Source: Candidatus Omnitrophota bacterium (GTDB lineage Bacteria > Omnitrophota > Gorgyraeia > Duberdicusellales > 4484-171). From it: a stretch of 46,078 nucleotides of DNA. Below, in pieces: positions 1-46,078 of the stretch. The translations under genes and the position numbers were made by a program. The notes beneath the pieces are model-generated. The model made no database searches and was not told the DNA's origin. It was given only the letters and a program-made list of their open reading frames with translations. Position 1 is the first letter of the stretch. Every line of letters begins with the position of its first letter. The stretch spans positions 1-46,078 of the forward strand of contig JAGLUN010000004.1 in NCBI GenBank assembly GCA_023134705.1, given 5' to 3'.

Positions 1-75
1 AGGAAAATTTGGAGTCGACCCGTGCAAAGCCTGCCCGTTAGGGCATAAGGGCAAATAATGCTAACTGCATTATTT
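1..75. repeat. Hairpin-chain element, partial copy cut by the window edge
   Basis: Positions 1-46 align with 16501-16546 at constant offset; 47-75 align with 16595-16623. Contains CTGCCC-GTTA-GGGCAT and AAATAATGC-TAACT-GCATTATTT. Confidence 0.85.
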
Positions 76-78
76 GGG

Positions 79-219
79 TTAATAAACATATTCTAAAAAC
101 CCGAATCCTAATATCCTGTGCACTTCCATAGACGCACATATAATCTTCTCGGTTAAATCTTTATAGAGCCGTTTGCTGTCTTCATCTCGTGTAAATCTGG
201 TGAAATCTTGTGGTTTCAT
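79..219 (-). pseudogene. Truncated GxxExxY-family protein (46 aa N-terminal fragment)
   Basis: Reverse complement from ATG at 219 reads MKPQDFTRFTRDEDSKRLYKDLTEKIICASMEVHRILGFGFLEYVY*, with the G-F-L-E-Y-V-Y motif; the stop falls at the edge of a hairpin element. Confidence 0.7.
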
Positions 220-484
220 CTTTTCTCTGTCTCCTCTGTGGTTTTTTCTTCTTATTAGTTAGACGGTAGTTTAACTGAAAACGTTTACAGTGAATTTATT
301 TTTTTAGGTAGAGTAGCGCGGAAGAAAAAATCTAAGGAAAAGAATAGAGAAGAGGAGATAGGAAAGAAGGGTAATCAATCATTTCGGATTTTTCTAATGT
401 CTTTTTTCACGCGCTGCTCATTACGCGTTACGCATATCTGCGGCCATATGCATTTCCCCTAATCTTGTACTTTCATTAAATAAC

Positions 485-547
485 TAGCATCCAGCATCTA
501 GCATCGAGGATCTAGGATCAAGGATCTAGGATCAAGCATCCAGTATT
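485..547. repeat. Degenerate 7-bp tandem tract, about 9 units (NAGSATC)
   Basis: tagcatc cagcatc tagcatc gaggatc taggatc aaggatc taggatc aagcatc cagtatt. Confidence 0.9.
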
Positions 548-602
548 GCATTCACAAACATTTTTCTTGTCTAAACACAATTTTTATATTAAACTCTATC
601 AC

Positions 603-1799
603 ATGAAGTATATAGTGATTGTTCCTGACGGCGCGGCTGATTATCCTTTGGAAGTTCTGGGTAACCGTACCCCTTTGGAGGTAGCTGACACTCCTTATTT
701 AGATAAATTAGCTAAAGAAGGGGTTCTGGGTAGAGTTAAAACTGTTCCTCCAGGGTTTATTCCTTCTAGTGACGTGGCTAACCTTTCTCTTTTAGGGTAT
801 GAACCGGAAAAGTATTACGCCGGCCGGGGTCCGTTTGAAGCAGCTAATTTAGGGGTGCCTTTAGAGGAAGAGGATTTAGCCTTTCGCTGTAATTTGATTA
901 CCGAAAGTGACGGAAAATTATTAGATTACAGCGCCGGGCATATAAGCAATAAAGAGGCGGCTATTTTGATTGATTGCCTGGATAAAAATTTAAGCAGCGC
1001 GAAAGTAAAATTCTATCCCGGGAAGAGTTACCGCCATTTAATGGTTTACAAAGAAGGAGTGTCTTTAGGACTGGATAAATTGAAATATCTCCCTCCTCAT
1101 GACATTATGGGACAAAGTATTGAGAAGCATTTGCCTCAGGGAGATAACGCGCGGTCTATTGCGGAACTTACGCGTAAGTCTAAGGAAATCCTTGCCGGGC
1201 ATGAGATTAATAAGGTAAGAATAGATTTAGGAGAAAACCCCGCTAATATGATTTGGCTTTGGGGTTGCGGTAAGAATCCTAAGATGGAGAGTTTTGAAGA
1301 TAAATTCGGGATGAAGGGAGGAGTTATCTCAGCGGTTGATTTAATAAAGGGGATAGGTAAGATTATTAAACTCAGGGTTATAGAAGTTGAAGGAGCAACC
1401 GGTTATTATGATACTAATTATGAAGGCAAAGCCAGAGGGGCTTTAACCGCTTTAGAAGAAGTTGATTTTGTTTTTGTTCATATAGAAGCTACTGATGAAG
1501 CTTCACATAATCAGGATCTACGTATGAAGATAACCTGTATGGAAAGGATAGATAAATTAGTCGTGGGAACTATTCTGGAAGGTTTGCCCCCTGGCAAGGA
1601 TTTCAGGATATTAGTGGTTCCTGACCATCCCACTCCTATTTCTAAAAGAACCCATACTGATGAGCCTGTCCCTTTTTTAATCTATGGGAAAGGTATAGAA
1701 AAGGGGGCTTTCAGTTCATTTTCCGAACCGGAAGCTCAAACCAGCAATTTGTATTTCAAGAAGGGATCAGATCTTCTTAAATACTTTTTTCAAGAATGA
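603..1799 (+). CDS. apgM: Cofactor-independent phosphoglycerate mutase (archaeal type)
   Basis: MKYIVIVPDGAADYPLEVLGNRTPLEVADTPYLDKLAKEG; the ORF-track start at 546 looks too far upstream. Confidence 0.9.
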   Translation: MKYIVIVPDGAADYPLEVLGNRTPLEVADTPYLDKLAKEGVLGRVKTVPPGFIPSSDVANLSLLGYEPEKYYAGRGPFEAANLGVPLEEEDLAFRCNLITESDGKLLDYSAGHISNKEAAILIDCLDKNLSSAKVKFYPGKSYRHLMVYKEGVSLGLDKLKYLPPHDIMGQSIEKHLPQGDNARSIAELTRKSKEILAGHEINKVRIDLGENPANMIWLWGCGKNPKMESFEDKFGMKGGVISAVDLIKGIGKIIKLRVIEVEGATGYYDTNYEGKARGALTALEEVDFVFVHIEATDEASHNQDLRMKITCMERIDKLVVGTILEGLPPGKDFRILVVPDHPTPISKRTHTDEPVPFLIYGKGIEKGAFSSFSEPEAQTSNLYFKKGSDLLKYFFQE

Positions 1800-1826
1800 G
1801 TTCAGTCCTGAATTCCCGCTTTGGTT

Positions 1827-1982
1827 ATGCTTGTTATAACGGTTTCCGCTCTTGTTTTTAAGGCGAGAGATTTTTGCCTGAAGGCGGATTATTTGTTTTT
1901 TGTAATTGATCTTGCCCTTATTATTATGCGCGGGTTTGTTTTAAATGAATGCAGGTTTTTGAAAAATAGAGTTAGGAAATGA
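1827..1982 (+). CDS. Possible 51-aa small protein overlapping the lysC start
   Basis: MLVITVSALVFKARDFCLKADYLFFVIDLALIIMRGFVLNECRFLKNRVRK*; TGA overlaps the lysC ATG (ATGA). Confidence 0.3.
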   Translation: MLVITVSALVFKARDFCLKADYLFFVIDLALIIMRGFVLNECRFLKNRVRK

Positions 1983-3211
1983 GTAAGTTGATTGTGCAGA
2001 AATATGGGGGCAGTTCGGTAGCTAATGTGAAGAAGATTAATCAGGTGGCCGAGAGAATTGTTTCTTATGCCCGGAAGAAAAATGAAATAGTGGTGGTTGT
2101 GTCAGCTATGGGAGATACTACCAATGAGTTAATCTCATTGGCAAAAGAGATTAATCCTCAGCCTTCAGAGCGGGAAATGGATATGCTTATTTCCACCGGA
2201 GAGCAGATATCCAGTTCTCTTCTTGCCATGGCTCTCCATAAAAAGAACTATGATGCTATTTCTTTTACCGGGTCGCAAGTGGGTATTATAACCGATGTTT
2301 ACCACACTAAAGCCAGAATTTTGAATATTGAGACTAAAAGAATAAAAGATGAGTTACAAAAAGCTAAAATTGTTATTATTGCCGGGTTCCAGGGGTTAAG
2401 TACTCATCAGGAGATAACTACTTTAGGCCGGGGCGGTTCTGATTTAAGCGCCGTGGCTTTGGCCTGTGCCCTGGGAGCGGATGTGTGTGAGATTTGTACG
2501 GATGTTGAAGGTGTTTATACTGCTGATCCCCGCATAGTAAAGGAGGCAAAAAAAATTAGTTATATAACTTTTGATGAAATGCTTGAGTTAGCTTCAAGAG
2601 GGGCTCAAGTTATGCATAAAAGAGCGGTGGAGGTAGCAAAAAAGTTCAATATCCCTTTACATGTAAGAAGCAGTTTTTCCAAGAAGGAGGGTACAATAAT
2701 TATGAAGAAAACTTCTTATATTGAGGAGCCGATAGTGAGAGGTATAGCCTTTACTGAAGATGAGGCCAAGATAACTGTTTGTAACCTTCCTGATAAACCG
2801 GGTGTAGCGGCCTTAATTTTTAATGAATTAGCCCAAAACCGGATTAACGTGGATATGATTGTTCAGAATGTCAGTCATAGAAAAATTACTGATATATCTT
2901 TTACCGTGCCTAAAACAAATCTGTTAAAAACTATAAAAGTTTCTAAAAGAATTGCCGAACGTATAGGAGCGGAGGAAGTTTTAATTGACGAGGATGTCAC
3001 TAAAGTTTCCATTGTGGGAGTGGGCATGAAATCTTATCATGGGGTAGCGGCAAGCTGTTTTTCGGTTTTAGCCGAGAATAAGATAAATATCGAGATGATT
3101 TCTACTTCCGAGATAAGCATATCCTGTATTTTAAGAAAAAAAGACGGAAAAAAAGCATTAAAAGCTTTGCATAAAGAGTTCGAATTGGATAAAATAAAAT
3201 CGAGAAGCTAA
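1979..3211 (+). CDS. lysC: Aspartate kinase with C-terminal ACT domains
   Basis: N-terminal IVQKYGGSSVANVKKI, TTLGRGGSDLSAVALA, C-terminal ACT repeats. Confidence 0.95.
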   Translation: MSKLIVQKYGGSSVANVKKINQVAERIVSYARKKNEIVVVVSAMGDTTNELISLAKEINPQPSEREMDMLISTGEQISSSLLAMALHKKNYDAISFTGSQVGIITDVYHTKARILNIETKRIKDELQKAKIVIIAGFQGLSTHQEITTLGRGGSDLSAVALACALGADVCEICTDVEGVYTADPRIVKEAKKISYITFDEMLELASRGAQVMHKRAVEVAKKFNIPLHVRSSFSKKEGTIIMKKTSYIEEPIVRGIAFTEDEAKITVCNLPDKPGVAALIFNELAQNRINVDMIVQNVSHRKITDISFTVPKTNLLKTIKVSKRIAERIGAEEVLIDEDVTKVSIVGVGMKSYHGVAASCFSVLAENKINIEMISTSEISISCILRKKDGKKALKALHKEFELDKIKSRS

Positions 3212-3298
3212 GTCATAAATATTAATATTAGTTTAAGCTAAGGAGTTAAAAGAGACGATTTTTGAATAGAGCTAATTATATATAATACGGAGAGGCAT

Positions 3299-4666
3299 AT
3301 GATGAGTAATGAGGATGAGAAGAGAAGAGATAAACGTTTTAGCTGCAGAATACCCATGAAGTATGAAATAATTAGGAAAGAAGGGGGGAGTGATATTGTT
3401 TTTTCTACTATCATAAGAGATGTTAGCTCCAGCGGATTAAGTTTTTATACTTTTGAAATTATTAATTTAGATTGCTTAGTAAAAGTTTTTTTCCATATTT
3501 CCTCAGAAGAATCAATATCTTTTGTTGCTAAAGTAAGCCGAGTGGAGAAATCTTGGGCGGGGGAATTAGGAACGTATATCGTAGGCGTACAGATAGAAAG
3601 AATAGATGAAGATGTCAGAGAGAAACTAAGAAAGTTCTTGGGTTATTGCGATATTGAGGGTATATTGGAGAAAATAGATCTGAAGGGCGTTCTTGACATC
3701 CATTTTTTAGCGGATTATTTTCTTATGGTAAAAAAATTTGGCCATGTAATCCCCGTACAAGAAGAACGTTTAAGTAAAGAAATTGTTCAGGGATTGCTTC
3801 TTAGTATTCTAACTGATCATCAATATAAAGTTTTTACAGAGGCCCGCGAGATAAATTTTATTTTTACCCATAAAGATATAAGATTCAGGGTTAATCTTCA
3901 TTTTCAACAAGGAAAGATAGAGGGAATATTTAGAATAATCCCTCCTAAGATTAAAACGTTAAAGGAATTAGGCCTTCCGCCCATCGTAAGGAATTTTCTT
4001 ACACATAAGAAAGGATTGATAATGGTAGCGGGAAGAACAGGTTCTGGTAAAACTACGACTTTAGCTTCTATGGTAGAATATCTAAACGATATCAGAGATG
4101 GTGTTCTTCTTTGCATAGAGGATCCTGTTGAATATATCCATACAAATAAAAAATGTATTATTAAACAGAGAGAAGTAGGTAAAGATACACTTTCTTTTTA
4201 CAATGCTGCTAAGAATGCGTTAAGGCAGAATCCTGACGTTTTGATCATAGGAGAGATTATAGATGTTGATACCATGGAAGTTGCCCTTACCGCGGCGGAA
4301 TCAGGAACATTAGTTTTAACCTCTCTCCATGCACCTAATTCTGCCTATGCTTTAGATAGAATAGTTTCTCTTTTTGCCGCTGATTTGCAGTCACATATTT
4401 TAACAAGGTTATCCTTAGTTCTTATAGGGCTAATAACGCAAGAATTGATTCCCAGAGTTGATAAAGAAGGATTAATCTTGTCCTCTGAAATTTTGGTAAT
4501 AAATAATGCTATGCGGAGGATTATTCGCCAGGGAGATTGGAAGCAAATCCCTACTATCCTTCAGACTAGTAAAGATATAGGCACACAATCTATGGAAAGT
4601 TCTATAAGGACATTGTACGAGGAAGAATTGATTAGTGAAGATTATTTAAGAGAATATCTTATTTAA
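3299..4666 (+). CDS. PilZ domain fused to a PilT/GspE-type ATPase
   Basis: N-terminal RFSCR (RxxxR) and DVSSSG (DxSxxG); C-terminal Walker A GRTGSGKTT and ALTAAESGTLVLTSLHAPN. Confidence 0.85.
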   Translation: MMSNEDEKRRDKRFSCRIPMKYEIIRKEGGSDIVFSTIIRDVSSSGLSFYTFEIINLDCLVKVFFHISSEESISFVAKVSRVEKSWAGELGTYIVGVQIERIDEDVREKLRKFLGYCDIEGILEKIDLKGVLDIHFLADYFLMVKKFGHVIPVQEERLSKEIVQGLLLSILTDHQYKVFTEAREINFIFTHKDIRFRVNLHFQQGKIEGIFRIIPPKIKTLKELGLPPIVRNFLTHKKGLIMVAGRTGSGKTTTLASMVEYLNDIRDGVLLCIEDPVEYIHTNKKCIIKQREVGKDTLSFYNAAKNALRQNPDVLIIGEIIDVDTMEVALTAAESGTLVLTSLHAPNSAYALDRIVSLFAADLQSHILTRLSLVLIGLITQELIPRVDKEGLILSSEILVINNAMRRIIRQGDWKQIPTILQTSKDIGTQSMESSIRTLYEEELISEDYLREYLI

Positions 4667-4667
4667 T

Positions 4668-6245
4668 ATGAGAAAAATAGAAATTTACGATACTACTTTA
4701 AGAGATGGTTCCCAGACCCAAGGGATTTCTTATTCTGTCCGGGATAAGATCAGCATAGCAAAACGTTTAGATAAATTCGGTATGCACTATATCGAAGGCG
4801 GCTGGCCTTATTCTAATCCTAAAGACAGGGAGGTTTTTGATTATTTCAAGAAGAGTCCTTTAAAAAAATCAAAGATTGTTCCTTTTGGTTCGACCTGTCA
4901 TCCTTCAAAAAAGGCTTCTCAGGATAAGAATTTAATCAGTTTACTGAAAGCGGATACCGAATACGTGACTATTTTCGGAAAGTCCTGGGATCTCCATGTA
5001 AAAGACGCCTTAAGGATTAGTTTAGACGATAATTTAAGAATAATTCATGACAGTGTGAAATTTTTAAGAAAAAAAGGCAGGAAAGTTTTTTACGATGCCG
5101 AACATTTTTTTGACGGTTACAAACATAACCGGAATTACGCTTTGAAAACTTTGAAAGCCGCTTTGGAAGGGGGATCTGAGTTAGTTGTTTTATGCGATAC
5201 TAACGGCGGAACTTTAAGCTGGGAAATAAAAACCATTGTCAGGGATATTAAGGAAATGAGGGGTATCTCAGAATTCGGTATCCATTGTCACAATGATTCA
5301 GGTTTAGCTGTAGCGAATTCTTTAATCAGCATAGAGGATGGTTGTTCTCATATTCAGGGAACAGTTAATGGTTACGGCGAACGTTGCGGTAACGCGGATT
5401 TAATTCCTGTTATCGCTATCTTACAGCTTAAGATGAATTATAATATAATTCCTTCCGGGAAGTTGGCGGAGTTAACCGAGGTTTCTTATTTCGTGAGTGA
5501 AATAAGTAATATGGTTCATCGGAATAATCAGCCTTTCGCGGGTAAGTCCGCGTTTGCCCACAAAGGAGGGATTCATATCGACGCGGTGATAAAAAATTCC
5601 GCTTGTTACGAACATATTCTTCCTCATCTTGTGGGGAATAAGCGTCATTTCCTTGTTTCTGATTTGGCTGGTAAGTCTACTTTAGTGTCTAAGGCAAAGG
5701 ATTTAGAGTTTGATTTAGATAAAAAATCTTCTCAGGCTAAAAAACTTCATGGTTTAATCCAAAAGTTAGAAAAACAAGGGTATCAGTTTGAGTCAGCTGA
5801 AGCTTCGTTCAGGCTGCTTTTGGAGAGGGAGTTAAAAGAGCACAGGAAGTTTTTTGATCTTATGGGATACAGGGTGATTGTGGAGAAAAGAGAAGATAAC
5901 AAATTGATTTCCGAAGCGACAATTAAGTTGCGGGTAGACAAAAAACTTTATCATACTGCCAGTGAAGGAGACGGCCCGGTTAATGCTTTAGATAACGCTT
6001 TACGAAAGGCGCTTTCCGAAGTTTATCCTTCACTTCGCGAGATGCACCTGGTTGATTTTAAAGTAAGAGTGCTTGATGCTAAAAGCGGTACAGCCGCGCA
6101 GGTAAGAGTCCTAATTCAGTCACAGGATAAAACCGATAACTGGACTACAGTAGGCGTTTCCGAAAATATAATCGAAGCTTCATATAAAGCTCTGGTTGAT
6201 TCTATCGAGTACAAATTATTGAAGGATAGAAAGAAGAACGTTTAG
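4668..6245 (+). CDS. cimA: (R)-citramalate synthase
   Basis: IEIYDTTLRDGSQTQGISYSVRDKISIAKRLDKFGMHYIEGGWP and a C-terminal LeuA allosteric-like domain. Confidence 0.9.
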   Translation: MRKIEIYDTTLRDGSQTQGISYSVRDKISIAKRLDKFGMHYIEGGWPYSNPKDREVFDYFKKSPLKKSKIVPFGSTCHPSKKASQDKNLISLLKADTEYVTIFGKSWDLHVKDALRISLDDNLRIIHDSVKFLRKKGRKVFYDAEHFFDGYKHNRNYALKTLKAALEGGSELVVLCDTNGGTLSWEIKTIVRDIKEMRGISEFGIHCHNDSGLAVANSLISIEDGCSHIQGTVNGYGERCGNADLIPVIAILQLKMNYNIIPSGKLAELTEVSYFVSEISNMVHRNNQPFAGKSAFAHKGGIHIDAVIKNSACYEHILPHLVGNKRHFLVSDLAGKSTLVSKAKDLEFDLDKKSSQAKKLHGLIQKLEKQGYQFESAEASFRLLLERELKEHRKFFDLMGYRVIVEKREDNKLISEATIKLRVDKKLYHTASEGDGPVNALDNALRKALSEVYPSLREMHLVDFKVRVLDAKSGTAAQVRVLIQSQDKTDNWTTVGVSENIIEASYKALVDSIEYKLLKDRKKNV

Positions 6246-6297
6246 GCTGGGTACCCCGGCAAATACTGTTGGGCAAATTACGATCTTCTCGGGTAGT

Positions 6298-6427
6298 TTG
6301 TTGGTAGTAGTTTGTAGTTTGTTTAAAAAAAATCTGTTATCAGACCGCTTACCAAATATATCCTTTCCCCCAAACTACAATCCCCTTCCCCCAAACCAAC
6401 TACTAACTACAAACTACAATTCACAAT
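6298..6427. repeat. 7-bp-period tracts in opposite orientation (TAGTTTG / CAAACTA)
   Basis: ttggtag tagtttg tagtttg at left; aactact aactaca aactaca attcaca at right. Confidence 0.8.
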
Positions 6428-6536
6428 CCCTGCCAAGATTCGCCGAATATCTGTTTTTACAACTTATCCTTGACAATTTTTGCTATGTGAGTTAAGGTAT
6501 TTAACCCTTTGCAGGGGTAAGAGAAAAGGTGGAAAT

Positions 6537-7727
6537 ATGTTTGCTAATATTGAACAAATTTTAGAGGATATAAAGAAAGGCCGGCCGGTAATTGTTGTTG
6601 ATGATGAATCCCGGGAAAATGAAGGGGATTTGGTCGTTGCTGCCCAATTTGCCACGCCTGAAGTAATAAATTTCATGATTAAAGAAGGGAGGGGGTTAGT
6701 TTGCGTTCCTTTAACTAAAAGAAGGATAGAAGAGCTGCATCTGGAGTCAATAGCTCCTTTGAGAGGTAAAGAAGACCATTTTAAAACTGCCTGGAGGATG
6801 TCTGTTGATGCGGCGAGCGGGGTTACTACGGGGATTTCCGCTTTTGATCGTGCCCGGACTATAGAAGTCCTGATTAATCCTATCACTACTTTTTTTGATT
6901 TAATAAAACCGGGACACATTTTCCCTTTGGAAGCAAAAGAAGGCGGCGTCTTAGTAAGAACAGGACATACTGAGGCGGCAGTAGATTTAGCAAGGCTGGC
7001 AGGGTTATATTCTGCCGGAGTAATATGTGAGATAATAAAAGATGATGGGACTATGGCACGTCTGCCGGATTTGGCGAAGTTTGCCAAAAAGCATGCTTTA
7101 AAAATATGCACTATAGCTTCTTTAATTGAGTACCGGAGGAATAAAGAAAAATTAGTAAAATTGATAGAAAAGGTGCAGCTTCCTACCGAATATGGAGATT
7201 TTACTTTATGCCTTTATGATTCTTTAATTGATGGCTCGCATCATATAGCTTTAGTTAGGGGGGATTTGACCGAAAGTCCGGTTATGGTGAGGGTCCATTC
7301 CGAATGTCTTACCGGAGACACGTTTTTATCCAAAAGATGTGATTGCGGAGTGCAGTTATCTACGGCGTTAGAGTTGATTGCTAAAGAGGGAGGAGTCCTT
7401 CTTTATATGCGTCAGGAGGGGCGGGGGATAGGTTTGGGAAATAAGATAAAAGCTTATAAGCTTCAGGAGGAAGGTTTAGATACTGTGGAGGCGAATCAGG
7501 CTTTGGGGTTTGCTTCTGATTTAAGAGATTATGGTATCGGAGCCCAGATTTTAGTTGATTTAGGTTTAAAACGAATAAGCCTGCTTACTAATAACCCTAG
7601 AAAAATAATCGGCCTCCAAGGGTATGGCTTAGAAATCGTAGAAAGAGTGCAGATAAAAGCCGGGGATAAACAGGAAAACAGAAAATATTTAAAGACGAAG
7701 AAAATTAAACTGGACCATATTATGTAG
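6537..7727 (+). CDS. ribBA: Bifunctional DHBP synthase / GTP cyclohydrolase II
   Basis: [30 protein letters not shown] cyclohydrolase II motif [30 protein letters not shown]. Confidence 0.95.
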
Positions 7728-7840
7728 ATTCTACCGTATGGATATAGGGTGATATGTAATAGGACAGAAGACAGAGGGCAGAAAAAACGAGGGACGAAGA
7801 ATAGATTCGAAATATATTATATAGAGTAGAGTTTACTTGA

Positions 7841-7900
7841 CGTAACTTTACGCAACTTTAAGTAACCTTAAGTAACCTTAAGTAACTTTAAGTAATCTTA
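7841..7900. repeat. Six contiguous 10-bp units (NGYAAYYTTA)
   Basis: cgtaacttta cgcaacttta agtaacctta agtaacctta agtaacttta agtaatctta. Confidence 0.95.
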
Positions 7901-7903
7901 CAC

Positions 7904-7970
7904 ACGATACGCGATACGCGATACTGGATATTAGATATTTGATACTGGATAGATGATAGAGATTGGATAG
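7904..7970. repeat. Degenerate 7-bp tract (NNGATAN)
   Basis: acgatac gcgatac gcgatac tggatat tagatat ttgatac tggatag atgatag. Confidence 0.9.
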
Positions 7971-8038
7971 AGCAAGCAGTGAGCAATTTGTCTTTACTCT
8001 CTGCCCTATGCTCTATGCATTTAGAACAGGGGGTGGTG

Positions 8039-8503
8039 ATGAAAGAAATTCGAGGTAATTATAATGGTAAAGGTAAAAGAATCGGTATTGTGGTATCCCG
8101 CTTTAATGAAATGGTGAGTGGCAGACTTTTAGAAGGGTGTATTGATGAATTAAAAAAACAAGGAGTAGAGGATAAAGATATTACAGTTTTTTGGACTCCG
8201 GGTTCTTTTGAGATACCCCAGGTTTTAGCTAAACTCTGTGATAATAAAAAATATGATGCTTTTATTTCTTTAGGAGCGGTGATTAGAGGAGATACTCCTC
8301 ATTTTGATTATATAGCGGCTGAATCTACTAAGGGTATTGCTAATCTTTCTCTGTCAAAAGGAATCCCCATAATTTTAGGGGTATTAACCTGTGATAGTGT
8401 AGATCAGGCACTGGAGCGGGCAGGAACTAAGCAAGGTAATAAAGGAAGAGATGCCGCGAGAAATGCCGTGGAAATGACTAATCTCTATAAGCAGATTCTT
8501 TGA
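8039..8503 (+). CDS. ribH: 6,7-dimethyl-8-ribityllumazine synthase
   Basis: MKEIRGNYNGKGKRIGIVVSRFNEMVSGRLLEGCIDEL, SLGAVIRGDTPHFDY; the track start at 7979 reads through repeat-like sequence, and 8039 has a G-rich SD. Confidence 0.92.
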   Translation: MKEIRGNYNGKGKRIGIVVSRFNEMVSGRLLEGCIDELKKQGVEDKDITVFWTPGSFEIPQVLAKLCDNKKYDAFISLGAVIRGDTPHFDYIAAESTKGIANLSLSKGIPIILGVLTCDSVDQALERAGTKQGNKGRDAARNAVEMTNLYKQIL

Positions 8504-8512
8504 AAGTAGAGA

Positions 8513-8562
8513 GATCCTAGATCCTAGATGCTCGATCTTAGATGCTCGATACGCGATACGTA
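8513..8562. repeat. 7-bp tract with GATSCTN and GATACGC units in one register
   Basis: gatccta gatccta gatgctc gatctta gatgctc gatacgc gatacg. Confidence 0.95.
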
Positions 8563-8671
8563 AGGCTTACTTCTTTATGTTAGTATAGTTTGTGTTTGCG
8601 GTTAACAAAGTGTGTTCAATCTTGATTTTGTGGGGATTGTGACATAGTTTGAATTTGAATTAATTGGAATA

Positions 8672-9115
8672 ATGAGGTTAAGGTCAAAAGCCAGAGAAAT
8701 AGCTCTTTTTATCCTCTACCAACGGGAGATAACTAAAAAAGAGCCTAAGGAGCTTCTTGATGTGCATTTGGAGAATGAACCTCAGCAAGAGGAAGTTATA
8801 AATTTTGCCAGTGTTTTGTTGAAAGGGATAGTAGAGAAGTTATCTGTTCTTGATTCTATAATCAAAAAGTACGCAAAAAATTGGGGAATAGATAGAATGG
8901 CGATTATTGACAGGAATATTTTGAGAATGGCGATTTTCGAAATTATTTCTTTAGAAGATATCCCGCCCAAAGTATCTATAAATGAAGCAATAGAGCTGGC
9001 TAAAAGATTCGGAGACAAAAATTCTTCCCGTTTTGTAAACGGAATTGTGGATAAGGTTTATAAAATGGAAAAACAAAAAGGTATGAAAACCCTTAAGACT
9101 AATGGAAAAAGCTGA
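8672..9115 (+). CDS. nusB: Transcription antitermination factor NusB
   Basis: MRLRSKAREIALFILYQREITKKEP ... INEAIELAKRFGDKNSSRFVNGIVDKV. Confidence 0.92.
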   Translation: MRLRSKAREIALFILYQREITKKEPKELLDVHLENEPQQEEVINFASVLLKGIVEKLSVLDSIIKKYAKNWGIDRMAIIDRNILRMAIFEIISLEDIPPKVSINEAIELAKRFGDKNSSRFVNGIVDKVYKMEKQKGMKTLKTNGKS

Positions 9116-9941
9116 CCTCCATATTCACTCGGCATATTCAGATGGTAGTTTGTCCATAGAAGACATTTTTAAACAATCCCGGGAAAAAGGCCTTAGATGT
9201 ATAGCCATTACCGACCATGACACTGTAGAGGGAGCTTTAGAAGCCGAAGGTTTAACTGAACTTTTTGGCGTTGAATTTATAAAAGGTATAGAGCTTAGTG
9301 CTGAATATGATAAAACTGACGTTCATATCCTGGGATATTTTGTTGACACTTATAACAAAAATTTATTGAATGAGTTAAAGGATATGAAACAATTCCGAAG
9401 AGAACGTCTTATAAGTATGGCTAAGAAAGTTAATTCGTTGGGAGGAAGAGTTGATATCGATGAACTGGTATGTCAAATAAACCAAAAAGTAGCTACCCGC
9501 CTCCATTTAGCCCTATATATGTTGGAGAAAAAGCAGGTAAATTCTGTCTGGGAAGCATTCAAAAAATATCTTTCTGCGGATAAGTCCGCTTATGTAAGGA
9601 AATCCAGCTTCTCTGTGCGAGAAGCTATAACCTTGATAAAACAAGCAGATGGTTTGGCAGTTTTGGCGCATCCTCATTTTTTGCCAAGCAACGGGTGGTT
9701 TAAAAAATTTGTTCACTGGGGGTTAGATGGTATGGAAGTAATTTATCCCGGATTCTCTCCCCGGGTTATTTCTTACTATACGAGATTAGCGGATAGTTTA
9801 GGCCTTTTTAAAAGCGGGGGCTCAGATTCTCACGGTACCCATAAACAATCTACCCCTATAGGAAAGATAACTATCCCTTATTCCTGGGTGGAAACGATGA
9901 AGGATGCCAAACGACCTTTACTTTATAAAGAAAACCTTTAG
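9102..9941 (+). CDS. PHP-domain phosphoesterase
   Basis: ADLHIHSAYSDGSLSIEDIF, AITDHDTVEGALEA, LAHPHFLP, GGSDSHGTHK. Confidence 0.88.
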   Translation: MEKADLHIHSAYSDGSLSIEDIFKQSREKGLRCIAITDHDTVEGALEAEGLTELFGVEFIKGIELSAEYDKTDVHILGYFVDTYNKNLLNELKDMKQFRRERLISMAKKVNSLGGRVDIDELVCQINQKVATRLHLALYMLEKKQVNSVWEAFKKYLSADKSAYVRKSSFSVREAITLIKQADGLAVLAHPHFLPSNGWFKKFVHWGLDGMEVIYPGFSPRVISYYTRLADSLGLFKSGGSDSHGTHKQSTPIGKITIPYSWVETMKDAKRPLLYKENL

Positions 9942-11004
9942 TTTAGCTAAAAAGGCTGAAGGATTTACTTCTCCTAACCCTATAGTAGGAGCAGTTATTA
10001 CCAGAAATGGTAAGATTGTTGGCCGCGGATATCATAAAAAATCCGGTTTACCTCACGCCGAAATCGAAGCAATAAAAAATATTAAAGGGACTCTTAAAGG
10101 AACGGAGCTATATGTTAATTTGGAACCCTGTTGCCATTGGGGTAAAACCGGGCCCTGTGTAGATAAGATAATAGAATCAGGGATTAAGAAAGTTGTTATT
10201 GCTTGTTATGATCCGAATCCCAGGGTAAGAGGGAGATCCGTAAAAAAAATGAAAAAGGCGGGGATAGCGGTAAAAACCGGTATTCTCAAAAACGAGGCAG
10301 AAATTTTGAACGAAGTATTTTTTAAGAACATGAAAAAGAAACTCCCTTTTATAACCGCGAAATCTGCCCAGAGTTTAGATGGGAAGATTGCCGCAGGCTC
10401 GGGTGATTCTAAATGGATTACCGGTGAGGCAGCAAGGTTGTTCTCGAAAAGCTTAAGAGATAAGTATGATGCCGTAGCTGTGGGAGTGAATACCGTAATT
10501 AAAGATGACCCTGTTCTCGAAGGGATAAAGAAGTCTCCGTATAAGGTGATTTTTGACGGCAGCTTGAGAATCCCTCTTAACTCAAAACTCGTAAAGGACG
10601 GAAAAAATAATTTGATAATTTTTTCTTTTTATAAGGCCAAAAGAAAGAAAAAGAAAATAGAGCTTTTAAAAACAAAAGGCAGAATTTATTTTTTGAAAGA
10701 AAACAAAGGCCTTTTTAATCTGAGACAGGTTTTAAAAATTCTTTTTGCGACGGGGATAATGTCTTTGTTCGTTGAAGGAGGTTCAGTTACTTTAGGAAGA
10801 TTTTTTGACTCCGGGTTGGTGGACAAAGTATATTTTTTCTTTGCTCCCAAGATAATCGGAGGGAGTCAGTCTCTGACTTCTGTATCCGGGACAGGAGTAT
10901 CAAAAATAAGCAAAGCTGTTGCAGTCAGGGATTTAGAGATTAAAAAGATCGGGGATGATTTTCTGGTAAAGGGTTACCCCTGTTATAAACGCGGAGGGAA
11001 GTGA
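9904..11004 (+). CDS. ribD: Bifunctional riboflavin deaminase/reductase
   Basis: FTSPNPIVGAVI, HAEIEAI, NLEPCCHWGKTGPCVDKII, C-terminal RibD reductase. Confidence 0.93.
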   Translation: MPNDLYFIKKTFSLAKKAEGFTSPNPIVGAVITRNGKIVGRGYHKKSGLPHAEIEAIKNIKGTLKGTELYVNLEPCCHWGKTGPCVDKIIESGIKKVVIACYDPNPRVRGRSVKKMKKAGIAVKTGILKNEAEILNEVFFKNMKKKLPFITAKSAQSLDGKIAAGSGDSKWITGEAARLFSKSLRDKYDAVAVGVNTVIKDDPVLEGIKKSPYKVIFDGSLRIPLNSKLVKDGKNNLIIFSFYKAKRKKKKIELLKTKGRIYFLKENKGLFNLRQVLKILFATGIMSLFVEGGSVTLGRFFDSGLVDKVYFFFAPKIIGGSQSLTSVSGTGVSKISKAVAVRDLEIKKIGDDFLVKGYPCYKRGGK

Positions 11005-11028
11005 AAGACGTCAGAGGGTAGGAAGTTT

Positions 11029-11192
11029 TGATGCTTGATGCTGGATCCTTGATGCTCGATAGAGAAAGGGAAGTGGACAGACTTCAGAAGAAACGAGGGA
11101 TAAGAGATGAAGGGGAGAATTGCACTGTAGATGCTTGATGCTCGATCCTAGATCCTCGATGCTCGATAGGCGATACGCAATACGCAATACTA
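11029..11192. repeat. Two 7-bp tracts (GATSCTN / GATACGC) separated by about 65 bp
   Basis: gatgctt gatgctg gatcctt gatgctc gatag; gatgctt gatgctc gatccta gatcctc gatgctc gataggc gatacgc aatacgc aatac. Confidence 0.92.
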
Positions 11193-11196
11193 AAAT

Positions 11197-11847
11197 ATGG
11201 ATGAATTCAATAAGTTAGTAGATATCGTAGAGATATTACGTTCTGAGAAGGGATGTGCATGGGATAGGGCCCAGAAAATAACTAATTTAAAAACTCATCT
11301 TTTGGAAGAAGTTTATGAGTTAATAGATGCTATTGAGGGGAAAAACACGGGAAAAATCAAGGAGGAGTTGGGGGATTTGTTTCTTCTTTTAGTGTTCATT
11401 ACCCGGATTTTTAGCGAAAAAAGTAAATTCAGGATAAAAGATGTTCTCGAAATAATCAATAATAAGTTAGTTTCACGTCACCCCCATGTTTTTTCTTCCA
11501 AAAAACTGAAAAACAAAAAAGATATTTTGAAGCATTGGATAAAATCCAAAGCGAAAGTAAAGAAAAGAAAAACTGTTTATGAACGGCTTCCTAAAAGTAG
11601 CCCTTCTTTATTTTTAGCGTATATGTTGTTTAGGGAGAAGATTTATTTAGGAGAGAAAATTACGATTAAGGATTTGAAAAAAGGAATAAAAGAAAGTCTA
11701 GGTAAACTTGATTTATCTGCCCGTTATAGAGAAACAGTTCTTGAAATTATTTTAAAACTTTCGGAGTTTTCCGCCCGGTCGAAGCTAAATTTGGAATTAA
11801 GCTTAAGAAGGAAAATTTTCAGGGAAGCCAGGAAGATAGAATATTAA
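11197..11847 (+). CDS. mazG: MazG-family nucleotide pyrophosphohydrolase
   Basis: LRSEKGCAWDRAQKITNLKTHLLEEVYELIDAI, EELGDLFLLLVF. Confidence 0.88.
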   Translation: MDEFNKLVDIVEILRSEKGCAWDRAQKITNLKTHLLEEVYELIDAIEGKNTGKIKEELGDLFLLLVFITRIFSEKSKFRIKDVLEIINNKLVSRHPHVFSSKKLKNKKDILKHWIKSKAKVKKRKTVYERLPKSSPSLFLAYMLFREKIYLGEKITIKDLKKGIKESLGKLDLSARYRETVLEIILKLSEFSARSKLNLELSLRRKIFREARKIEY

Positions 11848-12153
11848 AATAAAGGAATTATTCTGGGTGAGAAGAGTAAAAAAAAGTTTAAAAACTTAAA
11901 AGCTCAAAAATAACTTGACAGATAGAATAAAGAAGTTTTTAATAAAATAATGGTTATTTTGTCTGAAAGATAGCCTGAGAAGGAGCGAAAAAAAAGGATA
12001 ATGATCAAAAAAATAATTTTTACCCGCCTTTACAGAGGACTATGGTTAGGTTATAACCGCATTCTGTGCCAAGTTCACTGCAAGGCCTGATCAAATCTGA
12101 AATAGTTTATTTTCATTAGGAACCGGGGTTTATAGAAAGAAGCGGGAATATTT

Positions 12154-14004
12154 ATGTCAAGGGTTAGAATAGGATTAATAATAAAGTTTATTATATCCGT
12201 CTCTGGAGTGATGATGTTGATTTTAATTTCTTTAGGCGGGTTATTCATTAGAAATCAGGAATTGCAGGTTAAGAGAGTCGTAGAGAATAAAGGCAAATTT
12301 TTGGTTAGAAGTCTGGCTTACAACAGCGAATATGCGATATTAACCGTGAATAAAAAGCTTCTTTCTAAGTTTGTAAAAGGAGTGATAAAAGAGCCGGAAG
12401 TTGTTTATTGTTTAGTTCAGGATATGGAAGGAGAAGTACTTGCTTTTGCCGGGGAAGATAAGGCAGAGAAGATATTTGAAAGGATGGGGAGGAATATTAT
12501 AGGAGAATTGAGCGGGGAAAAGCCATGCTTGCGATATTGTTCTTCTGAAGAAAACGATTCTGTTTGTGATATTAGTAGTCTTATTATAACTCAACGTATA
12601 GACCGGAGAAGAGAAGCGATAGGGTTAATGGGGGATAGTGCCCAGATAAACAGGGATTCGCGAGAGCAGAACTTAGCAATTAAGAATTTAAGCCGGGGGG
12701 AGATAGTTTTTACCCCGTTAGAGAAAGCCGCCGATTTTAATCGGTGGTCATTACCGATTGAAGGTGACAGTGGTATTCCGCCAGAGGCGGATTCGCCTTT
12801 GGCGGAAAAGCCACCGTCACCGCAGACCGTTAGAGAACAAAGTTCTCTAACGGGGTTTACTGAAGAGGAAAGAACCCCAAAGGTAAGGAAAGTAAGGATG
12901 GTAAAAGAAAGTATAGGTGTTGCCCGGGTGGGGGTATCTTTATCCCATATGAATAGACAAATAAATAGGGTCAAAAAAATGGCTATTTTAATAATTTTTC
13001 TAGTTGCTATAATAACTCTACTGCTGTTTGTTTTTCTCGTCAGGCTGATTGTTAATCCGGTTCGACAGTTGTTATTAGGAACCAAAAGGATTGCTGGAGG
13101 AGATTTAAAATACAGGGTAAACGTAAAATCTAATGATGAAATTGGTGATTTAGCTGATTCTTTTAACCAGATGGCCTCGGAATTGGAAAAGTCTAGGGTT
13201 AAGATAGAAGTTTACAGTAGGATCTTAGAGCAAGAGGTAGAGCAAAGAACTGCGCAATTAAAGGAAGCGCAGGTTCAGATAATACAATCCGCTAAAATGG
13301 CGGCTGTCGGACAATTAGGCGCGGGAGTAGCTCACGAATTGAATAATCCGCTTGGCGGTATACTGGGATATTCTCAGTTTATGCTGGAGAAATTTCGTAA
13401 GCCCGGGTTTACCGCGAATGATTTTAAGAATTGTAAGGAATATCTGGAGCTTATTGAGAAAGAAACAATTCGTTGTAAAAAGATAGTAGAAACTCTGCTT
13501 AAATTTTCCAGGAAGTCCCTTTTTGACAAGTTTGATAGTCTGGATATAAACAAGTTATTGGGAGAAACTCTTGCAATTCTCGATCATCAACTTAAACTTG
13601 AAAATATAAAGGTATCGGTTAATTTTAAGTCTGATTTGGCTAATGTAAAAGGCATAGCTAATCCGCTTCAACAGGTATTTACAAATTTGATATTGAATGC
13701 TCAACAGGCTATGCCTAAAGGGGGAGAATTGAAAATAACAGCTGAGAACATAATAGACGAGAAAACTAAACTTGCGGATAAGGTAAAAATAGAATTCACT
13801 GATACTGGATATGGAATCCCCAGAGAGAATCTTTCCCGTCTATTCGACCCCTTTTTTACTACCAAGGAAGTTGAGAAAAGCGTTGGTTTAGGGTTATCGG
13901 TTAGTTATCAGATTGTCCAGGATCATAATGGAACTATTGAGGCCAGGAGTCAGGAAGGTAAAGGAAGCACATTCATCCTGATTTTACCGGTAGCGCATAG
14001 GTGA
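12154..14004 (+). CDS. Membrane sensor histidine kinase (HAMP-HisKA-HATPase)
   Basis: GVAHELNNPLGGILGYSQ, HAMP region after the second TM, GYGIPRENLSRLFDPFFTTK, GLGLSVSYQIV. Confidence 0.93.
   Translation: MSRVRIGLIIKFIISVSGVMMLILISLGGLFIRNQELQVKRVVENKGKFLVRSLAYNSEYAILTVNKKLLSKFVKGVIKEPEVVYCLVQDMEGEVLAFAGEDKAEKIFERMGRNIIGELSGEKPCLRYCSSEENDSVCDISSLIITQRIDRRREAIGLMGDSAQINRDSREQNLAIKNLSRGEIVFTPLEKAADFNRWSLPIEGDSGIPPEADSPLAEKPPSPQTVREQSSLTGFTEEERTPKVRKVRMVKESIGVARVGVSLSHMNRQINRVKKMAILIIFLVAIITLLLFVFLVRLIVNPVRQLLLGTKRIAGGDLKYRVNVKSNDEIGDLADSFNQMASELEKSRVKIEVYSRILEQEVEQRTAQLKEAQVQIIQSAKMAAVGQLGAGVAHELNNPLGGILGYSQFMLEKFRKPGFTANDFKNCKEYLELIEKETIRCKKIVETLLKFSRKSLFDKFDSLDINKLLGETLAILDHQLKLENIKVSVNFKSDLANVKGIANPLQQVFTNLILNAQQAMPKGGELKITAENIIDEKTKLADKVKIEFTDTGYGIPRENLSRLFDPFFTTKEVEKSVGLGLSVSYQIVQDHNGTIEARSQEGKGSTFILILPVAHR
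12711..12858. repeat. 148-bp structured element inside the histidine kinase CDS
   Basis: Alignable end to end with 20851-20998, same length; termini ACCCCGTTAGAGAA / TTCTCTAACGGGGT. Confidence 0.9.
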
Positions 14005-14091
14005 TGTTTCCATCGTTATAAATAACTTTGCGGTAAAATTGAGTTGATTTTGTTTTCCATCTGTGGCAGACTATAAAAAAGGGAGTGGAGA

Positions 14092-15618
14092 ATGACCGAA
14101 GGTAATATTTTAGTTATTGATGACGAATTAGTAATGTGTAAACTTCTCAAGGAGTTGCTGGAAGACCGGAATTATTTGGTTGAGTACAGCCAATTAGGCA
14201 AAGAAGGCATAGAGAAATTTAAACAAGGCAATTTCCATGTGGTGATGACCGATTTGAAGATGCCGGATATCAACGGGATTGAAGTATTAAAGGAGATTAA
14301 GAAATTTGATGAGGATAGCGTGATTGTTGTTCTTACCGCTTATCCGTCTTTTGAAACTGTCCAATTAACATTAAGGCTGGGAGCATATGACTATATTACT
14401 AAACCATTTAATATCGAAGATATATCTTTTATCATAAAAAGGGCGGTTAGTTTTCGGAATTTGATTCTGACTAATAAAGAACTGATGATGAATTTAGAAA
14501 CTCAAAATTTGAAATTGGAGGAAATCGTCGAAAAGCGAACAAAAGTATTATCTCTCCTTTATAAAATAGGACAGGATATCTCCTCGAGCTTAAAGTTAGA
14601 AGAGGTTTTAGAGACTATTGTAGATAAAATTTGTGCTATTTTAGATTTGGAGATATGTTCCATCCTTTTAATTGAGGAAGAGAATAATAAGTTATTAATC
14701 AAAGCTGCCCGGGGATTAGACGAAGAAATTTGTGCCGAGACAGAAATTTCTCTGGGCGAGTCAATTCCCGGATGGGTTGTCCAACATTCCGAGGCAGTAT
14801 TAGTAGAGGACATCGAAAGCGATCCCAGATTCGCCCGAAAAAATAAAGCGAAATATTATACGCGCTCGTTTATCAGCGTTCCGCTGATATTTAAGCAAAA
14901 AGTTATTGGGGTAATTAACGTTAACAATAAGAAGTCAAAAGGAGCGTTCACTAGAGATGATTTCGATTTTATAAAAGGAATAGCTAACCAAGCAGCTATT
15001 GCCGTTGAAAACGCGCGATTATATAGCTCTTTGGAAGAAACATATATAGGCGCGGTTAAAGCTTTAACTTTGGCGATCGATGCTAAAGATCGTTATACTA
15101 AGACCCACTCAGAACATGTAACTGAATACGCGGTAGCTATTGGCAAAGAAATGGGTTTTACTAAAGATGAGATTGAAGAGCTTGAACAAGCTTGTCAATT
15201 ACATGATTTAGGCAAGATAGGTGTCCATGATTATATTTTGACTAAACCGGGTAGTTTGACTCTTGAGGAGTGGGAGGAGATAAAGCTGCATTCTTTGAAA
15301 AGTGCTGAGATACTAAGGTCTCTATCCTTTTTAAGCGGTGTTATTGAATTAGTTGAACAGCATCATGAAAGGTATGACGGCAAGGGTTATCCTTATGGGA
15401 TTAAAGGTGAAGATATAAAGTTAGGCGCGCGAATAATATCAGTAGCGGATAGCTTTGATGCTATGATTACCGATAGACCATACAGGAAAGCATTCTCTAA
15501 AGATAAGGCTATTGAAGAAATAAAAACAGGTTCCGGTACTCAGTTTGACTCGAAAGTAGTTGAAGCATTTTTAAAAGTTCTGGAAGAACACGCGGAAATA
15601 ATTAAAAATCAAGAGTGA
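14092..15618 (+). CDS. Response regulator REC-GAF-HD-GYP, putative c-di-GMP phosphodiesterase
   Basis: REC at N-terminus, HDLGKIG, HHERYDGKGYP. Confidence 0.9.
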   Translation: MTEGNILVIDDELVMCKLLKELLEDRNYLVEYSQLGKEGIEKFKQGNFHVVMTDLKMPDINGIEVLKEIKKFDEDSVIVVLTAYPSFETVQLTLRLGAYDYITKPFNIEDISFIIKRAVSFRNLILTNKELMMNLETQNLKLEEIVEKRTKVLSLLYKIGQDISSSLKLEEVLETIVDKICAILDLEICSILLIEEENNKLLIKAARGLDEEICAETEISLGESIPGWVVQHSEAVLVEDIESDPRFARKNKAKYYTRSFISVPLIFKQKVIGVINVNNKKSKGAFTRDDFDFIKGIANQAAIAVENARLYSSLEETYIGAVKALTLAIDAKDRYTKTHSEHVTEYAVAIGKEMGFTKDEIEELEQACQLHDLGKIGVHDYILTKPGSLTLEEWEEIKLHSLKSAEILRSLSFLSGVIELVEQHHERYDGKGYPYGIKGEDIKLGARIISVADSFDAMITDRPYRKAFSKDKAIEEIKTGSGTQFDSKVVEAFLKVLEEHAEIIKNQE

Positions 15619-15688
15619 AAAGATTAACCCAAACCAGGCGTTTTTTCTTCGAAAGAACGTAAGTTTCATTGAAGGAGGTGAAAAAGAA

Positions 15689-15997
15689 ATGGAGATGAAA
15701 GAGTTAAAGAAGAAAATGGATGCTTTGTGGAAAATCGTGAAAAAAGATTTGGATAAAGGTTTAAAAGATACGACTACTTTCGCTAAGAAAGGGGAGGGGT
15801 ATCTTAAAGACGTATCCGAGAAAGGTAAAGAAAAAGTAGAGGCATTGGCTTTTAGCTTAAAGAGAGAAAAATTGTATTATGAATTAGGTAAAGTTTTGTC
15901 TGCCTTGCCTAAAAGTAAATGGGCAAGAAGTAAAAAAATAGGGGATATAACTTTAAAGATAAAAGATTTAACCCGCCAGATAAAAAAGAGAAGCTAA
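15689..15997 (+). CDS. Small lysine-rich coiled-coil-like protein, unknown function
   Basis: 102 aa with a strong SD (gaaggaggtg) upstream. Confidence 0.65.
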   Translation: MEMKELKKKMDALWKIVKKDLDKGLKDTTTFAKKGEGYLKDVSEKGKEKVEALAFSLKREKLYYELGKVLSALPKSKWARSKKIGDITLKIKDLTRQIKKRS

Positions 15998-16269
15998 CAT
16001 GATTTCTTGCGGCATAGGAAACTATAAAAGGAAGTAGAACACGATACTTTTTCCTCTACTGTCAATTTCTGCCTGACGGCAGGAAAAATAATATTAAAAA
16101 TAAGGAAATCACAAGGGGAAACTTGATATATTCAAGATAAAACTTGTTCCCTTATGGAAATGACTGTTGACCGGAAAAATGCAGCAGCATTTTCCCGGTA
16201 AAGCGGGTTACATATAATCCGTTTTCCCAACTGTATTTTTTAGGTTAACTTAACTTCGCAAATTTTTTC

Positions 16270-16316
16270 TTGCATTTTTTCCTGCCTTGTTTATAATAAT
16301 GTTCAATAGATGAACA
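16270..16316 (+). promoter_or_regulatory. Promoter with operator (P1)
   Basis: TTGCAT-16 nt-TATAAT (16292-16297), then after 2 nt TGTTCAAtagATGAACA (16300-16316). Confidence 0.7.
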
Positions 16317-16328
16317 CGTCTTATTTTT

Positions 16329-16458
16329 AACCGGGAAAATGCCTTTGCAGAGGCATTCCGAAGGATCCACCTCCGGTGGAAAAGCGCTAAACAATCGGGA
16401 AGATAAAGAATTAGAACAAAAGGTAGTTATACAAAAAATACGCGGCATTTCCCCGGTT
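16329..16458. repeat. Long inverted repeat enclosing smaller hairpins
   Basis: AACCGGGAAAATGCC (16329-16343) pairs with GGCATTTCCCCGGTT (16444-16458), one mismatch; a related compact hairpin lies at 16170-16199. Confidence 0.75.
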
Positions 16459-16488
16459 ACCCCGAGCTTTTACCCAAGCGGGGACAGG

Positions 16489-16623
16489 CCAAATTTTAAA
16501 AGGAAAATTTGGGATCGGCCCGTGCGAGGCCTACCTGTTAGGGTAGTGTGAAACCTCCCCGATAGGGGAGTGCGAAGCCTACCCGTCAGGGTATTCGGGC
16601 AAATAATGCCTACTGCATTATTT
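16489..16623. repeat. Hairpin-chain element with three 24-bp hairpin units
   Basis: CCAAATTTT/AAAATTTGG; CTACCT-GTTA-GGGTAG; CTCCCC-GATA-GGGGAG; CTACCC-GTCA-GGGTAT; AAATAATGC-CTACT-GCATTATTT. Confidence 0.9.
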
Positions 16624-16698
16624 ATACGAACGTGCTGTTAAATATGAGTAAGAAGAAGTGAAGAAAAACATTATTTATTTAAGAGGAGGTGCGGATAA

Positions 16699-17565
16699 AT
16701 GAAAGGAATAATTCTCGCTGGCGGAAAAGCCACACGGTTATACCCGATTACAAAGGGAGTATGTAAACAAATGCTTCCGGTATATGATAAGCCTCTTATT
16801 TATTATCCCTTATCTATATTAATGCTTGCCGGCATAAAAGATATCCTGGTAATTTCTACTCCTAAAGATACCCCCAGGTTTAAGGACCTGCTGGGAGACG
16901 GTAAAAATTTGGGAATAAATATCTCCTATGCTGTTCAGGATGAACCTAAAGGAATTGCCGAGGCTTTCATAATCGGAGAGAATTTCATTGGGAAGGATAA
17001 AGTATGTTTAATCTTAGGAGATAATATATTTTATGGCCATAGTTTGGTTGAAATTCTGAAAGAAGCGGCTTACTTGCGGGAAGGAGCAGTCGTTTTTGGC
17101 AGTTTTGTCAGAGATCCCCGGAGATATGGAGTTATTGAGTTTGATAAAGACAATAATGTGGTTACAATCGAAGAAAAACCCGAGGAAGCAAAATCCAACT
17201 GGGTGGTTACCGGACTTTATTTTTATGATAATGCGGTGCTGAATATAGCAAAAAATTTAAAGCCTTCCCAGAGGGGAGAGCTGGAAATAACCGATATTAA
17301 CAATGAATACATAAAAAGAAATAAGTTAAAAGTAAAATTGTTGGGGCGGGGTTATGCCTGGCTTGATACCGGAACACATGATTCTTTAATCGATGCTTCA
17401 ATGTTTATAAAGACAATAGAAGACAGGCAGGGGTTGAAAATCGGCTGTGTCGAAGAGGTTGCTTTTAGAATGGGTTACATCGATAAAAAGCAGTTAGAAA
17501 ATTTATCCGGGGAAATAAACACCGGCTACGGGCGGTATTTAAAGGAGATATGCGAGTATGAATAA
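16699..17565 (+). CDS. rmlA: Glucose-1-phosphate thymidylyltransferase
   Basis: [39 protein letters not shown]. Confidence 0.95.
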
Positions 17566-18394
17566 TAGAATCCTTATTCTGGGTAAAGGTTTCATCGGCT
17601 CAAGGCTAAAGGCCGTTTTTAATTGCAATCTCTCGGGGAAAAAGATTAATTCTTTTAAAGACGCGGAAAAGGAAATTAAAAAATACAATCCCAAAGTTTT
17701 GATTAACTGTATAGGCCATACCGGTAAAAACAATGTGGATGGCTGCGAAATCGATAAAGATAAAACTCTTTTTTCCAACAGCTTCCTCCCGGTTATATTG
17801 GCTGAGGCGGCTTTAAGGCGTAGAATTAAACTTATTCATATCAGCAGCGGCTGTATATATCACTTTAATTATTTTAAAGATAAACCCATAAAAGAGGAAA
17901 AGACTCCGGATTTTTTTGATTTATTCTACAGCCGCAGTAAAATGTATCCTGAAAAAGCTTTAGAGCTTTTAGCCGGTAAATTCGACATTTTAATCCTAAG
18001 AATCAGGATCCCTCTGGATAACCGGCCGCATCCTAAAAATATCCTTAATAAATTGATTTCCTACAAAAAAATTATCGATATTCCCAATTCTCTTACTTAT
18101 ATCCCCGACTTTATAAAAGCTTTAAAACATTTAATGAAAATTAATGCTAAAGGTGTTTATAACGTAGTAAATAAAGGGGGATTAAGATACCCTGAGCTTT
18201 TAGATGTTTACAAAAAATATGTTCCTGGTTTCAAATATAGAGTTATAGATTGCCGGGAACTTAATATGATAAGGACGAATCTGGTTCTATCCACCCGTAA
18301 ACTGGAAAAAACCGGATTCAAACCGCGGAAGATACAGGATATATTGGAAGAGTGTGTAGCTGAATATGTAACTCAAAAAATATCAGTATCGTAA
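17558..18394 (+). CDS. RmlD-like sugar-nucleotide reductase/epimerase
   Basis: [17 protein letters not shown], YxxxK-like [10 protein letters not shown]. Confidence 0.75.
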
Positions 18395-18401
18395 ATTATA
18401 C

Positions 18402-18430
18402 TTGACAATTCTGTATAAATAGTTTAAATT
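18402..18430 (+). promoter_or_regulatory. Candidate promoter of the ATPase gene at 18443, very short leader
   Basis: TTGACA (18402-18407)-17 nt-TAAATT (18425-18430); 15-bp direct repeat TAAATTATACTTRAC at 18392 and 18425. Confidence 0.55.
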
Positions 18431-18442
18431 ATACTTAACGAT

Positions 18443-19744
18443 ATGGTTAAAGAACATATTTACAATTATTGGGATTCAGATTTGCCTTTTGTAGTTAATC
18501 GTAATATAAAAATCGATACAGAAACACATTTAATTAATGATATTGTCGGTGTAAGAAGATCAGGAAAAACCTATTTAATGATGGGGGTAATAAAGGAACT
18601 TTTAAAGAAAACAGACAAAAAAGCAACGATTTATATTAATTTTGAAAGCAGGAAATTATATCCTTTGACTTCGGATTATTTTAACCAGGTCGTTTCTTTT
18701 ATATACGAAGAAGATTTAATGGATATTTATCCCCGGATATATGTTTTTTTTGATGAAGTTCAAAAAATTAAAGGATGGGAACAATTTGTAAGAAGTATCT
18801 ATGACGAGTTTAAGGGAAAGATAAAGATATTTGTTTCCGGTTCAAATACAAATTTATTAAGTAAGGATTATGGGGAGTTACTTACAGGAAGGCATTTAAC
18901 CGTTAATGTTCATCCTTTAAGTTTCAAAGAATTCTTAAGATTCAGGAATTTCAATATAGAGTTTTTAAGCGATAAAAAAATTGTCCAGGTAAAGAAGAAT
19001 CTGAAAGAATATTTGAAATCGGGGGGGTTCCCCGAAATCGTTCTTTCAGAAAAAAAAGATATTTTACTCGACCAGCTTTTTAATGATATTCTTGCCAGAG
19101 ATATTTTAAAAAGAGCTGTCAGAAAAGAACAGATTATGGAAGAGTTCGCGTATTTTCTCGCCAGCAATATCTCTAATTTATTGAGTTTTAATAAGATGGC
19201 GAATTATTTTAAAACGAGAGGCATAAAAGTTTCCGTACCTACAATTGAAAATTATTTTTATTTAATGAAAAACGCTTTTCTTTTTTTTGACAGTTTACTA
19301 TTTTCTTATAAAGTGAAAGACCAATTGCAGTATCCAAGAAAGGTTTATTGTATTGATACGGGGTTAATTAATTTAGCGGGGTTTAAATTCAGCCGGGATA
19401 TCGGGAAACTTTATGAAAATGTGGTAGCTATAGAGCTTTATAGAAGGTTTTCAAGCAGGCCGGGGGTAAAAGTATTTTACTGGAAAAATTCCCGGGAAAA
19501 AGAAGTTGATTTTGTAATAAAAGAAGGTTTGAAAATTATACAGCTGATACAGGTGAGTTGTTTTGAGAAATTTGAACAAATGGCGTCCCGGGAAATAAAA
19601 AGCCTTTTAAGCGCTTCCGAAGAATTAGAATGTAATGATTTGTTAGTGGTTACTTCCGGATGCGAAGGGGAAAAGAAATTTTCTTTTAACAAAAAAAATA
19701 AGATGATAAAATTTATTCCTTTGTGGAAATGGCTGTTAAATTGA
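18443..19744 (+). CDS. AAA ATPase, DUF4143-type C-terminus
   Basis: VGVRRSGKTYLM Walker A, IYVFFDEVQKIKGW Walker B, FYWKNSREKEVDFVIKEG. Confidence 0.85.
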   Translation: MVKEHIYNYWDSDLPFVVNRNIKIDTETHLINDIVGVRRSGKTYLMMGVIKELLKKTDKKATIYINFESRKLYPLTSDYFNQVVSFIYEEDLMDIYPRIYVFFDEVQKIKGWEQFVRSIYDEFKGKIKIFVSGSNTNLLSKDYGELLTGRHLTVNVHPLSFKEFLRFRNFNIEFLSDKKIVQVKKNLKEYLKSGGFPEIVLSEKKDILLDQLFNDILARDILKRAVRKEQIMEEFAYFLASNISNLLSFNKMANYFKTRGIKVSVPTIENYFYLMKNAFLFFDSLLFSYKVKDQLQYPRKVYCIDTGLINLAGFKFSRDIGKLYENVVAIELYRRFSSRPGVKVFYWKNSREKEVDFVIKEGLKIIQLIQVSCFEKFEQMASREIKSLLSASEELECNDLLVVTSGCEGEKKFSFNKKNKMIKFIPLWKWLLN

Positions 19745-20733
19745 TGAAGATGAAGCTATTAGTAACCGGAGGAGCAGGGTTTATCGGCAGTGAATTTGTA
19801 AGGCAGGGTGTTTCGCAGGGATACCGTATCGCGGTTGTTGATAAATTAACTTATGCCGGGGATTTAGAAAGGTTAAAGCAGATAAAAGGAAAGTATAAAT
19901 TCTATAATTCGGATATTTGCCATAAGACCGGGATAGAAGCGATTTTTAAAAAAGAAAAACCTGAAATTGTAGTTAATTTTGCCGCCGAAACTCATGTGGA
20001 TAGAAGCATTCAGGACGCGGCTGCTTTTATAGAAACTAACATTAAAGGCACGCAAATTTTATTGGATATCTCAAAAAAATGGAAAATAAATAAGTTCATT
20101 CATATATCCACAGATGAAATATACGGAGAAATAAGGAAAGGAAAGTTTTCTGAAAATTATCCCTTTCAGCCTAATAGCCCTTATTCAGCTTCCAAAGCAG
20201 CCGCTGATTTATTGATAAAATCCTATATTAGGACATATAAATTACCGGCGATAATCATAAGGCCTTGTAATAATTACGGCCCCTGGCAGTATCCGGAAAA
20301 GTTAATCCCGGTAATAATTTATAAAGCTTTCAAAAACAAAAAAGTTCCTGTTTACGCGAAGGGGTTAAACAGAAGAGAGTGGCTTTATGTTTCAGACTGC
20401 GCGAAAGCTATATTTTTGATTTTGAAAAAAGGCAAAATAGGCGGGATTTATAATATAGGCTCAGGAATTGAGAAAAAGAATATAGATGTGGCCAGGGAAA
20501 TCCTTAAAATTCTCGGCAGACCCAAAAGCCTGATACAGTTTGTAAAAGACCGGCCCGGCCATGATTTCAGGTATGCTTTGGATTCTTCTAAGATAAACAA
20601 ACTTGGCTGGCTCCCGGAAACGGATTTTAAACAAGGGATTAGCCGGACTGTAAATTGGTTCAGACAGAATCAGGCCTGGTTGGAAAGTAAGGTTGGATAT
20701 TTAAGGGATTACTGGAAAAGAGTGTATAAATAG
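19744..20733 (+). CDS. rmlB: dTDP-glucose 4,6-dehydratase
   Basis: MKLLVTGGAGFIGSEFVRQ, AAETHVDRSI, YSASKAAADL; start overlaps the ATPase stop (TGATG). Confidence 0.93.
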   Translation: MKMKLLVTGGAGFIGSEFVRQGVSQGYRIAVVDKLTYAGDLERLKQIKGKYKFYNSDICHKTGIEAIFKKEKPEIVVNFAAETHVDRSIQDAAAFIETNIKGTQILLDISKKWKINKFIHISTDEIYGEIRKGKFSENYPFQPNSPYSASKAAADLLIKSYIRTYKLPAIIIRPCNNYGPWQYPEKLIPVIIYKAFKNKKVPVYAKGLNRREWLYVSDCAKAIFLILKKGKIGGIYNIGSGIEKKNIDVAREILKILGRPKSLIQFVKDRPGHDFRYALDSSKINKLGWLPETDFKQGISRTVNWFRQNQAWLESKVGYLRDYWKRVYK

Positions 20734-20762
20734 CGAGCCCGGATAAAATAAAAGCAAATATA

Positions 20763-20810
20763 TTGACAAAGTGATCCGGCTGATTATAATATTGTTCAAC
20801 CTTTGAACAA
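20763..20810 (+). promoter_or_regulatory. Promoter with operator (P2)
   Basis: TTGACA-16 nt-TATAAT (20785-20790), then after 2 nt TGTTCAAcctTTGAACA (20793-20809). Confidence 0.82.
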
Positions 20811-20850
20811 CCAGCACTTAAAGGAATCAAGAAACATCTTGGCATTTTTT

Positions 20851-20998
20851 TACCCCGTTAGAGAAAGCCGCCGATTTTAATCGACGGTCATTACCGCTTG
20901 AGGCTAACGGTGGTTTCCCTCCATAGTCGGGTCCGCCTTTGGCGGAAAAGCCACTGTTAGCGCAGACCGTTAGAGAACGTAGTTCTCTAACGGGGTTT
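20851..20998. repeat. 148-bp structured element, intergenic copy
   Basis: Same termini and length as 12711-12858; arms GCTAACgGTGG / CCACtGTTAGC and CCGTTAGAGAAC-GTA-GTTCTCTAACGG. Confidence 0.9.
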
Positions 20999-21064
20999 GC
21001 TTTTTGAATTTTGTTTAATACTAATATAAGCTTTTGAACTTGAGGGATTTTTTAATTTTACAGC

Positions 21065-21436
21065 ATGCGAAAAGAAAAGATAAATGATTTTAAAGAAAAA
21101 GCAATTCGGATATTAGATAACTATTTAGGAAATAACTACCTTTTATTTGTTTTTGGTTCTTGTGTAAAAGGAGGAACCCTTAGGAGTTCCGATATAGATT
21201 TAGCGGTTTATCGAAAAGAAACAATACCCGGCTGTATAATGGTTCAGGCGAAAGAGGCATTAGAGGAAGGGGCGGGAACTTTAAGGGATATAGATCTTAT
21301 AAATCTTACTGATAAAAATGTAGGCGTTAATTTATTGCAAGATATATTAGAGGAGGGTGTAATATGGAAAGAAGCGAGAAGTTCAAAAGAACTTTTGAAA
21401 AATTTGAAAAAGCGCTTAATAAATTCCGGGAAATAA
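21065..21436 (+). CDS. mntA: MNT-type minimal nucleotidyltransferase
   Basis: FGSCVKGGTLRSSDIDLAVY (GSx10SDxDL-like). Confidence 0.85.
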   Translation: MRKEKINDFKEKAIRILDNYLGNNYLLFVFGSCVKGGTLRSSDIDLAVYRKETIPGCIMVQAKEALEEGAGTLRDIDLINLTDKNVGVNLLQDILEEGVIWKEARSSKELLKNLKKRLINSGK

Positions 21437-21795
21437 TAGAATCTCAGCATTTATTTGATTTTTTAAGCCAGGAGTTAATTGTTGAGGTGGCTACTAAACG
21501 GTTTGAATATACTTTTGAGAGTATGTGGAAAGTTTTAAAGGAATATTTAAGGGAAGAAGGCCTTGATTGTCCCACACCTTTGAAATGTTTTAAAGAAGCT
21601 TTTAAGACAGGTATTATAAGTGAAAGCGATGAGTCGATATTCTTAGAGATGGTAGAGAAAAGAAATCTAATTGTTCACATTTATGATTTTAAAGCCGCTA
21701 AGGCGATTTATGAATTTATAAAACGTAAAGAACTGGTTTCAGCAATAAAAAACGTTTACGACAAACTTAAAGCCGAGAGCGGAACAAATTCCTAA
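21364..21795 (+). CDS. hepT: HepT-like HEPN toxin
   Basis: RNLIVHIYDF (RX4HxY) and helical HEPN-like sequence. Confidence 0.83.
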   Translation: MERSEKFKRTFEKFEKALNKFREIIESQHLFDFLSQELIVEVATKRFEYTFESMWKVLKEYLREEGLDCPTPLKCFKEAFKTGIISESDESIFLEMVEKRNLIVHIYDFKAAKAIYEFIKRKELVSAIKNVYDKLKAESGTNS

Positions 21796-21875
21796 ATTTT
21801 TAGGATATAGCAGACGTTTTTGTTCAGAAGTACAATCGCAATCATATGTCGCATCAGAACACAGAACAGTTCGTT

Positions 21876-21931
21876 TTACGTTCTACGTTCTACGTTCTAC
21901 GTAGGACATAGAACTATGGACTTAGGACTTT
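21876..21931. repeat. 7-bp tract (GTTCTAC units, then diverged units)
   Basis: tacgttc tacgttc tacgttc tacgtag gacatag aactatg gacttag gactt. Confidence 0.9.
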
Positions 21932-22002
21932 AATAAACAATGAAAACCACACAATATATACAGGACATTTTAAATAATTTACACAAAATGAACACTACTT
22001 TC

Positions 22003-22031
22003 TTGACTTTTTTACACGTTTTTGTAATAAT
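22003..22031 (+). promoter_or_regulatory. Candidate leaderless promoter of the ATPase gene at 22037
   Basis: TTGACT-16 nt-TAATAA immediately before ATG; palindrome TTACA-cgtttt-TGTAA in the spacer. Confidence 0.5.
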
Positions 22032-22036
22032 AAGAT

Positions 22037-23365
22037 ATGAAAAGAGACATATATAAACAATTGCTTGAGTGGAAAGATGATCCCTTTCGGAAACCTCTAA
22101 TTTTAAAAGGGGCTCGTCAGACAGGGAAAACATATATTTTAAAAGAATTCGGGAGAAAAGAATTTGACCATACGGCGTATTTTAATTTTGAAGAAGAGCC
22201 GGACCTGAAATCCTTTTTTAAAGATAGCCTTAATCCACGGAAAATTCTTGAAAAATTATCAATTTATTGTGGAAAAACGATAAAGCCGGAAAAAACTCTT
22301 ATTTTTTTTGATGAAATCCAGGAGTCGCCGAAAGCACTAACATCTCTTAAATATTTCAACGAATTGGATGAAAAATACTGTGTTGTTTCCGCGGGGTCTC
22401 TGCTTGGAATTAAAGTTGGGGTATCCGCTCCATTTCCCACAGGTAAAGTGACTTTTTTAAAGTTATATCCTTTTTCGTTCGGGGAATTTCTCGATGGATT
22501 GGGTAAAGAAAAATTTCGAAAGCTGCTCGATAATATATCAGAGCTGAAGCCGGTCGATGAGGTCTTTCATAAAGAATTTATAAAAGATCTAAAACTATAT
22601 TTTTATGTTGGAGGAATGCCGGAAGCAATAAAGCGGTATAACGCTGATAAAGACTTGTCCAAAGTCAGAAAAATCCATAAAGATATACTTTATGGGTATG
22701 AAAATGATTTTAGAAAACATACCGGTAAACCCGAATCAATTAAACTTACCAACACCTGGCGTGTTATACCCGTTCAGTTGGCAAAGGAAAATAAGAAATT
22801 CAAATATTCCGAAGTTTCAAAATATGCCAGAGCGAGGGAATATAACGAGATAATTATTTGGCTTGAAGACGCGGGATTAGTTTATAAATCTTACAATATT
22901 GAAGTACCGAAATTACCGTTAAGCGGATATAAGAAGGAAAATATTTTTAAGCTATTCCTGCTTGATATAGGTTTGCTTGGAGCTATGTTGGATTTGTCGT
23001 CTAAAACCATAATTGAAGGGAATTCTTTATTCTCGGAATATAATGGAGCTTATACGGAGAATTTCGTCGCGGAGGAATTGATTGCCTGCGGATTCAGCGA
23101 ACTTTATTATTGGACGAGCGCGAGAACGGCGGAAGTTGATTTTGTGCTTTCACGCGATGAAAACATTTATCCTCTTGAAGTGAAAGCCGGAATCAGCAGA
23201 CAGAAAAAAAGTTTAAAAGTATACGGCCAAAAGTATAAAAATTCTATTCTCTCCATGGCTACTGTGAGAAATTTTAAACATGACGGAAAAATTCACAATT
23301 ATCCGTTATATGCTGTTAGCAGGTTTCCCATTAGCAGTTTCGCGAAGTATCAAAAAACGGCTTAG
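22037..23365 (+). CDS. AAA ATPase, DUF4143-type C-terminus
   Basis: LKGARQTGKTYILKEFG Walker A, LIFFDEIQESPKALTSLKYF, YYWTSARTAEVDFVLS. Confidence 0.88.
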   Translation: MKRDIYKQLLEWKDDPFRKPLILKGARQTGKTYILKEFGRKEFDHTAYFNFEEEPDLKSFFKDSLNPRKILEKLSIYCGKTIKPEKTLIFFDEIQESPKALTSLKYFNELDEKYCVVSAGSLLGIKVGVSAPFPTGKVTFLKLYPFSFGEFLDGLGKEKFRKLLDNISELKPVDEVFHKEFIKDLKLYFYVGGMPEAIKRYNADKDLSKVRKIHKDILYGYENDFRKHTGKPESIKLTNTWRVIPVQLAKENKKFKYSEVSKYARAREYNEIIIWLEDAGLVYKSYNIEVPKLPLSGYKKENIFKLFLLDIGLLGAMLDLSSKTIIEGNSLFSEYNGAYTENFVAEELIACGFSELYYWTSARTAEVDFVLSRDENIYPLEVKAGISRQKKSLKVYGQKYKNSILSMATVRNFKHDGKIHNYPLYAVSRFPISSFAKYQKTA

Positions 23366-23382
23366 GGCTTAGGGTAATTATC

Positions 23383-23430
23383 TTGACATACGCAAGGCAA
23401 GAAGTTATAATATTGTTCAACCTTTGAACA
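23383..23430 (+). promoter_or_regulatory. Promoter with operator (P3)
   Basis: TTGACA-17 nt-TATAAT (23406-23411), then after 2 nt TGTTCAAcctTTGAACA (23414-23430). Confidence 0.85.
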
Positions 23431-23473
23431 GCCTGAAAACTCAGGATTTCCTAACTTTATGCGCAATAACCAA

Positions 23474-23499
23474 ACATAGAACGTAGAACGTAGAACCCT
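23474..23499. repeat. 7-bp tract (GAACGTA), inverted relative to 21876-21903
   Basis: acatagaacgtagaacgtagaac. Confidence 0.85.
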
Positions 23500-23506
23500 A
23501 TCCCCC

Positions 23507-23860
23507 ATGAACGAACATCTTATAAAAGAAGACATCTTCAATATCCTGCGCATCCTGTCCTCGAATAATGATCTTACCCAGCGAGATTTATCCAGCCATT
23601 TAGGTATTTCTTTAGGTAAAACCAATTACCTTTTGCAATCACTCGCACAAAGAGGGCTTATAAAAATAAAATGTTTTAGCCGGCGAAAGCAGAAGTTAAA
23701 AAGAGTAAAGTACATCCTAACCAAAAAAGGCTTAGAAGACAAACTGCGGCTTACTTATTATTTCCTGAGAAGAAAAGAAAAAGAGTATCTGGAGTTGAAG
23801 AAAGAGATAGAGAATGATTCCTGTCTTGTTAAGGTTGACTATCAGGAAGTGAAATTATAA
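23507..23860 (+). CDS. EPS-associated MarR-family regulator
   Basis: ILRILSSNNDLTQRDLSSHLGISLGKTNYLLQSLAQRGLIKIK wHTH plus C-terminal coiled coil. Confidence 0.85.
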   Translation: MNEHLIKEDIFNILRILSSNNDLTQRDLSSHLGISLGKTNYLLQSLAQRGLIKIKCFSRRKQKLKRVKYILTKKGLEDKLRLTYYFLRRKEKEYLELKKEIENDSCLVKVDYQEVKL

Positions 23861-23899
23861 CTATTTTTTCTGAGGAATAAAAACAAAAAGGAGAGATCC

Positions 23900-24886
23900 A
23901 TGTTCAATAATAAGGTTGTTTTGGTTACCGGTGGCACAGGTTCTTTTGGAAAAAAATTTACTGAAATTGTATTTAAAAACTATAAGGTTGAAAAACTTAT
24001 TATTTTAAGCCGGGATGAATATAAACAATATGAAATGAATAAGGTATTTCCCGAAGACAAATATCCTGTTCGCTACTTTCTGGGGGATGTGAGAGACAGA
24101 TACAGACTTTGCAGGGCTTTTGAAGGGGTAGATTATGTTATTCACGCGGCTGCATTAAAACAGGTTCCTGCTTTGGAATATAATCCCACGGAAGCGGTAA
24201 AAACCAATGTAGTAGGCGCGGATAACATTGTTGACGCGGCAATTGACGCCGACGTAAAAAAAGTTATTGCTTTATCTACCGATAAGGCGGTTAACCCTAT
24301 AAATTTGTATGGCGCGACAAAGTTGGTAGCGGAAAAGATATTTATTGCCGCTAATGCTTATGGAGGGGCAAAAGTTAAATTTTCAGTGGTAAGATATGGT
24401 AATGTTGTTGGTTCCCGGGGAAGTGTAATCCCTTTTTTCCTGAGCCTCAAAAAGCAGGGGATAAAAGAATTCCCTATAACCGATAAAAAAATGACCCGTT
24501 TTTGGATGACTTTAGAACAAAGCGTGGATTTAGTAATAAAGGCATTAGATAAAGCAGAAGGGGCAGAAGTATTCATTCCTGAAATTCCTTCGATGAAAAT
24601 TACAGATTTGGCAAAAGCGATTGAACCGGATTGTAAATTTAAAATTATTGGTATAAGGCCGGGAGAGAAAGTGAATGAAGTTTTAATCTCTGAAGACGAA
24701 GCAAAAAACGTTAAGATAGTTGATGGGATTTATGTTATTTTGCCTCAGTTTTTTGAACCTAAAGCTATCCATAAAAAGTACGATAAATTCCTTTCTGTTC
24801 CCGAAGGTTTCGTATATAGAAGCGACAAGAATGATAAATGGCTTAAACTGGAAGAATTGCAGGAGATGCTTAAGAAATTAGAATAG
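23900..24886 (+). CDS. pseB: UDP-GlcNAc 4,6-dehydratase (inverting)
   Basis: MFNNKVVLVTGGTGSFGKKFTEIVFKNY, HAAALKQVPALEYNPTEAVKTNV. Confidence 0.93.
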   Translation: MFNNKVVLVTGGTGSFGKKFTEIVFKNYKVEKLIILSRDEYKQYEMNKVFPEDKYPVRYFLGDVRDRYRLCRAFEGVDYVIHAAALKQVPALEYNPTEAVKTNVVGADNIVDAAIDADVKKVIALSTDKAVNPINLYGATKLVAEKIFIAANAYGGAKVKFSVVRYGNVVGSRGSVIPFFLSLKKQGIKEFPITDKKMTRFWMTLEQSVDLVIKALDKAEGAEVFIPEIPSMKITDLAKAIEPDCKFKIIGIRPGEKVNEVLISEDEAKNVKIVDGIYVILPQFFEPKAIHKKYDKFLSVPEGFVYRSDKNDKWLKLEELQEMLKKLE

Positions 24887-24909
24887 GATTGAAGGGAGAG
24901 TAATTAAAG

Positions 24910-26091
24910 ATGAAACCTATTCCTTACAGTCATCAATCTATAGATTCAGAAGATATTAAAGAAGTCGTAAAAGTTCTTAAATCGGACTGGCTTACCCAAG
25001 GGCCGAAAATAAAAGAGTTTGAAGATGCGCTTTGTAAATACACCGGGGCAAAATACGCGGTAGTTGTATCAAGCGGGACAGCTGCCTTACATATCGCCTG
25101 TCTTACCGCGGGAATAAAAAAGGGTGATGAAGTTATAACTTCACCGATAACCTTTGTTGCTTCAGCAAATTGTGTCTTATATTGCCAGGGGAAACCTATT
25201 TTTGCCGATATCCGGGAAGATACAATAAATATTGACCCTGAGGAGATAAAAAAGAAGGTTACTAAAAAAACCAAAGCCATAATCCCAGTTCATTTCGCCG
25301 GTCATCCTTGTGATCTAAAGGAGATTCACAAAATCGCGAAAGAAAATAGACTTATAGTTATCGAGGATGCGGCTCATGCCTTAGGCGCGGAATATAAAGG
25401 TTCAAGAATCGGCTCTTGTAAATATTCCGATATGACAATTTTTAGTTTTCACCCGGTTAAGTCTATAACTACAGGCGAAGGCGGAGCTATTATGACTAAT
25501 AATAAGAAGTTTTATGAAAAGCTTTTAATGCTAAGAACCCACGGTATTACTAAGGCCCCGGATAGATTCATTAATAGAAAACTGGCTTTTACGCGATACG
25601 CGATACGCAATACGCATAAGGCTAATCCTTGGTATTATGAAATGCGGTGGCTCGGGTTTAACTACAGAATGACTGATTTTCAATGCGTGTTGGGAATCAG
25701 CCAGTTAAAAAAACTTGATAAATTTATAAAACAAAGAAGAAAAATAGCCGCGATTTATGCTGAAGGGTTATCTAAAATTAATCGAATTATTCTACCCGAA
25801 GAAAAAACCTATGTAAAATCATCATGGCATATTTATTATATTAGATTGAAAAATATTGCCAAAAGAAGAATTATTTTTGAAAAGTTACAAAAGGCAGGTA
25901 TCCGGCCGCAGGTGCATTATATTCCTGTGCATTTACAACCATACTATAAGAAGAAGTTTGGCTCTAAAGAAGGTGAGTATAAAAACGCGGAAAATTATTA
26001 TAAGAGGGCAATAACAATTCCTCTTTATCCGGAAATGGGGCAAGACAAAATAAAATTTGTGATAGGGGCTCTAAAAGATATCTTAAATTAA
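24910..26091 (+). CDS. pseC: UDP-4-amino-4,6-dideoxy-AltNAc transaminase
   Basis: IPYSHQSIDSEDIKEVVKVLKSDWLTQGPKIKEFE, FSFHPVKSITTGEGG, LGFNYRMTDFQ. Confidence 0.92.
   Translation: MKPIPYSHQSIDSEDIKEVVKVLKSDWLTQGPKIKEFEDALCKYTGAKYAVVVSSGTAALHIACLTAGIKKGDEVITSPITFVASANCVLYCQGKPIFADIREDTINIDPEEIKKKVTKKTKAIIPVHFAGHPCDLKEIHKIAKENRLIVIEDAAHALGAEYKGSRIGSCKYSDMTIFSFHPVKSITTGEGGAIMTNNKKFYEKLLMLRTHGITKAPDRFINRKLAFTRYAIRNTHKANPWYYEMRWLGFNYRMTDFQCVLGISQLKKLDKFIKQRRKIAAIYAEGLSKINRIILPEEKTYVKSSWHIYYIRLKNIAKRRIIFEKLQKAGIRPQVHYIPVHLQPYYKKKFGSKEGEYKNAENYYKRAITIPLYPEMGQDKIKFVIGALKDILN
25591..25618. repeat. 7-bp tract translated in frame within pseC
   Basis: acgcgat acgcgat acgcaat acgcata; encodes TRYAIRNTHK. 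Confidence 0.85.
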
Positions 26092-26092
26092 G

Positions 26093-27457
26093 ATGAAAGT
26101 TTTATTGGTGAATCCTCCCATAAGAGAGTGGGCAAAACCTAATATATTTCCCTTGGGCCTTGGCTATATAGCGTCAGTGTTAAGAGATGCGGGGCATCAG
26201 GTAGAAGCAATGGATATTAATGCTTTGCGGTGGGAGCAGGAAGAAGTAGAAGCCAAAATTAGCAGTATGGATTTCGATATTGTAGGGATAGGAGCTATTG
26301 TTACTATATATTGGTATGTTAAGTGGCTAATTGCCGTGTTTAAAAAATATCATCCTGATAAAAAGGTAATTATTGGTGGTAGTGTGGGCGCTTCTATTCC
26401 GGAAATTATATTTAAAAAAACAGCAGTGGACATTATTTGCATGGGCGAAGGTGAAAGTACCATGGTTACTCTTATGGAGGTCTTAGAAAATCATAAAGAT
26501 TTAGCTACAGTAGAAGGGATATGGTTTAGAGGGCAAAACGGGAAAATATGCCGGAATAAAGACCGGATGCCGATAAAAGATTTAGATAGTATTCCCTTTC
26601 CGGCTTGGGATCTTTTTCCCATGGAGGTCTATTTAAAAAATCCTATTGGCGCGCCTAACAGGAATAAATGGGTAGATGGTACGGTAACCGGTGGTGCAGT
26701 GCTTTCTATGAACATAAGCGGTACCAGAGGGTGTCCTTACCAATGTATTTATTGTTATCACGATTTTATGGGGTGTAAATACCGGCATAGGTCCGCGCGG
26801 AATATTATTGAAGAGATGAGTATTCTCTTTACCAGATATGGCGTTGAATATTTTCATTTTATCGATGATGAATTTTGTTTAAACAGATCTTTTGTGTATG
26901 ACTTTTGCAAATTAGTCAAGAAGGAATTCAAAAATAAAGTGACATGGGGGTGTACCGGTAGGGTGAACCTTATGACTGAGGAATTGGTGGCCTCAATGGC
27001 GGATGCCGGTTGTAATTTGATCGGGTATGGAATCGAATCCGGGAGTCAAAAGATGCTGGATGTGATGAAAAAAGGGGTTACTGTGAAGCAGTCTGAGAAA
27101 GCAATAAAGTTAACCAGGAAATTTTTGGGCTGGGCGGATTGTTCTTTTATGATCGGAACGCCCGGCGAAAATCAGCAAACAATACAGGAAACAATCGATT
27201 TCTGTAAAGAATTGGATTTAACCCCGGAAGTTATATTTTTTATTACACCTTATCCGGGAACTGAATTGTATGAAATAGCTTTGTCACAGGGGAAGATTAT
27301 TGATGAAGAGGAGTATGTCTTAGGATTAGGTGAGCAGGGAGAGCAAGTAAAGGTGAATTTTACCGAATTTTCCGATGAAGAATTATTTAAGGCGCAGGAG
27401 CGAATGATAAAACAATTGAATGCCTGGAATAAGGTAAAGCATCCGGAAAGTAGATAA
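26093..27457 (+). CDS. B12-binding radical SAM protein
   Basis: MKVLLVNPPIREWAKPNIFPLGLGYIASVL, GTRGCPYQCIYCYHDF (CxxxCxxC). Confidence 0.92.
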   Translation: MKVLLVNPPIREWAKPNIFPLGLGYIASVLRDAGHQVEAMDINALRWEQEEVEAKISSMDFDIVGIGAIVTIYWYVKWLIAVFKKYHPDKKVIIGGSVGASIPEIIFKKTAVDIICMGEGESTMVTLMEVLENHKDLATVEGIWFRGQNGKICRNKDRMPIKDLDSIPFPAWDLFPMEVYLKNPIGAPNRNKWVDGTVTGGAVLSMNISGTRGCPYQCIYCYHDFMGCKYRHRSARNIIEEMSILFTRYGVEYFHFIDDEFCLNRSFVYDFCKLVKKEFKNKVTWGCTGRVNLMTEELVASMADAGCNLIGYGIESGSQKMLDVMKKGVTVKQSEKAIKLTRKFLGWADCSFMIGTPGENQQTIQETIDFCKELDLTPEVIFFITPYPGTELYEIALSQGKIIDEEEYVLGLGEQGEQVKVNFTEFSDEELFKAQERMIKQLNAWNKVKHPESR

Positions 27458-27459
27458 TC

Positions 27460-28170
27460 ATGAATATTTTATGTGTTATTCCCGCGCGAGGCGGCAGTAA
27501 AGGGTTGAAAAACAAAAACGTAATGTCTCTTTGCGGCAGGCCGGTTATCAGTTATACCATTGAGGCTGCGTTGGAATCCAAATTAATTAATAAAATCGTT
27601 GTTTCGACTGAGGATAAAAAAATAGCCCGGGTTTCAAGTAGATATAAGGTTCAGATTATTAAAAGGCCGGGAAAATATTCTGTAGATTCAGCTCCTATTG
27701 AAATGGCTTTGCGGCACGCGGTGTCTTATATAAAAGATAAGGCGGGATATAACGCTGATATTGTGGTGTGGTTACAGGCTAATATGCCTGTGCGTAAAAA
27801 AGGCCAGATTGATAAAGTTATCCGGAAGTTGATATCCACCGGCGCGGATTCAGCGGTAACTGTACGTTGTGTGGATCAATATCCCCAGTGGATGAAAACA
27901 ATGGATAAAGAGGGATTCTTATTGCCGTTTATGCCTAAGATTAAAGCTTACCGGAGACAGGATCTTACTCCAATGTTTTTGCTGGATGGGGCGATTGTGG
28001 CCATGAGGAGAAATGTACTTATGGATACAACAGGAAAACATGGGGTCCATGTTTTTATGGGAAAGAAAATAGTTGGTGTGATAGAAGACACCAAATATGC
28101 TACAGAATTGCACGATAAGGATGATGTGAATTTAGCGAGATTTTATCTTAGTGAAAAGAATGGCAGGTAA
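27460..28170 (+). CDS. pseF: Acylneuraminate cytidylyltransferase family, PseF-like
   Basis: NILCVIPARGGSKGLKNKNVMSLCGRPVISYTIEAAL. Confidence 0.82.
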   Translation: MNILCVIPARGGSKGLKNKNVMSLCGRPVISYTIEAALESKLINKIVVSTEDKKIARVSSRYKVQIIKRPGKYSVDSAPIEMALRHAVSYIKDKAGYNADIVVWLQANMPVRKKGQIDKVIRKLISTGADSAVTVRCVDQYPQWMKTMDKEGFLLPFMPKIKAYRRQDLTPMFLLDGAIVAMRRNVLMDTTGKHGVHVFMGKKIVGVIEDTKYATELHDKDDVNLARFYLSEKNGR

Positions 28171-29611
28171 GCGGGCAGCAATTTTAACTGAAGGAGGCCG
28201 GAATATAGGTCTGGGGCATTTGACTAGATGTCTGGCTTTGGCACAGGGAGTAATTCGAGCCAAGTTTAAAGTTAAGTTTATCGTTAACGGCGATAAATAC
28301 GCCGGGAGTTTTTTAAAAAAACAAAAGATGACGCCGATTATGATGAACTGGTTGAGCGAAAAAAATAAAATAAAAGATATAGCCAGCTCTGTTGATTTTG
28401 TAATTGTTGATTCATACAAAGCGCCCGTGTCATTTTATAAACGCCTTTCACAATCTTCTTTGTGTAGTTTAGCTGTTGATGATTATAATCGGATAGTTTA
28501 CCCTACGGATATTGTTGTTAGTCCTTCGGTGTACGGAGATAGACTTAATTACACTATGTCAACGATGTCCAAGTATTTATTGGGAAAAGAATATATAATT
28601 TTGCGTAAAGAATTCTGGAAATTACCTAAAAAAAGAATAAAAAAAAGCATTAAGGATGTATTCATCTTTTTTGGCGGTAAAGGCTATAACCGGTTTATGA
28701 GCAAAATTATCAGCCGTCTATCGCAAAGTTATCCTGGTTTTCGCTATCATCTTGTGTCTTGTAACGGCAAGAAGAGCGGTAATTTTTGTTTTTATCCCGG
28801 GCTTTCTGCTGAAGAGATACGCGATTTAATGTCTCGGTGTGACCTTGCTATTTCCGGAGGAGGTCAGACTTTATACGAATTGGCAAGGATGGGAGTCCCT
28901 ACGATAGGGATTTGTTTTGCGGATAATCAGAAGGGGAATTTGGAAGGATTACGGGCTGTGGGGGCTCTTCATTACGCGGGAAGGTATAATTCCCCTAAAA
29001 TTTTGGAAAAAGTAGAAGAGGCCATAAAATTGTACATTCCGCAAAAAACGAGAGAAAGAAGCAGTATTTTAGCAAGAGAAACGGTTGATGCTAAAGGAGT
29101 GGAGAGGATAATTAAAGTTTGTATGGATAGGGTAAACTCAAAAAGAATAATTCTTCGCTTAGCCCAAGGAAAAGATTGTCGTGATTTGTGGCTTTGGAGA
29201 AAACATTTTGAGGTGAGGAGATGGTGTCTCAATAAAGAAGAGATCAAATATCCCCAACATAGAAAATGGTTTGTTCAGAGAATTAAAAGCAGAAAAACAG
29301 TAATGTATATTGCGGAGAATAAGGAGGGGATAAAAATCGGACAGACCAGGTTTGAAATCGAGAAAAAATCCGCCTATATTAATGTAAATTTAAATCCTTT
29401 ATTTTTTGGCAAAGGTTTGGGGAACAAAATTATAGGATTAACAACGAATATTTTTATGAAGCAAAATCCGCGGATTAAAAAAATAATAGCTGAAATTGCC
29501 GAGGAAAATATCGCCTCTGAAAAGGCGTTTGTGAAAGCGGGATATGAATTTTCGGGTAAAAATCGGAAAAACGGCAGGAATCTAGTTGTTTTTGAATTCA
29601 TAAAAGAATAA
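28151..29611 (+). CDS. PseG hydrolase fused to PseH-like GNAT acetyltransferase
   Basis: GGRNIGLGHLTRCLALAQG, ISGGGQTLYELARMGVPTI; C-terminal LWLWRKHFEVRRWCLNKEEI ... GKGLGNKIIG. Confidence 0.88.
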   Translation: MKRMAGKRAAILTEGGRNIGLGHLTRCLALAQGVIRAKFKVKFIVNGDKYAGSFLKKQKMTPIMMNWLSEKNKIKDIASSVDFVIVDSYKAPVSFYKRLSQSSLCSLAVDDYNRIVYPTDIVVSPSVYGDRLNYTMSTMSKYLLGKEYIILRKEFWKLPKKRIKKSIKDVFIFFGGKGYNRFMSKIISRLSQSYPGFRYHLVSCNGKKSGNFCFYPGLSAEEIRDLMSRCDLAISGGGQTLYELARMGVPTIGICFADNQKGNLEGLRAVGALHYAGRYNSPKILEKVEEAIKLYIPQKTRERSSILARETVDAKGVERIIKVCMDRVNSKRIILRLAQGKDCRDLWLWRKHFEVRRWCLNKEEIKYPQHRKWFVQRIKSRKTVMYIAENKEGIKIGQTRFEIEKKSAYINVNLNPLFFGKGLGNKIIGLTTNIFMKQNPRIKKIIAEIAEENIASEKAFVKAGYEFSGKNRKNGRNLVVFEFIKE

Positions 29612-29612
29612 A

Positions 29613-30647
29613 ATGACGCATTTCTCCAAACTGAAAAATTGTTTTATAATCGCAGAAATTTCAGCTAATCATGGCCAGAATTTTAACCGCGCGGTAACTT
29701 TGATTAGAAAAGCAAAACAGTCCGGGGCAGATGCAGTTAAGTTCCAGTTGTATCGCCCGGATTCTTTGACTATTGATGCCGATAATAAATATTTTCGGAT
29801 AAGGCACCCCAAATGGGGAGGTCAGACTTTGTATCAGTTATACCGGAAAGCTTGTACTCCCTGGCGCTGGTTTAAGAGATTAAAAAAAACAGCTGATGAT
29901 TTAGGGATATTATTTTTTGCCACAGCTTTTGATAAAACGGGAGTGGATTTCCTGGAAGATTTAAATGTAGCGCTTCACAAAATAGCTTCATTTGAGCTGG
30001 TTGACCTGCCGTTAATTGAGTATGCGGCAAGGACTAAAAAACCTTTGATTTTGTCTACTGGTATGGCAACTATTAAAGAGATAAAAGAGGCAGTGTCTGC
30101 GGCTAGAAATGCCGGCGCAAAAGAGATAGTTCTTTTAAAATGCGTAAGCAGTTATCCTGCCAGTCCTAAAGAAATGAACCTTAAAACCATACCCTTTATG
30201 CAAAAACAGTTTAAGTGTCCTGTGGGACTTTCTGATCATACCAAAGGTATAGGTGTTTCTGTGGCAGCAGTTGTTATGGGAGCGAGTCTGGTTGAGAAAC
30301 ATTTTGCTTTGTCCAGAACCATTCATACGCCGGACAGCTTTTTTTCCCTGGAACCGGAGGAGTTAAAGCTTTTGGTGGAAAATATACGTATGGCTGAAGA
30401 TGCATTAGGGAAGGTTCATTTTGGATTAACCAAACAGGAAAGAAATAGTAAACTCTATCGCCGGTCTTTATTCGTGATAAAGGATATAAAAAAAGGAGAG
30501 ATTTTTACCGAAGAAAATATTAGGTCAATAAGGCCTTCATGCGGTCTTGAACCCAAATATCTGAAAAAGATTTTGGGTAAACGGGTAAAAAAAGATATTA
30601 AAACAGGAACTCCGCTTACCGTGAGTATAGTTAAGGGAATATATTAA
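29613..30647 (+). CDS. pseI: Pseudaminic acid synthase
   Basis: FIIAEISANHGQNFNRAVTLIRKAKQSGADAVKFQLY, C-terminal SAF domain. Confidence 0.9.
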   Translation: MTHFSKLKNCFIIAEISANHGQNFNRAVTLIRKAKQSGADAVKFQLYRPDSLTIDADNKYFRIRHPKWGGQTLYQLYRKACTPWRWFKRLKKTADDLGILFFATAFDKTGVDFLEDLNVALHKIASFELVDLPLIEYAARTKKPLILSTGMATIKEIKEAVSAARNAGAKEIVLLKCVSSYPASPKEMNLKTIPFMQKQFKCPVGLSDHTKGIGVSVAAVVMGASLVEKHFALSRTIHTPDSFFSLEPEELKLLVENIRMAEDALGKVHFGLTKQERNSKLYRRSLFVIKDIKKGEIFTEENIRSIRPSCGLEPKYLKKILGKRVKKDIKTGTPLTVSIVKGIY

Positions 30648-30658
30648 GGAGAAAAGCC

Positions 30659-31816
30659 ATGAAATACTGCAAGAAATGTATAATGCCTGACACTCGTCCG
30701 GAAACAGTATTTGATAAAGCGGGCGTGTGTGATGCCTGCCGTTCATCTGAGCGCAAACATAAAGAAATCGACTGGGAAGAAAGAGAAGCTCAATTGAGGG
30801 AAATACTTGACCGTTACCGTTCAGACGGCTTGTGGTATGACTGTATAATTCCTGTAAGCGGCGGGAAAAACAGCTGTTTTCAGGCTTATACCATGAAGTA
30901 CCGTTTTGGCATGAATCCTTTATGCGTTAATGCTGTTCCCTGTGAGATGACGGATATAGGTAACAAAAACCTCATTTTTTTAAGAGAGTTGGGGTTTGAT
31001 TTAATACAAGTAGGGGTGAACCGAAAAGCCTTTAGGGAAATGGTGCGTATTGGTTTTTTTAAACTGGGGGATAGTTGTTGGCCTGAGCATATAGGTATTT
31101 TTACTATTCCGGTAAAAATGGCTGTTCAGTTTAAGGTTCCCTTGCTGATCTGGGGTGAGAATTCTCAATTTGAATATGGCGGGCCTGCCGCAGCCAGGGA
31201 TAAAAATACCCTGGATAAGAATTGGCTCTTGGAATACCAAATGTATGGGTATAGAATTTCTGATTTAGTCCACGAAGGGTTTGATTTGAATGATCTTAAA
31301 ATGTTTCAGTATCCCAGCGATGAAGAACTGACGCGAGTTGGGGTGACTGGGTTATTTTTAGGCCACTATATAAAATGGGATAATAAAGAGCAGGCTGAAC
31401 GGATGAAAAGTTTGGGCTTTAATGTTAATCCTGATGGACCGGTTGAATGTGCTTATTTTGATTACGAGAATTTAGATTGTAAATGGATCGGCGGGCTGCA
31501 TGATTATATGAAATACTTAAAATACGGTTACAGTAGAGCCACTGACCAGTTATCTATGGAGGTCCGCGCCGGGCGAATGACCCGGGAACAAGCTGTTGAT
31601 CTGGTGGCTAAATACGAAGGTAAGATCCCCTGGAAGTACATTCCTGATTTTCTAAGATATTTAGATATTACTGAAAAGGAGTTTTTTGGCAATTTGGATA
31701 GGTTTACTAATAAAAAACTTTTTTTATGTGATGAGAATGGTAATCTTGTCAAGGATAAGGATGGGAATGTTATAAAGAAGTATCAGGATTACAGTGTAGA
31801 GGCTAAAGTATGTTAA
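30659..31816 (+). CDS. N-acetyl sugar amidotransferase (WbpG/PseA-like)
   Basis: CKKCIMPDTRPETVFDKAGVCDAC, PP-loop VSGGKNSCFQAY. Confidence 0.88.
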   Translation: MKYCKKCIMPDTRPETVFDKAGVCDACRSSERKHKEIDWEEREAQLREILDRYRSDGLWYDCIIPVSGGKNSCFQAYTMKYRFGMNPLCVNAVPCEMTDIGNKNLIFLRELGFDLIQVGVNRKAFREMVRIGFFKLGDSCWPEHIGIFTIPVKMAVQFKVPLLIWGENSQFEYGGPAAARDKNTLDKNWLLEYQMYGYRISDLVHEGFDLNDLKMFQYPSDEELTRVGVTGLFLGHYIKWDNKEQAERMKSLGFNVNPDGPVECAYFDYENLDCKWIGGLHDYMKYLKYGYSRATDQLSMEVRAGRMTREQAVDLVAKYEGKIPWKYIPDFLRYLDITEKEFFGNLDRFTNKKLFLCDENGNLVKDKDGNVIKKYQDYSVEAKVC

Positions 31817-32427
31817 CAATTATTGATTTAGGTTTAGGGAATATTAACAGTGTGCACCGGGCGCTTAAGTATTTAAAGATTGAGCATCTGATTTCTAATA
31901 GTGTTGAGGATATCAGCAGGGCCCAAAAACTGATTTTCCCTGGAGTGGGAAGTTTTGCCGAAGCTTCAAGGCGTTTGTACTCCTCAGGGATAGCTGCAGC
32001 GATAAAGGAGTGTGTATTAGAGAAATGCGTACCTATTTTGGGTATTTGTCTGGGGATGCAACTTTTGGCCGGGTCAGGAGAAGAAGGAGGAGTTTCTCAA
32101 GGGTTAGGACTCATCAACGCCTGTGTACGCAAGCTTAGATCTGAAGGCCAAGGATTTCATCTGCCGCATATCGGATGGAACGACATATCGTTTAAAGAAC
32201 AAGGGGTGTTTTCCGGTATTCAAAACCGCACTTGCTTTTATTTTGTGCATAGCTATGAAATGATATTAAATGAATCTGACATGATTAAATGCGCTGTTTG
32301 TAATTACGGCGTTGATTTTATTGCTGCGGTCAAAAAGGATAATATCGTCGGAGTACAGTTTCATCCGGAAAAAAGCAGGGAACCAGGTTTAAAATTACTT
32401 AAGAATTTTGTTGAAGGAGCGGATTAA
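31810..32427 (+). CDS. hisH: HisH-type glutamine amidotransferase
   Basis: IIDLGLGNINSVHRALKYL, LGICLGMQLL, GVQFHPEKS. Confidence 0.9.
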   Translation: MLTIIDLGLGNINSVHRALKYLKIEHLISNSVEDISRAQKLIFPGVGSFAEASRRLYSSGIAAAIKECVLEKCVPILGICLGMQLLAGSGEEGGVSQGLGLINACVRKLRSEGQGFHLPHIGWNDISFKEQGVFSGIQNRTCFYFVHSYEMILNESDMIKCAVCNYGVDFIAAVKKDNIVGVQFHPEKSREPGLKLLKNFVEGAD

Positions 32428-32433
32428 AATTAA

Positions 32434-33180
32434 ATGTTACGCCGAAGAGTTATTCCCGTAGTTTTATTGGATGGTTATTCAGTGGTAAAGACTATCCAGT
32501 TTAATATAAGGAGAAACCTGGGGAATCCCATAACTGTGGCCAGGATATATAATACCAGGGATGTTGATGAGTTGATATTGCTGGATATCGACGCTTCTAA
32601 GGAAGGCAGATGTATTGATTTGCATACTATCGAGGAAGTAGCCTTGGAATGTTTTATGCCTTTGACTGTGGGAGGCGGCCTTAAAACCTGTGAAGATATA
32701 GAGAATGTCCTTAAAAAAGGCGCGGATAAAGTGGTGCTTAACACAGCAGCTCTTAAAAATCCGGATATCGTTAAAAAGTCTTCTTTAGCTTTTGGCAGTC
32801 AATGTATAGTTGTTTCTATTGATGTTAAGAAAAATAGGGATGGGTATGGAATTTTTTCTCATTCCGGATATAAAACGCATAAAGATTTGATTGAGTGGTG
32901 TAAGGAGTTAGCATGTCTTGGTGCCGGAGAGTTTTTGATTAATTCGGTTGATTTAGACGGAAAGATGGCAGGGTATGATTATGGTTTAATTGAAAAAGTG
33001 GCGAAAGTAGTAAATATCCCGGTTATTGCCTGTGGCGGAGCATCCAAACCCGATAATTGTTCGAAAGCCATTCATAGAGGAGCATGCGCGGTAGCGGCAG
33101 CGAGCATGTTCCATTTTACTGAGTATACGCCCAATGATTGTAAGAAAGCAATGAAAACCGCAAATATACCGGTACGATGA
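32434..33180 (+). CDS. hisF: HisF-type cyclase subunit
   Basis: RVIPVVLLDGYSVVKT, LTVGGGLKTCEDIENVLKKGADKVVLNTAA. Confidence 0.9.
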   Translation: MLRRRVIPVVLLDGYSVVKTIQFNIRRNLGNPITVARIYNTRDVDELILLDIDASKEGRCIDLHTIEEVALECFMPLTVGGGLKTCEDIENVLKKGADKVVLNTAALKNPDIVKKSSLAFGSQCIVVSIDVKKNRDGYGIFSHSGYKTHKDLIEWCKELACLGAGEFLINSVDLDGKMAGYDYGLIEKVAKVVNIPVIACGGASKPDNCSKAIHRGACAVAAASMFHFTEYTPNDCKKAMKTANIPVR

Positions 33181-33755
33181 AAGTAGTGTTTATAGATACG
33201 GAATTTACAGGGATTCATATGGGTACCACAGTTGTTTCCCTGGGGATGGTAACTCTTGAAGGGAAGTCTTTGTACCTGACCTTGAATGATTATGATCGAG
33301 AACAAGTTACGGATTGGCTCAAGAATAACGTGATAAATCTAATTGATGAAAGTAAAAGCGTTACCAGGAAGGAAGCATTTGTCCGGATTAAAGAGTTCCT
33401 TGATAATTACTCACAGGGTAAACGCGTTTCATTGATATCAGCCGGGAAATTGATTGATATAGTTTTATTATATGAATTCTGGCATAACGAACATCCCGGG
33501 CGGAAGTATTTTTCCATGGATTGTTTGCCTGATTATTTAAATCATGCCTCGCATTTTGATTTAAGCACTTTTTTTTATATGGCGGGAGTTGATCCTAACC
33601 TTGAACGCGAAAAGTTTTTAGGCAAAGTTAAATTGTCCGGGAGAAGGCATAATTCCTTATATGACGTAAAAATCGTCCGTGAGTGTTTTTTAAAGCTGAT
33701 AGAAAAGGGGGAAATACCGCGGCCGGAGAATATTACGACAAACAATATTGTATGA
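33177..33755 (+). CDS. DEDDh 3'-5' exonuclease-fold protein
   Basis: VVFIDTEFTG (DTE) and C-terminal RRHNSLYDVKIVRECF (HxxxxD). Confidence 0.65.
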   Translation: MKVVFIDTEFTGIHMGTTVVSLGMVTLEGKSLYLTLNDYDREQVTDWLKNNVINLIDESKSVTRKEAFVRIKEFLDNYSQGKRVSLISAGKLIDIVLLYEFWHNEHPGRKYFSMDCLPDYLNHASHFDLSTFFYMAGVDPNLEREKFLGKVKLSGRRHNSLYDVKIVRECFLKLIEKGEIPRPENITTNNIV

Positions 33756-34615
33756 GTGTATTGAAGATTTTTTACCGGAAAATCAGGGCTTTTATCAGAA
33801 ACCAGAAGGAGCGTTATATCCCTTACAGAAAAATAATCTCTGTATGGCTTAAAAATAAAAATCAGCCTTATAAGATGATATCTTTAGACGAAGCTAAAAG
33901 ATATAAAAAAAGTGACACAATTTTTATCCTTGGCAGCGGGCCTTCCATTAAGGATTTGACCCAAGAGCAGTGGAAGCATATAGATAAGCATGATTCTTTC
34001 GGAATAAACTTTTCGCATTTGCTGGATTACGTTCCTACTTATTATTCTCTGGAAGACGGCCACACAAAATGGTTTCGAAGGTTTGTGGAGGAAAAGCTTA
34101 GACCTTACCGGAAGAAGTTTTCTTCTTCTGTCTGGTGTATATCTGACAGGCATATTGGCCGTTTCATACACCCCAGGCTTGCTCCGGCATTTTTCCCGGA
34201 AAATCCCCTGTGTTATTTTTACAAATTCCCTCCTACTTTAGAATTTAAGGAAGACAGGCCTTTTAGGAAAGAAGATTTTGCAAAGTCGATAATATATAGG
34301 GGGTCTTTATCCACGGTATTATATTTAATCGATAAAATCGGTTATAAAAATATAGTGCTGTTAGGTATTGATTTGCATACTCCGGAACACTTTTTCTATA
34401 ATATGAAAGAAATGGAGGAGTATGTTAAAATGCAAAAGGATATTCATGATAAAGATAAGTTTCAATATATGATACTGAAAAAGAACAAAGTAAAACCTTT
34501 TGATGAGTATCTTTGCGCTTTAGATAAATTATACTTTGCCCCCAAAGGGGTTAATCTTTATATGGGGGGGCGGGACAAAGTTATATATCCAAGATTGAAG
34601 ATTTATAAATGGTAA
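33752..34615 (+). CDS. DUF115/GT42-like protein, putative glycosyltransferase
   Basis: TIFILGSGPSIKDLTQEQWKHIDKHDSFGINFSHL; YRGSLSTVLYLIDKIGYKNIVLLGIDLHTPEHFF; start overlaps the previous stop (ATGA). Confidence 0.6.
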   Translation: MSVLKIFYRKIRAFIRNQKERYIPYRKIISVWLKNKNQPYKMISLDEAKRYKKSDTIFILGSGPSIKDLTQEQWKHIDKHDSFGINFSHLLDYVPTYYSLEDGHTKWFRRFVEEKLRPYRKKFSSSVWCISDRHIGRFIHPRLAPAFFPENPLCYFYKFPPTLEFKEDRPFRKEDFAKSIIYRGSLSTVLYLIDKIGYKNIVLLGIDLHTPEHFFYNMKEMEEYVKMQKDIHDKDKFQYMILKKNKVKPFDEYLCALDKLYFAPKGVNLYMGGRDKVIYPRLKIYKW

Positions 34616-34634
34616 AAAAGATTTATATCTAAAA

Positions 34635-35768
34635 ATGAAAAAGACATACGATATACTTCTTATTTATGGTTTTTCCAGGCTGCATCCATATTATTTAAAT
34701 ATTATTAAATACTTAGCGAAAGGCAAAAACATCGGGGTTTGTGTTTTGGATACAAACAAATATATTGTAAGTGCCGATTCAAAACGTATTGACAAACTTC
34801 AGAATACCGAAAATGCGTTTATGGAATTTTGTAAAGAATTAGGAGCAGATTTAATTTATCCTGACGAAGAAATAAAGGCGGGAAATGAATTAATTGCAAA
34901 TATATTATTTGTGCCGCAGATAAAGCTTAGCATGGATGGTTTGGAATTAATAAAGAATTCAATAAAATATAACAATATTATCGGAATACAAACATTTGGT
35001 TACGGAAAGAATTTGCTGGATGATTTGTTCTCTATGGGGTGCCGTAAGTTTTTCGTTTATGATAGGAACATTTTTACAAAAGTTATACAATCAGAGAAAA
35101 GAGAAGATTTGCTGGATAAATTTGAAATTATAGAGATGGGAGCGCCGTATAGAAAATATCCCTTGTGGCCTGAGAATGAGATCGCGGAAATAGATTATTT
35201 GATTGCTCTTCCGACATTGGTATTTTTGAAGAATCCTAAAAAGAGATATGATTTGGTTAAGAATATTTACAATTTATTGGGTAAATTGAATCAAGATGAT
35301 AAAGTTGCGATAAAACTGCACAATGTAAAAGATGGAGGTAATAAATACCTAAAAGAAACGCATTTTAGGTTTGTACCTTTGGGGATATTTTCAGCAAAGT
35401 TTTTAGGTAGAAGAGGCTATGACCTTGCTTCAGCTATATTTTACAAGAATATTTTGGATAGAGCTGAAGCGTTGCAAAATATAACGCCGTATTTTAATTT
35501 CGGCCTGGAATTGTTCTTACCCTATGTCAAAAAAGGTGTAATTACCGGGATTTCCACTGTACTCTGGCATTGTCTTTATAACAAAATTGCTGTTTATAAT
35601 TGTGATAATCAACCGTTTGGTGAGGATTTGCCTAATTATCCCGGTTATAAAAATTTTTATATACCTTATTGTGAAGGCCGTATTCCTTTTGATGAGCAAT
35701 ATTACGATAAAATTTCTGATTCCGCAAAGAAAGCCGATTTAATAGAGTTGATAAAAGAAGAATTGTAA
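34635..35768 (+). CDS. Unknown protein of the glycan locus, possible GT-B-like transferase
   Basis: 377 aa, tightly packed co-directional context; no motif I can name confidently. Confidence 0.5.
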   Translation: MKKTYDILLIYGFSRLHPYYLNIIKYLAKGKNIGVCVLDTNKYIVSADSKRIDKLQNTENAFMEFCKELGADLIYPDEEIKAGNELIANILFVPQIKLSMDGLELIKNSIKYNNIIGIQTFGYGKNLLDDLFSMGCRKFFVYDRNIFTKVIQSEKREDLLDKFEIIEMGAPYRKYPLWPENEIAEIDYLIALPTLVFLKNPKKRYDLVKNIYNLLGKLNQDDKVAIKLHNVKDGGNKYLKETHFRFVPLGIFSAKFLGRRGYDLASAIFYKNILDRAEALQNITPYFNFGLELFLPYVKKGVITGISTVLWHCLYNKIAVYNCDNQPFGEDLPNYPGYKNFYIPYCEGRIPFDEQYYDKISDSAKKADLIELIKEEL

Positions 35769-35775
35769 AAAGATT

Positions 35776-37620
35776 ATGTTAGATAAAGTTAAAAAAAATT
35801 GGATGACCATCAAAAAGTTGTGGGTATTAATACGGATTTTTAAGGCTAATTTTTTCTTATGTTTATTCCTGATTATTCTTAATTCTTTTGCTTTAACCGC
35901 TTTTGTGTCTTCATTAATCCCTCTTATCACTAATATCGTTTCCGATGTTCAAAAAAGTAGTTCGCCTGGTTTTATAAAAGCACTTTTTGATTTATATCTG
36001 TCTGTGTCCCCTGATAAAAGACAGGTTATTTTTGCTCTGTTCGGGTTATTTTCTTTGGTTGTAAGCAGCATACTTGGTTTTGCCGTCATTTGGAGTACAT
36101 CCGCGTTTTCCGCTAAAGTTGTAACACATACAAGGAAAATTCTGGTTGAAAATATTCTACGTCTTAAATATTCTTTCATTGCCGGGTTTAAAGAGGGCAA
36201 AATCATTCAGTTAGTTATCACTGAAGCCAGAGGTGTATACGCGGTTACCAAACAATTTCTTAATTTAATAATGGTTTTTGTGCGTTCTGGCTTCATTGTT
36301 GTTTTGCTCTTTTTCATTTCATATAAGATCACGCTGTTTTTGGCGCTTGTAGGAGTAGGGCTTTTGGCCGTAAATTACCGTTTTGTCCGCCGCATAAAAA
36401 ATATATCACATAAAGGAGTAAAGCTGCGTTTCAAGTTAATGAATTTCGTGAAGGAGATGATGACTAATTTAAAACAGGTTAAGATAAATGTGCTGGAAGA
36501 ACGTATGCTTGATGGTTTGTGCAGAGATTCAAAAGGTGTGGAAAACAATATAAGGGATGTTCGTATACGGATTGAATTACTACCTTTGATTACGCAGTTT
36601 GTTATTATCATGGCAGCTTTTGCCGTTGTTTTCGCCTCATTTAAATATGATGTTTTCTCTTCGGTTATGTCGCCGCTCGGTGGCTTATTAAGTTACCTTG
36701 TTGTTTTGTCTACTTTGCTTCCTTGCATAGGGAAATTTAATATGGCTATTGGAACAATATATTCCAACATGCCTGCCGTCGGACATGTTTTTGAATTTTT
36801 TTATAATAAAGATTTTTACCAAGATTTGAATTGTGAACGAATAGAGGATTATGAGGGCGGCCGGAAGAGAAAAACCTTGCTCAATAATGATTTTGTTTTT
36901 AAGAATGTAACTTTTAGTTATACTAAAGAGAACAATGATGGTCCGCTTTTAAATAATTTAAGCTTTAAAATCGAAAAAGGAGATAAAGTAGCTATTGTTG
37001 GAAGGTCGGGTTCAGGTAAGACTACCATGCTAAATCTAATCTTCAGGCTTTATGATATAGATGATGGTTCGATTTCTTTTGATGGTATAGATATAAATCA
37101 GCTTAATATTATTGATCTTCGTAAAAAGATAGGTTATGTTTCCCAGGATATAAAATTGTTTAATACTACGATAAAGGAAAATCTTTTGTATGCTAATCCC
37201 GATGCTGATTTTTTTCAAATCCAGGATGCCTGCGTCAAGGCTGACGCTCATGATTTTATAATGAGGTTGCCTGAAAAGTACGATACCCTGGTGGGTGAAC
37301 GCGGGGAGAAGTTGTCCGGCGGGCAGCGTCAGCGTATAGCGATCGCGCAGGTATTTTTAAAAAATCCTGAGATCATTATATTGGATGAAGCTGTTTCCGC
37401 GGTTGACTTTGAGAGTGCTTCCATTATACGTGAAGGAGTTTTTCAGAAATGCGAAGGTAAAACCATAATTATTATTTCACACCAGGTGAATTCTCTTTTG
37501 GATGTGGATAAAGTTTTAGTCTTGAGCCAAGGTGAAGTGAAAGAATTTGGATCTAAAAATGAGTTGTTGAGGGATTCGAATAGTTTGTTTTATAAGATGT
37601 ATCATTCACAGAAAGTTTAA
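35776..37620 (+). CDS. ABC exporter, fused TMD-NBD (MsbA/PglK-like)
   Basis: VAIVGRSGSGKTTMLNLIFRLYD, EKLSGGQRQRIAIAQ, IIILDEAVSAVD. Confidence 0.92.
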   Translation: MLDKVKKNWMTIKKLWVLIRIFKANFFLCLFLIILNSFALTAFVSSLIPLITNIVSDVQKSSSPGFIKALFDLYLSVSPDKRQVIFALFGLFSLVVSSILGFAVIWSTSAFSAKVVTHTRKILVENILRLKYSFIAGFKEGKIIQLVITEARGVYAVTKQFLNLIMVFVRSGFIVVLLFFISYKITLFLALVGVGLLAVNYRFVRRIKNISHKGVKLRFKLMNFVKEMMTNLKQVKINVLEERMLDGLCRDSKGVENNIRDVRIRIELLPLITQFVIIMAAFAVVFASFKYDVFSSVMSPLGGLLSYLVVLSTLLPCIGKFNMAIGTIYSNMPAVGHVFEFFYNKDFYQDLNCERIEDYEGGRKRKTLLNNDFVFKNVTFSYTKENNDGPLLNNLSFKIEKGDKVAIVGRSGSGKTTMLNLIFRLYDIDDGSISFDGIDINQLNIIDLRKKIGYVSQDIKLFNTTIKENLLYANPDADFFQIQDACVKADAHDFIMRLPEKYDTLVGERGEKLSGGQRQRIAIAQVFLKNPEIIILDEAVSAVDFESASIIREGVFQKCEGKTIIIISHQVNSLLDVDKVLVLSQGEVKEFGSKNELLRDSNSLFYKMYHSQKV

Positions 37621-37629
37621 GGCCTTGTT

Positions 37630-39081
37630 ATGACTGATAATATAAGAGGGTTTTTTAAAAAAAATATTTTGTTAAGTACCATTAAACTTTTTTGTAAAAG
37701 AATACGTGGTTTCCGTCCTCCGCGCGAATCTGATTTTAAAGAGCTTCCCGTAAAAATTATTAAAAAGAAAATTGTTATTATAACTCCGGTATTAAATTAT
37801 GATGAGCGGTTTGAATTGCGAAAAAATATCTATATCGCCTTACGGGATAAGCTCCCGCAATATACAGTCAAGGTTAAAGATTTAAATGTCGGATATTATG
37901 ATAAATGCCTGTGGAGATATGTAGAAGAAATTTATAACGGCAGCTGTGAACGGGGTGATGCTTGTTGGAATAAGTACGCGCAAAATAATAAATGTGTTGA
38001 TAGGCTTGAAGATAGTGAAAATTTTGATATCCAGCGTAAAAACCGGTTTTTAAATAAAATAAAGAAAAGTCATTTGTCTTTGGATGACGAAATTTTCAAA
38101 CGAATAAGTTTTGATGAAGATAATTTTATCTATATCCGAAGTAAGGATAGATATCATAAACCTTACAAAGTTGAATTTCTTCTTAAAGCAGTACGGAAAA
38201 ACGGCTGGAATGCTCTGGAATCTCAATGTAACCCTATGATTATAGGATATTCTAAGGCAACCGGGATACACCAGGTAATTTCCGGGCGGCACAGGCTGGC
38301 TGTTTTGAAATGCTTGATTAATAGAGGGATACTCAATAAGAATTTGAAGATACGCTGTCATTATATAGAGTATCATTTTGACACATTAAGCTACACCCGG
38401 CCTTATTTTGAACAATGCAAAGCATGTCATTGGAATGAGGAGATAGTATTAAACGGAAATACCCATCAGGATTTTTCCGTAAAAGCCGGAAGGATTGATG
38501 TTTTAAGTAAGGAAACCATAGATAAGTGGTCATTAATCAATAAAGCTCCCGACAACATTTTTCGCGGAAAAACTATAATTGATATTGGTGCTTATAGGGG
38601 CCTTTACTGCCTTAAAGTTTTGGAAAAAGGAGCAGTTAAAGCCACGGTTTTTGAGCCGTCTGAACAGCTATTCGCAGATGCTCTTAAGCTGAAGAAACAT
38701 ATCGGTGAAGAACGTTTGTATTTATATCAAGGTGATTTTTATAATTCTTGTGATCGACAGCATCTTATCGAGAATAAACACGATACAGCTCTTTTTTTAG
38801 GAATAATACATCATTTACTGCGGATTGGTATACAAAAAAGGTTATTGTATACCTTTGAGGAATTAATGAGTAAAATAGCAGAGTTTGTGAATTGCGCAGT
38901 GATAATAGAGTTCGCGATGCCTAAAGAAGATTCTTTGAATTTGCCTGAGCTCAGAGAGCATCGAAAGGCTTTCTCTCGATCTTCATTCGAGGAAGCATTA
39001 TCTAAACGTTTCTCTAAGTATAAAAGACTGGGTAGATGTAAGTACAGAAGAGATAGATTTATGTATTATGCCTTGAAGTAG
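37630..39081 (+). CDS. ParB-like domain fused to SAM-dependent methyltransferase
   Basis: NPMIIGYSKATGIHQVISGRHRLAVLKCLINRG; KTIIDIGAYRGLYCLKVLEKGAVKATVFEPSEQL. Confidence 0.65.
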   Translation: MTDNIRGFFKKNILLSTIKLFCKRIRGFRPPRESDFKELPVKIIKKKIVIITPVLNYDERFELRKNIYIALRDKLPQYTVKVKDLNVGYYDKCLWRYVEEIYNGSCERGDACWNKYAQNNKCVDRLEDSENFDIQRKNRFLNKIKKSHLSLDDEIFKRISFDEDNFIYIRSKDRYHKPYKVEFLLKAVRKNGWNALESQCNPMIIGYSKATGIHQVISGRHRLAVLKCLINRGILNKNLKIRCHYIEYHFDTLSYTRPYFEQCKACHWNEEIVLNGNTHQDFSVKAGRIDVLSKETIDKWSLINKAPDNIFRGKTIIDIGAYRGLYCLKVLEKGAVKATVFEPSEQLFADALKLKKHIGEERLYLYQGDFYNSCDRQHLIENKHDTALFLGIIHHLLRIGIQKRLLYTFEELMSKIAEFVNCAVIIEFAMPKEDSLNLPELREHRKAFSRSSFEEALSKRFSKYKRLGRCKYRRDRFMYYALK

Positions 39082-39089
39082 GGGGGATT

Positions 39090-40142
39090 ATGAGGTCTGT
39101 GGAGAATATTTGTGTGTCGGATAGAGTAACAATTAAGAAGGCGGTTGAATTTATAGATAAAGGTAAATTGGGGATTGTTCTGGTGATAGATAAACAAGGG
39201 CGTTTGTCCGGGATAATTACAGATGTTGATGTCCGGAAAGGTATTCTTAAAGGAGTGTCATTCAGTTCGCCGGTAAAAAATATTATGAATAAGAAATCAA
39301 TTACTGTGCTTGAGGGTACGGGAAGGGAAGACATCCTTTCGATGATGAAGCAGCATAATATACGTCAGATACCGGTTTTGAATGAGAAGGGACAGGTAGA
39401 AGGAATTGAAATAATCAATGATTATTTCAAGCAGGAAACGTATCCTAACGATGTGGTAATTATGGCAGGAGGATTAGGCAAACGTTTGCATCCTTTAACT
39501 AAAAATATCCCCAAATCAATGCTTACCATAGGAGATAAACCTCTTCTTGAGAATATGTTAGAGACTTTCAAGGCGCAGGGGTTTATCAATTTTATAATAA
39601 CAATCAGTTATAAAAAAGAAACGATAAAAAAGTATTTCGGCAATGGTAAAAAATGGGGAGTAAATATACGTTATTTAGTTGAAAACAAGCCTTTAGGAAC
39701 AGCAGGCGCGCTTTCCCTGTTTGATAAGAGAACGATGAAACATCCGTTCCTTGTGGTTAATTCGGACCTCTTAACAGCAGTTAATTTTTCTCACATGTTA
39801 GATTATCATAATAATCATAAAGATATGGTTACGGTGGGAATAAAGGATTATATAGTGGATATCCCGTATGGAATAATAAAGTTAAAAGGCAGTTCTTTAG
39901 AGCATTTTGAGGAGAAACCCTCGTATCAGGTTTATATTAACGCGGGGGTATATGTGTTTAATCCCGAAGTTCTGAAATATGTTAAAAGGAATGAGCCGCT
40001 GCTGATGACGGATTTCATAGAGACCGTGAAAAATAAAGGAGGAAATGTGGGATGTTTTCCGATACATGAGTATTGGATGGATATAGGGCATATTGATAAT
40101 TATAAAAAGGCTAAAAAAGATTTCAGGAAGGTGTTTAAATGA
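39090..40142 (+). CDS. CBS-pair plus nucleotidyltransferase (PtmE/LegE-like)
   Basis: SGIITDVDVRKGILKG; VVIMAGGLGKRLHPLTKNIPKSMLTIGDKPLLE. Confidence 0.85.
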   Translation: MRSVENICVSDRVTIKKAVEFIDKGKLGIVLVIDKQGRLSGIITDVDVRKGILKGVSFSSPVKNIMNKKSITVLEGTGREDILSMMKQHNIRQIPVLNEKGQVEGIEIINDYFKQETYPNDVVIMAGGLGKRLHPLTKNIPKSMLTIGDKPLLENMLETFKAQGFINFIITISYKKETIKKYFGNGKKWGVNIRYLVENKPLGTAGALSLFDKRTMKHPFLVVNSDLLTAVNFSHMLDYHNNHKDMVTVGIKDYIVDIPYGIIKLKGSSLEHFEEKPSYQVYINAGVYVFNPEVLKYVKRNEPLLMTDFIETVKNKGGNVGCFPIHEYWMDIGHIDNYKKAKKDFRKVFK

Positions 40143-40246
40143 GTAAGATGTTGAAAGGGAAAAGGAATCTTAGTTATACATTTGAATAGTAAAGTTGAGA
40201 AGTATATCGACATTCTTGGGAATATAATTGTTAATAAAAAGGAGAA

Positions 40247-40900
40247 GTGATGATTGATCACAATAAATTAAATTCATTCTGGGAAAAAAATGTTCCAGAA
40301 AAATTTAAACATTTTTTGGGCTCTGAATGGGTTCCCAAAGCTAAACCTTATGAGAAAGATTTAAAAGATAAGTTGTTACGAAATATTAATTTTGCTGATG
40401 TTTGTATCGCTCTTGACTGGGGCTGTGGGGGTGGATTAGGTGCTAAGTTGCTTGCAGAGCATAGTGAGGTTATTATCTTGGATATTGCGAAAGATAGTTT
40501 AGATGAATGCAAGCAATTTTTAGAAAGAAATGGAAAAAGCATAAGAAAAAAAATTTTATTAAAAAATTTAGATAGTTTTAAATTAGATGAAAAAATTGAT
40601 CTCATCTTTTGTGCTTCGGTTATTCAGCATTTTCCTTCTTTTGAATACTGGCAGAAGATTGTTAGGCTATGGAATAAAATTAATCCAAAATGGTTGGCTA
40701 TACAGATAAGGCATGGAGAGGTTAATCAATCGAATGAGTCAAGCTACTTTGAAAGTGAAAGGAATTATATATTAGGATTAATTTTAACGACTGACGAAGT
40801 AATTAATAGTTTTAAGGACTATGAATTAGTATGTAATGAGTTGGTTGACGATAATTACAGTATGTACGAGTATTTTGTTTTTAAGAAAAAAGATTGTTAA
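40247..40900 (+). CDS. SAM-dependent methyltransferase
   Basis: IALDWGCGGGLGAKLLAEHSEVIILDIAKDSLDECKQ. Confidence 0.75.
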   Translation: MMIDHNKLNSFWEKNVPEKFKHFLGSEWVPKAKPYEKDLKDKLLRNINFADVCIALDWGCGGGLGAKLLAEHSEVIILDIAKDSLDECKQFLERNGKSIRKKILLKNLDSFKLDEKIDLIFCASVIQHFPSFEYWQKIVRLWNKINPKWLAIQIRHGEVNQSNESSYFESERNYILGLILTTDEVINSFKDYELVCNELVDDNYSMYEYFVFKKKDC

Positions 40901-41592
40901 AAATGCGCAAAAAGACCTCAAAAGATATCTCCATTTTTTTAAATGTTCGAAAAGATAGTTCTCGATGTGAGAATAAAATGCTTCGCCCCTTTGCGAATAG
41001 CACATTAATAGATATCTGTTTAGAAAAGGTTAGCCGATTGGATTGGCATGCTATTTACTTTGGAGTTTATGAGGATATATTTATTGAAAAAGCAAAGAAA
41101 TATAAAAATCTTAAAATTTATAAAAGGTCTTATGATTCTGTTCATGAGGATATAGATGCAAAAAAAGTGTTTGAAATATTGAACTATATCCCTACTACAT
41201 GGGTTTTGTGGATAAATCCATGTCACCCTTTTTTAAGAGTGGAAACGATAGAAAAAGCCATTGATTATTTCTTGACCACACCTTATGTTTCCATGACGTC
41301 TGTTAAAAAAGCGAGTAACTGGTTTTATGGTATTGATGGTAAACCGATAAATAATATTGATGTAATAATTGATACAAAGAGGAGTGATTTTATATATGAA
41401 GTTGCTCATGCTTTTCACATTTACAGAAGAGATATTATGTTGCGGCATGGAAAACCGTGGTTTAATAATAAAAACAATCCTCATTTATTTGAAATTCCCA
41501 ACATAGAGGCGTTGGATATAGATACAGAAGAAGAATTTATTATGGTTGAATGTTTGTATGATAAATTAATGAAAAAGGAGCAAGAGGTATGA
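40894..41592 (+). CDS. Cytidylyltransferase-like protein (NeuA/LegF/PtmB group)
   Basis: IFLNVRKDSSRCENKMLRPFANSTLIDICLEKV; WVLWINPCHPFLRVETIEKAID. Confidence 0.7.
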   Translation: MLKMRKKTSKDISIFLNVRKDSSRCENKMLRPFANSTLIDICLEKVSRLDWHAIYFGVYEDIFIEKAKKYKNLKIYKRSYDSVHEDIDAKKVFEILNYIPTTWVLWINPCHPFLRVETIEKAIDYFLTTPYVSMTSVKKASNWFYGIDGKPINNIDVIIDTKRSDFIYEVAHAFHIYRRDIMLRHGKPWFNNKNNPHLFEIPNIEALDIDTEEEFIMVECLYDKLMKKEQEV

Positions 41593-42620
41593 TGGGTTTT
41601 TCTTTAAATAATAGAGAAATAGGGCCGGATAATCCACCTTATATTATTGCAGAAGTTGGCATTAACCATGAAGGAAATTTTCAAAAAGCGATACAAATTG
41701 TCGATGCAGCTGTAGAATCGAAAGCCGATTGTATTAAATTTCAGTGTCATATCGCGGGAAAAGAAATGATCCCCACAGATATGAAGCCGGGAAAGATTTC
41801 AGAAGAATCGCTTTGGGATATTATTAAACGCTGTGAATTAACAGAAGAAGAGGAAATACAAATTAAGAAATATTGTGAAGAGAAAGGGATTATATATTTG
41901 TCTACTCCTTTCTCAAGAGAGGCAGCTGATAGGCTTGAAAGAATGGGAGTGCTTGCTTTTAAGATAGGGTCAGGGGAATGCAATAACCTTCCATTAATAG
42001 AACATATCGCCCGGAAAGGAAAACCAATGATTTTATCAACAGGGATGAATGATATGGAATCAATCCGAAAATCGGTAGAAATTATACAGAAATACGGCGT
42101 GCCTTTAATGCTTATGCATTGTGTTTCTATGTACCCGGCTCCTTATGATAAAGTGCATTTGCCTTCAATCGTACAGTTACGGGAAAAGTTCGATTTACCG
42201 GTGGGGTTAAGTGATCATTCTTTAGGAATATATACCTGCTTAGGGGCAGTAGCATTCGGGGCAGTAATGTTGGAGAAGCATTTCACTATTAGTCGCAAAT
42301 GGCCTGGACCCGATAATCCTATTTCTATAGAACCAGAGGAGCTCAAGGAATTAGTAAGGGGTTCAAAAGCTATCTGGCAGGCCTTAAAAGGGAAAAAGGA
42401 AATTCAGCCAGAAGAACAACCAGTTATAGATTTTGCTTACGCTTCTATTGTTACAATAAATCCTATAAGAAAAGGAGAGATATTGGGTGTAGAAAATATA
42501 TGGGTAAAAAGACCGGGAACCGGAGATTACTTGGCTAAGGATTTTAATGCCTTGTTGGGGAAACGGGTAAAGAGGGATTTGCCGCCAGACATTCAGTTAC
42601 AAAAAGAAGATGTTGAATGA
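41589..42620 (+). CDS. neuB: Sialic/legionaminic acid synthase
   Basis: PYIIAEVGINHEGNFQKAIQIVDAAVESKADCIKFQ, C-terminal SAF domain. Confidence 0.9.
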   Translation: MMGFSLNNREIGPDNPPYIIAEVGINHEGNFQKAIQIVDAAVESKADCIKFQCHIAGKEMIPTDMKPGKISEESLWDIIKRCELTEEEEIQIKKYCEEKGIIYLSTPFSREAADRLERMGVLAFKIGSGECNNLPLIEHIARKGKPMILSTGMNDMESIRKSVEIIQKYGVPLMLMHCVSMYPAPYDKVHLPSIVQLREKFDLPVGLSDHSLGIYTCLGAVAFGAVMLEKHFTISRKWPGPDNPISIEPEELKELVRGSKAIWQALKGKKEIQPEEQPVIDFAYASIVTINPIRKGEILGVENIWVKRPGTGDYLAKDFNALLGKRVKRDLPPDIQLQKEDVE

Positions 42621-42705
42621 TATTTCAGTAAGATGTACTAAGGTTTTGGGCTGACGTTGTTCTCGGAATATGAGTTTAGTAAATAACTATTGAGTGTTTT
42701 TATGA

Positions 42706-43923
42706 TTGGATAGGGACATGGTAAGATACTATAGGCGTGAGAAACGAAAAACAGCAATTTTTACTGGCAACAGGGCTGAATATGGGTTACTGTACCCTAT
42801 TATTAAAGCAATATCAAATCATCCAAAATTAGATTATTTTCTTTTAGTTTCAGGTGCCCATCTAGATGAGAAATTTGGATATACAAAAGAGGAAATAGAA
42901 AAGGATGGATTTAAGGTGTATAAAGAAGTAAAAGTTGAAGCAAAGACTGATACCTTATGTTCTACTACACAGACTATAGGACATACAATTATAAATGTAA
43001 GTAAAATCCTCGATAAATTGAAGCCTGATTTTTTAGTAGTATATGGCGATAGGTTTGAAGTATTAGGCGCTGTTATAGCTGGTAGTCAGATGAGTATACC
43101 AATTGCTCATATTGAGGGAGGCGATGTGACGAGGGGCGGCGCTCTTGACGATTATGTTCGTCATGCTATTACTAAGCTTTCGCATTTACATTTCACTACC
43201 AATAAAGAAGCCGCTTCGCGCATAGCAAAACTTGGAGAAGAAAAATGGAGGATTTTTAATGTGGGTTTTCCGGTAATTGATCTTATTAAAGAAGGTAAGT
43301 TTGCCGACTCGCAAGAAATAGAGAATCGTTTTGGGATACATAGCGAAAAACCTCTTATAGTATTCACACAACATTCGGTAACGACAGAGTTGTCGGAAGT
43401 GGAGAGTCAGATGAAGCCTGCCCTGGAGGCGTTAGAGTATTTTGCTGAAAAAGATACACAGGTGATTCTTACCTATCCAAATAATGATGCCGGCGGCAGA
43501 AGAATAATCCATGAATTAAAAAAAATGCAAAAGAAAAAAATACCGAATATGTTTTTTTGTCCTCATGCGGGGCGGTATTATTATCATGGCTTGCTTAATA
43601 TCTGTGGTAAAACAGGAAAAGGCGTATGTGTGGGGAATTCTTCCAGCGGGATAAAAGAAACGCCTGCTTTTGGATGCCCGTTTGTTAACATAGGGACAAG
43701 GCAAAAAGGCAGGCTACGGTCAACAAACGTAATAGACGCCCATTATAATAAAAAACACATAATAGTGGCAGTAAACAAAGCTTTATTTGATAAAAGATTT
43801 AGAGCAAGATGCAAACAGTGTAAAAATCCTTACGGCGAAGGTGAGTCAGGTAAAAAGATAGCAAATATTTTAGCCACTATAAAAATTGATAAAGATTTGA
43901 TTCAAAAAAAGATAACTTACTGA
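42706..43923 (+). CDS. neuC: UDP-N-acetylglucosamine 2-epimerase (hydrolysing), NeuC/LegG family
   Basis: TAIFTGNRAEYGLLYPIIKAISNHPKLDYFLLVSGAHL, HIEGGDVTRGGALDDYVRHAITKLSHLHF. Confidence 0.92.
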   Translation: MDRDMVRYYRREKRKTAIFTGNRAEYGLLYPIIKAISNHPKLDYFLLVSGAHLDEKFGYTKEEIEKDGFKVYKEVKVEAKTDTLCSTTQTIGHTIINVSKILDKLKPDFLVVYGDRFEVLGAVIAGSQMSIPIAHIEGGDVTRGGALDDYVRHAITKLSHLHFTTNKEAASRIAKLGEEKWRIFNVGFPVIDLIKEGKFADSQEIENRFGIHSEKPLIVFTQHSVTTELSEVESQMKPALEALEYFAEKDTQVILTYPNNDAGGRRIIHELKKMQKKKIPNMFFCPHAGRYYYHGLLNICGKTGKGVCVGNSSSGIKETPAFGCPFVNIGTRQKGRLRSTNVIDAHYNKKHIIVAVNKALFDKRFRARCKQCKNPYGEGESGKKIANILATIKIDKDLIQKKITY

Positions 43924-43939
43924 TTTAGTCGAGGTAAAA

Positions 43940-44788
43940 ATGAATGTAATATATTGGGAAATTAACGAGCATTCTAACAATTTAAAAGGAATGGAAAATA
44001 GTAATCTTGAACTATCGATAGATTATGCCTTAAGATTTGTGAAAACATACGAGTCAATTATTAGCAAAATTCAGTTTTCTGAAGAGTGTCAAATTAAAGG
44101 GGAAGGAATAGAATTAGGAGCAGGATTTGGCGTAATGAGTAGTGTATTATCTAAGTTGGAAAATGTAGGGAAAATCACTTGTATAGAATACTCTAAAAAT
44201 TTATTAGAAAATATCATGCCACTAATATTTCAAAGATTAGAAGCCAATATAGAAAAGATAGAAAGAATAAGAGGCTCTTTTAATCACCTAGAATTTAATA
44301 ATAATACTTTTGATTTTGCTATAGAAACTTTGGCGTTTCATCACGCGGATGCCCCATATAAACCTATAAGTGAAGCATATCGAGTTTTGCGCAGAGGGGG
44401 GGTATTAATTATGATTGAAAGAGCTGTTTCAAATCGTACAACCGATGATACGATAGAAACTTCATTAAATACGCATTTAGGGAAGAGGCATCTCCTAAGG
44501 TATAATTTCCCGGTAGATATGAAAATAACGAGAGCCGAATGGGGTGAGCATGATTTAAGATTTATCGATTGGATGTATATATTGAATAAAGTGGGATTTG
44601 AGGTAAAGCTTTTTAAGTCTTTTTATCTAAAAAAACGTATTCTAAATAAACTTTTCAAATCTTTTTATAAGCTTTCTGGGATAGGAGATTTAATTTTTAA
44701 AAAACAACTAACATATTTTCCTCTATATGATTATTATTCAGTCAGCCGAAGAGCGGGAAATGCTATTTTTATATGTAAAAAGCTTTGA
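43940..44788 (+). CDS. SAM-dependent methyltransferase
   Basis: GIELGAGFGVMSSVLSKLENVGKITCIEYSKNLLENI. Confidence 0.8.
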   Translation: MNVIYWEINEHSNNLKGMENSNLELSIDYALRFVKTYESIISKIQFSEECQIKGEGIELGAGFGVMSSVLSKLENVGKITCIEYSKNLLENIMPLIFQRLEANIEKIERIRGSFNHLEFNNNTFDFAIETLAFHHADAPYKPISEAYRVLRRGGVLIMIERAVSNRTTDDTIETSLNTHLGKRHLLRYNFPVDMKITRAEWGEHDLRFIDWMYILNKVGFEVKLFKSFYLKKRILNKLFKSFYKLSGIGDLIFKKQLTYFPLYDYYSVSRRAGNAIFICKKL

Positions 44789-44895
44789 TTAAAGAGGATA
44801 TCAACATCTTAATAAAACTAATATTGAATTATGGGCATAATGAATGGTGATGAATTTAACGAACTCTATAATGGTGTTTATATTCAACCCCAGTT

Positions 44896-45194
44896 TATGT
44901 GTGGGGAATTCTTCCAGCGGGATAAAAGAAACGCCTGCTTTTGGATGCCCGTTTGTTAACATAGGGACAAGACAAAGAGACCGTTTGCGTTCTGATAATG
45001 TGATTGATGCCAGATACAATAAACAGCAGATAATAAAAGCAATCGATAAATGCCTTTATGATGATGGTTTCCGTCTTCAATGCCGGAAATGTAAGAACCC
45101 CTATGGTAAAGGGAATGCCGGCAGGAAAGTGGCGGATATCCTGGCAGGTATAAAAATAGATAAACAGCTTATCCAAAAAAAAATAACTTATTAA
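44896..45194 (+). pseudogene. neuC 3' remnant
   Basis: 76 bp identical to 43625-43700, then diverged but homologous to the neuC C-terminus ending KIDKQLIQKKITY*. Confidence 0.9.
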
Positions 45195-45236
45195 TTTAAA
45201 AATTGCATTTCTATAAGAGATAAGAGGGTTTGATAT

Positions 45237-46073
45237 TTGAAGTTATTTGGCGATTTGTATAACGAAAATTATGTTCAGGCCCAGTTAAATAAATTTCACA
45301 ACCGTAAATTAAATCATTGGGCGCCGCGTATAGCAAAAGTGTTTGATTTGGTCTCTCAGCTTGATCTCCGCGGGAGCGGGGAACAAGTGTTGGATTTAGG
45401 GACATCTATAGGCACTTACGCCTATGAGTTCGCGGTTCGGGGATATAATGTGACCGGAATAGATTTAGATGAGAAGTCTATTTCTATAGCAAGAAAAATA
45501 GCCGAGGGTGACGGTAAAAATATAAATTATATAGTAGGAGATGTGTCAGACAGAAGTAACTTCAAAGATAATGAATTTGATTTAATTTATGCCGGAGATA
45601 TTATCGAACATTTAGAAAATGATTTGTTATTGAAAACAATGAGTAATTGCTTTTCTTGGCTTAAGCCCGGTGGTTTTTTTGTCTTTCATACTGTCCCCAC
45701 TAAATATGATCTTATTTTTCATAAGAGTTTTTTATGGATTTGTTTGGTCCCTTTTTGTTTATTACCTGACAGGCTATTTAAGAAATTTACCGGAATCCTT
45801 TATCGGGTTTTAAACCTCGGTTTAAAAATATTTACCGGTAAATCATGGCAGGATAGAGAAAAGCAATCTGTTCACTGCAACCTTCAAACTAAAGAGAGTT
45901 TATTCGATATATTAATTAGAGAAGGATTCAAGGTGAAGTCTATAGAACTTGCTATTATCGAAGAAAGATTCCGCCAGGAATTTAAGATGTTTTTGTTTGG
46001 AAGAAGAGAGTATTTCCAGAAGGATATTTTTGGTGTTGCAGTAAGAGAGGATGAACCGGAAAAATGCATTTGA
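45237..46073 (+). CDS. SAM-dependent methyltransferase, TTG start likely
   Basis: VLDLGTSIGTYAYEFAVRGYNVTGIDLDEKSISIARKIA. Confidence 0.85.
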   Translation: MKLFGDLYNENYVQAQLNKFHNRKLNHWAPRIAKVFDLVSQLDLRGSGEQVLDLGTSIGTYAYEFAVRGYNVTGIDLDEKSISIARKIAEGDGKNINYIVGDVSDRSNFKDNEFDLIYAGDIIEHLENDLLLKTMSNCFSWLKPGGFFVFHTVPTKYDLIFHKSFLWICLVPFCLLPDRLFKKFTGILYRVLNLGLKIFTGKSWQDREKQSVHCNLQTKESLFDILIREGFKVKSIELAIIEERFRQEFKMFLFGRREYFQKDIFGVAVREDEPEKCI

Positions 46074-46078
46074 AAAAC

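Follow-up and report, generated by a model that had tools for sequence, protein, structure and literature searches.

A candidate operator of the MarR_EPS regulator family, nearly invariant across phyla, at three promoters of an Omnitrophota glycan locus

Three promoters in a glycan locus of an Omnitrophota genome (1.41 Mb, 94 contigs) carry the same palindromic operator, which occurs nowhere else in that genome, lies at a fixed distance from the -10 box and accompanies MarR_EPS genes across genomes and phyla. The locus belongs to the window, by which we mean the whole stretch of 46,078 nucleotides that was analyzed. We consider it very probable that the product of the gene at 23507 is a MarR_EPS protein that binds YGTTCA-N5-TGAACR over the transcription start and represses its own promoter P3, very likely P1, and also P2. 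The protein would recognize the site as a dimer; as the operator begins 1–3 nt after the -10 box, it would cover the start point, and a bound dimer should block RNA polymerase, so that repression is deduced from the position of the site. At P3 this would affect the regulator gene, pseB and the nonulosonate genes, and at P1, very likely, rmlA and the dTDP-sugar genes. P2, with an equal operator, should likewise be bound and repressed, and its transcript may reach mntA/hepT. Release would follow a signal, for which a sugar nucleotide or an intermediate of the glycan is a plausible candidate. The features of the locus are, in order:

16270..16297, + strand: P1 promoter, TTGCAT-N16-TATAAT, read directly (-35 at 16270-16275, -10 at 16292-16297)
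16300..16316, + strand: P1 operator, TGTTCAATAGATGAACA, perfect core, AA between -10 and operator
16327..16623, + strand: interspersed genomic repeat making up most of the P1 leader, with tens of partial to near-full copies in the genome
16699..17565, + strand: rmlA, glucose-1-phosphate thymidylyltransferase, first gene after P1 (TIGR01207, 468.7 bits)
17558..18394, + strand: RmlD-like reductase (PF04321)
18443..19744, + strand: AAA_14/DUF4143 ATPase with its own operator-less promoter-like site (18402-18430)
19723..20733, + strand: rmlB-like sugar-nucleotide dehydratase (PF16363/PF01370)
20763..20790, + strand: P2 promoter, TTGACA-N16-TATAAT, 12/12 consensus (-35 at 20763-20768, -10 at 20785-20790)
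20793..20809, + strand: P2 operator, TGTTCAACCTTTGAACA, AT gap after -10
20848..21003, + strand: interspersed repeat of about 155 bp between P2 and mntA, copies at 80-97% identity
21065..21436, + strand: MntA-like nucleotidyltransferase (PF18765; NF047752 at 41 bits against a curated cut-off of 60)
21364..21795, + strand: HepT-like / HI0074-family partner (TIGR01987, 79.5 bits, above cut-off)
22037..23365, + strand: AAA_14/DUF4143 ATPase with its own operator-less promoter-like site (22003-22031)
23383..23411, + strand: P3 promoter, TTGACA-N17-TATAAT, 12/12 consensus (-35 at 23383-23388, -10 at 23406-23411)
23414..23430, + strand: P3 operator, TGTTCAACCTTTGAACA, AT gap after -10
23507..23860, + strand: MarR_EPS regulator, 117 aa, N-terminus MNEH (TIGR04176, 104.2 bits, cut-off 88)
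23900..24886, + strand: pseB, UDP-GlcNAc 4,6-dehydratase, next after the regulator (TIGR03589, 480 bits)

A sequence-only reading of this DNA had described P1, P2 and P3 as sigma70-like boxes in which TATAAT is followed 2 nt later by one operator, perfect in P2 and P3 and with one mismatch in P1. This description held. The 17-letter pattern common to the three, TGTTCANNNNNTGAACA, starts at 16300, 20793 and 23414, the gap between -10 and operator is exactly 2 nt in each case, and P2 and P3 alone among the promoter-like sites of the region have all 12 sigma70 consensus bases. The mismatch in P1 is present but falls outside the true core, TGTTCA-N5-TGAACA, to which all three sites are perfect. 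Scanning the 1.41-Mb genome for the promoter-spaced operator, a check the same reading had proposed, returned only P1, P2 and P3, and the core likewise occurs three times, at these positions. The sole additional genomic site within one mismatch of the earlier pattern (C53:8606) was rejected, since by eye its sequence reads as a tRNA-Gly gene. With three mismatches allowed, the window alone yielded six sites against 3.9 expected, which is uninformative; the evidential weight lies in the near-perfect sites and in the comparison with other genomes.

For this comparison a promoter-plus-operator model (R1) was built from the sequences of 23 relatives' regulator promoters, with the window sites excluded; the recurrent pattern of these promoters is TTGACA-N16-18-TATAAT-N1-3-TGTTCAATGnnTGAACA. 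The three best R1 matches in the genome were P2 (30.3 bits, E 5.4e-7), P3 (30.3 bits, E 5.7e-7) and P1 (26.6 bits, at 16286-16319), and the next scored 13.4 bits. Among 97 relatives, 34 of which have the MarR_EPS family, matches of at least 22 bits were found in 28 of the 34 genomes with the regulator versus two of the 63 without it (Fisher 2.7e-16). One of these two (G038) is truncated by the end of its contig; in the other (G040), where no regulator was found, the match is a promoter among clustered sugar genes. Palindromes in four further genomes were dismissed as chance occurrences, lying within coding sequence (G009, G020:C16, G024) or between genes (G094) and in every case lacking a promoter. 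In the class as a whole (384 genomes), the exact palindrome was present in 108 of the 149 genomes that carry the regulator and in 14 of the 235 that lack it (p 1.4e-44), and a reversed-sequence control hit only nine genomes; 41 of the 149 regulator-bearing genomes lack the exact palindrome, and upstream of the regulators at L025 and L043 no recognizable site was seen. Most of the tabulated class-genome sites (39 of 48) precede a regulator gene, in the majority of cases by 5–80 nt, and the gap between -10 and operator is 1–3 nt in 48 of the 55 scored Omnitrophota sites. The sequence-only reading would have been undermined by an operator spread over unrelated genes or over genomes without the regulator. 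Instead, the sites stand mostly upstream of the regulator and are nearly absent where it is missing, and a scan upstream of 23507 homologues placed the site on the promoter of nearly every one in the phylum. Most genomes have a single site, which is on the regulator itself and usually contains its start codon, and the three-site locus is unusual. Because multi-site loci are uncommon, it is their sequence match that assigns the additional sites P1 and P2 to the regulator.

The association extends beyond Omnitrophota. A scan of GTDB genomes with the peptide motif [IVF]SLGK[TVA]NYL, which favours regulators with the canonical recognition helix, gave 80 named loci, mostly from Omnitrophota and otherwise from deltaproteobacteria, Burkholderiales, Methylococcales, SAR86, Bacteroidota, Leptospiraceae and others. 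Of 58 distinct Omnitrophota loci, 51 have a perfect GTTCA-N5-TGAAC no more than 220 nt upstream of the regulator or at its start, as do 14 of the 21 from other phyla; this set partly overlaps the class and relative genomes, so that the tests are not independent. By comparison, none of 118 permuted inverted repeats exceeded one Omnitrophota locus or reached any other-phylum locus. A spacer of 5 is almost exclusive, the sole exception being four loci outside Omnitrophota with a spacer of 4. Ten genomes from other phyla (32 Mb) contained 12 sites, 11 of them directly upstream of MarR_EPS; the twelfth lies 2.5 kb downstream in the Methylococcus locus, behind a promoter-like sequence. Co-occurrence by itself cannot name the binder, and another transcription factor could recognize the site with MarR_EPS as merely one of its targets. 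We regard this as very unlikely, since the gene found next to the site again and again across phyla is MarR_EPS, in most cases with a single site in the genome, and few genomes have the palindrome but lack MarR_EPS. That the site belongs to the MarR_EPS family, and that the operator is bound by the 23507 product as had been proposed, is well supported by this cross-genome and cross-phylum association.

The regulator itself fits this assignment. The 23507 product scores above the curated TIGR04176 cut-off and is the only MarR_EPS member of its genome to do so. Its setting is that of a polysaccharide/glycan cluster, with pseB next to it, an aminotransferase, NeuB twice, a CMP-transferase and rmlA/rmlB. 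A winged helix-turn-helix is indicated by PF13412, PF12802 and PF01047 and by an AlphaFold2 monomer model (pLDDT 87.9), for which the best PDB matches in Foldseek are MarR folds (PcaV, HcaR, MepR; TM about 0.6). The model features one long C-terminal helix of 44 residues (73–116), and the recognition-helix residues S35, G37, K38 and N40 are invariant. A palindromic operator over the own promoter, a trait of the MarR superfamily, is found at P3 and, by comparison, in many genomes. Divergent relatives contain a Rossmann-like domain, and some have the same operator (L043, L044, L045); in one of them, a sugar-1-phosphate nucleotidyltransferase-like domain follows the Rossmann-like domain.

In 46 of the 51 Omnitrophota loci with the site, the ATG of the regulator gene lies inside the operator and in frame. 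These regulators begin with M-x-E-H or M-x-E-Q, an N-terminus explained by the position of the ATG, while regulators without the overlap begin otherwise (MTPAEQ...). With a normal start point, the 5' leader would measure 0–3 nt, and most Omnitrophota homologues would be translated from a leaderless mRNA that is self-limiting in the usual layout. The start codon inside the operator is probably the ancestral arrangement. In the window regulator the overlap is absent, and the last base of the P3 operator lies 76 nt before the ATG; its start codon keeps MNEH and an apparent decayed right half, ATGAACGAACA, and no clear Shine-Dalgarno sequence was seen after the leader. At L085 the operator is displaced in a similar way. 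A resemblance of P1 to such a start (ATAGATGAACAC compared with ATGGATGAACAC) was considered as the relic of a lost regulator start and dropped, since the likeness follows from the operator itself.

This overlap raises the question of what is being conserved. If selection acted on the N-terminal residues M-x-E-H/Q, the right half, which encodes them in the 46 loci, would be accounted for, but the left half, which encodes no protein, is invariant, sites distant from start codons (P1–P3, L085, L087, L088 and those in other phyla) retain both halves, and regulators lacking the overlap start differently. This explanation is already contradicted, and we give it almost no credence. Alternatively, the palindrome could act as RNA, forming a 5' stem-loop for stability or translation, in keeping with its inverted-repeat form, its place where the transcripts are predicted to begin and its overlap with the start codon in most relatives. 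However, a normal start 7–8 nt past the -10 box would leave most of the left arm untranscribed, the arms are invariant and do not covary, and an Rfam search of the window found no RNA family, which makes a role as RNA highly improbable. A DNA operator remains the preferred reading.

Regarding the targets, P3 heads the regulator gene, pseB, the aminotransferase and further nonulosonate-type genes, and P1 heads rmlA, the RmlD-like gene, an ATPase and rmlB. A parallel for P1 is provided by the Omnitrophota locus L110, where operator, rmlA, rmlB and regulator follow in the same order as in the P1 set. The leaders of P1 and P2 consist mostly of interspersed repeats, which counts against this reading. 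Control of the glycan operons by MarR_EPS is nevertheless likely, as judged from these gene sets, and so is autorepression by the 23507 product (our gradings ran from likely to well supported). The sequence-only reading had the regulator controlling the glycan locus and the HepT/MNT pair together; its glycan part is likely to stand, whereas the part concerning MntA/HepT is supported by position only.

A single regulon, in which glycan synthesis and a MntA/HepT toxin–antitoxin pair are deliberately co-expressed and P2 is the promoter of the pair, draws on the 12/12 consensus of P2 with its perfect operator, on mntA-hepT being the next genes on the same strand, and on the 60 bases before mntA, where no stronger promoter was found. 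We nonetheless consider it unlikely. MntA occurs in none and HepT in one of the 80 MarR_EPS loci (a Rubrivivax locus), and the repeat separating P2 from mntA, which is bounded by terminal inverted repeats (CCCCGTTAGAGAA...TTCTCTAACGGGG), contains a terminator-like hairpin (20967-20993; leader fold z -3.9). In relatives, varied genes lie between operator and regulator (HipA/HTH, acetyltransferase, Wzz, methyltransferase), which looks like passing cargo. The pair scored below the type VII cut-offs (MntA as listed above; HepT_toxin 31 versus 60 bits) and is filed as MntA/HepT-like only, the HI0074-family score being above its own cut-off. Given the absence from relatives' loci and the intervening hairpin repeat, we treat MntA/HepT as probable cargo at this locus; joint control is weakly suggested by position. 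We regard the two DUF4143 ATPases, each of which has its own promoter-like site without an operator, as probable cargo as well, and the one at 22037..23365 shares 76% identity with a protein at another MarR_EPS locus (L090). A duplication around cargo may have given rise to P2 and P3, which have 26 identical bases in common but differ outside them; L121, with a truncated copy of the regulator, and L117, with a pair of identical operators, seem to be examples of this.

The MarR_EPS family is known through annotation, and the 23507 protein matches it in score and in its polysaccharide locus; a candidate operator is defined here. Our literature search found no published operator or regulon for MarR_EPS; one MarR_EPS gene was reported to be up-regulated under salt (PMC10599003). 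With the classical MarR autorepressors (MarR, MepR, PcaV, HcaR) the 23507 protein shares the winged-helix fold, the palindrome over the promoter and the predicted autoregulation, but it is shorter and has the single long C-terminal helix in its model, and MarR_EPS has one almost invariant operator across phyla. Lambda cI at PRM is an autoregulator read from a leaderless mRNA. Judging from promoter geometry, most Omnitrophota homologues would resemble it in that the start codon coincides with the transcription start or adjoins it; unlike in lambda cI, the start codon and residues 3–4 are written into the Omnitrophota operator itself, an overlap absent in the window gene. The regulator is of a known kind. 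Its operator, the constancy of that operator across phyla and the overlap with the start codon seem to be new within the literature searched.

More tentatively, and with less than even confidence, MarR_EPS may be a phylum-crossing, usually one-site-per-genome switch of surface glycans that senses a sugar nucleotide, a signal for which the Rossmann-like and nucleotidyltransferase-like domains of the divergent relatives offer support. Its operator would contain its own start codon and dictate its first residues, so that about 17 bp of a leaderless message would serve at once for starting transcription, starting translation and binding the repressor. The layout with the start codon within the operator offers a clear example of how a DNA-binding site shapes the N-terminus of a protein. 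A family that appears experimentally unstudied in the literature searched hereby gains its first candidate binding site, a fixed promoter geometry and a target prediction, which can be tested in a cultivable carrier; as the site is nearly unique per genome, the regulon would be readable from sequence alone, uncultured phyla included.

The 155-bp interspersed repeat found 3' of P2, the promoter ahead of mntA/hepT, also occurs within a sensor histidine kinase gene of the window (12154-14004), where an in-frame copy at 12707-12861 lengthens the protein by ~52 residues. Short tandem runs of the (GTAGAAC) type were located at two positions:

21876-21935, short tandem run near the HepT end
23479-23498, short tandem run ahead of the regulator start

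The window further encodes two AAA_14/DUF4143 ATPases, with relatives at several other MarR_EPS regulator loci, L090, L094, L103, L105, L114, L127 and L136:

18443-19744, forward strand, AAA_14/DUF4143 ATPase
22037-23365, forward strand, AAA_14/DUF4143 ATPase

In three divergent MarR_EPS-like proteins (L043 in genome G064, L044 in G088 and L045 in G083), the MarR_EPS-like part appears to be followed C-terminally by a Rossmann-like domain, which in L045 would precede a sugar-nucleotidyltransferase-like domain. These domains were assigned by sequence reading, with a Pfam scan covering L043 only. The same operator as at P2 is present upstream of L044 and L045.

At two other MarR_EPS loci, the operator is duplicated within the following spans (positions relative to the regulator):

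-1486 to 0, L121, operator and the regulator's first 50 codons in two copies
-1949 to 0, L117, operator in two copies

The copies flank an unrelated methyltransferase-like gene at L121 and unrelated HipA-like and HTH genes at L117, as if cargo had been inserted at both loci with an accompanying duplication.
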